A program made the position numbers and the translations under genes. The notes below the pieces were generated by a model. That model saw nothing but the letters and a program-made list of their open reading frames with translations. It searched no databases and was not told the DNA's origin. 35,131 nt of DNA, taken from assembly GCF_900188225.1 (NCBI RefSeq), contig NZ_FZOC01000004.1:1-35131 (forward strand), given 5' to 3'. Each line of letters starts with the position of its first letter. Within the stretch, counting starts at the first letter, position 1. The DNA comes from Humidesulfovibrio mexicanus (GTDB taxonomy: Bacteria; Desulfobacterota; Desulfovibrionia; Desulfovibrionales; Desulfovibrionaceae). Below, one piece after another: positions 1 to 35,131 of the stretch.

Positions 1-987
1 GGTGACGCTGCCGCTGCTTGATCCCGTCTTGTACGCCCGGCCAGCGGTGTGGTAGCTGCACGCCCCGAAATTGGCGGAATACGCACCGACCATATATGTT
101 CCCGTGGCTGGAACTGTGTACGCCGCAGAGAGCGCGAACTGCTCCCATCCGCTGCCCGTATGGCTAAAACCTCCCGACGCGACGACGGTATACGCTCCGG
201 CTGCCGTGCGCTGAAACACGTAGATGACTCCGGTGCTGGAGGCCGTGGCATAGATGCGCACATGCGTTACGACACGGCCATTGGCGATGACGACGGATGT
301 ATCCACGACAGTGTACCCGGAAACGTTGGGAGTCCCCGCGCTTATCGTCCCAGAATGGTCCACGCTGCTGGGGACCTGGTTATGGTAAGCATGGCCGCTG
401 GCGTCGTAGTACGCGCCGCTGCCCGAAAGCTCGTTGGTCGCCAGGGTCCAGATGCCGCCTCGGGGCACCGGGCCGCTGGCGCGCCCCGCAGTGAGGTGCG
501 CAACAAATGTGGACATCGCCGCGTTATCGCGGGCCAACGCATCGGACCAGCGGGCGGCCGCGATGGCCGTCGCCACATCCGTCGGGCTCATGGCCGTGGT
601 GTTGTCCGTGCCCGCATGAGCTTCGTCAGCGGTGGACAAGCGCACAATGCCCGCCACAGTCTCGGACGCAGCGGGGATGTTGATGCCCGCGATGAGTTGG
701 CGGATGTCCGCGTGGGCGGCGGCGGACTCATTATGCCCGGCCACGGCGTCCAGAATGAGTCCGGCCACGGCCTGGCGCAGCTGGGTGTCGTCCGTGGCGC
801 TGGGGGCAAGCCCGGCGGCGCGGATGACGTTCAGCAACTCCTCCTGCGTCATGTTAAACCAATGCTCGCCAGGCACGGTGGCCGGAATTCCCGCCACGGC
901 GTTGCCCGCCGTGAAGAAGCCCGGCGCGCCCTCGGCGTTGTAGGGCGGCCTGCTGGTGACTGCGGTTGCGGTTTTGACGGGGTACAT
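1..987 (-). CDS. Tail fibre protein, N-terminal 329 codons (cut by window edge)
   Basis: The frame is open from an ATG at 987 to base 1 without a stop, so the gene continues beyond the window. The start is backed by an AGGAGGAGCA ribosome site directly upstream. The first ~165 residues have the collar-type fibre pattern: the motif MTQEELLNVIRAAGL, then TVAGIVRLSTADEAHAGTDN and TTAMSPTDVATAI, which recur in Mu-like and lambda-like tail fibres. The visible part after residue ~200 is rich in Gly, Ser, Thr and Tyr and looks like a beta-sandwich receptor-binding segment. It follows gp48 by 8 bases, the usual place of the fibre gene after the baseplate genes. Host specificity would be set by the missing C-terminus; no inversion or invertase system is visible here. 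The role as fibre is well supported, the receptor unknown. Confidence 0.85.
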   Translation of the reverse strand, partial: MYPVKTATAVTSRPPYNAEGAPGFFTAGNAVAGIPATVPGEHWFNMTQEELLNVIRAAGLAPSATDDTQLRQAVAGLILDAVAGHNESAAAHADIRQLIAGINIPAASETVAGIVRLSTADEAHAGTDNTTAMSPTDVATAIAAARWSDALARDNAAMSTFVAHLTAGRASGPVPRGGIWTLATNELSGSGAYYDASGHAYHNQVPSSVDHSGTISAGTPNVSGYTVVDTSVVIANGRVVTHVRIYATASSTGVIYVFQRTAAGAYTVVASGGFSHTGSGWEQFALSAAYTVPATGTYMVGAYSANFGACSYHTAGRAYKTGSSSGSVT

Positions 988-995
988 TGCTCCTC

Positions 996-1580
996 CTATG
1001 TGTTGCCGTAGGCGAAAATAACAAAGGTGTGCGCGGGCTTCAGCCGGTTGATGACACATTCCAGCGCCGCGTTGCCCCAGCTGGACAAGGGGTCCTCGCA
1101 CCCGCTTTCGCAGGTGAATTCGCGCACGGTCACTTCCGGGCCGCGCACGGTCCACACGAAGCGCCAGGGCTCGTCGCAAATGGGTTGGTCGCACGGGCTC
1201 TCGCAGGTGTAGACCGCGTGCTCCTCAATGGTGATGGCAAAGCCGAGCGCCTTGGCCAGGCCGATGAAATAGGCGCGGGACAGGCCGCCGCGCTGGCGGA
1301 TTTTAGACAGGGCGGCGGCGATGCGCTCGGCTTGCGTTTGGGCGTAGCCGCCCGCGCAAGCGTCCGGCAGTCCCAGCACGCGCTCCCAGTCCGCCAGCCA
1401 CAGGCCGTCCGCGCCCGCCGGGCTGATGGCCTCCAGCACCGCCTGGGCGCTGGCGTGGGCGGCGTCCAGCGCCGCGCCCTCGGCAGCCAGGCTGGCGGCC
1501 AGCACCTCGCCCGTGGCCTCGTAGGGCGTGGGCAAAAGCAGCGTTAAAAGTTCCGCATGGTTTACGGTGAAGCCGGTCAT
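996..1580 (-). CDS. Mu gp48-like baseplate protein (DUF2313, YmfQ family)
   Basis: A 194-residue protein starting MTGFTVNHAELLTLLLP, the typical opening of the YmfQ/gp48 family, with a hydrophobic N-terminal helix, LADWERVLGLPDAC and a Cys-containing C-terminal third (YTCESPCDQPICDEPW, FTCESGCEDP). The family occupies the baseplate wedge region and precedes the tail fibre in Mu. I start it at 1580, because upstream codons in the same frame only shadow the gp47 gene; the ATG overlaps the gp47 stop by four bases (ATGA type), implying translational coupling. It ends NRLKPAHTFVIFAYGNT, a usual family ending. The six cysteines in the C-terminal half are conspicuous and could bind metal or form disulfides. 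Confidence 0.88.
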   Translation of the reverse strand: MTGFTVNHAELLTLLLPTPYEATGEVLAASLAAEGAALDAAHASAQAVLEAISPAGADGLWLADWERVLGLPDACAGGYAQTQAERIAAALSKIRQRGGLSRAYFIGLAKALGFAITIEEHAVYTCESPCDQPICDEPWRFVWTVRGPEVTVREFTCESGCEDPLSSWGNAALECVINRLKPAHTFVIFAYGNT

Positions 1581-2635
1581 GGCAGCAGCTCCACAGTCAC
1601 CGCGCCCAGGCGCGCCCACTGGATTGCGCCCATGTCCACGTTGGCCGCCGGGCTCGTCACCACGCGGTCCACCACGCCGGAAACGCCGGAAATGGCCGTC
1701 TCGATGCGCGAAAGATAGGCGGGATCGCCGGGCTCCAGGGTGGCGAAGTACGCGGCCAGGGCCGTGGTGATGGCGGCTTCGGCCTGGGCCAGGGTGAGGC
1801 CGGAAAGCCGCGCCTGCGCCGTCACGGGAACCGGCGCCAGCTCCGGGGCCAGCACCAGGAAATCCGAGGCCGCCGCTGGCCGCATCTCGTCCAGGTACGC
1901 GCGCACGGCCTCCAAAATTTCCGCCGACGGCAGGCCGCCCGCGCTGGTGACGCACACGTCCACCGTGCCCAGGCCGCGCCGTAGCGGGAACACGTAGGCG
2001 GCGGTCACGCCGTCCACATTCATGGCCCAGCGCCGCCAATCGGCCTTGTTGCCGCCAGCGGGCGGATTGCGGAGCACGTCCAGCACGCGGGCCAGCAGGC
2101 TTGCGTCGCTTTCCGCGTCTGTGCCGCCGATGGCCGCGCTGGTGAGTACGGCCGCGCCCTGCACGCCGCTGGGCGCGCTGGTCAACGTGAGGCCCGCGCC
2201 CGCAGCCAGGTTGTAGGCCGTGCCCGCCGCGCCCGCCTGCACCGGCACGGCAACGCTGCCGCCCGCGCCGATGGTGCCTTCGGCCGTGGTGACGAACACC
2301 AGCCCGGCGAGCGTCTTGGCCTCCGTGCCCACCGCGATGACCGCGCCAGGCGTGCCGGAGAACGTGGCCGCGCCCTGGGCCACGGTGGCCCGCTTGCGCG
2401 TGAGGCCGTGCAGGGCGGCGTGGCGCTCCAGCCATTCCGTGTCCGCCGTGTCCGGGAACACCTGGCGCGCTATCCAGGCCTGGTGCTGGTATAAGCCTTC
2501 GACCGCCGCCGCCGTGGCCCCGGCGCGCACGCCGAAATCCGAGTCCGCGCCGGTGGCGGCGTCGGGCAGCTGGTTCTGCACATCGCGCAAGATGCCCGCC
2601 TTGATGGCCGCGTAGTCCGGGGGAGTGAAGCCCAT
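1577..2635 (-). CDS. Baseplate J-like protein (Mu gp47)
   Basis: A 352-residue protein, MGFTPPDYAAIKAGILRDV at the N-terminus, matching the baseplate_J/gp47 family that forms the wedge of contractile tails. Visible hallmarks are the early helical part (QAWIARQVFPDTADTEWLERHA), a Gly/Ala/Val-rich beta domain, GGTDAESDASLLARVLDVLRNPPAGGNKADW in the middle (GGTDAESDASLLAR being the signature J motif), and AYVFPLRRGLGTVDVCV. The start at 2635 overlaps the gp46 stop by one base. It sits in the gp46-gp47-gp48-fibre run, all overlapping and on the minus strand, probably driven by the late element at 3010-3060. Confidence 0.93.
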   Translation of the reverse strand: MGFTPPDYAAIKAGILRDVQNQLPDAATGADSDFGVRAGATAAAVEGLYQHQAWIARQVFPDTADTEWLERHAALHGLTRKRATVAQGAATFSGTPGAVIAVGTEAKTLAGLVFVTTAEGTIGAGGSVAVPVQAGAAGTAYNLAAGAGLTLTSAPSGVQGAAVLTSAAIGGTDAESDASLLARVLDVLRNPPAGGNKADWRRWAMNVDGVTAAYVFPLRRGLGTVDVCVTSAGGLPSAEILEAVRAYLDEMRPAAASDFLVLAPELAPVPVTAQARLSGLTLAQAEAAITTALAAYFATLEPGDPAYLSRIETAISGVSGVVDRVVTSPAANVDMGAIQWARLGAVTVELLP

Positions 2636-3009
2636 CAGCTGACCCTCACGTGGTGGTTGAACAGGTGCTCGCGCCCGCCCGCGTCCGTCACCTGCACGGC
2701 TAGGCGCAGCCAGCCGTCGTGCTGGCGCTCGGTGCTCACGGCGATGGCCAAAGCGCGGGCGTCGTCCAGAAGCGGCTGAAGCGCCTGCTCGCAATACGCC
2801 TTGGCCAGCACGGCCACGCGCTCCACGTCCTTTTCGCGCGCCAGCTCGTGCAGGCGCGAGCCCAGGGCGGCGTCCGCCCAATAGCTGCCCAGCGGCGTCA
2901 TGAGCCGCAGAAACACGGCATTGGCCAGGCCGCGCGCCGGGTCTGGAATCAGCGCGCCGCCTTCGAGGAGATAGCCGCCGGTGGTGGGGTCAAGGTATGC
3001 GTCCGCCAT
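2635..3009 (-). CDS. Baseplate wedge protein gp46 (GPW/gp25-like)
   Basis: A 124-residue protein with the gp46 opening YLDPTTGGYLLEGG and GSYWADAALGSRLHELAR, homologous in role to T4 gp25 and P2 gpW, which link the baseplate wedge to the sheath. It is the first gene of the gp46-gp47-gp48-fibre run. Its ATG at 3009 has no Shine-Dalgarno sequence: it abuts a perfect inverted repeat at 3011-3028. The conserved motif begins at residue 5, so a downstream start is unlikely. With the late-promoter-like element just upstream, the predicted transcript would start at or next to the ATG, so translation may be leaderless. Confidence 0.9.
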   Translation of the reverse strand: MADAYLDPTTGGYLLEGGALIPDPARGLANAVFLRLMTPLGSYWADAALGSRLHELAREKDVERVAVLAKAYCEQALQPLLDDARALAIAVSTERQHDGWLRLAVQVTDAGGREHLFNHHVRVS

Positions 3010-3060
3010 GCCGCCACTCTAGTGGCGGCGGGGGGAGAGGACAGGGTGAAGGGGTTCAGT
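3010..3060 (-). promoter_or_regulatory. Late-promoter-like repeated element, copy 1 (before gp46)
   Basis: Read on the minus strand: a 20-bp block at 3059-3040 (CTGAACCCCTTCA followed by CCCTGTC), 11 bases, then a perfect dyad at 3028-3011 (CCGCCACT and its complement around a 2-base centre), then one base and the gp46 ATG. The same block and spacing recur before protease I and lysozyme. A TAGAGT in the dyad could serve as -10, which would place +1 at the A of the ATG. The block itself holds a GAA-N4-TTC dyad. Promoter function is inferred from the three positions, which resemble the late operon starts of Mu. Confidence 0.6.
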
Positions 3061-3070
3061 GGGAGTGCTG

Positions 3071-3099
3071 TTGCACGTTTGCGCGAAACATGATATCAT
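3071..3099 (+). promoter_or_regulatory. Sigma70-like promoter of the lipoprotein gene
   Basis: TTGCAC (3071-3076), a 17-base spacer and TATCAT (3094-3099), then an AT-rich leader and a ribosome site AAAGGAG at 3115-3121 before the ATG at 3132. Spacing and match are good; the surroundings are unlike the GC-rich phage operon. It points away from the phage late genes. Confidence 0.7.
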
Positions 3100-3131
3100 A
3101 AATTTAATAAATATAAAGGAGAAATTTTTTT

Positions 3132-3572
3132 ATGCGTATGCGTGTTGTTTTGTTTTTGCTCGTTATCTGTTTTGTGCAAGGGTGTGCAACGATGCACGAC
3201 GTGGTTCAGGCAAAGCAGGATGGGTCTGAGGGAACCACGGTCACTTACGAAGTAAAGAAAGCACAGGCCTGGGATATAGCAAAGACGGTTTTTCGCTGGG
3301 AAGGTTGTGACGCCATTGAGGAGCATCCTGAACAAGACTACATGCTGACAAGCTCCGGCATGAACTTGGTCTCTTGGGGAACAGTCATGGGGGCCTGGGT
3401 TGTCCCTGTTGATGCGGACCATACCCGTGTCACCGTTGTTACAAAGCGCCGTGTTACACTCAATGTCGCAACAACGCTGACAGAGGGAACATTCCAGAAG
3501 CGTTTCGCCCAAGCTGTTGAAATTGTGAAATCTGGACAGCAACTTCCCGCGCTCGCCCCTCCGAGTAAATAG
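3132..3572 (+). CDS. Small lipoprotein moron, function unknown
   Basis: A 146-residue protein with a signal peptide of 17 residues (MRMRVVLFLLVICFVQG) and a lipobox ending at Cys18 (VQGC), so it should be exported and lipid-anchored. The mature part (ATMHDVVQAKQDGSEGTTVTYEV onward) looks like small envelope lipoproteins with an alpha/beta domain; I recognise no named family. It has its own promoter, a strong ribosome site and a convergent terminator, runs opposite to the tail operon and is clearly lower in GC than its neighbours. Those are the marks of a moron inserted between gp45 and gp46. By analogy with prophage lipoproteins elsewhere it may act in superinfection exclusion or alter the surface; that is inference only. 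Confidence 0.85.
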   Translation: MRMRVVLFLLVICFVQGCATMHDVVQAKQDGSEGTTVTYEVKKAQAWDIAKTVFRWEGCDAIEEHPEQDYMLTSSGMNLVSWGTVMGAWVVPVDADHTRVTVVTKRRVTLNVATTLTEGTFQKRFAQAVEIVKSGQQLPALAPPSK

Positions 3573-3644
3573 AGTTTCATCAGATATTCTTCAGTGACGA
3601 AGGTGTTTGCCGTGGACCGCAGTCCCATACGGCAACGCTGGGTG

Positions 3645-3680
3645 GCCCAAGCTTCTGTGGAGGCTTGGGCTTTGTTTATT
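3645..3680 (+). terminator. Rho-independent terminator after the lipoprotein gene
   Basis: An 8-bp perfect stem, GCCCAAGC at 3645-3652 and GCTTGGGC at 3663-3670, followed by TTTGTTTATT. The T-tract is on the plus strand only, so it serves the lipoprotein gene. It lies right at the end of the oppositely directed spike gene, whose TAA occupies 3676-3678, and would keep the cargo transcript from running antisense into the tail genes. The stretch 3573-3644 holds nothing recognisable. Confidence 0.8.
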
Positions 3681-4251
3681 TGGGCTCCCCCGTCGTGCCC
3701 CCGCTATCCCCCGGATGCGTGTGGTGCTCCAGGCTCACGCCGCCCGCCACGTGGTCGCCGTCAGAAGTGATAGCGCCCGTGGTGTGCAGGCTGCCCGTCA
3801 TGGTGGCCGCCGCCGCGCCGCCGCCAGTGCCCTGCATGGTGATTGAGGGCGTCTCGAAAACAACCTGCTGGCTGGCCTTAATGTGCAGCGTCTTTGTCTC
3901 CACCTCGATGCGCTCCTGCTTCAAATGCACCTTGTCGCCCCACATGCTGTAGATGCAGGCCTCGCCGCTTGCCACATCCACCCGGTACGCCCCGTTCTCC
4001 GTGGCGATGATGACGCTGTGCGCGGTGCTGCCACCCAGGGGCAGCACAATGAGCTGCGTGCCCGGCGGCGGCGCGCTGGTGAAGCCGAAGTGCTGGAACA
4101 GCTCGGCGGCTTGCAGGCGCTCGCCCGCCAAGGCCTCGGCCTGGGCCAACTGCACAGCCGCGCCCTTGCCCAGGGTGGACAGCCTGGCGCGGAAGGCCAG
4201 GCGCAGGCCCGCAAACCTGCGGTCAACGTAGCGCATCACGTCACGAATCAT
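3676..4251 (-). CDS. Baseplate central spike protein (Mu gp45, gpV-like)
   Basis: A 191-residue protein starting MIRDVMRYVDRRFAGLRLAFRAR and ending EHHTHPGDSGGTTGEPK. Residues ~1-100 contain the OB-like part seen in gp45/gpV proteins (TQLIVLPLGGSTAHSVIIA); the following repeats (VHLKQERIEVETKTLHIKAS) are the triple beta-helix of the needle. The closing HTHP is the His-X-His motif known in P2 gpV and Mu gp45 to coordinate an iron ion at the needle tip. Start at 4251 overlaps the gp44 stop by four bases (ATGA). Longer upstream reading in this frame is only the shadow of gp44. It pierces the outer membrane during injection. Confidence 0.92.
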   Translation of the reverse strand: MIRDVMRYVDRRFAGLRLAFRARLSTLGKGAAVQLAQAEALAGERLQAAELFQHFGFTSAPPPGTQLIVLPLGGSTAHSVIIATENGAYRVDVASGEACIYSMWGDKVHLKQERIEVETKTLHIKASQQVVFETPSITMQGTGGGAAAATMTGSLHTTGAITSDGDHVAGGVSLEHHTHPGDSGGTTGEPK

Positions 4252-5405
4252 AGATCGACAATGCCTCCCGCGCCCGCGCCAGCCCCGGCCTTGCGTTTGT
4301 GCCGCTTGTGGTGGCTCACGTCCGGCTGCCACAGGCCGTCCGGCTTCAGCGCCAGCTCCGTTATCTGCCCCTGGCCCCGGCCGCACAGGAAGGTGCGGCG
4401 CATGAGGTAGTACACGCCGCTTATGCCGTGCGGCTCGCTGACCACGCGCACCCGCTGGCCGGGCGTCCACAGGGGGGCCAGGCCGCTTGCCCCAATCGCC
4501 CCCAGCACCCGGTGCCCGCGCACGCTGGCGTGGATCTCATAGGCGGCCAGCTTGCCGTCCGCCACAATCTTGCGCGCCCGGCGCTGGGCGTGGCCGGTGG
4601 TTTCGCAATCCGCCTCCACCACTATCTTGGGGCGGTTCACGGGGGCGTCCGCCGCGCTATCCTTGGCCGTGGCGCGGATGTTGTGCGCGCCCTCCGCGCT
4701 TTCCGTGCCGTGGCCCTGGCCAAGCACCGTCACTTCGGAATAGCGCTCCTGCACGCCGCGCCGCTCCACCAGGCGCAGCACGTTGTTGCCCTTTCCGCCG
4801 TCCTGCCCGCTGGCGCGCACGGTCAGTTGCCCCACGGGCGGGTTGGTGGCGTCGGTGTAGTCCGGCCCGCCGATGACCAGCGTTCCGTCCGGCGCGAAGT
4901 ACGGCCAGCAGCCGTTCTGCTCGCACACGCGCTCAAGCGCGTCCCAGGCGGTCATGCCGGGGTCCACCGAAATCTTGTCGTGGCGGGCAGTGCCCGCTTC
5001 CACTTTGATGGACGTTATGCCCAGGGGCCGCACCATCTTGGCCACGATTTCGTCCAGGCCGCACTGCCGCGCGCTGAACACCGGGGCGGAGCAATCCACC
5101 AGCACCCCGGCCAGGTCGCGCCCGGAAAGGGACAGGGTGTGGGCGTCCTTGGCCACGTCGGTTTCCATGCTGTCCAGGCGGCCACGCAAAATGACCTGGC
5201 CGCCCAGGGTCAGCGTCACCGGCGCCCAGGGCCGCACATATTCCGGCAGGGCCTGGCCGTCCGTGGGGGCGGGCAAACCAAGGCTCACCCGCCAGCCGTC
5301 CGCCGGGGTCAGCAGGTCCGAATCCACCTCGTAGCGTTCCCAATCGCGGTGTTCGCGCCCGTCTATAATAAGGCCCACCTTGTCGGCGTCATCGCTACTT
5401 TGCAT
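4248..5405 (-). CDS. P: Baseplate hub protein gp44 (Mu P)
   Basis: A 385-residue protein of the Mu gp44/late control D type, the trimeric hub that holds the spike. N-terminal signature VGLIIDGREHRDWERYEVDSDLLTPADGWRVSL is split here at IDGREHRDWERYEV and TPADGWRVSL; the middle holds LSGRDLAGVLVDCSAP, and ISVDPGMTAWDALERVCEQNG is the conserved core. The C-terminus is basic (HHKRHKRKAG) followed by a Gly/Ala run. The start at 5405 overlaps the N gene stop by 11 bases. Size is close to Mu gp44 (379 residues). Neighbours N and gp45 confirm the assignment. Confidence 0.93.
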   Translation of the reverse strand: MQSSDDADKVGLIIDGREHRDWERYEVDSDLLTPADGWRVSLGLPAPTDGQALPEYVRPWAPVTLTLGGQVILRGRLDSMETDVAKDAHTLSLSGRDLAGVLVDCSAPVFSARQCGLDEIVAKMVRPLGITSIKVEAGTARHDKISVDPGMTAWDALERVCEQNGCWPYFAPDGTLVIGGPDYTDATNPPVGQLTVRASGQDGGKGNNVLRLVERRGVQERYSEVTVLGQGHGTESAEGAHNIRATAKDSAADAPVNRPKIVVEADCETTGHAQRRARKIVADGKLAAYEIHASVRGHRVLGAIGASGLAPLWTPGQRVRVVSEPHGISGVYYLMRRTFLCGRGQGQITELALKPDGLWQPDVSHHKRHKRKAGAGAGAGGIVDL

Positions 5406-6636
5406 AGACGGTCAGCTCCTGGCCGGGCGTTAGAAAGTTGGGATCGCGCAAGGCGTTTAACCGCTGAATTTCCAGGGCGCGGGTGTGGTCGCCGTACAGC
5501 CGGTGGGCCAGCAGGCGCGGGCAGCTGCGCGCGGCCACGGTGTGGGCGACAAGCGGCGGCCGGGCCGCGATGACGGCGGCGGCGGACTGCTGCACGGCAA
5601 GCGCCACGTCCTTCAAGGGCTCGGTGGCCGCGTGCGCCTGCTCCACCGGGTACACGGCGCGGTAGGTGTCGATACTGGTCTGGATGAGTTCGCGTGAATT
5701 GCCGGCAACGGTTTCAATCTCCACCGGGGAGAGCGTGGGCGTTTGCGCCTCGGCTTCCAGCACGGTTTGCGCGGCTTCAGCAAGGCCAACGGCGGCCTCG
5801 GCCAGCACATGGGCGGCGGCGGTGTCCAGCTCCGCGCCCTGGACCGGTGGCGTTGCGGCTTCATCCGTGCCGGGGGCTGTCCAGAACACGCCGCCGGTTC
5901 CAGTTCCGCCGGAGCCGCCGCCGGAACCGGAAAAGGACGGCAGCAGAATGGCCGCAGTCAGCGAGGCCAGCAGGCCGTTGAAATCCGGCAGGAGCGAGCC
6001 CGCGCCAAAGCTGCGCAGGTCCGCCAGACCGCGCACCAGGCTGGCGGCATCGGCCGCCCAGGCGGCCGGGGAGGAAAGGATGTCATAGCCGCTCAACAGC
6101 TGGCCGGAAAGCTGGGCCTGAAGGCCCGCCAGGCTGCGCAGGCCGGAACGCACCAGCGCGCCGGGGTTCTTGCTGTTGGCCACGGCGTGCTCCAGCACGC
6201 CAAGCGTCCCGGCGCGGGCGGTGTCCGCCTTGGCCCCCACCATGGGCCAGGTGCGCGCGAAAAACGGCGTGTCCGCCCCGGCTTCCACGAACTCCAGCGC
6301 CACCTCGGCGTAATCCGGCCGCTCGCCCTCGTGGGGGATGTCCCAGCTGACGGCCTGGGCCTTGAGCGGCCCGAACACCGGGTGCACCAGCTCGCCCGCG
6401 CCGCGTTCGCCTAGGGCCTTGATGAGCTTTTCAAGCGCCTGCTCGTAGCCTGGCCCCCAAAACACGGCGGTGATGCTGATGCGCCGGGCCTTGCGGGCCA
6501 GGTCTTCCACCTCGCCGCCGTCGCGGTAGGGATATTCGTGGAGGGCCACGGCCTTTTCGCCATGGTCGCGGGTGCGCAGCACCTCAAAAGGCGCGCCCCG
6601 GAAACTGGCGGGAAGCAGGGTGTCTTTCCAGGCCAT
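5395..6636 (-). CDS. N: DNA circularisation / tail protein N (Mu gp43)
   Basis: A 413-residue protein starting MAWKDTLLPASFRGAPFEVLR, which is the family signature of the DNA circularisation protein N-terminal domain. Motifs RISITAVFWGPGYEQALEKL and the closing NALRDPNFLTPGQELTVYAK match the LysM-like tail of Mu N. In Mu this protein belongs to the tail/baseplate hub (a T4 gp29/gp48-like position next to the tape measure). The central ~130 residues are low-complexity Ala/Gly/Thr, as usual. It starts 11 bases after the tape measure stop. Confidence 0.92.
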   Translation of the reverse strand: MAWKDTLLPASFRGAPFEVLRTRDHGEKAVALHEYPYRDGGEVEDLARKARRISITAVFWGPGYEQALEKLIKALGERGAGELVHPVFGPLKAQAVSWDIPHEGERPDYAEVALEFVEAGADTPFFARTWPMVGAKADTARAGTLGVLEHAVANSKNPGALVRSGLRSLAGLQAQLSGQLLSGYDILSSPAAWAADAASLVRGLADLRSFGAGSLLPDFNGLLASLTAAILLPSFSGSGGGSGGTGTGGVFWTAPGTDEAATPPVQGAELDTAAAHVLAEAAVGLAEAAQTVLEAEAQTPTLSPVEIETVAGNSRELIQTSIDTYRAVYPVEQAHAATEPLKDVALAVQQSAAAVIAARPPLVAHTVAARSCPRLLAHRLYGDHTRALEIQRLNALRDPNFLTPGQELTVYAK

Positions 6637-6647
6637 TGCATCAGCTC

Positions 6648-8837
6648 CTAATGCCGTTGAGCTTCCGCACGTGCGCGGGCATCAAAAACAGCGTACAGGT
6701 CACGCCCGTCTCCTTTCAACTCGCCAGTCACATGCACGGTTTGCACTGTATTTTCTTTGAACAGCAGCTCGCCCGCCTTGTCGCCCAGGCTCTTGCCAGC
6801 ATCATAACCCTTCCATGCACCAAAGCCGCCGCCTATTGCGCCACCGATGAGCGCGCCTGGCCCGGCCCCCACGCCGCCGAAAAATGCGCCGATGGCCCCG
6901 CCTGCGGCAGCGCCCGCCTTGGCCCCAAGCACGCCCCCGGCCCACGCGCCCGCTGCTCCCCCGGCGGTGCCGGTGTGGGCGGCGTTCTTTTGCGCGCGGG
7001 TGAGGGAATCGTCCGTCTCTGTGCCATGGACGGACAAAGCCGTTCCGGCCACGGCTAAGAGCCCGCCGCCCCGCCCGGCCCAGCGGCCGGCAGCGCCAGC
7101 CCAGCCGCCCTTGGCCCCGGCAGCTGCACGGCCCAGGGCGGTTGCCGGGGCGGCAGCGCCTGCGGCCCCTGCGGCGCCAGCCGCCGCGCGCCCTCCGAAC
7201 AGCAGTCGCCCGGCGGCAAGGGTTCCGGCGGAGGCGGCCAGGGCGGATATGGCCGTGGCAGCGGCAAAGCTGGCCGTGGCCAGCACCGGAAATTCGCGCG
7301 CCAGCTCCGTGGCCTTGGCGGCCACGTTGCCCAGCGGCCCGCCCACGGCGTCCAGCGTGCGGGAGGCGGCGATGTCCTTTTCATTCGTGGCCTGCTGGAG
7401 CTTGTAGGCGGTGGTGCCCGCCATGACCTGAAAGCTGGTTTCGCCCGCGCCCGCCGCCTTGCCCATGCCGCCCAGCACCTGCCGCACGTAGTCGCGCTGG
7501 GTCATCTCGGCCACTAGGGCCAGCATTGCCTGCCTATCCTGCACCACCTTGCCCACGGCGCTGGCTTGCAGAATGTCCGCCATGCCGTCGTAGGCGGCGG
7601 TCTTCTCGCCGCCCTGGGCCGTGGCCGCCTTGGCCTTCAAGGCCTGGAACGCCTTGTCCTTGCCCACCACCTGCGTATCGATGAGCTGGATGAAGGCGTC
7701 CAGGGGCAGCTGGCCGTTTTCCCGCGCCTTGGCCAAGGTGCCGGAAAGGTCGATGCCCTGTTTTTTGAAGTCCAGGGCCGTATCGCGGCTGTTCAGCTTG
7801 GCCAGCAGGTTGACCAGATTGTTGCCCGCCTGGTCCTTGTTGCCCGCCGTCACGGCGCTGGCCTGGGCGCTGGCCAGAATGCGCTCAAAGCCGCCCATGC
7901 TCTTCATGCCCGCCGCGTTGGCCATCATCTGCGGCAGCCAGCGGGCCATGTCCTTCAGCTCAAAGCCGCCCATCTGCCCGGCCACAAGGGCCTTATCCAG
8001 CGCCTGTTCCACCTGCTCGGGCTTGAAGAAACCCTGCTGAATGCCGCGAATGGCTATGTCCGCCAGGTCGCCCGTGCCTGCGCCGCTGGCCGTGGCGCGC
8101 TTTTGCAGCACCGGCAGCAGCTTGGTGGCCACGTCGGCCTTCATCGCGCCGCTGGCCAGCATCTTGTCCAGGGCCTCGGCGGCTTCGTCGCGCGTGCCGC
8201 CGCCCTGGCGCACGGCCAGGTCCACCGCGCCCCGCAGCGTGCCCATGCCAGCGCGCCTGCCCTCCACCCCCTGGTCCGCAAAGGCGGTGTTGGCCATTTG
8301 CGCCAGGCGGTATTCAAAGTCCACGGGCTTGGCCAGCGCCCGCCCGGCCACGTAGCCGCCAGCGGCCAGGGCCGCGCCGCCCTGGGCCACGCCCTGGCCA
8401 AGGCGGGCGGCGCTGCGCGCGGCGCTGGCCAAGCCCTGTTCCGCCCGGCGGGCGTAACGGTCCACTTCGCGCAGGCGGCCTACCAGGCCCAGGACGTTGC
8501 GCTCCTTGTGTCCGAGGTCGCTCCAGGCTTTGGCCATTTGCTCGGCCCTGGCTTTGGTTTCATTGGCGGCCTGGCCCAGCTCGCGGGTGGCCTTGGCGGC
8601 GCGGTCCGTGGCCGCCGCCTGCTGGCTGACCGCCGTGGCGGCCTGGTTTGCCGCCTGGGCGGTGGCCTTGCCCGCCTCCACCGCCGCGCGGCCAGCATCG
8701 CGCGTGGCCCTGCCGGAACCGTCCACCGCCGCGCCCGTGGACTGCACGCCCTTGCGCACGGCCTCCAGCGCGCGCTGGCTTTCCGCGCTCACCTGGTCGC
8801 GCAGCTTGAGCGTGACCTGCATGTCCATGTCCGGCAT
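6648..8837 (-). CDS. Tail tape measure protein (Mu gp42)
   Basis: A 729-residue protein, the longest of the tail cluster, of TP901-type tape-measure style: residues ~1-150 are Ala/Gln-rich coiled coil (AGKATAQAANQAATAVSQQAAATDR), followed by a conserved helical core (VDFEYRLAQMANTAFADQ, LDKALVAGQMGGFELKDMARWLPQM) and a hydrophobic Gly/Ala-rich region at ~520-700 that should contain membrane-active segments used in DNA ejection. It lies directly downstream of the frameshifting chaperone gene, the universal order in phages with tape-measured tails. Length sets the tail length, here comparable to Mu. Confidence 0.93.
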   Translation of the reverse strand: MPDMDMQVTLKLRDQVSAESQRALEAVRKGVQSTGAAVDGSGRATRDAGRAAVEAGKATAQAANQAATAVSQQAAATDRAAKATRELGQAANETKARAEQMAKAWSDLGHKERNVLGLVGRLREVDRYARRAEQGLASAARSAARLGQGVAQGGAALAAGGYVAGRALAKPVDFEYRLAQMANTAFADQGVEGRRAGMGTLRGAVDLAVRQGGGTRDEAAEALDKMLASGAMKADVATKLLPVLQKRATASGAGTGDLADIAIRGIQQGFFKPEQVEQALDKALVAGQMGGFELKDMARWLPQMMANAAGMKSMGGFERILASAQASAVTAGNKDQAGNNLVNLLAKLNSRDTALDFKKQGIDLSGTLAKARENGQLPLDAFIQLIDTQVVGKDKAFQALKAKAATAQGGEKTAAYDGMADILQASAVGKVVQDRQAMLALVAEMTQRDYVRQVLGGMGKAAGAGETSFQVMAGTTAYKLQQATNEKDIAASRTLDAVGGPLGNVAAKATELAREFPVLATASFAAATAISALAASAGTLAAGRLLFGGRAAAGAAGAAGAAAPATALGRAAAGAKGGWAGAAGRWAGRGGGLLAVAGTALSVHGTETDDSLTRAQKNAAHTGTAGGAAGAWAGGVLGAKAGAAAGGAIGAFFGGVGAGPGALIGGAIGGGFGAWKGYDAGKSLGDKAGELLFKENTVQTVHVTGELKGDGRDLYAVFDARARAEAQRH

Positions 8838-8840
8838 TGG

Positions 8841-9328
8841 CTACCTGCGTTTGTTTTTCATGCGTTGGTTCACGTACCGTTTGCCGCCGCTGGTTTTTCC
8901 GGCGGCCGCATCGGCCAGAAGCTCCATGTAGCTCCTGGCCTGCGGGGCGGTGAGGACCCGGATGTCGGCCAGGCTGAAGCCGTGCCGCGTCAACGCCAGT
9001 TCTACGAGCCGGAGCTCCCGGAGCTGGCGTTCGCGGCTGCGAGCTTTCCCCGCAGGCTGGCCTCCGCAGCGGCCAGCAGGCCGTATTCCGTCGCCGCCAG
9101 GCTGCCCAGCAGCTCGGCGGTGATCTGCTCCCTGGGCAGGGCGCCCAGCTTCACCAAGGTTTTGGCCCAGGCGTGGCGGTTCACGCGGGCCTGGCACGCG
9201 CCTTCGCCCGCCGCCTCCAGGGCGTCCTCCCAATCAGCCATGGTGGCCAGGCGCAGTTCAAAATCCTTATGGACCACGCCGTCCACTTCCACGCCAAAGG
9301 CCAGCGTTCCTTTTTCCGTCAGCGCCAT
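8841..9328 (-). CDS. Tail assembly chaperone, -1 frameshift product (gpGT-like, 162 residues)
   Basis: The extended chaperone reads 95 codons from the ATG at 9328, slips -1 on the slippery heptamer at 9050-9044 and continues for 67 residues to the TAG at 8841. The added part runs ARSRERQLRELRLVELALTR (split by me) and ends KRYVNQRMKNKRR, a basic tail. The second frame has no plausible start of its own within the needed part and contains meaningful protein-like sequence (HGFSLADIRVLTAPQARSYMELL), typical of the T part that recruits the tape measure. In lambda, G and GT are made this way; in Mu a -2 shift has been described, while the geometry here requires -1. Confidence 0.8.
9002..9328 (-). 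CDS. Tail assembly chaperone (Mu gp41, gpG-like)
   Basis: A 108-residue protein starting MALTEKGTLAFGVEVDGVVHKDFELR, the pattern of Mu-like gp41 tail assembly chaperones. It lies between the tube and tape measure genes, where such chaperones are encoded. The zero frame ends in a low-complexity tail, ANASSGSSGS, just after the slip site, as expected for a region that only matters as RNA. It starts 4 bases after the tube protein stop. The major product would coat the tape measure during assembly and leave before the virion is complete. Confidence 0.88.
   Translation of the reverse strand: MALTEKGTLAFGVEVDGVVHKDFELRLATMADWEDALEAAGEGACQARVNRHAWAKTLVKLGALPREQITAELLGSLAATEYGLLAAAEASLRGKLAAANASSGSSGS
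9044..9050 (-). promoter_or_regulatory. Programmed -1 ribosomal frameshift site G GGA AAG
   Basis: On the minus strand the zero-frame codons are CGG GGA AAG, giving the heptamer G GGA AAG with the form X XXY YYZ; after slipping, the tRNAs pair with GGG and AAA. This is the same heptamer used in lambda G/GT. The shifted frame continues open to the TAG at 8841. No search for a downstream RNA structure was possible, though the GC-rich repeats after the site (CTCCGGGAGCTCCGG) can fold. Confidence 0.8.
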
Positions 9329-9332
9329 GTGC

Positions 9333-9707
9333 TTACTCCTTGATGCGGTCCATGGCGGCCAAGGTCACATCCACCTTGGCCGCGCCGTCCGCCGTGTATT
9401 TGCGGGAATCGCCCAGGCTCACACAGTCCACAAAGGCGATGCGCTCGCCGCCTTCGGTGACCGGAAACACGGTGAGCTTGGCGCCTATGATCTTGTCCCA
9501 ATCCGGCGCGCCGGTTTTGGGAATGGGCGCGGTTATTTTGAGCGTCCATTCGTGCACGCCCTCGGAATAGCCGCTGGGCCTGCCCTTGCGGTTCATGGTT
9601 TTGACCAGGCTGCGGCCCGTCTTGTGGTCTTCGTCGAACGCCTCAATCTCAATTTCCTTGCCATCCACCTCAAGGATGATGGCCCCCAGGTATTCCTTCA
9701 GCGCCAT
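9333..9707 (-). CDS. M: Tail tube protein (Mu gp40, M)
   Basis: A 124-residue protein, MALKEYLGAIILEVDGKEIEIE, matching the Mu-like tail tube family in length and opening. Other family-like segments are EWTLKITAPIPKTGAPDWDK and DVTLAAMDRIKE. It forms the inner tube of the contractile tail around which the sheath polymerises. It follows the sheath gene, as in Mu, and precedes the tail chaperone. Beta-rich, no cysteines apart from one (FVDCVSLG). The assignment is firm by position and sequence. Confidence 0.9.
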   Translation of the reverse strand: MALKEYLGAIILEVDGKEIEIEAFDEDHKTGRSLVKTMNRKGRPSGYSEGVHEWTLKITAPIPKTGAPDWDKIIGAKLTVFPVTEGGERIAFVDCVSLGDSRKYTADGAAKVDVTLAAMDRIKE

Positions 9708-9725
9708 GTCTGGCCTCCTTTCGTG

Positions 9726-11150
9726 CTAGAGCAGAAGGTCAATGCGGCCCGCGAACACATGCAGGCCGTTGACCACGTCCGTGGGAATCTTGGCGTTCAG
9801 CCGGTTCACGTCCTGGCTGTCGCGTTCGCAGATGACCCCGTCCTTGTTGGCTTCCACCTCTTCCACAATCTCCAGCTCCTCCAGCTTGCGCAGCACGTCC
9901 AGAATTTCGCCGCGCACGGCGGGCGGGGTGCGGCTGGACAGCTTCTCGCGCGGGAAGCGCAGGGCCACGCGCTCGCGCACCGCCTTGCGCACGTAGTCCA
10001 GCGTGCGGATGGTGGTCAGGTCCAGCAGGCTCACGTCCTCAATGCCCTGCGGGTCCACGGTGTAGGTGGTGATGGCGCGCACGATCTGCACGCTGGTGCC
10101 GTCCGGGCCGACCTCAAGCGGGGTGACGCCGTTTCGCAGCAGCACCTCCTGTTCGGTGCGGGTAAGCCGGTCGGCCACATCCGGCGCGTCAACGCCGGTG
10201 AGCGTGAGCGTGTTCAGCGGCCTTGCCGGGTCTTCCTCGCTGGCGATAACCGCGCCATAGGCGGCGGCGATTTCCCAGGGCAGGCGGCGCGCGCCGCGCA
10301 AGAGCGCCCCGCTGATGCGCCCGTGGTTCACCTGGCCCGCCAAGGTGGTGGCGCTGGCCAGCGTACCGGTGAGGGCATACGCGGCCACGGCCCCGCGCTG
10401 CTCCAGCGGCCCGCCGGTGAACTCCAGGTGCTCACGCAGGGCGGTGAGGCCGGTTTCGTCGGCGTAGGGGGTGATGATGACATCGTGCCCGGCGCTGGCC
10501 ACCACGGCCAAGGCGGCGGCTATGCCGGGGTCCGTCTCGCCCCCGGCCATGGTCGAAACCAACGCGGAAAGGCCCGGCGCGGTGCAGCTGGCCGCGATCT
10601 TGACGGCGTTGCCCAGCGCGCCCTTGTGCCGGGCGGTGAGGGTGAGCACCCCGGCGTTGGCCGAGAACGTCACGGGCAGGTCCGGCTGCTGGCTGGCCTG
10701 GGCGGCAAGAGCGGCGGCCACGTCTGCGGCGGTGTCGCCGCTGGCCACGGCAACCTGCACCAGGTCCAGGCCCACCCGCACGGTGGCCACGCCGGAGCCG
10801 GTGGCCGTTCCGGCCAGGGTCGCCGTGCCGGTTGCCGCCACGCCTGCGGCGGCGTCATCCAGGGCCAGGCAGGTGATGCTTATGTACGGGTAGGCGCGGA
10901 TGGCCGCCCGCACCATGCGGTGCAACATGCTGCCCTGGCCGAAATACGCGGCGGCCTCGGCGTCGCTGAACACACGGGTGGGCGTGAGCGCGGGCACTTC
11001 TCCCCCGGCCAGGCGCTGGCCCAGGATGAGCACCTCTTGCGCGTTGGCGGGCAATGTGCGCACGGCAAGCCGGGTGTTGAACTCAATATACTTGCCCGGC
11101 TTGCGGATGCTGGCCGGGATTTTTTCAAAGCTGATGTTGGGACTGGCCAT
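9726..11150 (-). CDS. L: Contractile tail sheath protein (Mu gp39, L)
   Basis: A 474-residue sheath protein. It opens MASPNISFEKIPASIRKPGKY, the typical Mu L start, and contains FNTRLAVRTLPANAQEVLILGQ, the insertion domain rich in Ala/Gly/Thr (AAAGVAATGTATLAGTATGSG), and the C-terminal sheath core (LSLLDLTTIRTLDYVRKAVRER, in part DLTTIRTLDYVRKAVRER) that interlocks with neighbours. It lies between gp38 and the tube gene. Size is close to Mu L (495 residues). Confidence 0.95.
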   Translation of the reverse strand: MASPNISFEKIPASIRKPGKYIEFNTRLAVRTLPANAQEVLILGQRLAGGEVPALTPTRVFSDAEAAAYFGQGSMLHRMVRAAIRAYPYISITCLALDDAAAGVAATGTATLAGTATGSGVATVRVGLDLVQVAVASGDTAADVAAALAAQASQQPDLPVTFSANAGVLTLTARHKGALGNAVKIAASCTAPGLSALVSTMAGGETDPGIAAALAVVASAGHDVIITPYADETGLTALREHLEFTGGPLEQRGAVAAYALTGTLASATTLAGQVNHGRISGALLRGARRLPWEIAAAYGAVIASEEDPARPLNTLTLTGVDAPDVADRLTRTEQEVLLRNGVTPLEVGPDGTSVQIVRAITTYTVDPQGIEDVSLLDLTTIRTLDYVRKAVRERVALRFPREKLSSRTPPAVRGEILDVLRKLEELEIVEEVEANKDGVICERDSQDVNRLNAKIPTDVVNGLHVFAGRIDLLL

Positions 11151-11153
11151 GGG

Positions 11154-11354
11154 CTACTCCTTCTTGCCGCTTTTGCCCGCAGTGGGGACGGCGGCGGACG
11201 CGGTTTCGGCCTGGGCAAGCATCAGGTCGCCATAGGCCAGGGCGCGCAGGTAGTACGGGGTTTCCGGCACATCCACGGCCTTGGCGTCGGTGATGTACTC
11301 GCGGGGCTTGGCCTCCTTGGGCACGCGCAAGCCGGGGGCTGCTTTCACAAGCAT
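11154..11354 (-). CDS. Mu gp38-like small protein (DUF2635)
   Basis: A 66-residue protein, MLVKAAPGLRVPKEAKPREY, with the short conserved pattern of Mu gp38 (VPKE..PREYI followed by PYYLRAL.YGDL). Its role is unknown in the family; it always precedes the sheath gene. The stop lies 3 bases before the sheath ATG and AGGAG stands upstream of the start (11358-11362 on the other strand). It is the last gene before the plus-strand DUF4145 cargo gene and is divergent from it. Confidence 0.85.
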   Translation of the reverse strand: MLVKAAPGLRVPKEAKPREYITDAKAVDVPETPYYLRALAYGDLMLAQAETASAAVPTAGKSGKKE

Positions 11355-11371
11355 GGATTCCTCCTGATTGG

Positions 11372-11400
11372 TTGACGGGTGCGGTACAAACGCATAATAA
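11372..11400 (+). promoter_or_regulatory. Sigma70-like promoter of the DUF4145-like gene
   Basis: TTGACG (11372-11377), 17-base spacer, TAATAA (11395-11400). The match is strong and AT-rich in a GC-rich operon. The leader to the ATG at 11434 is short and ends in a run of eight G (11425-11432), which supplies the only ribosome-site-like sequence. Confidence 0.75.
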
Positions 11401-11433
11401 TAACGTTAAAGTCTTTGTTGTTATGGGGGGGGT

Positions 11434-12087
11434 ATGAGTTATTTTTCTTGCTATTGTCCACATTGCCACACTGAAAATGCAGCATTTCGTTCCGTTGCAG
11501 ATGTTGTGACAAATGATAAAGGTAATGTTTTTACATTGTTTTTGGCTTGCAATCATTGTAAGTGTGGAGTTTGTGCTACTGTTGTTGTTTCTGAGCTTGT
11601 AAACGTTGGTGGTTTTTTCGTTAAACCCGCTCAACCTCATTCATATGACGGCGACATACGGTTGTCTGATGCATACGCTATCTTAAATATATATCCGTCA
11701 AAAGAATCCCCGTCGGCCCCTGGGTATATTACTGAAAATATTAAAAGGTGCTATTTGCAAGGGATTGATAATTTGCTCAGGAACCAGTTCGATGCCGCAG
11801 GTGCAATGTTTCGCAAAGCACTTGACCTCGCGACAAAAGAACTCGAAGAGACAAAGGGTAATCTTGTTAATAGAATTGACGCGCTCGCTACAAAGAATAA
11901 AATTACTCCTGCTATGAAGGATTGGGCTCACGCAATTCGCCTTGACGGCAACGAAGCTGCACACGATGGGGACCCCATCGACAAGGAAACTTGCGAAACG
12001 CTCAAGTCGTTTACGGAGCTGTTTCTGATGTACGCTTTCACCCTCCCAGAAATGTTGAAAGAGCGCAGAGCCAAACTGACGAGCTAG
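11434..12087 (+). CDS. DUF4145-like protein with zinc-binding N-terminus (moron)
   Basis: A 217-residue protein. The N-terminus holds paired cysteines, Cys6/Cys8/Cys11 (CYCPHC) and Cys39/Cys42/Cys44/Cys47 (CNHCKCGVC), a likely zinc ribbon. Residues ~105-205 show the DUF4145 pattern: YLQGIDNLLRNQFDAAGAMFRKALDLA, split at FDAAGAMFRKALDLATKEL, then a helix and IRLDGNEAAHD. DUF4145 occurs alone in prophages and fused to restriction and defence proteins; its activity is not known. It has low GC, its own promoter, opposite strand and sits between gp37 and gp38, so it is cargo rather than structural. No terminator is obvious; the stop is only 5 bases from the converging gp37 gene. A phage-defence or exclusion role is possible but only inferred. 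Confidence 0.85.
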   Translation: MSYFSCYCPHCHTENAAFRSVADVVTNDKGNVFTLFLACNHCKCGVCATVVVSELVNVGGFFVKPAQPHSYDGDIRLSDAYAILNIYPSKESPSAPGYITENIKRCYLQGIDNLLRNQFDAAGAMFRKALDLATKELEETKGNLVNRIDALATKNKITPAMKDWAHAIRLDGNEAAHDGDPIDKETCETLKSFTELFLMYAFTLPEMLKERRAKLTS

Positions 12088-12092
12088 CCCAT

Positions 12093-12716
12093 TCATGCCA
12101 ACCGCCCCTGTTGCAGGGTGATGAGGTCCACGGCGTCGGCTTGGCCGTCGTCCGGCGAAAGATGGTAGTTGAGGCCCAGGGCCGAAAGCGGCGGCAGCTC
12201 GGCGGGCTGGCCATCGCTTCCCACGGGCGCGCCGGTGCCGCGTTCGGCCACGCGGAAGTCGTACCGGGTGTGCCATTCCTGGGCGTAGACGCTTACCCCC
12301 TGGCCCTGAAAGCGCGCGTTGGTCAGGCTTTGCACGCGTCCCGGCCGCAGGTTGTCGATTTCAAGCCCAAAGTCCTGCCCGGCCAGAAGCGCCCGCAGGT
12401 CCGCAAGCATCTGGTAGGTGCCCACGCGCACGTGATCGCCGCGCCTGGTGGCGGCTTCGTTGCGCAGGTTGCGCGCGGCCACCAGCACCACCCAGGTGGC
12501 GGGGATGCGGTACACGCTGCCCGAAGTCGTCAGGCGCTGGCCCTCGCCCTCGCCCTTGAAGGCCACCCAGGCCGCCGGAAAGCGCCGAATGGATTCGCCC
12601 AGGTCCTCGTCCAGCTCGCCGCCGTAGGTGGCCAGGGTGCGCAGGTACGGCAGCCTGGCCCCGGCAATGCGCGCCATGATGCCGTCCTCAATGCTGCTTC
12701 TGGACACGCCGGGCAT
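12093..12716 (-). CDS. Mu gp37-like protein (DUF1834)
   Basis: A 207-residue protein of the DUF1834/gp37 family that lies between gp36 and the sheath cluster in Mu-like phages and probably acts at the head-tail junction (tail terminator or completion). Motifs: SSIEDGIMARIAGARLPYLRT at the start (part: IEDGIMARIAGARLPYL), WVVLVAARNLRNEAATRRGD, and QMLADLRALLAGQDFGL. Start at 12716 overlaps the gp36 stop by one base; a GTG one codon upstream is an alternative. The ORF extends far upstream only as a shadow of gp36. Confidence 0.87.
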   Translation of the reverse strand: MPGVSRSSIEDGIMARIAGARLPYLRTLATYGGELDEDLGESIRRFPAAWVAFKGEGEGQRLTTSGSVYRIPATWVVLVAARNLRNEAATRRGDHVRVGTYQMLADLRALLAGQDFGLEIDNLRPGRVQSLTNARFQGQGVSVYAQEWHTRYDFRVAERGTGAPVGSDGQPAELPPLSALGLNYHLSPDDGQADAVDLITLQQGRLA

Positions 12717-13171
12717 CACGCTTCCTCCTCTTGGCCGGGCCGGGCGAACACGCGGCGGCCCGTGCTGAACTCCACGCCGCCCGAGCCGCCGCCCTCGCCA
12801 CCGGGGCAACTGGTGGCCACGCCCGGCAGCACGGCCCGGCCTGCGGCCACGTCCTTCAGCCAGGCTATGGCCGCCTTGTAGCGATCGGCTATGGGCGTGG
12901 TCTCCGTGGTTTCGCCCCCGCTCAAGCGGAAGCGGGCGATGTCGCACACGGCCACGGCAAGGGCCTGGGGCACGCTGGAGAGCGGCAGGGCGTAGCGCGC
13001 GGCCACGTAGGTGTCCGCCTCGCTGGAGGCCCGTTCCAGAGCCCCCAGCGCGACGGTGCTGTCCACCGTGCCGAGGTTGTCGGCGTCCTGGCGCTCCTCA
13101 CGGTCGGTCAGGGCTATTACCTCCTGCTCCCCGTAAGCCGCGATGAGGTCAGCGACGGTGGCGTAAGCCAT
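12716..13171 (-). CDS. Mu gp36-like head-tail connector (DUF1320)
   Basis: A 151-residue protein with the DUF1320 opening MAYATVADLIAAYGEQEVIALTD and the conserved RASSEADTYVAARYALPL and AVCDIARFRL segments. The family corresponds to HK97 gp6-like or head completion proteins that join head and tail. The C-terminal 30 residues are Gly-rich and acidic. It directly follows gp35 (stop/start overlap at 13171) and precedes gp37. Size and order agree with Mu and FluMu. Confidence 0.9.
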   Translation of the reverse strand: MAYATVADLIAAYGEQEVIALTDREERQDADNLGTVDSTVALGALERASSEADTYVAARYALPLSSVPQALAVAVCDIARFRLSGGETTETTPIADRYKAAIAWLKDVAAGRAVLPGVATSCPGGEGGGSGGVEFSTGRRVFARPGQEEEA

Positions 13172-13566
13172 TACTTGCCGCCCTCCTTCTTCGCGACGGG
13201 CTTGGCGGGCTTGGCGGCGGGCTTGGGCTCGGCCTTGGCGTCCGAAGCCGGGGCGTCAGTCTTGGCCACGGCGGCGGGGCTTTCGGCGGCGTCCTGCATG
13301 TCCTCCGCAGCCTCGGTCGCTGCCTGGGCTGTGGTGGCAACGGGGGCAGCGGGAGCCGGGGCCGCAGCCTTGGCTTCGGCCTTGGGTTCCAGGCGCACTT
13401 CGATCTCCACCACGAGCATGGGCTCGGCCAGAAACGCCGCCAGCACCTCGGGGGGAATTTCGTCCTCGCGCAACTCCGTGGGCTGCGCCCCGAAGCAGCG
13501 CCCGGCGCGGCAGAAGCGCCCGCCGGGCACGTGCGGCTGGGCCTTGATGCGGATGATGCGGGCCAT
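13171..13566 (-). CDS. Mu gp35-like protein (FluMu N-terminal domain)
   Basis: A 131-residue protein. Residues 1-52 form the conserved FluMu/HI1506-type domain (IRIKAQPHVPGGRFCRAGRCFG, split at GGRFCRAGRCFGAQPTEL, and the acidic IPPEVLAAFLAEPMLVVEI). Residues ~60-131 are an Ala/Pro/Lys-rich, probably disordered tail. The family follows the major capsid gene T and is thought to be a minor head or head-tail protein; its precise role is unknown. It begins 12 bases after the T stop, with GGAGGCGCGCGC ahead of the ATG. Confidence 0.82.
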   Translation of the reverse strand: MARIIRIKAQPHVPGGRFCRAGRCFGAQPTELREDEIPPEVLAAFLAEPMLVVEIEVRLEPKAEAKAAAPAPAAPVATTAQAATEAAEDMQDAAESPAAVAKTDAPASDAKAEPKPAAKPAKPVAKKEGGK

Positions 13567-13578
13567 GCGCGCGCCTCC

Positions 13579-14484
13579 TTACGCCAGCCAAGGCGTCACA
13601 AGGGCGTCGACCACGCCCTGGTTGATATTGTCCTTGCCGTTCTCCAGGCGGGTGGCCTTGGTGATTTCCAGAATCTTGGTGCGCTGGGAGGGGCCACCCA
13701 CCAGCAGCGTGGGCCGAATGCCCAGGGGGCGGCCGCCATCGGTGGTGAGGCTGGACATGGCCGCATAGGCCGAGTTGAAGTTGTCCGTGGTCAGGTCGGC
13801 CTTGCTCATGTACGCCAACTGCCAGAAGCCGAAGCCCACGTTGCAGCGGTAGCGCACGCCAAAGCGGTAGGTGTCGGTGTCGAACACCTTCTCGTCCTTG
13901 GCGTCGGTGAGCTGGGTCAGCTCCGGCTTGGTGCGCTCCTGGAAGATGAGCGGCTTGAGCACGCGGGAGCAGTCCAAGAGATACCAGGGCGCGCCGGTGC
14001 CAGCCTGGCAGTTGGAAACGGTGGCGGCCACGCCGGTGCCGTCCACGTTGGGGTATACGGGGTGGTCGGTATCAAAGAAGTTCTGCCCGTCGTAGCACAG
14101 GGTGGTCAGGCCAGCCTTGAGCAGGGCAAAGGACAGCACGTCCGGGTGGACTTTGGCGGCGCGGCCCATTTCGCCCACCAGCGGTTTGTACACGCCCACT
14201 TCATCGTCTTCGATGTCGGTGCGCGGCACGCCCACGGTGGCCTCGTACAGCTTGTTGATGATGGAGTAGCCGTGGGCGGCCATATCCTTCACCACGCGGG
14301 GGCCAACCCATTCGATGAGTTGCGGGAACTGGCCCAGCCAGCCGTACGTGTTGCTCTTAGAGCTGGACGGCACCAGGGTGGCCACGGCGGCATAGTCGGA
14401 CGGAGTTTCGCCGAACACGCGCTGGTACTCGGACCGGTAGCCGGTCATCATTGCAGCGATGAGGGCGGGGGTGATGACTGCCAT
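13579..14484 (-). CDS. T: Major capsid protein T (Mu gp34)
   Basis: A 301-residue major head subunit of the Mu T family (HK97-like fold). Diagnostic segments are GYRSEYQRVFGETPSDYAAVAT, split as YRSEYQRVFGETPSDYA, SNTYGWLGQFPQLIEWVG, GVYKPLVGEMGRAAKVHPD and YDGQNFFDTDHPV, all typical of Mu-like T. It ends DALVTPWLA. It directly follows protease I, with an AAGGAGGCC ribosome site overlapping the end of that gene. It is the most abundant virion protein and a reliable marker for placing this phage relative to Mu, B3 and FluMu. Confidence 0.96.
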   Translation of the reverse strand: MAVITPALIAAMMTGYRSEYQRVFGETPSDYAAVATLVPSSSKSNTYGWLGQFPQLIEWVGPRVVKDMAAHGYSIINKLYEATVGVPRTDIEDDEVGVYKPLVGEMGRAAKVHPDVLSFALLKAGLTTLCYDGQNFFDTDHPVYPNVDGTGVAATVSNCQAGTGAPWYLLDCSRVLKPLIFQERTKPELTQLTDAKDEKVFDTDTYRFGVRYRCNVGFGFWQLAYMSKADLTTDNFNSAYAAMSSLTTDGGRPLGIRPTLLVGGPSQRTKILEITKATRLENGKDNINQGVVDALVTPWLA

Positions 14485-15087
14485 TTACTTGGCCTCCTTT
14501 GCGGTTTTGAACTCTGCGTGGGTCATGCCGAGCTGATCGGCGACGAAGATTTCCTCGGACGAGAGGGCGGCGGTGGCAGAGCCGCCCGCCGGGGGCTGGC
14601 CGCCGGGCAATCCGCTGCTCTGCATGGAGCCGAGCGCGGTCACGGGCGCGGCGGCGGTGAGGTAGGCGGTGAGCGCGGCTTCGTCCTTGGCCCCAAGCGC
14701 GCGCGCCCAGGGCTCCAGGCCAGCGGTGAGCCGCCCGTCGGCCAAGGCGGCCTGAATCACGGCGTCCACCTTGGCCACCTGCGCGCCGTTGGCCAGCTGC
14801 TCCAGCTTGGCCGCAAGCGCCGCGTTGGCCTGCTGCAAGTTGGCCAGCGCGGCCACGGGCGCATACTTGGCCGGGTCCGGCTTTTCCACCTGGGCGGTGA
14901 GCGCGGCGATGCTCTCGTCCTTTTCCTTCAGGCCCTTGAGCAGTGCCAGCAAGTCCACGCTGGCGGCAGCATCGTCGCCGCCGGTAAGCTGCGCCTTGAG
15001 CTTGTCCAACTGCGCCACGATCTCCTCCGCCGTGGCGGTGATGGGCAGGTTAAGCAGCCAGCGCAGCCGTTCCAAAAGTTCGTCCAT
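14485..15087 (-). CDS. Z: Scaffold protein Z from an in-frame internal start within gene I
   Basis: At codon 199 of gene I an ATG (15087) is preceded by AAGGAG six bases upstream (15099-15094 on the minus strand), a better ribosome site than that of gene I itself. The 200-residue product would start MDELLERLRWLLNLP and consist of coiled-coil helices (LLALLKGLKEKDESIAALTAQ) with a C-terminal capsid-binding end (SSEEIFVADQLGMTHAEF). In Mu the scaffold gene Z is nested in I in just this way. It should be made in excess of the protease, and be degraded by it during maturation. Confidence 0.8.
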   Translation of the reverse strand: MDELLERLRWLLNLPITATAEEIVAQLDKLKAQLTGGDDAAASVDLLALLKGLKEKDESIAALTAQVEKPDPAKYAPVAALANLQQANAALAAKLEQLANGAQVAKVDAVIQAALADGRLTAGLEPWARALGAKDEAALTAYLTAAAPVTALGSMQSSGLPGGQPPAGGSATAALSSEEIFVADQLGMTHAEFKTAKEAK

Positions 15088-15681
15088 GTTCGTCTCCTTG
15101 GTTTGGGGGGGAGTTGTGGTTGCGGCAGAGGCCGAAGGGAACAGCGCGGCCAAGGCCACGGCGTCCATGCCGTCCAGGGCCGGGTTGTTGGTGAGCGCGA
15201 CGCTCAAGATTTCGAGCACCGCGCCGGTGGCTTGGTCGAAGCGGAAGACGGGGGAGATGTAGCGGTATTCGTCGGCCGAGATGTGTTCGCGCGCTTTGGC
15301 GGTCCAGCTGACGGCGGCGAAGAGCCCACGGCCAGGCACGTAGGCTACGGCCTCCACCCAGCCGGAGGCCGGGGCGGGCTTGCCGTTTTGCTTGGCCAGG
15401 ATGAGCTGGTGCTCGTAGTCCACGGGCAGCGGGGTTTCGCGCGCGGCCACCTTGGCGGTGAGCGCGGCGGCGATGTCGGCGTCCATGCGCCAGGCCGAAA
15501 GCGCGCCCTCGGTGGCGGTGGCCGGGCGGCCATCGCGCGCGGCAAAGGGGCCGTCCGGGAACAGTTGGGCGTTCATGCCTTCGGGCATGTCAGGGTGGGA
15601 AACAGACAAGGCCACGCCCCCGGAAAGGGGCATGGCCAGGTGGGCGACGTTGTGTGTGGTATCGGTGGGCTTGCGCTTCAT
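14485..15681 (-). CDS. I: Head maturation protease I (with C-terminal scaffold)
   Basis: A 398-residue protein of the Mu I type: residues ~1-195 are the protease (PVDYEHQLILAKQNGKPAPASGW is the conserved His-containing segment, here PVDYEHQLILAKQNG; later AKEHISADEYRYISPVF-like AREHISADEYRYISPVF and the Ser/Asn-rich SVALTNNPALDGMDAVAL). The remaining ~200 residues are the helical scaffold. In Mu the protease cuts itself and the scaffold during head maturation. The ATG at 15681 abuts the hairpin of late element copy 2 and has no Shine-Dalgarno sequence, so translation may be leaderless. Confidence 0.93.
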   Translation of the reverse strand: MKRKPTDTTHNVAHLAMPLSGGVALSVSHPDMPEGMNAQLFPDGPFAARDGRPATATEGALSAWRMDADIAAALTAKVAARETPLPVDYEHQLILAKQNGKPAPASGWVEAVAYVPGRGLFAAVSWTAKAREHISADEYRYISPVFRFDQATGAVLEILSVALTNNPALDGMDAVALAALFPSASAATTTPPQTKETNMDELLERLRWLLNLPITATAEEIVAQLDKLKAQLTGGDDAAASVDLLALLKGLKEKDESIAALTAQVEKPDPAKYAPVAALANLQQANAALAAKLEQLANGAQVAKVDAVIQAALADGRLTAGLEPWARALGAKDEAALTAYLTAAAPVTALGSMQSSGLPGGQPPAGGSATAALSSEEIFVADQLGMTHAEFKTAKEAK

Positions 15682-15734
15682 GCCACCGGTTTTACGGTGG
15701 CAAGGGGGCGTGAGACAGGATGAAGGGGTTCAGT
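15682..15734 (-). promoter_or_regulatory. Late-promoter-like repeated element, copy 2 (before protease I)
   Basis: Minus strand order: conserved 20-bp block at 15733-15714 (CTGAACCCCTTCA then TCCTGTC), 12 bases, dyad at 15701-15682 (GCCACCG and CGGTGGC around a 6-base loop holding TAAAAC), then the ATG of gene I at 15681. Seven bases after the TAAAAC is the A of the ATG. The element stands where Mu has its late promoter before gene I. The rest of the gap to gene G (15735-15802) shows nothing I can name. Confidence 0.6.
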
Positions 15735-15802
15735 AGGCGAAGGAGGTTGCCCGTTTGCAGCGTTAGCGTGCCGTTAGAAATTACATGGCAGCCTCATGCG
15801 CC

Positions 15803-16387
15803 CTACGCCCCTTCCAGCGCGCTTCGCACGGCCCTACGCACGCTCTCCTCAATTTCCGCTTCCTCCGGTTTGCCGATACCCAAGAAGGGCCGGGCCGGGA
15901 TGTCGCCCCAGGGGAGGGGCATGCTGCCGCCCCGGGCGCGGCCAGAGAGCCAGCCGCCCACGGTGGCCCCGCCGCGCGCGGTGTAGTTGCGTGCGTTGCG
16001 GCGGCCCGCACCCCGCGTGCCGCGCTTGGCCTGGCCGAAGCTGCCCTTCTTTGCGCCGCGCTGGTGCGTGCCCGCATACACCTTATTGGTGCCTACGGCG
16101 GCAAAGTGCGGGCCGTGCTCGGTTTGAATGCTGGCGGCCAGCTGGCCGGAAACCTGGAGGATTGCGCCGGTGTGCCCGGCCTTGGCGCGGCGGGCCAAGG
16201 TGGCCGGGGAAAGCGGGCGCCACTTCTCGCCCGTGGCCGGGTCTTCCTCATCGGCAAAGGCGCGGTCCACCCCGCCCTTGAGCACCTCGGCCAGGTCGCG
16301 GGTGAGCGGGCTCATGTCCTCGCCCAGCCGCGCCAGGCGGGTGAGCCCGGCTTTCACAATGTCTATATTGACTTCAATTTCGATCAT
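15803..16387 (-). CDS. G: Virion morphogenesis protein G (Mu gp31)
   Basis: A 194-residue protein of the phage virion morphogenesis (gpG/gpS tail completion) family. It starts MIEIEVNIDIVKAGLTRLAR; family motifs are GEKWRPLSPATLARRAKAG, LQVSGQLAASIQTE and VYAGTHQRGAKKGSFG, and RPFLGIGKPEEAEIEESV at the C-terminus. It acts in head-tail morphogenesis. I place the start at 16387 because upstream codons overlap the tRNA-like RNA and the end of F and show no ribosome site. The plus-strand promoter of that RNA lies within the first codons of this gene. Confidence 0.9.
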   Translation of the reverse strand: MIEIEVNIDIVKAGLTRLARLGEDMSPLTRDLAEVLKGGVDRAFADEEDPATGEKWRPLSPATLARRAKAGHTGAILQVSGQLAASIQTEHGPHFAAVGTNKVYAGTHQRGAKKGSFGQAKRGTRGAGRRNARNYTARGGATVGGWLSGRARGGSMPLPWGDIPARPFLGIGKPEEAEIEESVRRAVRSALEGA

Positions 16388-16396
16388 GCGTATTTT
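16368..16396 (+). promoter_or_regulatory. Sigma70-like promoter of the tRNA-like RNA
   Basis: TTGACT (16368-16373), 17-base spacer, TATTTT (16391-16396); a purine start at about 16403 lies three bases before the first paired base of the predicted RNA. The -35 and spacer fall inside the first codons of gene G on the other strand, and this little stretch is AT-rich compared with the rest of the operon. Confidence 0.7.
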
Positions 16397-16402
16397 CTCA
16401 CT

Positions 16403-16491
16403 AGACCCTGTGGGCGTACCCGAAGCCGGTAAGCGGGCTGGAGGGGGGCAACCCCCTTGCAGGTATGCGGTTCGACTCCGCCCCCACGGGG
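16403..16491 (+). ncRNA. tRNA-like structured RNA lacking an anticodon arm
   Basis: The plus strand folds into a cloverleaf. Acceptor-like stem: 16406-16414 with 16483-16491, nine pairs including one G-U. D-arm: CCCG (16419-16422) with CGGG (16434-16437), 11-base loop carrying the GG pair at 16428-16429. T-arm: GCGG (16467-16470) with CCGC (16478-16481) around a canonical TTCGACT loop. In place of the anticodon arm is a hairpin, CTG/CAG then AGGGGG/CCCCCT, capped by GCAA, a GNRA tetraloop. There is no anticodon loop and no encoded CCA, so this is unlikely to be a decoding tRNA. It is preceded by a well-spaced promoter, lies antisense to the late operon in the gap between F and G, and resembles the cargo genes in orientation. 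Function unknown: decoy, regulatory RNA or partner of a tRNA-processing enzyme are all possible. Confidence 0.65.
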
Positions 16492-17847
16492 TTATTCTTT
16501 CGCCCAAAGAAGCCGCAGCTGCGATTGCGCCAGCGGGCGCGCGTCAATCTCGCCAATCTCCATGACATTCACCACGGCGTCAAAGCGCCCCAGCTTGGCC
16601 AGGCCCTTGGCGTCCTTGGGGCGCATGGGCACGTCCACCACTATCTTGAGCACGCGCCCCGGCTCTTTGGTCGGGCACACGTAGACCAGGTTGGCGTTTT
16701 CCGCGTCCCACAAGACGGCCGTGGCCTCGTCCAGGAGCTGCGGCAGGCGCAGCAAATCCTCCCGCGCCGGGGCCGTGCCCATGCGGCGGTGCTTGGCGCT
16801 GTCCGCGTGCAGCAGGCGCTTGGCGCTGGCCGTGACCACCTGCACGGGCTCGCCGCCCGCCTCGCGTACGGCCTGGGCAACTTCCGAGCGCATAAAATGC
16901 ACCACCTGGGCTTGGGCCGTGCCGCCGCGCCGGGTGTCCAGCACGCCGCGCGCGAAGTTCTCAAACGCCTGGCGCCGGGCCGGGTTGCCGTTCAGCGCCT
17001 GCACGGCCTGGGCGCGCAGGCCGGTATCCTGCACCAGAGAGAGCCGCCGGGCGGCCTCCATGTCCAGGCCGTAGGCCGCCGCGCCGGGGTGGTAGCTAAA
17101 GCCGGGGTCGGTCCACACCGTGGGCGCGTCCGGGGCGGTGCCGATCTTGTAGCCCGTGACCTGGCGCACGCTGGCTTCGCCCGTGCGGCGGTCCACCAGC
17201 TCCACGTCGCGCGTGCGCATGTTGCCCTCGCCGCTCTCCGGGGTGATGCCCTCGCGCGCCAGGCCTGTTTCGGACAAGGCTTGCACGCGGCAGCGGCAGC
17301 CCCAGCCGTTGGGCGGGTAGTGGCTGGCCCAAAAGGCGTCGTCAAAGCGGAAGGTGCGGCCGTTCAGCAGCCGGTGCGCGGGCCTGGTGCGCTGGTCCAG
17401 CACGGCCACGTAGCGCCACCAGGGGCGGTTGTCCGCGTTCTCCAGCATTTGCTTGTAGCGCCCGCACTGGTAAGCCGTCTGCATGTTCTGGCGGTAGATG
17501 AGCTTGAGGCGCGCCGGGCTGCCCATGCGCACGGTCTTTTCCTGCCCGTCCGCCCCCACTTCCGTGCGCTTGCCCCACCAGCCCTTGGCGCGAAGCACGG
17601 GCTCCAGGTCCTTGGCGAACAGCTTTTGCGTTCGGCCCTCGGACAGGGCTTGCTTCACCGCGCCGCGAATGTCCTCCAGCACGTCCAGGCTGGCCACATT
17701 GGTCACTGTGAAGGCCTTGGCCTGGGCCTCTTGCCACACCTCGTGCCAGTTGAACGTGATCTGCGCCCCCTTGGATTCCAGGTAACTGATGGCGTCCTTG
17801 GGCGGCAGGGTGAGCAGGAAGCCCAAGGAAACGTCGGGCGTGGCCAT
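16492..17847 (-). CDS. F: Minor head protein F (Mu gp30) with C-terminal nuclease-like domain
   Basis: A 451-residue protein. Residues ~1-230 are the Mu F / SPP1 gp7 head morphogenesis domain: ARLKLIYRQNMQTAYQCGRY and the signature RPAHRLLNGRTFRFDDAFWAS, then HYPPNGWGCRCRVQ. After a linker, residues ~325-451 (VQVVTASAKRLLHADSAKHR, LPQLLDEATAVLWDAENANLVYV, ending VVNVMEIGEID...RLLWAKE) have the look of the phage-Barnase-EndoU-colicin-RelE (PBECR) domains that are known to be fused to Mu F-like proteins; that part of the call is less certain. F is packaged in few copies near the portal. A nuclease domain there could be delivered with the DNA. The stop at 16492 directly adjoins the tRNA-like RNA. 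Confidence 0.9.
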   Translation of the reverse strand: MATPDVSLGFLLTLPPKDAISYLESKGAQITFNWHEVWQEAQAKAFTVTNVASLDVLEDIRGAVKQALSEGRTQKLFAKDLEPVLRAKGWWGKRTEVGADGQEKTVRMGSPARLKLIYRQNMQTAYQCGRYKQMLENADNRPWWRYVAVLDQRTRPAHRLLNGRTFRFDDAFWASHYPPNGWGCRCRVQALSETGLAREGITPESGEGNMRTRDVELVDRRTGEASVRQVTGYKIGTAPDAPTVWTDPGFSYHPGAAAYGLDMEAARRLSLVQDTGLRAQAVQALNGNPARRQAFENFARGVLDTRRGGTAQAQVVHFMRSEVAQAVREAGGEPVQVVTASAKRLLHADSAKHRRMGTAPAREDLLRLPQLLDEATAVLWDAENANLVYVCPTKEPGRVLKIVVDVPMRPKDAKGLAKLGRFDAVVNVMEIGEIDARPLAQSQLRLLWAKE

Positions 17848-17850
17848 GGG

Positions 17851-18075
17851 CTAGCCTCCCTGCCCAATGCGGATGACGCGGCCCACGGCAATCCCAAGAG
17901 GCCCAACGGTCAACAGCCTGTAGTGCCAAAAGCTAGTCCGCGATTCAGCCTGGCCCCAGCACCAGGCGAACCGGGCGAAACGACCGCCGAACAAGATGAT
18001 GCCCCAGGGGCGCGAGAAGTCGGCGACCAGGCGCACAAGCCAGGGACCGATGAAAAAATTCCGCGTGTACGCCAT
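17851..18075 (-). CDS. Small hypothetical protein between portal and F
   Basis: A 74-residue protein, MAYTRNFFIGPWLVRLVADF, Trp/Phe/Arg-rich and basic, with no family I recognise. It fits tightly in the operon: 3 bases after the portal stop and 3 bases before the F start, preceded by GGGGAATAGGCC. The N-terminal pattern (NFFIGPWLVRLV...F.RPWG) reads like a real folded protein rather than a shadow, and its codon use is like its neighbours. It might be a small head-associated protein; function unknown. Confidence 0.6.
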   Translation of the reverse strand: MAYTRNFFIGPWLVRLVADFSRPWGIILFGGRFARFAWCWGQAESRTSFWHYRLLTVGPLGIAVGRVIRIGQGG

Positions 18076-18078
18076 GGC

Positions 18079-19707
18079 CTATTCCCCTTCGCCCGCCGCC
18101 GAAACGCGGCCCCACACCTCGGCCATGAACATGGCGCGGGCAAGCTGCTCCTCCATGTCGCGGGTATCCATGCGCGGGTAGTGGCTGGCCAGGGCGGCCA
18201 AGAGTTCGTCCGGCGTCTTGCCATGCTTCAGCTCGGCCACCAGGCTGGCGGTCAGCGCCTCCATGGCCTGCTGCAAGGCGGCCGCCGGAACCTCTGTCGC
18301 GTCCAGGGCCTCCTGGTCCGGGAAACGCGCCTGGCCGGATTCGCCAGCCGTTAACGCGGCGGTGGCGGCGGGCGGCGCTAACGGGGGCTTGGTGCCCGCG
18401 TTTTGCGCCTGGCCCTGGCTTACCTGCAGTATGGGTTCGTCGCCTTCCGGCAGGGGGATGCCCGCCTTTTCGTGCGCCCAGGCCTCGGGGATGCGCATTA
18501 CACCGGCCAGCTTGGGCAGGGCCTCGGCCAGCTCCACCAGGTCCGCCGTATCGGAGGTGTCGAACTTGAACCACGGCAGCAAGGCCGGGTCGTTTACGCC
18601 CAGGTTCAGCACGGCCAAGGGCATGAGGATTTGCTGAGTGATGGTGCTGGCTATCTGCCGGGCGTCGCTGGCCAGGATGTCAAGGCGCACCTCGTCGTGA
18701 ATCTTGCCCAGGGCGTTGGTGCTGCTCTTGCCGTCCGCCTGGCTGGTGAGCGTGCCGCCCAAAATGGCCTTGCTTTGCCCGCGCTCGCAGTGGCTCAACA
18801 TGGCCTCAAAGGGCTTCTCGCTGCCCTTGGCCGCCTCTTTGAAGTCAATCAGCATGCCATCGGGGATGATGCCCGCCGCGTCGTGGCCAATGGCCTGAAT
18901 GGCGCGGCGCAGGGCGGCCTTGTCCTCATTGGTGGCCGTGGCCGGGTACGTGCCCACGCGAAGCGGCAGCCCGTGGATCTCCAGGAACTCGGCAAAGTCG
19001 CCACGCGCGTAGCCCTTCAACAGGAAGGTCCACACCAGCACGCGGAACAGGCCGGAGCGCGCCAGCCAGCCGGACTTGCTGCGGTGGCGGTGCCGCACCC
19101 AGCCCAGGGGCGCAAGCGGCAGGCCTTCCATGCTGCCGTCGCGCAGGCGCAAGGTGTTGCCGTCGCCGCCGAACTGCGGGGGCAGCAGCTGGAACCAGGT
19201 TGGCGGGCGGTGGTGCAGGGCCACGGGCACGTGCGCGCGGCCATCAAAGCCCCACTCAATTTCAAGCGCGGCAAAGCCGTGGCCAATGCCGTCGGCCAGG
19301 TCCAGCACCATGTCCTCGAAGTCCGGTATGTTGTCGAACTGTTCACGCACGGCCTCGGCAATGGCCTGGGCGCGCTTGTCCGGGTTCTTGGCCGTGCCCT
19401 TGCCCTTGCCGGGCATGATGTTCCACTGCGGGCCAAGGAGCGCCCGGCGGCGCTTGGAGAGCTCGGCGTGGATATGCTCGTCGCGGTCTTCTATGTCCGC
19501 GAACAGGCGGTACATATCCACAATGTCGCCCGCGTCCGCGTTGGCCAGAATCTGGTTCAGCTTGCGGGGGGTGATGCCGCCCGTCAGGCTGGCCAGGTAC
19601 TCGGCGCGCAAAAGCGGCAGCGCATCGGACTGCATGGTATCCGCTGGCCCCTTGCGGAAGGTGCCCACGGCGGCCTTGAACCGGTCAATAATCGTCGTCA
19701 TCTTCAT
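18079..19707 (-). CDS. Portal protein (Mu gp29, DUF935)
   Basis: A 542-residue portal of the DUF935/gp29 family. Segments: LTGGITPRKLNQILANADAGD (in part ITPRKLNQILANADAG), MYRLFADIEDRDEHIHAELSKRR, LADGIGHGFAALEIEW, and FAEFLEIHGLPLRVGTYP, all characteristic. It forms the dodecameric DNA gate at the head vertex. It overlaps the end of the large terminase gene; the start may be 19707 (MKMTTIID, GGAG 11 bases upstream) or 19701 (MTTIID). The last ~100 residues are a variable, acidic and Ala-rich tail. Confidence 0.93.
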   Translation of the reverse strand: MKMTTIIDRFKAAVGTFRKGPADTMQSDALPLLRAEYLASLTGGITPRKLNQILANADAGDIVDMYRLFADIEDRDEHIHAELSKRRRALLGPQWNIMPGKGKGTAKNPDKRAQAIAEAVREQFDNIPDFEDMVLDLADGIGHGFAALEIEWGFDGRAHVPVALHHRPPTWFQLLPPQFGGDGNTLRLRDGSMEGLPLAPLGWVRHRHRSKSGWLARSGLFRVLVWTFLLKGYARGDFAEFLEIHGLPLRVGTYPATATNEDKAALRRAIQAIGHDAAGIIPDGMLIDFKEAAKGSEKPFEAMLSHCERGQSKAILGGTLTSQADGKSSTNALGKIHDEVRLDILASDARQIASTITQQILMPLAVLNLGVNDPALLPWFKFDTSDTADLVELAEALPKLAGVMRIPEAWAHEKAGIPLPEGDEPILQVSQGQAQNAGTKPPLAPPAATAALTAGESGQARFPDQEALDATEVPAAALQQAMEALTASLVAELKHGKTPDELLAALASHYPRMDTRDMEEQLARAMFMAEVWGRVSAAGEGE

Positions 19708-21328
19708 CGTCGTTACCGCTCCAGAGGTTGCGCGAGTTTGGGCCGGAATCCTTGGGCACCGCGTCAAAGGCCATGGTGGTGAAGCCGCCCACGGCCAGCT
19801 CCCACAGCATGTGCGTGGCGTCCGGGCCGTCGTCGTGGTCGGCCAGGGGGAAGTTGCGGAACTGCTCAATCAGCGTGTTCTGGCTGGGGTGCAGGCGGAT
19901 GCGCCCCTGGGCGAAGTAGGGTTGCAGGCTCTCAATGCGCAGGGTTTTGTCCGCGTGCGGCACCACGCCCTTGGCCGGAATGACCATGCGGCGCTCGGTG
20001 GCGCGGCGGATAAGCTCCGTGCGCAGGAACTCCTGAAACTGCACGGCCTCCACGGCCCACAGCAGGCAGCGGTACTGCGCGTGCATGGCCAGCACATCTT
20101 CGATGATGCGGTCGGGCAGGCGCTTGCGTATGCTGGCCTCCACAACATCCAGGGTCATGGTGTCGCGGCACCAGCCGCCCACCAGAATGGCCGAGGGGTC
20201 GCGGCTTTTGCCTTTCTTGCCCAGGCTGGGGTCCACCGCGCCGAAGAACAGCCAGTCGCGCCGAATGTCCACCCAGAAGGTGATGACCTTGAACGGGGCG
20301 TCATCGCCGCTGCCGGGGGCGTTCTGCTGCTCACTGTCAAAGGCGTCGTGCCCGTCGCGCGCGCGCTTGAGCATCAGGCTGTAAAGCGGCCTGGCGCTGG
20401 GCCACGAAACGGTGGCGCCGAGTTCCATGTCCGCCAGGTGCTCGCCGTAATACGCCAGGGCCGCCTCTTCGCCCTCGTTCAAGAGAGTTTCTTCCCAGGC
20501 GTCCCACAGGTCCATGCGGTCGGGCCATTGGAGAATGGCCCGGAACTTCTTGTGCCGCCACAGGGGCGCGGCCAGCAGGCGGGAGAGCACGGAATCGTGG
20601 TGCAGCACGGTGCCGATGACGAACACGTCCATGGTGTCGCCCGCCTCGCCCAGGGAAAGCACAGTGCGGCGCAGCCACTTTTCCAGCTTGTCGCGCTGTT
20701 CCGGGCTCTTCACGTTCTCGTCGTTCTCCAGGTCATCGCAAATAACCAGGTCCGGGCGGTGCGGGCCGTGGCGCAGGCCGCGCATACGCTTGTTCGCGCC
20801 AAAGGCCTGCACTTTGACGTTGCCGCTGGTGATGATGACGCCCGCGTTCCACACGCGGCCCGCCCCGGTGTGCTCCGGGAAATCCAACGCCAGGCGCGGG
20901 TTTGCCTCAAGCTCGGCCTTGACGGCCTCCAGCTGGGCGGCGGCCTGCTCAAAGGCGTCGGCAATCTCCAGCATGTAGCGTTTGCGGCCGGTTACGCCGC
21001 ACCAGATGACGAATTGCAGGCCAACCACGGTGCTTTTCGCCTCGCCGCGCGGGGCGGCCACGGCCAGGCGCTGGCCTGCGGGCAGGTCCACAAGGCGCGG
21101 CAGGTGTTCGTCCAGCCAGGTGTGCAGGATGCTGTCGCCATACTTGGTGTAGTGCGGGAAGTAGGTGCGCCGGAAGAACGCGAAGTCGTTTTGCGCCCGC
21201 GCCTTGCGCTCTTTCGACGCCTCCGGGTCCGGCGCGAAGCCGGAGCATTCGGCCTCAATCTGCTGGCGCAGGGAGGTGGCGAGGCGGGCAAGCTCCAGGG
21301 CGAATTGCTTTTGGTTAAGCTTCGACAT
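19685..21328 (-). CDS. Terminase large subunit (Mu gp28)
   Basis: A 547-residue packaging motor. ATPase part: Walker A-like APRGEAKST at residues 92-100 and Walker B DLVICDDLEND starting near 193. Nuclease part: FFGAVDPSLGK near 362 (first acidic residue) and DDGPDATHMLWE near the C-terminus (last acidic cluster), the RNase H-like fold of TerL. It ends in a strikingly acidic tail, DDEDDDDY, which is encoded by the same bases that start the portal gene in another frame. It follows the KTSC-like cargo gene and gp27. Mu-type headful packaging is expected, starting near the repressor end. Confidence 0.95.
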   Translation of the reverse strand: MSKLNQKQFALELARLATSLRQQIEAECSGFAPDPEASKERKARAQNDFAFFRRTYFPHYTKYGDSILHTWLDEHLPRLVDLPAGQRLAVAAPRGEAKSTVVGLQFVIWCGVTGRKRYMLEIADAFEQAAAQLEAVKAELEANPRLALDFPEHTGAGRVWNAGVIITSGNVKVQAFGANKRMRGLRHGPHRPDLVICDDLENDENVKSPEQRDKLEKWLRRTVLSLGEAGDTMDVFVIGTVLHHDSVLSRLLAAPLWRHKKFRAILQWPDRMDLWDAWEETLLNEGEEAALAYYGEHLADMELGATVSWPSARPLYSLMLKRARDGHDAFDSEQQNAPGSGDDAPFKVITFWVDIRRDWLFFGAVDPSLGKKGKSRDPSAILVGGWCRDTMTLDVVEASIRKRLPDRIIEDVLAMHAQYRCLLWAVEAVQFQEFLRTELIRRATERRMVIPAKGVVPHADKTLRIESLQPYFAQGRIRLHPSQNTLIEQFRNFPLADHDDGPDATHMLWELAVGGFTTMAFDAVPKDSGPNSRNLWSGNDDEDDDDY

Positions 21329-21333
21329 ATTGC
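21305..21333 (+). promoter_or_regulatory. Possible promoter of the KTSC-like gene
   Basis: TTGCTT (21305-21310), 17-base spacer, TATTGC (21328-21333). The match is moderate, but it is the best-spaced pair upstream of the plus-strand gene at 21377, and the spacing equals that of the other three cargo units. Most of it lies inside the first codons of the large terminase gene. Confidence 0.4.
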
Positions 21334-21376
21334 CTTGCCAGTTGCCTTAAACCAACGCTAGCAGAGGAGAAAGCCA

Positions 21377-21619
21377 ATGAGCACAGATACGCCGGTCGTT
21401 GTGCACAGGTCTTACGATTCGGACACTAAGGTGCTTACTGTAGTATTTCGCCAGTGGGATGATAGAAGTGGCAACGAAATAAATACTCACGTGTATCATG
21501 ATTTTGCTCCAGAAGAGTATGAAGAGTGGCGAGACAACGGCTTTAGAAATGGGTACTTCATCTCCTCCATCATGCCAAAACCACACGAAGAGTTTGATGG
21601 AGACATCCGTCAAAAATAG
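21377..21619 (+). CDS. KTSC-like small protein (moron)
   Basis: An 80-residue protein, VHRSYDSDTKVLTVVFRQWD at residues ~9-28 and a tail YEEWRDNGFRNGYFISSIM, matching the general plan of the KTSC domain (short beta strands, then a Y...F...G.YF helix-strand end). KTSC proteins occur singly in phages or fused to lysyl-tRNA synthetase-type and other proteins; their function is unclear. It starts after AGAGGAGAAAGCCA, runs opposite to the phage operon, has lower GC, and its last 10 bases overlap the end of gp27. It separates the small and large terminase genes, which are adjacent in Mu. Confidence 0.75.
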   Translation: MSTDTPVVVHRSYDSDTKVLTVVFRQWDDRSGNEINTHVYHDFAPEEYEEWRDNGFRNGYFISSIMPKPHEEFDGDIRQK

Positions 21620-22110
21620 GTCTTGCCAAGTTCTTCCCCGAACGGCTCCAGAATCTCCACAAAGGCGGCGGCGTGCTGCGGGAAGTTCGCGCGGATGAAG
21701 TCGGACAGCTTGTTGATGACTCCCAGCGCCGTGGCCAGCTTGTTCGTCTCCGGCAGCACGCGGCGGCTGGCGGCCACGGTTTTGTTGAAGCTGTCGGCCA
21801 GGCTGGCCAGCATATCCACCTTGGCGGCAGCGCCCAGGTCGGCGTCGCCGTTAATCAGGTCCATCAGCGCTTTGTGCTGCACCACGTAGTCGGCCAGCAT
21901 CTGCCGGGCCACGTTTTCCATGCCTTCCCCGGCCAGGATCGACGCCGCGCGCAGCTTGTCCCAATCTTCCCCGGCCTCGCGCGCCTGGCGCTTCCACCTG
22001 GCTGCGGTGCTGTGCGGCACGCCCGCCTTGTCCGCCGCAAGCTCCAGCGGCAGGCGCTCATGCACGTAGGCGGCGCGTAAGCCCTGGCGTTTTTCGTCCT
22101 TGTGCGCCAT
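21610..22110 (-). CDS. Small terminase-type protein (Mu gp27, DUF1804)
   Basis: A 166-residue protein, MAHKDEKRQGLRAAYVHERLPLE, with an N-terminal helix-turn-helix (ELAADKAGVPHSTAARWKRQAREAG) of the DUF1804/gp27 type; this is the DNA-recognising packaging subunit in Mu-like phages. The rest is helical (VDMLASLADSFNKTVAASRRVLP), as in small terminases. It precedes the large terminase apart from the plus-strand cargo gene in between. Start/stop spacing to gp26 is 3 bases. Confidence 0.87.
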   Translation of the reverse strand: MAHKDEKRQGLRAAYVHERLPLELAADKAGVPHSTAARWKRQAREAGEDWDKLRAASILAGEGMENVARQMLADYVVQHKALMDLINGDADLGAAAKVDMLASLADSFNKTVAASRRVLPETNKLATALGVINKLSDFIRANFPQHAAAFVEILEPFGEELGKTYF

Positions 22111-22113
22111 GGC

Positions 22114-22461
22114 CTACGCCCCCATCTTGCCGCGTATCAGGCCAAGGCCCAGGCTCATGATGTCGTGCGCGCCCGGCTCTGGCCGTTTAACGCCAGGCTG
22201 CGCCGCGCGGCCGCTGGCCACATCCGCCCCGCGCGGGGTCAAATGCGCCACGGTGACACCGGCCACGGCGTCCAGGTTCACCAGCGCCTGTTCGGACAGC
22301 CAGGCCAATTCCGTGGCCAGCTGGTCCGCGCTTACCGCGTGGCCTACGGCCTCCAGCCCTGGCCGCAGCACAAAGGCGTTGGCGGTGTATTCCGGCGCGG
22401 CGGCAAGCAGGCGCAGGATGACCAGGCGGCGGTCCTCGGAAAGCAGCGTTGCGAAGTTCAT
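22114..22461 (-). CDS. Mu gp26-like protein (ArsR/winged-helix type)
   Basis: A 115-residue protein, MNFATLLSEDRRLVILRLLA, with a winged-helix-like N-terminus (VILRLLAAAPEYTANAFVLRPGLE) and a conserved TVAHLTPRGADVASGR strand-helix end. Mu gp26 homologues stand between gp25 and gp27; they are of unknown function but look like DNA-binding proteins. The start overlaps the gp25 stop by four bases. A packaging-related or regulatory role is inference. Confidence 0.8.
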   Translation of the reverse strand: MNFATLLSEDRRLVILRLLAAAPEYTANAFVLRPGLEAVGHAVSADQLATELAWLSEQALVNLDAVAGVTVAHLTPRGADVASGRAAQPGVKRPEPGAHDIMSLGLGLIRGKMGA

Positions 22462-22823
22462 CTGTCCCCCCGGCGCACGTGGTGCTCAAGCAACAGGTTC
22501 AACGGCCGCTCTATGCGCGCCATAAGCTCGGCCTGGCCCTGCACCGTGGCCATGACGGCCTTGATGCTGCCTTCGATTTCCGCCAGCTGCACGGCCATGG
22601 CCTGCACCTCGTCCGCATCGGGCAGGGCCTTTTGCGCCTGCTCAAGCTGGGCCTGGGCCTGGGAAAGCGCGGCGTGCTTTTCGGCCATGGCCGCGCATTT
22701 GCCGTCGCAGTGCTCGGCGGAGACGAACTGTTTGCGCAGGCTCCACAAGGCCCAGGCCAGCAGGCCCTGGATAACCACCAGCACCAGCGACAACACGTTG
22801 AGAATCTTGTCCCACCAATCCAT
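22458..22823 (-). CDS. Mu gp25-like membrane protein (DUF2730)
   Basis: A 121-residue protein: MDWWDKILNVLSLVLVVIQG opens with one transmembrane segment (residues ~7-27), then a short basic loop, KQFVSAEHCDGKCAAMAEKH with two cysteines, and a coiled coil (LSQAQAQLEQAQKALPDADEVQAMAVQL). Typical of DUF2730/gp25, which lies after the spanin genes; function unknown, perhaps in lysis or membrane anchoring. Start at 22823 touches the Rz1 stop by one base. Confidence 0.83.
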   Translation of the reverse strand: MDWWDKILNVLSLVLVVIQGLLAWALWSLRKQFVSAEHCDGKCAAMAEKHAALSQAQAQLEQAQKALPDADEVQAMAVQLAEIEGSIKAVMATVQGQAELMARIERPLNLLLEHHVRRGDR

Positions 22824-23125
22824 TAGCGGGCCTCCTCGGTCAGCAGTTTCAGCAGGGCGTCGCGCTGGGCCGCCACCCCCTGGCACCATGCGCCGTAGTC
22901 CGCCGCGTGGGTCAGCAGGTCGGCCGGGCTGGCGGCTGCCCCGTTGGCGGCGTTGGAGCCGTCAGCGTAGCCCGGCGTCAGCGGCGGCGGGGGCGGCGGG
23001 GTCTGTCGCAGCTCCGCCGGAATTGGCGGCTTCGGGCACTCCGGGGCCACCGAGACCAAGGGCCTGGTTGTACACGCGCACAAAATCAGGGCCGAAAGCG
23101 CAAGCAGCAAGGCCAGCCGTGGCAT
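22823..23125 (-). CDS. Outer-membrane spanin subunit, Rz1-like lipoprotein
   Basis: A 100-residue protein with a signal peptide (MPRLALLLALSALILCAC) whose lipobox LCAC ends at Cys18, followed by a proline-rich linker (TPPPPPPLTP) and the conserved early pattern ECPKPPIPAELRQTP. This is the architecture of o-spanins. Its first 164 bases overlap, in another frame, the end of the Rz-like gene, the usual nested arrangement. Together with Rz it would fuse inner and outer membrane in the last step of lysis. Confidence 0.85.
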   Translation of the reverse strand: MPRLALLLALSALILCACTTRPLVSVAPECPKPPIPAELRQTPPPPPPLTPGYADGSNAANGAAASPADLLTHAADYGAWCQGVAAQRDALLKLLTEEAR

Positions 23126-23444
23126 GGGGTATCTCCTTGGTGATGAGGGTGCGGGTTTGGGCCAGGCGCTGCCGGGCCGCAAGGTAGTCGGCGGCGGTCT
23201 GGTCCGCGCGTTGGGTGGCCGCAACGTAGCGGTCCAAGGCCTTGGCCTTGCTCTCGGCCCAGGCGGTGGCCTCGGCCTGGCGCAGCTCGGCAAGGGCCGT
23301 GTCGCCTTCGGCCTTGGCCGTGGCGTGGCCATGGCGGTAGCCGCTCCAGGCGCTGGCCAGGCACAGCAGCAGCACGGCGAGCGCGCCGCCAAGGCCCAGG
23401 GCCAGCTTGCGGGCGGGAATTGCGGTGAGGGTGGTCAAATCCAC
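22962..23444 (-). CDS. Inner-membrane spanin subunit, Rz-like (GTG start)
   Basis: A 160-residue protein with one N-terminal transmembrane segment (residues ~13-32, LALGLGGALAVLLLCLASAW) and a long helical periplasmic part (AELRQAEATAWAESKAKALDR), the i-spanin plan. I choose the GTG at 23444 because GAGGAG lies six bases upstream, whereas ATGs further up belong to the shadow of the holin-like gene. The closing ~35 residues are Gly/Ala/Pro-rich and encoded by the same DNA as the start of Rz1. Confidence 0.8.
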   Translation of the reverse strand: MDLTTLTAIPARKLALGLGGALAVLLLCLASAWSGYRHGHATAKAEGDTALAELRQAEATAWAESKAKALDRYVAATQRADQTAADYLAARQRLAQTRTLITKEIPHATAGLAACAFGPDFVRVYNQALGLGGPGVPEAANSGGAATDPAAPAAADAGLR

Positions 23445-23466
23445 AAGGGCCTCCTCTTTGTCCGGG

Positions 23467-23742
23467 CTACTTGTCCGGGTTGTCTGGGCGGGCATTGCCG
23501 CCGCTGATTTGATTGGTGATTTGGCCGCGCGCCTTGGTGAGGAAACTTTGCCCAAACGCCGCCACGCCGCCGCCGCCCAGCAGGATGCCCAGGGCCTCGC
23601 CAAAGGCGGCAGCGCTGAACTCCTGGCCTTTCCACAGGGCAACGGTTTGGAAGGCCACAAGGGCGATGAAGGCGGCCAGCACCAGGGCGGTGTGGGCCTC
23701 TGTCGGCACGGGGGTGGCGTTGAAGGGGCGCAGCAGGTTCAC
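23467..23742 (-). CDS. Small membrane protein of the lysis cassette, holin-like
   Basis: A 91-residue protein starting at GTG 23742 with GGAG seven bases upstream and a GTGA overlap with the lysozyme stop. It has one clear transmembrane segment (LVLAAFIALVAFQTVALW) and a second, Gly-rich hydrophobic stretch (EALGILLGGGGVAAFGQSF), then a polar Asn/Lys tail. Position between endolysin and spanins and two candidate membrane segments make it the best holin candidate. No family is recognised with certainty. Confidence 0.7.
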   Translation of the reverse strand: MNLLRPFNATPVPTEAHTALVLAAFIALVAFQTVALWKGQEFSAAAFGEALGILLGGGGVAAFGQSFLTKARGQITNQISGGNARPDNPDK

Positions 23743-24200
23743 GCGGGCTCTCCGTCGCCGGGCGTGCAAAACAGCTCACGCTCGGCCGCGCGGCGGGTGA
23801 CCAGCCCTGGCTGCACGCGGCCCTTGCTGCGCGTCCAGCGGGGGAACTCATCGGCCGCGCCGTCGTAGTCGCCCGCGTTCAGCTTGCGCAGCAGGGTGGA
23901 ACCGGCAAGGCCATCCTCACCAAGGCCGCAGTTGTAAGCGAAGGAAACCAACGCGCTGAACTGGTTGCCGGTGACGCTTACTGCCAGCAGTTGCTCCACG
24001 CCGGGCTCGAACTCGAACGCCAGGCGGCGGGCCAGGCGCTCCTCGGCTTCGGCCTCGGTAATGGTGAGGCCGGGGCGCACCGTTGGGCCGGTGTCGCCGT
24101 AGCCTATGGTCCACTTGCCAGCGGGGCAGCGGTAGGCCTTTAGCCGCAGGGCTTCTGAACTTTTGATGATGTGAACGCCTTGGGCGTTGGTGCGGCGCAT
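23739..24200 (-). CDS. lys: Endolysin, GH24 lysozyme (Mu lys, gp22)
   Basis: A 153-residue phage lysozyme. The catalytic Glu is E16 (KSSEALRLKAY), followed by CPAGKWTIGYGDT. In T4 lysozyme the triad is Glu-11, Asp-20, Thr-26; with the same spacing this protein has E16, C25 and T31, so Cys replaces Asp, a variant common among phage lysozymes. The helix FSALVSFAYNCGLG and the closing WTRSKGRVQPGLVTRRAAEREL are also diagnostic. There is no signal-anchor sequence, so a holin is needed. The start at 24200 has AGGAGG five bases upstream. It is the first gene of the late lysis operon after element copy 3. Confidence 0.94.
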   Translation of the reverse strand: MRRTNAQGVHIIKSSEALRLKAYRCPAGKWTIGYGDTGPTVRPGLTITEAEAEERLARRLAFEFEPGVEQLLAVSVTGNQFSALVSFAYNCGLGEDGLAGSTLLRKLNAGDYDGAADEFPRWTRSKGRVQPGLVTRRAAERELFCTPGDGEPA

Positions 24201-24235
24201 GTTCGCCTCCTGAAGGTTTCCAGGGGCAAACAAAA

Positions 24236-24298
24236 CCGCCCCCACGTGCCGCCTATCCTAGGCGGCAAATGGGGGCGGGACAGGATGAAGGGGTTCAG
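24236..24298 (-). promoter_or_regulatory. Late-promoter-like repeated element, copy 3, overlapping a terminator (before lysozyme)
   Basis: Minus strand order: conserved 20-bp block at 24298-24279, 12 bases, perfect 8-bp dyad at 24266-24248 with TAGGAT in its middle. The dyad is nested in an outer 9-bp stem, CCGCCCCCA (24278-24270) with TGGGGGCGG (24244-24236), followed by TTTTGTTTG: a classic intrinsic terminator for transcripts entering from the right. RNA started inside the dyad would hold only half the hairpin and escape it. So the element can both end the middle transcript and start the lysis operon. Confidence 0.6.
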
Positions 24299-24307
24299 GG
24301 GGCGGGG

Positions 24308-24655
24308 TTAGCCGGTGACAATTTGGACGATGCGCCCGATGCTCCATAGGGCTGACACGACAACCGCAGCATACGTTGCATAGATGTACTTCATCCCAGC
24401 CACAGTGACGGCATACTCTTTTACAGCCTTATGTGTCTCATTTATCACGGGATAAGGGGCAATGGCGAGCATTCCAAAAGCAAACAGCTTCATTGCAGAC
24501 TCTCCCGCCACAAGGGAATGCATTATTTCGGCGAAAAATATGAGGGCTAAGGCCAAAATAGTAAACAGCCACAGCGCACCAATCCACGGATAACGGCGGG
24601 AAGCGGCGATATTGAGCCCCACAACCGCGCCAACGGCCATAGCTTCAAGAATCAT
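24308..24655 (-). CDS. Small multi-pass membrane protein, unknown
   Basis: A 115-residue hydrophobic protein with about four membrane segments: the N-terminus (ILEAMAVGAVVGLNIAA), WIGALWLFTILALALIFFAEI, KLFAFGMLAIAPYPVI and YATYAAVVVSALWSIGRIV. A strong ribosome site (GAGGAGG four bases before the ATG) supports it. Its GC is lower than that of neighbours. It is the last gene before the terminator/late element, so it belongs to the middle transcript. Candidates are an antiholin or exclusion protein; no family is recognised. Confidence 0.65.
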   Translation of the reverse strand: MILEAMAVGAVVGLNIAASRRYPWIGALWLFTILALALIFFAEIMHSLVAGESAMKLFAFGMLAIAPYPVINETHKAVKEYAVTVAGMKYIYATYAAVVVSALWSIGRIVQIVTG

Positions 24656-24899
24656 GTGCCCTCCTCACCGTTGCTCTTCTCGCTGTTTGCCCGCAGGCCA
24701 TGGCCTCGCAACGCTGCTCAATGTAGCCGACGCTGTTCTCAAGCGCCACCATGATGACGCCCAGCCCAGCGCGTCCGTCGCCGCCCAGCAGGTCTACGCG
24801 CGGGTTGCTTTCAATTACCGCCTGGCCCAAAAAATTGAGCACGACCTTCACGTTTCTGGCTACATCTTCCGGGTGGTCTCCCTCAAAATGCAGGCGCAT
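24645..24899 (-). CDS. Hypothetical protein, 84 residues
   Basis: Starts MRLHFEGDHPEDVARNVKVVL and contains QAVIESNPRVDLLGGDGRAGLGV; the last ~25 residues are basic and low-complexity. It is compact, in a tight gene run (2 bases after the Rha stop, 11 bases overlapping the next start) and has reasonable coding character. No family recognised. It may be a small accessory protein of the middle region. Confidence 0.55.
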   Translation of the reverse strand: MRLHFEGDHPEDVARNVKVVLNFLGQAVIESNPRVDLLGGDGRAGLGVIMVALENSVGYIEQRCEAMACGQTARRATVRRAHDS

Positions 24900-24901
24900 G
24901 G

Positions 24902-25480
24902 CTACGCCCCCAGCCGCTTAGGCTCAACCACCTCGGCTGTCCTCAGCAGGTAATGGACTTCCCGCTTGTTCACGTCAAGAAGTTTTGCGATATCGCCCAT
25001 GCTTAAGCCCTTGTCGCGGTACACGCTGGCGCGCCTCATGCGCCTGCGGCGCGCGGGCGTAAGCCGCAGGGCCATGCGCGCGCCTTCGGTCAGGGCGTCC
25101 GCGCGGGCGTTCTCCAGCACGGCCCGTTCCAGGGCGTTGAAGGCCTCAATGTACTTGAGCTTCCATTGCACGGCGGCAGCCCCGGTGAAGCCCATGGCCA
25201 GCAGGGTGAAGCCGTCGCGCGTGAGGGCAAAGGCCCGGTCCTGGCGAAAGCCGCCGGATGCAGGAACGGCAACGCTTTCTTCTGTGGGCGCAAAATTGCG
25301 CCCACAGAAATCAGCGGGGAGCTGGCCACCCAGGCGGTCGATCTCGCGCAGCACGTCCTTGTGCTTCTTGCCGAAGCGCGCGGCGACCTCCTTGCTGGAG
25401 ACCACTGGCGTGCGACCATCGGGCAGGAACTCAAAGCGGATGGATTTTTCGGCGGGGGCGGGAGATGTAAACGAGGTCAT
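24902..25480 (-). CDS. Rha-family phage regulatory protein
   Basis: A 192-residue protein of the pRha type: VVSSKEVAARFGKKHKDVLREID is the conserved N-terminal DNA-binding-like motif (here SSKEVAARFGKKHKDVLREI), followed by FALTRDGFTLLAMGFTGAAA and KLKYIEAFNALE, the standard Rha core. Residues ~150-192 add a helix-turn-helix (MGDIAKLLDVNKREVHYLLR). Rha proteins interfere with infection of hosts lacking integration host factor in other phages and often act as antirepressor-like regulators. AGGAG stands 5 bases before the ATG. A perfect 14-bp inverted repeat lies inside the gene at 25280-25309. Confidence 0.85.
   Translation of the reverse strand: MTSFTSPAPAEKSIRFEFLPDGRTPVVSSKEVAARFGKKHKDVLREIDRLGGQLPADFCGRNFAPTEESVAVPASGGFRQDRAFALTRDGFTLLAMGFTGAAAVQWKLKYIEAFNALERAVLENARADALTEGARMALRLTPARRRRMRRASVYRDKGLSMGDIAKLLDVNKREVHYLLRTAEVVEPKRLGA
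25280..25309. repeat. Perfect 14-bp inverted repeat inside the rha-like gene
   Basis: TTCTGTGGGCGCAA (25280-25293), AA, then its exact complement TTGCGCCCACAGAA (25296-25309). It codes for the segment around CGRNFAP of the Rha-like protein. Such a long perfect dyad is unexpected in coding DNA and would form a stable hairpin in the mRNA or a protein-binding site in DNA. Confidence 0.85.
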
Positions 25481-25503
25481 ACTGGCTCCTTTTCAGAGGA
25501 GTT

Positions 25504-25528
25504 GGCATCTTGAGAAATTCAAAATGCC
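25504..25528. promoter_or_regulatory. Operator-like inverted repeat upstream of rha
   Basis: GGCATCTTGA and TCAAAATGCC around a 5-base centre (GAAAT), one mismatch in ten. It lies 24 bases upstream of the Rha-like start in AT-richer DNA. Autoregulation by the Rha-like protein or control by the repressor is possible. Confidence 0.45.
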
Positions 25529-25690
25529 GGGTGCTGAAAACCGCCAGTAGCGCGGCTGGAGCTATTTAGGCTTGCGCCCTGGACATTCACCCCACACCCG
25601 GCAAACAACATGCGTTGGACACAAAAAAAACATGCGCTGACGGGGACATGGGCCGCTACTGGTCAAGGTGTTTTCAGGCACCTACTGCGG

Positions 25691-25719
25691 CCATTACCCC
25701 GGCGTCGGGAAAGTGTCAA
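25691..25719 (-). promoter_or_regulatory. Possible middle promoter ahead of rha
   Basis: On the minus strand a perfect -35, TTGACA (25719-25714), is followed after 17 bases by TAATGG (25696-25691), a weak -10. A good -35 with a poor -10 suggests help by an activator. The gap between the secreted nuclease-like gene and rha (25481-25728) has no gene. It also holds an imperfect direct repeat, ACATGCGTTG and ACATGCGCTG, at about 25608-25640 around a run of eight A. Confidence 0.4.
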
Positions 25720-25728
25720 GAGGAGCGA

Positions 25729-26178
25729 TTAGCGGCGCACCTTGGGCAGCTGCAAGTCCTGTCCGTCTTTGTCCACAGCCCATATTTCCAGCGGAAGGTT
25801 ATACTTGGCTCGCACGCGCAGCACCCGGCGCAGATGACGCACATGGCTGGGCTTCTCAAGTATCAGCACAATGCCCGGCCGTTTGCCTGCCTGCACGCCG
25901 TAATTCAACGCCTGCCCGATGCTTTCCGCCCATTTCGGCCCGAAGTCGAATTCGACGACATGCGTGGCGTTCGCGCAGTCCGCGCGCGATTGGTCAGGCA
26001 TGACCACTTCCATTTCCCCGCGTGAGGCGCACCAGGATTCCTGATACCAACGCTCATGGTGCTCATGTCCTGCGGCCAACGCCACGGTAGGGCACAGAGC
26101 GAGTACGGCCGCCAAGGCGGCGATGTTGCGGCGCATGGAGGCGTCATAGCACAAGCGATACCGAATGCAATCAGTCAT
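25729..26178 (-). CDS. Secreted PD-(D/E)XK nuclease-like protein
   Basis: A 149-residue protein with a signal peptide (MRRNIAALAAVLALCPTVALAAG, preceded by 14 residues if the coupled ATG at 26178 is used; an ATG at 26136 gives the bare signal peptide). The mature part has the pattern WCASRGEMEVVMPDQSRADC, then HVVEFDFGPKWAESIGQALNY and GIVLILE. The order Glu, Asp, E-x-D...K-W-x-E-x-I-G-Q is that of compact PD-(D/E)XK nuclease folds found as short exported proteins in many Mu-like and other prophages. Two cysteines (CASRG, DCANA) could form a disulfide outside the cytoplasm. Possible role: cutting incoming or extracellular DNA; inferred. Confidence 0.7.
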   Translation of the reverse strand: MTDCIRYRLCYDASMRRNIAALAAVLALCPTVALAAGHEHHERWYQESWCASRGEMEVVMPDQSRADCANATHVVEFDFGPKWAESIGQALNYGVQAGKRPGIVLILEKPSHVRHLRRVLRVRAKYNLPLEIWAVDKDGQDLQLPKVRR

Positions 26179-26375
26179 TTGCGCTGTTCCATGCTGGCCG
26201 TTCTGTTACGCTGCGCCTGCACCAGCTCCCCGAGGCGCGCCTCAATCTTGGCGAGCGGCAGGCACAGCGCTATAAGCGCCGAGGTAGCGGCCCAGGCTGC
26301 TTCGCGGCCGCAGTGCTTGTCCACGTAGCAAAACACCGTGATCACGTTCCACAGCACGAGGATGCGCCAGATCAC
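26175..26375 (-). CDS. Small membrane protein, GTG start
   Basis: A 66-residue protein from GTG 26375 with GGAGGTG five bases upstream and a GTGA overlap with the preceding stop. Two likely membrane segments: IWRILVLWNVITVFCYV and AAWAATSALIALCLPLA; the rest is a charged tail (RLGELVQAQRNRTASMEQRK). It is translationally coupled to the secreted nuclease-like gene (ATGA). No family recognised; an immunity or holin-like partner is conceivable. Confidence 0.6.
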   Translation of the reverse strand: MIWRILVLWNVITVFCYVDKHCGREAAWAATSALIALCLPLAKIEARLGELVQAQRNRTASMEQRK

Positions 26376-26878
26376 CGCGCCACCTCCCGCCCATGGGCGT
26401 CTATCGGTTGAATCTCGTCGCAGCACACCAGACCGCCGCTCCGGCTAGTGCCGATGACCACCCGCCACTGCCCGTCTGGCCACAGAATCGGGTCGGAAAG
26501 GAGCCTGGCGCGATAGCAGCGCGGCTCGGTACCGGTGGATATTTCCCGCATGTTTCCGGGTAGCCAGCGAACCAGCATGCCCTCTCGCAGCGGCGGGGCC
26601 GGTGCGGTCAGTCGGTCCAGATACCCCGCTTCCGCCGCCTCGTGGCGTAGGTGGCGGAAGATGGCCTCCAACGTCATGAACGTGAATTTCCGGCCACCAA
26701 TGCACAGCCAGCGGCCGCGCTTGCGGTTGGCCTCATACCGGCACTCGCGCACGCGGTAGAGCCCTTCGTCCGCTTCGTCCTGGTCAGGCCACTGCACCGC
26801 AGGATACAGTTCGTAGATGCGCGTCGTGCCACGAATCCGCAGCAAAATGGCGTCTGTTTTTTCGCGTTTTTCGCCCAT
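26372..26878 (-). CDS. Hypothetical protein, 168 residues
   Basis: MGEKREKTDAILLRIRGTTR at the start, CRYEANRKRGRWLCIGGRKF and ATEAIFRHL-like EAIFRHLRHEAAEAG in the middle. It has several Trp and Cys residues (RWLCIGG, LVCCDEIQP). I recognise no family. It starts 14 bases after the preceding stop, within a hairpin-flanked junction, and is followed with a GTGA overlap by the small membrane protein. Coding character and operon fit are good. Confidence 0.6.
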   Translation of the reverse strand: MGEKREKTDAILLRIRGTTRIYELYPAVQWPDQDEADEGLYRVRECRYEANRKRGRWLCIGGRKFTFMTLEAIFRHLRHEAAEAGYLDRLTAPAPPLREGMLVRWLPGNMREISTGTEPRCYRARLLSDPILWPDGQWRVVIGTSRSGGLVCCDEIQPIDAHGREVAR

Positions 26879-26884
26879 GGTTCC

Positions 26885-26903
26885 GTGGCAAGCTACTTGC
26901 CAC
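26885..26903 (-). repeat. Perfect hairpin around a stop codon
   Basis: GTGGCAAG (26903-26896 on the minus strand), TAG, CTTGCCAC (26892-26885). The TAG loop is the stop codon of the 73-residue gene, and the stem ends 6 bases before the next ATG at 26878. No T-tract follows, so it is more likely to affect translation coupling or mRNA decay than termination. Confidence 0.7.
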
Positions 26904-27114
26904 CCTCCTGCTGTTTCTTGGCCTGGGCCGCTTCATGCACCAGGTTCAACGCCTTGGCGCAAACCTCGGCCATGCGCACGGCGGCCGCCTCGGCTGTCAC
27001 TTCCGGCAGGCTGGTATCGCGCGGAAAAATGGCGGCCAGGCGCTTCTTTTGCGTATCGCGTAAGGTCACGGAGTCACCGGCCGACCGGGCGAGGACGAAG
27101 CGAGGAACGGTCAT
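26893..27114 (-). CDS. Hypothetical protein, 73 residues
   Basis: MTVPRFVLARSAGDSVTLRD, then a helical C-terminus (AAAVRMAEVCAKALNLVHEAA). It begins with an ATGA overlap with the preceding gene, so it is translationally coupled. No recognised family. Likely a small accessory protein of the early or middle operon. Confidence 0.55.
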   Translation of the reverse strand: MTVPRFVLARSAGDSVTLRDTQKKRLAAIFPRDTSLPEVTAEAAAVRMAEVCAKALNLVHEAAQAKKQQEGGK

Positions 27115-27353
27115 GGCTTTTTCCCAAACTGCCGCCCCAGCGCCAGATAGTTCTCAATCGTCAAACCCGTCTTAAAAAACAGCTTGCCGGCCCTTTTGTT
27201 GTGCCCGTTCTGGAATGCATCCAGCATCTCTTGTATGGCTTTCCTTTGCGTCTTGGTCTTCTTCTTCAACAACGCGTCGACATTGACAGCAGACGGATTC
27301 ATGATGCTGTCGAGGGCCTTTGCGGCCGCTCTCTGTGCGGTGGTTCTAGCCAT
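27111..27353 (-). CDS. Hypothetical protein, 80 residues, basic
   Basis: MARTTAQRAAAKALDSIMNP, highly basic (VDALLKKKTKTQRKAIQEML, NKRAGKLFFKTGL), with a clear GGGGAG four bases before the ATG. It is AT-richer than its neighbours. It reads like a small nucleic-acid-binding protein; no family recognised. A repeated hairpin element lies just upstream (27366-27409). Confidence 0.65.
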   Translation of the reverse strand: MARTTAQRAAAKALDSIMNPSAVNVDALLKKKTKTQRKAIQEMLDAFQNGHNKRAGKLFFKTGLTIENYLALGRQFGKKP

Positions 27354-27365
27354 GCATCTCCCCTT

Positions 27366-27428
27366 GTTTGGCTGCTCTTCAGGGCCGGGCAACCACGCCT
27401 GGCCGACCGTCCGTGTGGGCGGTTTCGC
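27366..27428 (-). repeat. Intergenic hairpin element, copy A (after the Mor-like gene)
   Basis: Minus strand: GCGAAACCGCC near 27425-27415, then CGGTC, an 8-bp stem with loop GTGGTT (27404-27397 with 27390-27383), then CTGAAGAGCAGCCAAAC. Copy B after gam has the same loop and flanks but a different stem sequence. The flanks and loop are kept while stem bases change in pairs, which points to a structured RNA or conserved regulatory site. Confidence 0.6.
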
Positions 27429-27437
27429 AAGGTGGAG

Positions 27438-27896
27438 CTATCCCAGCAGTGACAGTTGCACGGCCCCGCCCACGTTGACGGTGGTAACGGGCATCCGCTT
27501 CAGGATGTTGAAGATATGCCGGTCGGACAGGCGATGCGCGCGCGCCAAGCGCTGCACGGCCTCGTTGCCGCTCATGCTGCTGGTGAGCCGGTCGTATTCG
27601 GTGCAGATGGCGGCATCGCGGGCATTGCGCAGAGCCTCCGCACAGCGGGGGATGTACAGGTCCGTGCCGCTGAAGCGGCGCACCATGGCGTCCGCCGCCT
27701 CCACGCCCACCACGTCGGCCAGCACGTTGAAGCGCAGCTCGCCCAGCTTGGTTTCGCGCTTGGGCACGGGGAACGTGGTGCCGCCCAGGGTTTCCACCAG
27801 GCGCAGGGCCTTTTGCAGGCCGATGAGCTGGGCCAGCTCCCGCGCGGTGGCGGGCAGGGTGTCGATTGCTAAAGACTCCATGGTGTCGGTGCTCAC
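27438..27896 (-). CDS. Mor/C-family transcription activator
   Basis: A 152-residue protein of the Mor family. The start is a GTG at 27896 (SD GGAGG seven bases upstream, GTGA overlap with the GemA stop). Residues ~50-90 hold the dimerisation region (LADVVGVEAADAMVRRFSGTDLYIP, of which GVEAADAMVRRFSGTDLYIP), residues ~90-140 the helix-turn-helix (NEAVQRLARAHRLSDRHIFNIL). In Mu, Mor switches on the middle promoter and its paralogue C the late ones. Only one member of the family is visible here, at the end of the early block, so it may serve both steps. Confidence 0.9.
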   Translation of the reverse strand: MSTDTMESLAIDTLPATARELAQLIGLQKALRLVETLGGTTFPVPKRETKLGELRFNVLADVVGVEAADAMVRRFSGTDLYIPRCAEALRNARDAAICTEYDRLTSSMSGNEAVQRLARAHRLSDRHIFNILKRMPVTTVNVGGAVQLSLLG

Positions 27897-28345
27897 AGCC
27901 CCACCTCCTGGGCGGCCTGGCTGGCCTCCCGCTTCGCCCGACGCTGGGCATCCTTCACCAGGGCGGCGATAACGCCGCGCAGCTGTTCCGACTTGGCCCA
28001 TTCCAGCCGCTCCACCGTGTACATGCGCGCGGCCAGGCCCACGGCGTAGGCCCAGGGCCGCCCGGCATCGGCCAGGAGCGCGCCAATCTTGTCCAGCAGG
28101 GGCGCGGCGCCAGGCATGGCGCGGGGCGTGGGCTTTTTGCGCGCCGGGCGCGTGTCCGCGTCGTTCCAGCCACGCTTGCGCAGGGCGGCGATGACAAGGG
28201 CGAGCTGCTTGTCCGTGAGCTTCCCGGCCGAGCGCTGGCCGGTGAGGCCCTCCAGCATGTCGCGGTAGGCGTCGTCCTCCAGGCCCAGGGCCTTGGCGGC
28301 TATGTGCACCTTGGCCAGCAGGCTGCGGCGTGATTCGAAGGCCAT
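27893..28345 (-). CDS. gemA: GemA-like regulatory protein (Mu gp16, DUF1018)
   Basis: A 150-residue protein, VHIAAKALGLEDDAYRDMLEG at residues ~13-33, the DUF1018 signature, then LTDKQLALVIAALRKRGWN and a C-terminal helical half with a typical WAYAVGLAARMY. In Mu, GemA alters host gene expression, probably via DNA topology. The start has GGAGG four bases upstream. It overlaps the Mor-like gene, as gemA and mor do in Mu. Confidence 0.88.
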   Translation of the reverse strand: MAFESRRSLLAKVHIAAKALGLEDDAYRDMLEGLTGQRSAGKLTDKQLALVIAALRKRGWNDADTRPARKKPTPRAMPGAAPLLDKIGALLADAGRPWAYAVGLAARMYTVERLEWAKSEQLRGVIAALVKDAQRRAKREASQAAQEVGL

Positions 28346-28512
28346 GTGTCCTCCTTCGGGTAGCGTGTTGACGAAGTGCGGCCCTGGCTCTACTGAACAG
28401 ACGGGGGCCTCTGAAGACTGGAAAACCGTCGTGCCAGTGGTTGCTTTCGAGCTTCCATGCGGGGGTGCCGGACGTTGATCCGGATGGCGTCCCGCCAGAG
28501 GCTCCCTTCTTC

Positions 28513-28597
28513 GTTTGGCTGCTCATCAGGCCGGGGCAACCACGCCCCGGCGACCGCGCCCCCGTCCCTTCGATAAGGGCGGCGGGAGGCGGTTTCG
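28513..28597 (-). repeat. Intergenic hairpin element, copy B (after gam)
   Basis: Minus strand: GCGAAACCGCC near 28596-28586, about 30 bases with a further hairpin, CGGTC, a perfect stem GCCGGGGC/GCCCCGGC around loop GTGGTT (28551-28530), then CTGATGAGCAGCCAAAC. It stands in the 258-base gene-free gap between gam and gemA. The remainder of that gap (28346-28512) shows no gene I trust: an ATG at 28526 opens a long frame, but it shadows gemA. Confidence 0.6.
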
Positions 28598-28603
28598 CTT
28601 GGG

Positions 28604-29122
28604 CTAGGCGGCGTCCTGAAGGGCCTCCTGCTTCAGCTCCACAAAGAACTCGTCCACGGTTTCCAGCTTCACGCCCACGCTTTCCAGGCGCTCCCCCGGC
28701 CAGCCGCGCAGGGCCTCGCGGTCCACTTCCAGCTTGGTGCGGATGCCGTCGGCAAAGCCCAGGCTCTGGAGCCGCCCCAGCACCTGCGCCCAGGTGTGCT
28801 TGGCCAGCAGGCGCAAGCTGGTGGACCGGCGGAAACCCAGGACGCCGAAGTTCAGCTCCAGGCTGCGTCCGCGCTGTTCGCCGAAGAGTTCCTCCTTCTT
28901 CAAGGTGCCGAAGATGCCCAGGGCGTCCTCCAGGCGCTTGCGCGAGGCGGTGAGCGGTTCCAGCTGCTGCTTTGCGGCGGCCTTCAGGGCGTCAATCTGC
29001 TCATTCAGGCCCTGCTCAATGAGGGCCTGCTCGCGGCTGATTTCGGCCAGCTGGCGCAGGGCTTCGTCAGCCTGGGAAAGATCGCCGATGATGAGGGGCT
29101 GGGGCTTGGTTCTTGGGGCCAT
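28604..29122 (-). CDS. gam: Gam host-nuclease inhibitor
   Basis: A 172-residue Mu Gam family protein, the bacterial Ku-like end-binding protein that protects linear DNA from RecBCD. Segments: ALRQLAEISREQALIEQGLN (the long helical arm, with residues ~20-75 coiled coil), LFGEQRGRSLELNFGVLGFR and ETVDEFFVELKQEALQD. AAGGAG lies eight bases before the ATG. It is in the early operon downstream of B, as in Mu. Confidence 0.95.
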   Translation of the reverse strand: MAPRTKPQPLIIGDLSQADEALRQLAEISREQALIEQGLNEQIDALKAAAKQQLEPLTASRKRLEDALGIFGTLKKEELFGEQRGRSLELNFGVLGFRRSTSLRLLAKHTWAQVLGRLQSLGFADGIRTKLEVDREALRGWPGERLESVGVKLETVDEFFVELKQEALQDAA

Positions 29123-29134
29123 GCTGCGTTCTCC

Positions 29135-29323
29135 TTACTGCGGCCGCGCGTGCTGCGCGGGTTCGGTGATGGGCAGATGCGCCGCCTCCAAATGGGCGGC
29201 GATGTCCTGGCATTCTTCCAATACAGCCGCCACGCGGTCGGCTATCTGGCGGTGCTCCTCCGGGAGCCTGGCCGCCAGCTCGCGCAGGCGCGCTACGGTG
29301 CTGGTGATTTTGCGGGCGAGCAT
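29135..29323 (-). CDS. Small hypothetical protein, helical, 62 residues
   Basis: MLARKITSTVARLRELAARL, one amphipathic helical hairpin (RQIADRVAAVLEECQDIAAHL) and a polar end. AGGAG precedes the ATG by eight bases. It overlaps the end of the DNA-binding gene by 31 bases and is followed 12 bases later by gam. No family recognised. Confidence 0.6.
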   Translation of the reverse strand: MLARKITSTVARLRELAARLPEEHRQIADRVAAVLEECQDIAAHLEAAHLPITEPAQHARPQ

Positions 29324-29646
29324 GGTGCGTTCTCCTTGCCGTTGGCGTTCGGGTTGTTGGGGCAGGCCTGGCAGGCGCGCCACTGGCGCAGCGCGGCCGG
29401 GCTGGATGTCGGCACCGGGCCGCACAGGCGGCGGCAGTGCTCCGGCGCAACGCTTTTGCCCGTGTGCGGGCAAACAACGCGGGCGTAGCGCTCCACAATG
29501 CGCGCGGCCATGCGGCCCGTGTTGCCGGGGTACTTCCCGGCCAGCAGCAGGCTTATGGACGGGCGGGAAACGCCCAGCTCCTTGGCCACTTTGGTGCGGC
29601 TGGAGGCGCTCACGGCCTGGGAAAGCAGCGTCAGCCAGTCAGACAC
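29293..29646 (-). CDS. HTH DNA-binding protein with Cys-rich C-terminus (GTG start)
   Basis: A 117-residue protein from GTG 29646 with GGAGG six bases upstream. Residues ~15-42 form a helix-turn-helix (RTKVAKELGVSRPSISLLLAG). The second half has Cys/His pairs (VCPHTGKSVAPEHCRRLC, RACQACPNNP), which may bind zinc. Such proteins occur in the early operons of Mu-like phages of this type; function probably regulatory. Confidence 0.75.
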   Translation of the reverse strand: MSDWLTLLSQAVSASSRTKVAKELGVSRPSISLLLAGKYPGNTGRMAARIVERYARVVCPHTGKSVAPEHCRRLCGPVPTSSPAALRQWRACQACPNNPNANGKENAPCSPAKSPAP

Positions 29647-30187
29647 GGTGCACCTCCCCGGTGTTGGCGTCCGTCACCGTGCGTTGCGAATTATTCCAGG
29701 CCGGGGCGCAGGGTCCGGTGTCGTTGGTGAGAATCCAGCGGGCAGGACCGCCGCGCCGGGGCAGCTCGGTCAGGTGGCCGGACTTGGCCAAGGCGGTGAG
29801 ATAACGGTCCAGGCTTCGGCGCGCGTTGGCCTCGTCCACAGGAGCGGCCCCGTGCCCAAGCACCAGCGGCAGCAGGTCCTCCACGCTGGCCTTGCGGCGG
29901 ATGCGCAAGGCGCGCCACGCCTTTGCGCGCACGCTGCCTTTGTGGCGTTCCACACAACCGCCCTTGCCTGGGCCGGAAACGGCGTTGCGGGAACCTGCCA
30001 AGGCCTCGCGCCCGGCGGCGGTCAACTCGTGCACATCCTCTCCCGTGATGATGAGCCCCTTTGCCGCAAGTTTGGCGCACGCCTTGCGCACAAGAGCGTT
30101 CGTAATGCCGACCACCCGTGCAAGCTCAAAGGTGAACTGCGACCCGGACTCGAGGTGTCCGAGGATTTCCAGCCCACGCCAGGCCAT
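29639..30187 (-). CDS. Winged-helix-type early protein
   Basis: A 182-residue protein. Residues ~15-60 look like a winged helix (FTFELARVVGITNALVRKAC and AAKGLIITGEDVHELTAAGRE); a second similar unit follows at ~95-150 (SVEDLLPLVLG, RRSLDRYLTALAKSGHL). It starts overlapping the B stop by one base, so it is coupled to B. The C-terminal end (DTGPCAPAWNN..TVTDANTGEV) recurs in early proteins of Mu-like phages. Role unknown, probably DNA-binding. Confidence 0.7.
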   Translation of the reverse strand: MAWRGLEILGHLESGSQFTFELARVVGITNALVRKACAKLAAKGLIITGEDVHELTAAGREALAGSRNAVSGPGKGGCVERHKGSVRAKAWRALRIRRKASVEDLLPLVLGHGAAPVDEANARRSLDRYLTALAKSGHLTELPRRGGPARWILTNDTGPCAPAWNNSQRTVTDANTGEVHRV

Positions 30188-30930
30188 TACGCGGCCCTCT
30201 TCCTGGACACCACGCGCGGGCGGCGCGCACGCCAGTCATGGGTGATGCTCATGCCTTCCACGGCGGCCATGTCCACTTCGGCCAGGCCGTTCATCAGGCC
30301 CACGCGTTCCACGCACGCGATGGCGTTCATGACCTCGCGCATACGCCCCGCGCTCTGGCGGTGGATTTCGGCCACCAGGTCCGGGGCGATGGGCACTTCT
30401 GAAAGCTGCTGGCAGGTCATGGCCACGTCCTCCAGGCTGGCGGGCGTGAACTCCACCACCTGGGCGATGCGGCTGGAAATCTGCGGGTGCTTGGCTATGC
30501 CCGTCTGGATGTTCTCCATGCCCACCAGCACCACCATGGTTTCCGTGCGGTCGGAAAAGTCGCGTATCTTCTCCAGCACGGCGGCGTGGTTCTTCAAGGT
30601 GGCCTCGGCTTCGTCGATGACCAGCGGAATTTGCTGGGTGGCGATGACCGCCAACATGCGGTTGAACAGCTGCTCGCTGCTGCCGCGCGGGTCCACGGCC
30701 AGGGCCTTGGCCAGCTCCACCAGGAAGTAGCGCGGCGTCCAGTCGATGTTGGCGCGCAGGAACACGGCCTCCGCGTCAACGGCCCAATTGGTGAGCACCT
30801 CGCTCTTGCCGTAGCCGGGCTGGCCGTAGACCAGCATCATGCCCGCCTCGGCCGCGCCCCGGTTCTCCACGGCGGCCACGCCCGCGCTGAACCGCTCATA
30901 GTTGCTTGTCCGCACGAAGGTTTTTCTCAC
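30187..30930 (-). CDS. B: Transposition target-selection ATPase B (MuB)
   Basis: A 247-residue AAA+ ATPase: Walker A GQPGYGKSEV from residue 36, Walker B PLVIDEAEA around residues 102-108, then EKIRDFSDRTETMVVLVGME (sensor 1 part) and SSRIAQVVEFTPAS. MuB forms filaments on target DNA, recruits transposase A and gives target immunity. It is shorter than Mu B (312 residues): the N-terminal HTH domain of MuB is missing, and the ATPase part starts almost at once. Start is a GTG at 30930 with AAGGAG seven bases upstream. It follows A by 19 bases. Confidence 0.95.
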   Translation of the reverse strand: MRKTFVRTSNYERFSAGVAAVENRGAAEAGMMLVYGQPGYGKSEVLTNWAVDAEAVFLRANIDWTPRYFLVELAKALAVDPRGSSEQLFNRMLAVIATQQIPLVIDEAEATLKNHAAVLEKIRDFSDRTETMVVLVGMENIQTGIAKHPQISSRIAQVVEFTPASLEDVAMTCQQLSEVPIAPDLVAEIHRQSAGRMREVMNAIACVERVGLMNGLAEVDMAAVEGMSITHDWRARRPRVVSRKRAA

Positions 30931-30949
30931 GTCGTTGCTCCTTTTCCGG

Positions 30950-33160
30950 TTAGAGGCCTGGTGTTTCTAACGCCGGGAACAGCTGCGCCGGGGTGAGCGC
31001 CAGGCCTTCGTATTCAAAGCGCTCGCGCAGCATGGCGTACTCGCGGCCTTGGACATATTCCGCCAGCCAGGCGCGGTCCGCGTCCGTCCACTGGTCCTGG
31101 TGGCGCATAAGCCAGCGAAATTTTTCGGTGGACCGCTCGAATATGGGCCGCTTGGCGGCGGCGGCTTGCGCCTGGCGCTCGGCCTGGGCGGCATCGCGCT
31201 CGGCCTGGGCCATGACGGCGCGGATGCGCTCCAACTCGGCCGGGGTGGCGGCGGGCGCGGGCTCCGGCTGGGCCGAAATGGTGATGATTTGCCGGGCGCT
31301 CAAGCTGTCCGCCATGAGCGCCGGGGCGTCCTGGGGCACGGTGATGCTTGCGCCGGGGGCGATGCGCTGGGCCTTCTGCTCCAGGCGCTTCAACTGGGCG
31401 CGTTCGCGCTCGGCGCGGGCGTCCTCGATGCGGGGAATGGGGAAGTAGTCCATGGCGTTGGCGTCAAGCTCCGCCCGGCAAATCTTCTCGCCCGCCTCGG
31501 TCCACACCGTGACAAAGGTGGCGTCCCAAATGTCGTACCGCACCTCCACAACCTCATCGTGCAAGGGGGCCAATTCGTGGGCGAAATAGTCGCGGTTCCA
31601 CAGGCGCACCATGCCGTTTTTCACCTTGCGGAACGTGCCCGGCATGAACAGGTCATCCGCCATGTCCGCTGGCACCGGCATGGGTTCGAACACGCGGCCC
31701 AGGCAGTGGTTCCAGTATTCGTTCGGGCTCATGTGGCGGCGCTTGCCCGCTGCATGATCCTCAATGCTGGGTAGGCCACGGTGCGGGCTGGCGTTGTATT
31801 CCTCAACACGGGCCAGCAGCACCTTCTTGAAGGTCTCAAACGTGGGCAAAAGCGCCGAGCGCCCGTGCTTTTTGAGCTGCGCGCGGGTGATCTTGAACAC
31901 CTTGTGCGCCGCGTCCTGGTCCATGTCCGCATGGGTGCAGGTGTCCAGCTGCTTGGCGGCGGGCACGCAAATCGTCTTGACCGCGCGCTCCATGAGACCC
32001 TTGCCCTGCGGACGGCCGGGGATGGCGTTGGCTATCTGGATGCCCAGGCGTTGCAACATGCCTGTGCCGGTGCCGGTCAGCACATACGCGGTGTAGCCGG
32101 GGCCGTTGTCCGTGTAGAACATGGCCGGAATGCCGCCGAACAGGCAGGCCATGCGCAGGGCGTCCAGGGTGGCGGCCGCGCTCTCGGCCAGGGCCACGGA
32201 GATGCCCACGCAACGCCGGGTGGCGACATCCAGAATCAAGACCACCTCCGGCTTGAACGGCCGCCCTGTGTCCGGATGCTGGATTTCCGCGTCAAAGGTG
32301 GTGCCGTCCGCCGTATACACGTCGCAGGGCAGCAGCTTTTCCGTCTTGCGCTTCAGGTACGGCTTCAAATGCAGCAGCGCGTTGCCCGTCTTGCGCCCGG
32401 CCGCCAAGTCCGGCTTGGCCACCTTGGCCAGGAAACGCCGCACGGCGTCTATGGACGGCGCGCGGCTGGGCTGCTCGGCCTGCCAGGCGCGGGTGAAATC
32501 GCGGTGGGCCTCGGCCAGGCTGGGGTTCTGCGGGCGCTGGTAGCAAGCCAGAAATAGCGGGGCCCAGGCGGGCACGGACATATCCTTTTGCGGGGTGCGC
32601 GGCGCAAGGGCCAGTTCGCCACCCTCGGCATAGAGCGCGCACCATTCATACAGGCGGCGGCGCGAAAGCCCGCGCCCCTCGCCCACGCCGTACTTGGCGT
32701 TGGCCACGGGCACCAGCTGGGCAAGGCGCTCACACAGGGTTCCCGCCTTGGACATTTCTTCCAGGCGATGGATGGATTTTTCCTTACCTGTCAGCCGCGT
32801 CAGCCGCTCAATCTCGCGCACGAAGGCCAGCCGTGCCAGCACGGTTTCACGTTGTGGCGCGGTGAGCTGGGAGAGGTCGGCCATGCGCAAGACGGCTTGC
32901 TGGCGCGGGTCGGCCGCCGGGGCGGTGCAACCGGTCAGGGCGGGCGCAAGCGCCACGCCCTGGTCGGACAGTTGCGCGGTGAGGATGGCGTCCACTGTTG
33001 CCTTGGGCATGGAGGCCAGCAGCCATTCGCTGCCGCCGCCACGGGCGCGGCGAGGCCGGGCCTGCCAGCTCTCGCGCTTGGCGCGTTCCCGCACGTTCCT
33101 GGCGTCAATACCAAGGAGTGGCGCGAGTTCGGCGCTGGAATATGCCTCCAGGGCAGACAT
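30950..33160 (-). CDS. A: DDE transposase A (MuA)
   Basis: A 736-residue MuA-type transposase. Residues ~1-60 form a MuA-like N-terminal DNA-binding domain (LLGIDARNVRERAKRESWQA). Helical end-binding domains follow at ~85-250. The catalytic core has D285 (VYTADGTTFD), D351 (FYTDNGPGYT) and E391 (GKGLMERAVK), the DDE triad, with D-D spacing like that of MuA. The C-terminal domain is rich in Ala/Gln/Glu helices (AELERIRAVMAQAERDAAQAE) where MuA contacts MuB. Start at 33160 (AAAGAGG seven bases upstream) overlaps the Ner-like stop by one base. It performs both integration and replicative transposition. Confidence 0.96.
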   Translation of the reverse strand: MSALEAYSSAELAPLLGIDARNVRERAKRESWQARPRRARGGGSEWLLASMPKATVDAILTAQLSDQGVALAPALTGCTAPAADPRQQAVLRMADLSQLTAPQRETVLARLAFVREIERLTRLTGKEKSIHRLEEMSKAGTLCERLAQLVPVANAKYGVGEGRGLSRRRLYEWCALYAEGGELALAPRTPQKDMSVPAWAPLFLACYQRPQNPSLAEAHRDFTRAWQAEQPSRAPSIDAVRRFLAKVAKPDLAAGRKTGNALLHLKPYLKRKTEKLLPCDVYTADGTTFDAEIQHPDTGRPFKPEVVLILDVATRRCVGISVALAESAAATLDALRMACLFGGIPAMFYTDNGPGYTAYVLTGTGTGMLQRLGIQIANAIPGRPQGKGLMERAVKTICVPAAKQLDTCTHADMDQDAAHKVFKITRAQLKKHGRSALLPTFETFKKVLLARVEEYNASPHRGLPSIEDHAAGKRRHMSPNEYWNHCLGRVFEPMPVPADMADDLFMPGTFRKVKNGMVRLWNRDYFAHELAPLHDEVVEVRYDIWDATFVTVWTEAGEKICRAELDANAMDYFPIPRIEDARAERERAQLKRLEQKAQRIAPGASITVPQDAPALMADSLSARQIITISAQPEPAPAATPAELERIRAVMAQAERDAAQAERQAQAAAAKRPIFERSTEKFRWLMRHQDQWTDADRAWLAEYVQGREYAMLRERFEYEGLALTPAQLFPALETPGL

Positions 33161-33396
33161 TACGCGGCCTCTTTCAAGTCCGCAGGCAAGCTTAAAATGT
33201 TGTTCGGGCAACCATATGCTTTGAGCTTCGCCAGCACCACGCGGCTGTTGCGCCGTCCGTGGATGGTGTGGGACACAAGGGAGTGGTCCACGCCGAGTTC
33301 GTCGGCTATGCCGCCAACGGACAGGTTCTTTTCCTTCATCCATTCGATGATGCGCCAGGACTTGCGTTCCCTGCCGCTTCCCATGCGATAACTCAT
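33160..33396 (-). CDS. Ner-like early regulator
   Basis: A 78-residue DNA-binding protein with a helix-turn-helix at ~25-50 (SVGGIADELGVDHSLVSHTI), followed by a KAYGCPNN tail. Its place between the repressor and transposase A on the early strand and its size equal those of Mu Ner, which turns down early transcription. GGAGGGCAACAT precedes the ATG; it overlaps the preceding gene (ATGA) and the A gene by one base. Family assignment as Ner proper is by position; the fold could also be of the XRE type. Confidence 0.8.
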   Translation of the reverse strand: MSYRMGSGRERKSWRIIEWMKEKNLSVGGIADELGVDHSLVSHTIHGRRNSRVVLAKLKAYGCPNNILSLPADLKEAA

Positions 33397-33821
33397 ATGT
33401 TGCCCTCCAGTATTTTCTTGCGGCGGCGCGCTTCGCGTTCAGCGAGGCAGGCCTTGCCATAGTCGCGCAGTTTGCGGTCCTCCTCCGTCATCACATCCAA
33501 GCCGATGACGCGCAGAACCATTTGTAACGGGGCCGGGTCACGGGTCGCCGCGCAAAACACCACAACGGCAAGCAGCGAGGGGGTATGGTCGCGGTCGGAT
33601 GGCGCCAGCCATTTGTCCAAAGTGTCTTTGCTGATAGAAAGGGCGTTGCCCGTGGTGAGGCGCAGGCCAGCTTGACGGGCTATCTCATTCACCTTGTCTA
33701 CGAGGAGCTTGCGGCCCGCAGAGTCAGCTCCAGCGGCTCTGTTCATGGCCGCCCGAAGCGCCGGAACAAGCCCCGCAAGGGCTCCATGGTCATCATGGAA
33801 GAGTGAGAGCTGCTTTTGCAT
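33393..33821 (-). CDS. Early protein with N-terminal beta-clamp-binding motif
   Basis: A 142-residue protein starting MQKQLSLFHDDHGALAGLVP. Residues 4-8, QLSLF, match the consensus pentapeptide QL[S/D]LF with which bacterial proteins bind the replication sliding clamp. The rest contains a helix-turn-helix-like part (VNEIARQAGLRLTTGNALSI) and a basic C-terminus (LAEREARRRKKILEGNI). It is the first gene of the early transcript. Start at 33821 has AAGG close upstream; an in-frame ATG at 33911 would add 30 residues but lies on the operator. No named family is recognised; comparable early proteins occur in other Mu-like phages. Confidence 0.75.
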   Translation of the reverse strand: MQKQLSLFHDDHGALAGLVPALRAAMNRAAGADSAGRKLLVDKVNEIARQAGLRLTTGNALSISKDTLDKWLAPSDRDHTPSLLAVVVFCAATRDPAPLQMVLRVIGLDVMTEEDRKLRDYGKACLAEREARRRKKILEGNI

Positions 33822-33904
33822 CGCCTTCCCGTCCGCTCGGCTCGTACGGCTACGTCCGTTTTGTACCGGTTGGTGGACGTTGACCCTTGCTTGCGCCTGG
33901 GCTA

Positions 33905-33941
33905 GTGTCATTCCGTGTCATTCCGTTTGTGTTAGGCACAA
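33905..33941. promoter_or_regulatory. Operator-like repeats at the early control region
   Basis: A tandem 10-bp repeat GTGTCATTCC at 33905-33914 and 33915-33924, followed by an inverted repeat TTGTG-N5-CACAA at 33927-33941. CATTCCGTG also occurs in the second end repeat at the phage terminus. In Mu the operator doubles as a transpositional enhancer bound by both repressor and transposase, and this block is placed to do the same. Confidence 0.5.
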
Positions 33942-33944
33942 GCA

Positions 33945-33974
33945 ATCTTTGCCAAGTTTTCTTTGGACGGTCAA
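33945..33974 (-). promoter_or_regulatory. Candidate early promoter
   Basis: On the minus strand TTGACC (33974-33969), 18-base spacer, AAAGAT (33950-33945). The -10 is weak. RNA would start in the inverted repeat 33927-33941 and read into the clamp-motif gene, Ner-like gene and A. The region 33942-34075 also has an inverted repeat CCAA...TTGG (33952-33966) and the direct repeat ACTTTTCTTTGG / AGTTTTCTTTGG, typical operator features. No clear promoter for the repressor could be fixed. Confidence 0.35.
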
Positions 33975-34075
33975 CAAGAAAAGTGCGTCCATCTTAACTT
34001 TTCTTTGGCGCTCTTCGTTTTGTGTACGCAACTACCGAATATCGTGGATATTTTGGTTTAAAAACAGGAGCTTTT

Positions 34076-34882
34076 ATGCCGTCCGAGTTCTCATCCGACA
34101 AAGACAACGCAACTCGGACGCCAACTTCTTTTGGTGAGAGGGTGCGTCTTTGCCGTGATCTTGCTGGAATCGGACAGCAGGCACTGGCAAGTAAAGTTGG
34201 TGTCAGCCTCACCACCATCCAAAACTACGAGGGAGGGCAATACCCAAAAGGGGAGATTGCCGTTTCCTTGGCGGGGGCGCTTGGATGCACGCTTGATTGG
34301 CTTCTTGCCGGGCGCGGCCAGGTATTTGACCCAACGCGCACGACGATTGAAGAGCTCACCTGCGAATCCCCATGTGATGCGCCGCTTTCGCGCGTGAGGG
34401 CGACGGCGCCGTTAACGCCGGTAATAGAAGCGACTTCGCCGCAATTCATTGAGTGCATGGACTGCCAGCTGACCATGGTGCCCATGGTGGAGGCGCGGCT
34501 TTCGGCGGGGACGGGGAGTTTCGAGACAGGCGAGAGCGTTGAGAGACGCTATGCGTTCCGAAGCGACTGGATTAATACGAAGGGACAGCCGTCAAGCATG
34601 GTGCTCATGCGCGTTGCGGGCGACAGTATGGAGCCGCATATTTTCAATAATGACACAGTGTTGATTGACCAAAGCCAAACAAAACCGCGTGCGGGCAGCC
34701 TGTTCGCCGTAGGCGTTGAAGATGTGGTCTACATCAAGATGGTGGACACATTGCCGGGCAAGATTGTCCTGAAGAGCTACAACGAGGCCTACGCGCCGTT
34801 AGAAATCGACACGCGTGGCGACCTGGCTGACGGGATTCGGATCATCGGGCGGGCGGTCTGGATAGGGCGGGAGCTCTACTAG
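34076..34882 (+). CDS. Phage repressor, XRE HTH plus S24 peptidase (CI/LexA type)
   Basis: A 268-residue repressor. Residues ~18-78: XRE helix-turn-helix (GERVRLCRDLAGIGQQALAS, GVSLTTIQNYEGGQYPKGE). Residues ~135-265: S24 domain with catalytic Ser184 (AGDSMEP) and Lys221 (VYIKM), and a probable Ala144-Gly145 cleavage site (LSAGTG). This type is cut after RecA activation, so induction by DNA damage is expected. Mu itself has an unrelated repressor that is not cut. Start at 34076 has AGGAG five bases upstream. It is divergent from the early operon and the sole plus-strand phage control gene. Confidence 0.93.
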   Translation: MPSEFSSDKDNATRTPTSFGERVRLCRDLAGIGQQALASKVGVSLTTIQNYEGGQYPKGEIAVSLAGALGCTLDWLLAGRGQVFDPTRTTIEELTCESPCDAPLSRVRATAPLTPVIEATSPQFIECMDCQLTMVPMVEARLSAGTGSFETGESVERRYAFRSDWINTKGQPSSMVLMRVAGDSMEPHIFNNDTVLIDQSQTKPRAGSLFAVGVEDVVYIKMVDTLPGKIVLKSYNEAYAPLEIDTRGDLADGIRIIGRAVWIGRELY

Positions 34883-34903
34883 CGCCAGTTCTCGTTCACT
34901 CTG

Positions 34904-34925
34904 CGTTCGTTCAGTGCCGAAACAG
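34904..34925 (-). promoter_or_regulatory. Phage end repeat 3 (transposase-binding type)
   Basis: Contains CGTTCGTTCAGTGCCGAAAC, nearly the same as the terminal repeat at 35030-35050. Third site counted from the end. Confidence 0.6.
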
Positions 34926-34948
34926 GCGCAGTTTTCTTTCACATTCTG

Positions 34949-34968
34949 CCATTCCGTGCCAAATTGTC
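34949..34968 (-). promoter_or_regulatory. Phage end repeat 2
   Basis: CCATTCCGTGCCAAATTGTC, sharing GTGCC[A/G]AA with the other two repeats and CATTCCGTG with the early operator. It is 23 bases from repeat 3 and 61 bases from repeat 1. Confidence 0.55.
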
Positions 34969-35029
34969 TTGGCCAGCCTATTTCCCCGGAACACATTGCG
35001 CCACGGGGCTTTCCCGGCGTTTCCTCCGG

Positions 35030-35062
35030 CGTTCGGTCAGTGCCAAAATGAATGCCTCCCCA
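35030..35062 (-). mobile_element. Phage end repeat 1 and probable prophage terminus
   Basis: CGTTCGGTCAGTGCCAAAAT at 35030-35049 is the repeat nearest the end; 12 bases later CA at 35061-35062 is the best candidate for the terminal dinucleotide (Mu-like phages end TG...CA). The layout of one terminal site, a long gap and two close inner sites resembles Mu L1, L2 and L3, where HU bends the gap. The exact end cannot be fixed without the other prophage end or the empty site. The gap 34969-35029 has no other feature. Confidence 0.55.
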
Positions 35063-35099
35063 GTACTGCTGCCGGAGGTGGCGCGACGCGGACTGTTTG

Positions 35100-35131
35100 G
35101 TTTCAATCCACGCCCCCGCGCGGGGGGCGAC
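35100..35131 (-). CRISPR. Single CRISPR repeat of type I-C style at the window edge
   Basis: The last 32 bases begin GTTTCAATCCACGCCCC and end GGGGGGCGAC, the reverse complement of the usual I-C repeat that ends GTGGATTGAAAC. Only one copy is visible. On the minus strand it would be read in the usual direction, so any array and leader lie to the right. The 37 bases between the probable phage end and this repeat (35063-35099) are the size of one spacer. Confidence 0.75.

Follow-up and report, generated by a model that had tools for sequence, protein, structure and literature searches.

A tRNA-like RNA without an anticodon arm between the F and G genes of Mu-like phages

Sequence comparison confirms that a cloverleaf RNA, here called class A, is a real and widespread small RNA gene of Mu-like phages, with a fixed place between the F and G genes. 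Its secondary structure, its conservation, the position of its promoter and its slot all emerge from the comparison of relatives. Just short of even confidence, we suggest that this RNA is an autonomous RNA moron, acting in trans as a tRNA-shaped decoy for a host factor.

Results

The RNA in the window and its parts

The window, which is the whole stretch of 35,131 nucleotides from Humidesulfovibrio mexicanus that was analysed, holds a Mu-like prophage. Its late genes run on the minus strand and include gpT, protease I, a G-like gene (Pfam Phage_tail_S), an F-like gene (Pfam Phage_Mu_F) and Portal_Mu. The tRNA-like RNA (16405..16491, plus strand), located by direct reading and by covariance models, fills the spacer between the G-like gene (15803..16387, minus strand, ATG at 16387) and the F-like gene (16492..17847, minus strand, stop at 16492). 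By direct reading, a -35 box TTGACT (16368..16373, plus strand) lies within the first codons of the opposite-strand G-like gene. The -10 box TATTTT (16391..16396, plus strand) follows after 17 nt, and the paired RNA begins about 8 nt further downstream.

The acceptor-like closing stem of 9 bp pairs 16406..16414 with 16483..16491 on the plus strand, and its 3' strand ends directly at the F stop codon, leaving no CCA. The equivalents of U8 and purine 9 (16417..16418, plus strand) precede the D-like arm (16419..16437, plus strand), in which 4 bp, CCCG/CGGG (16419-16422/16434-16437), enclose a loop whose GG stands at 16428-16429. Where a tRNA has its anticodon arm, there is a hairpin (16438..16462, plus strand); its cap reads GCAA or CAA depending on the register (3–4 nt). 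The T-like arm (16467..16481, plus strand) is built from 4 bp, GCGG/CCGC (16467-16470/16478-16481), and the loop TTCGACT. The promoter, the four-arm cloverleaf, the elbow-like loops, the hairpin in place of the anticodon arm and the missing CCA, all named in the original prediction, can thus be read in the sequence. With four stems, GG in loop 1, a T-like loop, a promoter and an antisense slot behind F, the window RNA has every feature that defines class A.

The same RNA departs from tRNA at several points. The 5-bp stem with a 7-nt loop of a tRNA anticodon arm is absent, and the closing stem of 9 bp and the T-like stem of 4 bp stand in place of a 7-bp acceptor and a 5-bp T stem. With a replaced anticodon arm, no encoded CCA and a closing stem that exceeds the tRNA length, the RNA should not serve as a translating tRNA. 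We notice that the earlier claim of an RNA antisense to F and G holds in part: the RNA does run opposite the late operon, but it covers the F–G spacer and not the coding sequence of either gene, and only the -35 box lies in G codons.

Taken alone, the window RNA folds weakly (z -1.05 and -1.49), and its MFE fold lacks a canonical D arm. Single-sequence folding was therefore dropped as proof, and the real test is the comparison with relatives, that is, covariation. The ARAGORN check proposed with the original prediction came out negative, the window RNA not being called as a tRNA. No Rfam 15 family, tRNA included, passes its gathering score at this RNA; the nearest tRNA family, selenocysteine tRNA (RF01852), gives 12.5 bits (E 9.4) against a gathering score of 47, and the Tymovirus tRNA-like family (RF00233) gives 11.1 bits against 40. 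Neither ARAGORN nor Rfam places a tmRNA in the window. Across the phage collection, DNA similarity to the window RNA amounts to a single 29-nt match (E 4). Elsewhere in the window, ARAGORN gives a tRNA-??? with a two-base anticodon at 5828-5919 (plus strand), antisense inside the ORF 5395-6636, which is probably spurious.

Relatives by covariance model and by slot

A search with the F protein returned 17 viral loci, 11 of which (L001–L011) hold the RNA. L013 has neither spacer nor RNA, L012 and L014 stop short of the slot, L015 and L016 carry another RNA in it, and L017 carries a diverged tRNA-like RNA. Because a MAFFT alignment of the diverged members misplaced the D arm, models were used instead. 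Covariance model R1, trained on seven relatives with the window left out, gives 83.9 bits to the window and 57.0 and 39.8 bits to the diverged loci L024 and L023. Over 297 genomes of the class, R1 matched five, once each; four matches adjoin an F gene directly, and the fifth (G001) lies behind F with a cargo gene between them. This genome search used strict filters and missed the diverged members L023, L032 and L033, which were recognised by eye.

We scanned both strands of 293 partly redundant F loci, comprising 80 named-genome loci (the best 80 of 540), viral contigs and the earlier loci, for a T-arm beside a long closing stem. The scan gave 114 matches, of which 85 are antisense just behind F, none is sense at that place and 29 lie elsewhere. 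Four of these 29 are genuine copies separated from F by a cargo gene, and they represent two places, each sampled twice.

For a second covariance model, R2, 17 members that do not belong to the window's subfamily were used: six come from named Gammaproteobacteria or their phage and 11 from viral contigs. Over 88 chosen loci it gives 59 matches in 57 loci, the window included (27.9 bits, E 7e-5). Matches were found in Pasteurella phage Pmp9, Edwardsiella, Photorhabdus, Gilliamella, Shewanella, Marinomonas, Avibacterium, Actinobacillus and Desulfovibrio piger; among the window's subfamily, L007 and L010, which have the T-loop UGCAAGU, are missed. R2 is non-specific at low scores, and that of the window is not diagnostic by itself: other genomes give 26–34 bits elsewhere, presumably at tRNAs. 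It was rejected as a genome-wide detector since ordinary tRNAs reach 45.9 bits, and weak matches were counted only together with the slot.

In the order of Edwardsiella, 33 of 295 genomes match R2. Twenty loci from those 33 genomes comprise 15 ordinary tRNA-Gly or tRNA-Arg (L303–L317) and five that are not (L298–L302), one of which, L299, ARAGORN gives as tRNA-???. Matches at E 1e-7 are found in 12 of 140 genomes from the family to which Actinobacillus capsulatus belongs. Among 5426 complete E. coli genomes, 159 carry a homologue of the viral-contig member L152; with the RNA of E. coli itself as query, the number is 168. The annotation of 40 such matches, spread over the ranking, places a phage head gene under all 40 and names a tRNA-OTHER in 19. 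In the one E. coli region that was read, RNA and F are arranged as in the window.

The contents of the slot were tallied in three sets whose seeds included carriers, so that the counts are not frequencies in Mu-like phages at large: 79 distinct named-genome slots hold class A in 18, a second cloverleaf (class B, see below) in 7, a spacer under 40 nt in 32 and another spacer in 15, with 7 not assessable; 122 distinct viral slots give 50, 16, 25, 21 and 10 in the same order, and the 30 top loci of the class search give 8, 10, 0, 7 and 5. Some of the other spacers (L016, L026, L082, L183) probably hold class A or class B. Phage Mu and JBD26 have no F–G gap.

Covariation and tRNA core nucleotides

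In 55 distinct R2 matches, 95.1% of cells are paired against 63.5% after shuffling, both sides change in 20 of 21 pairs, and double-change cells number 351 against 93 ± 12 in shuffled and 49–62 in slid structures; the alignment was fitted to R2 and so leans towards the model, and the controls are far off nonetheless. Changes on both sides are found in 9/9 pairs of the closing stem, 4/4 of the D-like arm, 3/3 at the base of the hairpin replacing the anticodon arm and 4/5 of the T-like arm. The original prediction had staked itself on the relatives being free of substitutions that break the stems, and here it is borne out: the stems vary yet stay paired. The ninth closing-stem pair is standard in 47 of the 55 distinct relatives. 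Acceptor lengths taken from R2 matches were discarded, as the nine positions are imposed by the model itself. The aligned relatives hold 67 GU cells against 15 AC cells in an alignment fitted to the plus-strand model, and this excess of GU fits the plus strand as the RNA.

Conservation extends to unpaired positions, which by our reading correspond to tRNA core nucleotides: in the R2 set, U8 is kept in 96%, A14 in 96%, G18G19 in 98%, TTC in 55/55 and A58 in 98%. The T-loop, TTCGACT in the window itself, is TGCAAGT in 8 of its 11 closest relatives (UGCAAGU in the RNA), so that U55 is not universal. CCA stands near the stem end in one of 62 matches. The third arm varies in length, and its caps, judged by eye, are short and varied. 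The idea of a tRNA-elbow mimic without an anticodon is strengthened by these relatives, which keep the elbow nucleotides and have a variable hairpin for the anticodon arm. Of 58 loci given to ARAGORN, 8 receive a tRNA call at the RNA (L074, L170, L281, L320–L323, L329); the eight calls share no common anticodon, and three of them fall in Actinobacillus-type members.

Promoter and terminator signals

When the 22 nt preceding the stem are scored in 56 distinct RNAs, the top -10 hexamer averages 5.8 bits, compared with 2.70 ± 0.32 bits (maximum 3.5) in 300 shuffles of the upstream sequence. Hexamers of at least 5.5 bits precede 34 of the 56 RNAs, whereas two control windows lying further upstream each give 11 of 56; the value lies below 3 bits in 8 of 56. 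The modal start of the -10 box is -13 (15 of 56), which puts the predicted start of transcription at the first pair. TTGACT or TTGACA with a spacing of 17–18 nt also occurs in L023, L024, L033, L050, L073, L078, L081, L084 and L100. By eye, and unscored, terminator-like hairpins are seen directly behind the RNA in L230, L063, L065, L069–L071 and L075.

Two marks of a moron can be read from the sequence: the RNA has its own predicted promoter, and it is absent from the close relative L013. The comparison supports the promoter and the orientation against the late operon, and it shows a moron-like pattern of presence and absence.

Displaced copies and odd members

Behind the RNA of L008/L022, and co-oriented with it, is a 265-aa gene. 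The L008 cargo has one relative, on the same contig, and its likeness to DUF2971 is not significant (E 0.12). The copy in L301 adjoins G with no F beside it. In L302, which has no F nearby, the tRNA-like RNA (1501-1577) is flanked by a TIR-domain gene on one side and a DUF2971 gene on the other, and both flanking genes match PADLOC candidate-defence models. A link of the RNA to DUF2971-like cargo, considered for L008 and L302, was rejected as not significant.

L325 is located near host genes and L327 beside a tyrosine integrase, neither with F alongside. Both score within the ordinary tRNA range (44.9–47.7 bits; ordinary tRNAs to 45.9). ARAGORN makes no call at L302, L325 or L327. L323 and L329, which ARAGORN gives as tRNA-Tyr and tRNA-Asn, were withdrawn as free-standing copies and may not belong to the family. 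L170 has three tandem tRNA-like matches in one slot (3956-4263, minus strand); Rfam scores one of them above its tRNA gathering cut-off, and ARAGORN takes another for tRNA-Lys.

A second cloverleaf in the same slot

In other Mu-like prophages, the same slot holds, in the same orientation, a cloverleaf with no sequence likeness to class A, which we call class B. Its plan is a closing stem with three arms, of which the third sits directly against the closing stem in a tRNA-like manner, and loops 1 and 3 can pair. Class B was found in the F–G spacers of L015, L025, L027–L031, L034, L044, L046, L047, L085, L098, L187, L199, L203, L205, L334 and others. Run on 87 chosen loci, the class B covariance model, R3, finds 35 matches spread over 34 of them; 17 of the matches are its training set and the rest include close copies. 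It also matches Mannheimia phage 3927AP2 (43.8 bits) and a Gastranaerophilales genome (32.8 bits). Rfam scans of the class B loci report no family at this RNA.

Over all 33 distinct rows, double changes occur in 27 of 31 pairs and 4 of 5 pairs of the kissing helix, with 202 cells against 57 ± 6 after shuffling. The second L216 match (E 0.53) is probably due to chance; leaving it out lowers the counts to 25 of 31 for the pairs, 3 of 5 for the kissing helix and 192 for the cells. The plan, slot, orientation and promoter position shared by two unrelated sequences suggest that shape is selected. The likeness of classes A and B could also come from very old common descent.

Other RNAs in the slot were noticed by eye. 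That of Haemophilus phage SuMu (L333, about 5300-5410, minus strand) resembles class B with a changed kissing pair; neither R2 nor R3 matches it. Further structured-looking slot RNAs occur in L035, L036, L038 and L090; L039 and L040; L093, L202, L280 and L283; L095 and L295; and L181 and L293, and several of them are preceded by a promoter-like box. Rfam reports sRNA-Xcc1 in two Mu-like loci, L017 (629-714, minus strand, 73.5 bits) and L247 (5597-5678, minus strand, 65.2 bits).

Discussion

A proposed role and its alternatives

We propose that a sigma70-type promoter directed against the late head operon would produce a transcript of about 85–100 nt that begins with the first nucleotide of the acceptor-like stem and that, in some relatives, may end at an intrinsic terminator immediately downstream. 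With elbow nucleotides in its D-like and T-like loops, the cloverleaf would fold into an L shape. The RNA would then act in trans, either during lysogeny or soon after infection, and confront a host factor that recognises the elbow with a tRNA-like shape; candidate targets are a tRNA-cutting or tRNA-sensing defence enzyme and a tRNA-processing enzyme. As an outcome, the prophage would be protected or competitors would be excluded. Transcription, L shape, trans action and target are what we infer from the comparison.

The second, unrelated family with the same plan and slot counts for shape as a selected trait, and the copies without F that ARAGORN does not call (L302, L327) count for an RNA moron acting in trans. 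On the other hand, the constancy of the slot counts against a trans decoy, which need not keep one slot. Few copies lie away from F, the scores of L325 and L327 fall in the tRNA range, and U55 is lacking in 8 of the 11 closest relatives; 32 of the 79 named-genome slots have no spacer, and 8 of 56 RNAs lack a good -10 box. These points also weigh against the RNA moron. In JBD26, a Mu-like phage of Pseudomonas, anti-CRISPR genes lie between G and protease I, and their presence in this neighbouring gap makes a defence-related role plausible, not demonstrated. We also entertain a broader idea, tentatively: Mu-like phages of several phyla may keep a slot for at least two sequence-unrelated cloverleaf families, one with a true tRNA elbow and one with kissing loops 1 and 3, which imitate tRNA purely by shape and interfere with the tRNA-reading machinery of the host in defence or counter-defence.

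Two other functions seem unlikely, each to about the same degree. The plus-strand transcript, or its transcription, might act in cis and dampen the F–G part of the late mRNA, with the fold serving stability only. The antisense position at the F–G junction of F loci, the overlap of the promoter with the 5' end of G, and the unrelated structured RNAs that share slot and orientation would suit such an action. An elbow is not needed for pairing, however, and yet U8, A14, GG and TTC are conserved; a small number of copies is found apart from F and G, the gap is absent in Mu and JBD26, and the RNA is absent in L013. Regulation of F and G, one of the roles first put forward, has thus lost ground as the main one, given the spacer position, the missing RNA in L013, the displaced copies and the unrelated cloverleaf substitutes. 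Alternatively, the RNA might work in trans as a tRNA-shaped guide or cofactor that enlists, for example, RNase P, the ribosome or an enzyme of T-loop modification on behalf of the phage. The evidence of the fold speaks for this as much as for a decoy, but F and G occur without the RNA, which leaves no obvious partner protein, and U55 is lacking in 8 of 11 close relatives.

A virion or packaging RNA, comparable in role to phi29 pRNA, would account for a place in the head cluster, and the RNA does lie between the head genes F and G in most cases and behind the phage major head protein in L329. We consider this role very improbable: L013 has no RNA, phage Mu has no gap, L302 and L327 sit beside other genes, the promoter opposes the late operon, and the tRNA-Asn call by ARAGORN at L329 makes the packaging reading less likely still. 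The chance is slighter yet that the family consists of tRNA genes in decay, or of tRNA fragments that an integrative element deposited at an attachment site, despite the tRNA-OTHER annotations, the ARAGORN calls in 8 of 58 loci, the ordinary tRNA-Gly and tRNA-Arg picked up by R2, the integrase adjoining L327 and the fact that tRNA fragments are an annotation error described in passages of PMC9897764, since decay would yield neither compensatory changes in 20 of 21 pairs nor a fixed promoter distance; covariation contradicts it as a general account, and single members may be tRNA remnants.

The trans-acting, tRNA-shaped decoy remains the reading we favour. If shape is how the RNA acts, phages would have in it an RNA-based reply to tRNA enzymes or to immunity that works through tRNA. 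The occurrence of two unrelated cloverleafs in the same slot would be one of the rare natural examples of convergence on the tRNA shape. The RNA genes would form a widespread family, extending to E. coli, that annotation overlooks or files as tRNA-OTHER, and existing transcriptome data of Mu-like lysogens are worth re-examining.

Comparison with known systems

The RNA resembles tRNA in its cloverleaf, in U8, A14, G18G19 and the T-loop nucleotides, and in a T arm close to the closing stem. It differs as a phage RNA without an anticodon arm or encoded CCA, with a longer closing stem, its own promoter at the first pair and a phage slot. Elbow-bearing tRNA-like domains without a normal anticodon arm are also found in tmRNA and in the bacterial Y RNA YrlA. 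The likeness lies in this domain; for the window RNA, ARAGORN makes no tmRNA call and no Rfam family passes its gathering score. Murid gammaherpesvirus 68, a DNA virus, reportedly makes free-standing small tRNA-like RNAs, which are eukaryotic pol III transcripts linked to microRNAs. The phage RNA is likewise free-standing and tRNA-like, whereas that virus is unrelated.

The anti-CRISPR morons of Pseudomonas Mu-like phages are likewise accessory genes in the head-gene region. They differ in being proteins, in occupying another gap and, in JBD26, in being co-oriented with the late genes. Passages of PMC10085705 describe hammerhead and twister ribozymes as enriched near Mu-like genes; these are also structured RNAs of Mu-like phages, but self-cleaving. 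In the window, two type II hammerhead ribozymes (27366-27430 and 28513-28600, both minus strand; 63 and 62 bits) flank the Mor-domain region, and the same genome has two more, on C1 and C5. Rfam scans of 47 loci report neither hammerhead nor twister; the two in the window lie in its early region.

Neither Rfam 15 nor the open-access papers among the matches listed yielded a description of the gene family or of a cloverleaf slot, and papers beyond these may contain one; term searches of the main text of PMC4986893, PMC10708910, PMC4104026, PMC9936078 and PMC5148205 brought up no such RNA. Viral RNAs that mimic the tRNA elbow are described, in passages of PMC4810234, for plant RNA viruses (the Tymovirus TLS). 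The Tymovirus structure (RF00233) differs from the phage RNA, as it is part of an RNA virus genome and uses a pseudoknot. At the level of the fold, the phage RNA would thus belong to viral tRNA mimicry, which is already known (PMC4810234, in the same passages); what appears to be new is the gene family and a slot for interchangeable cloverleaf RNAs.
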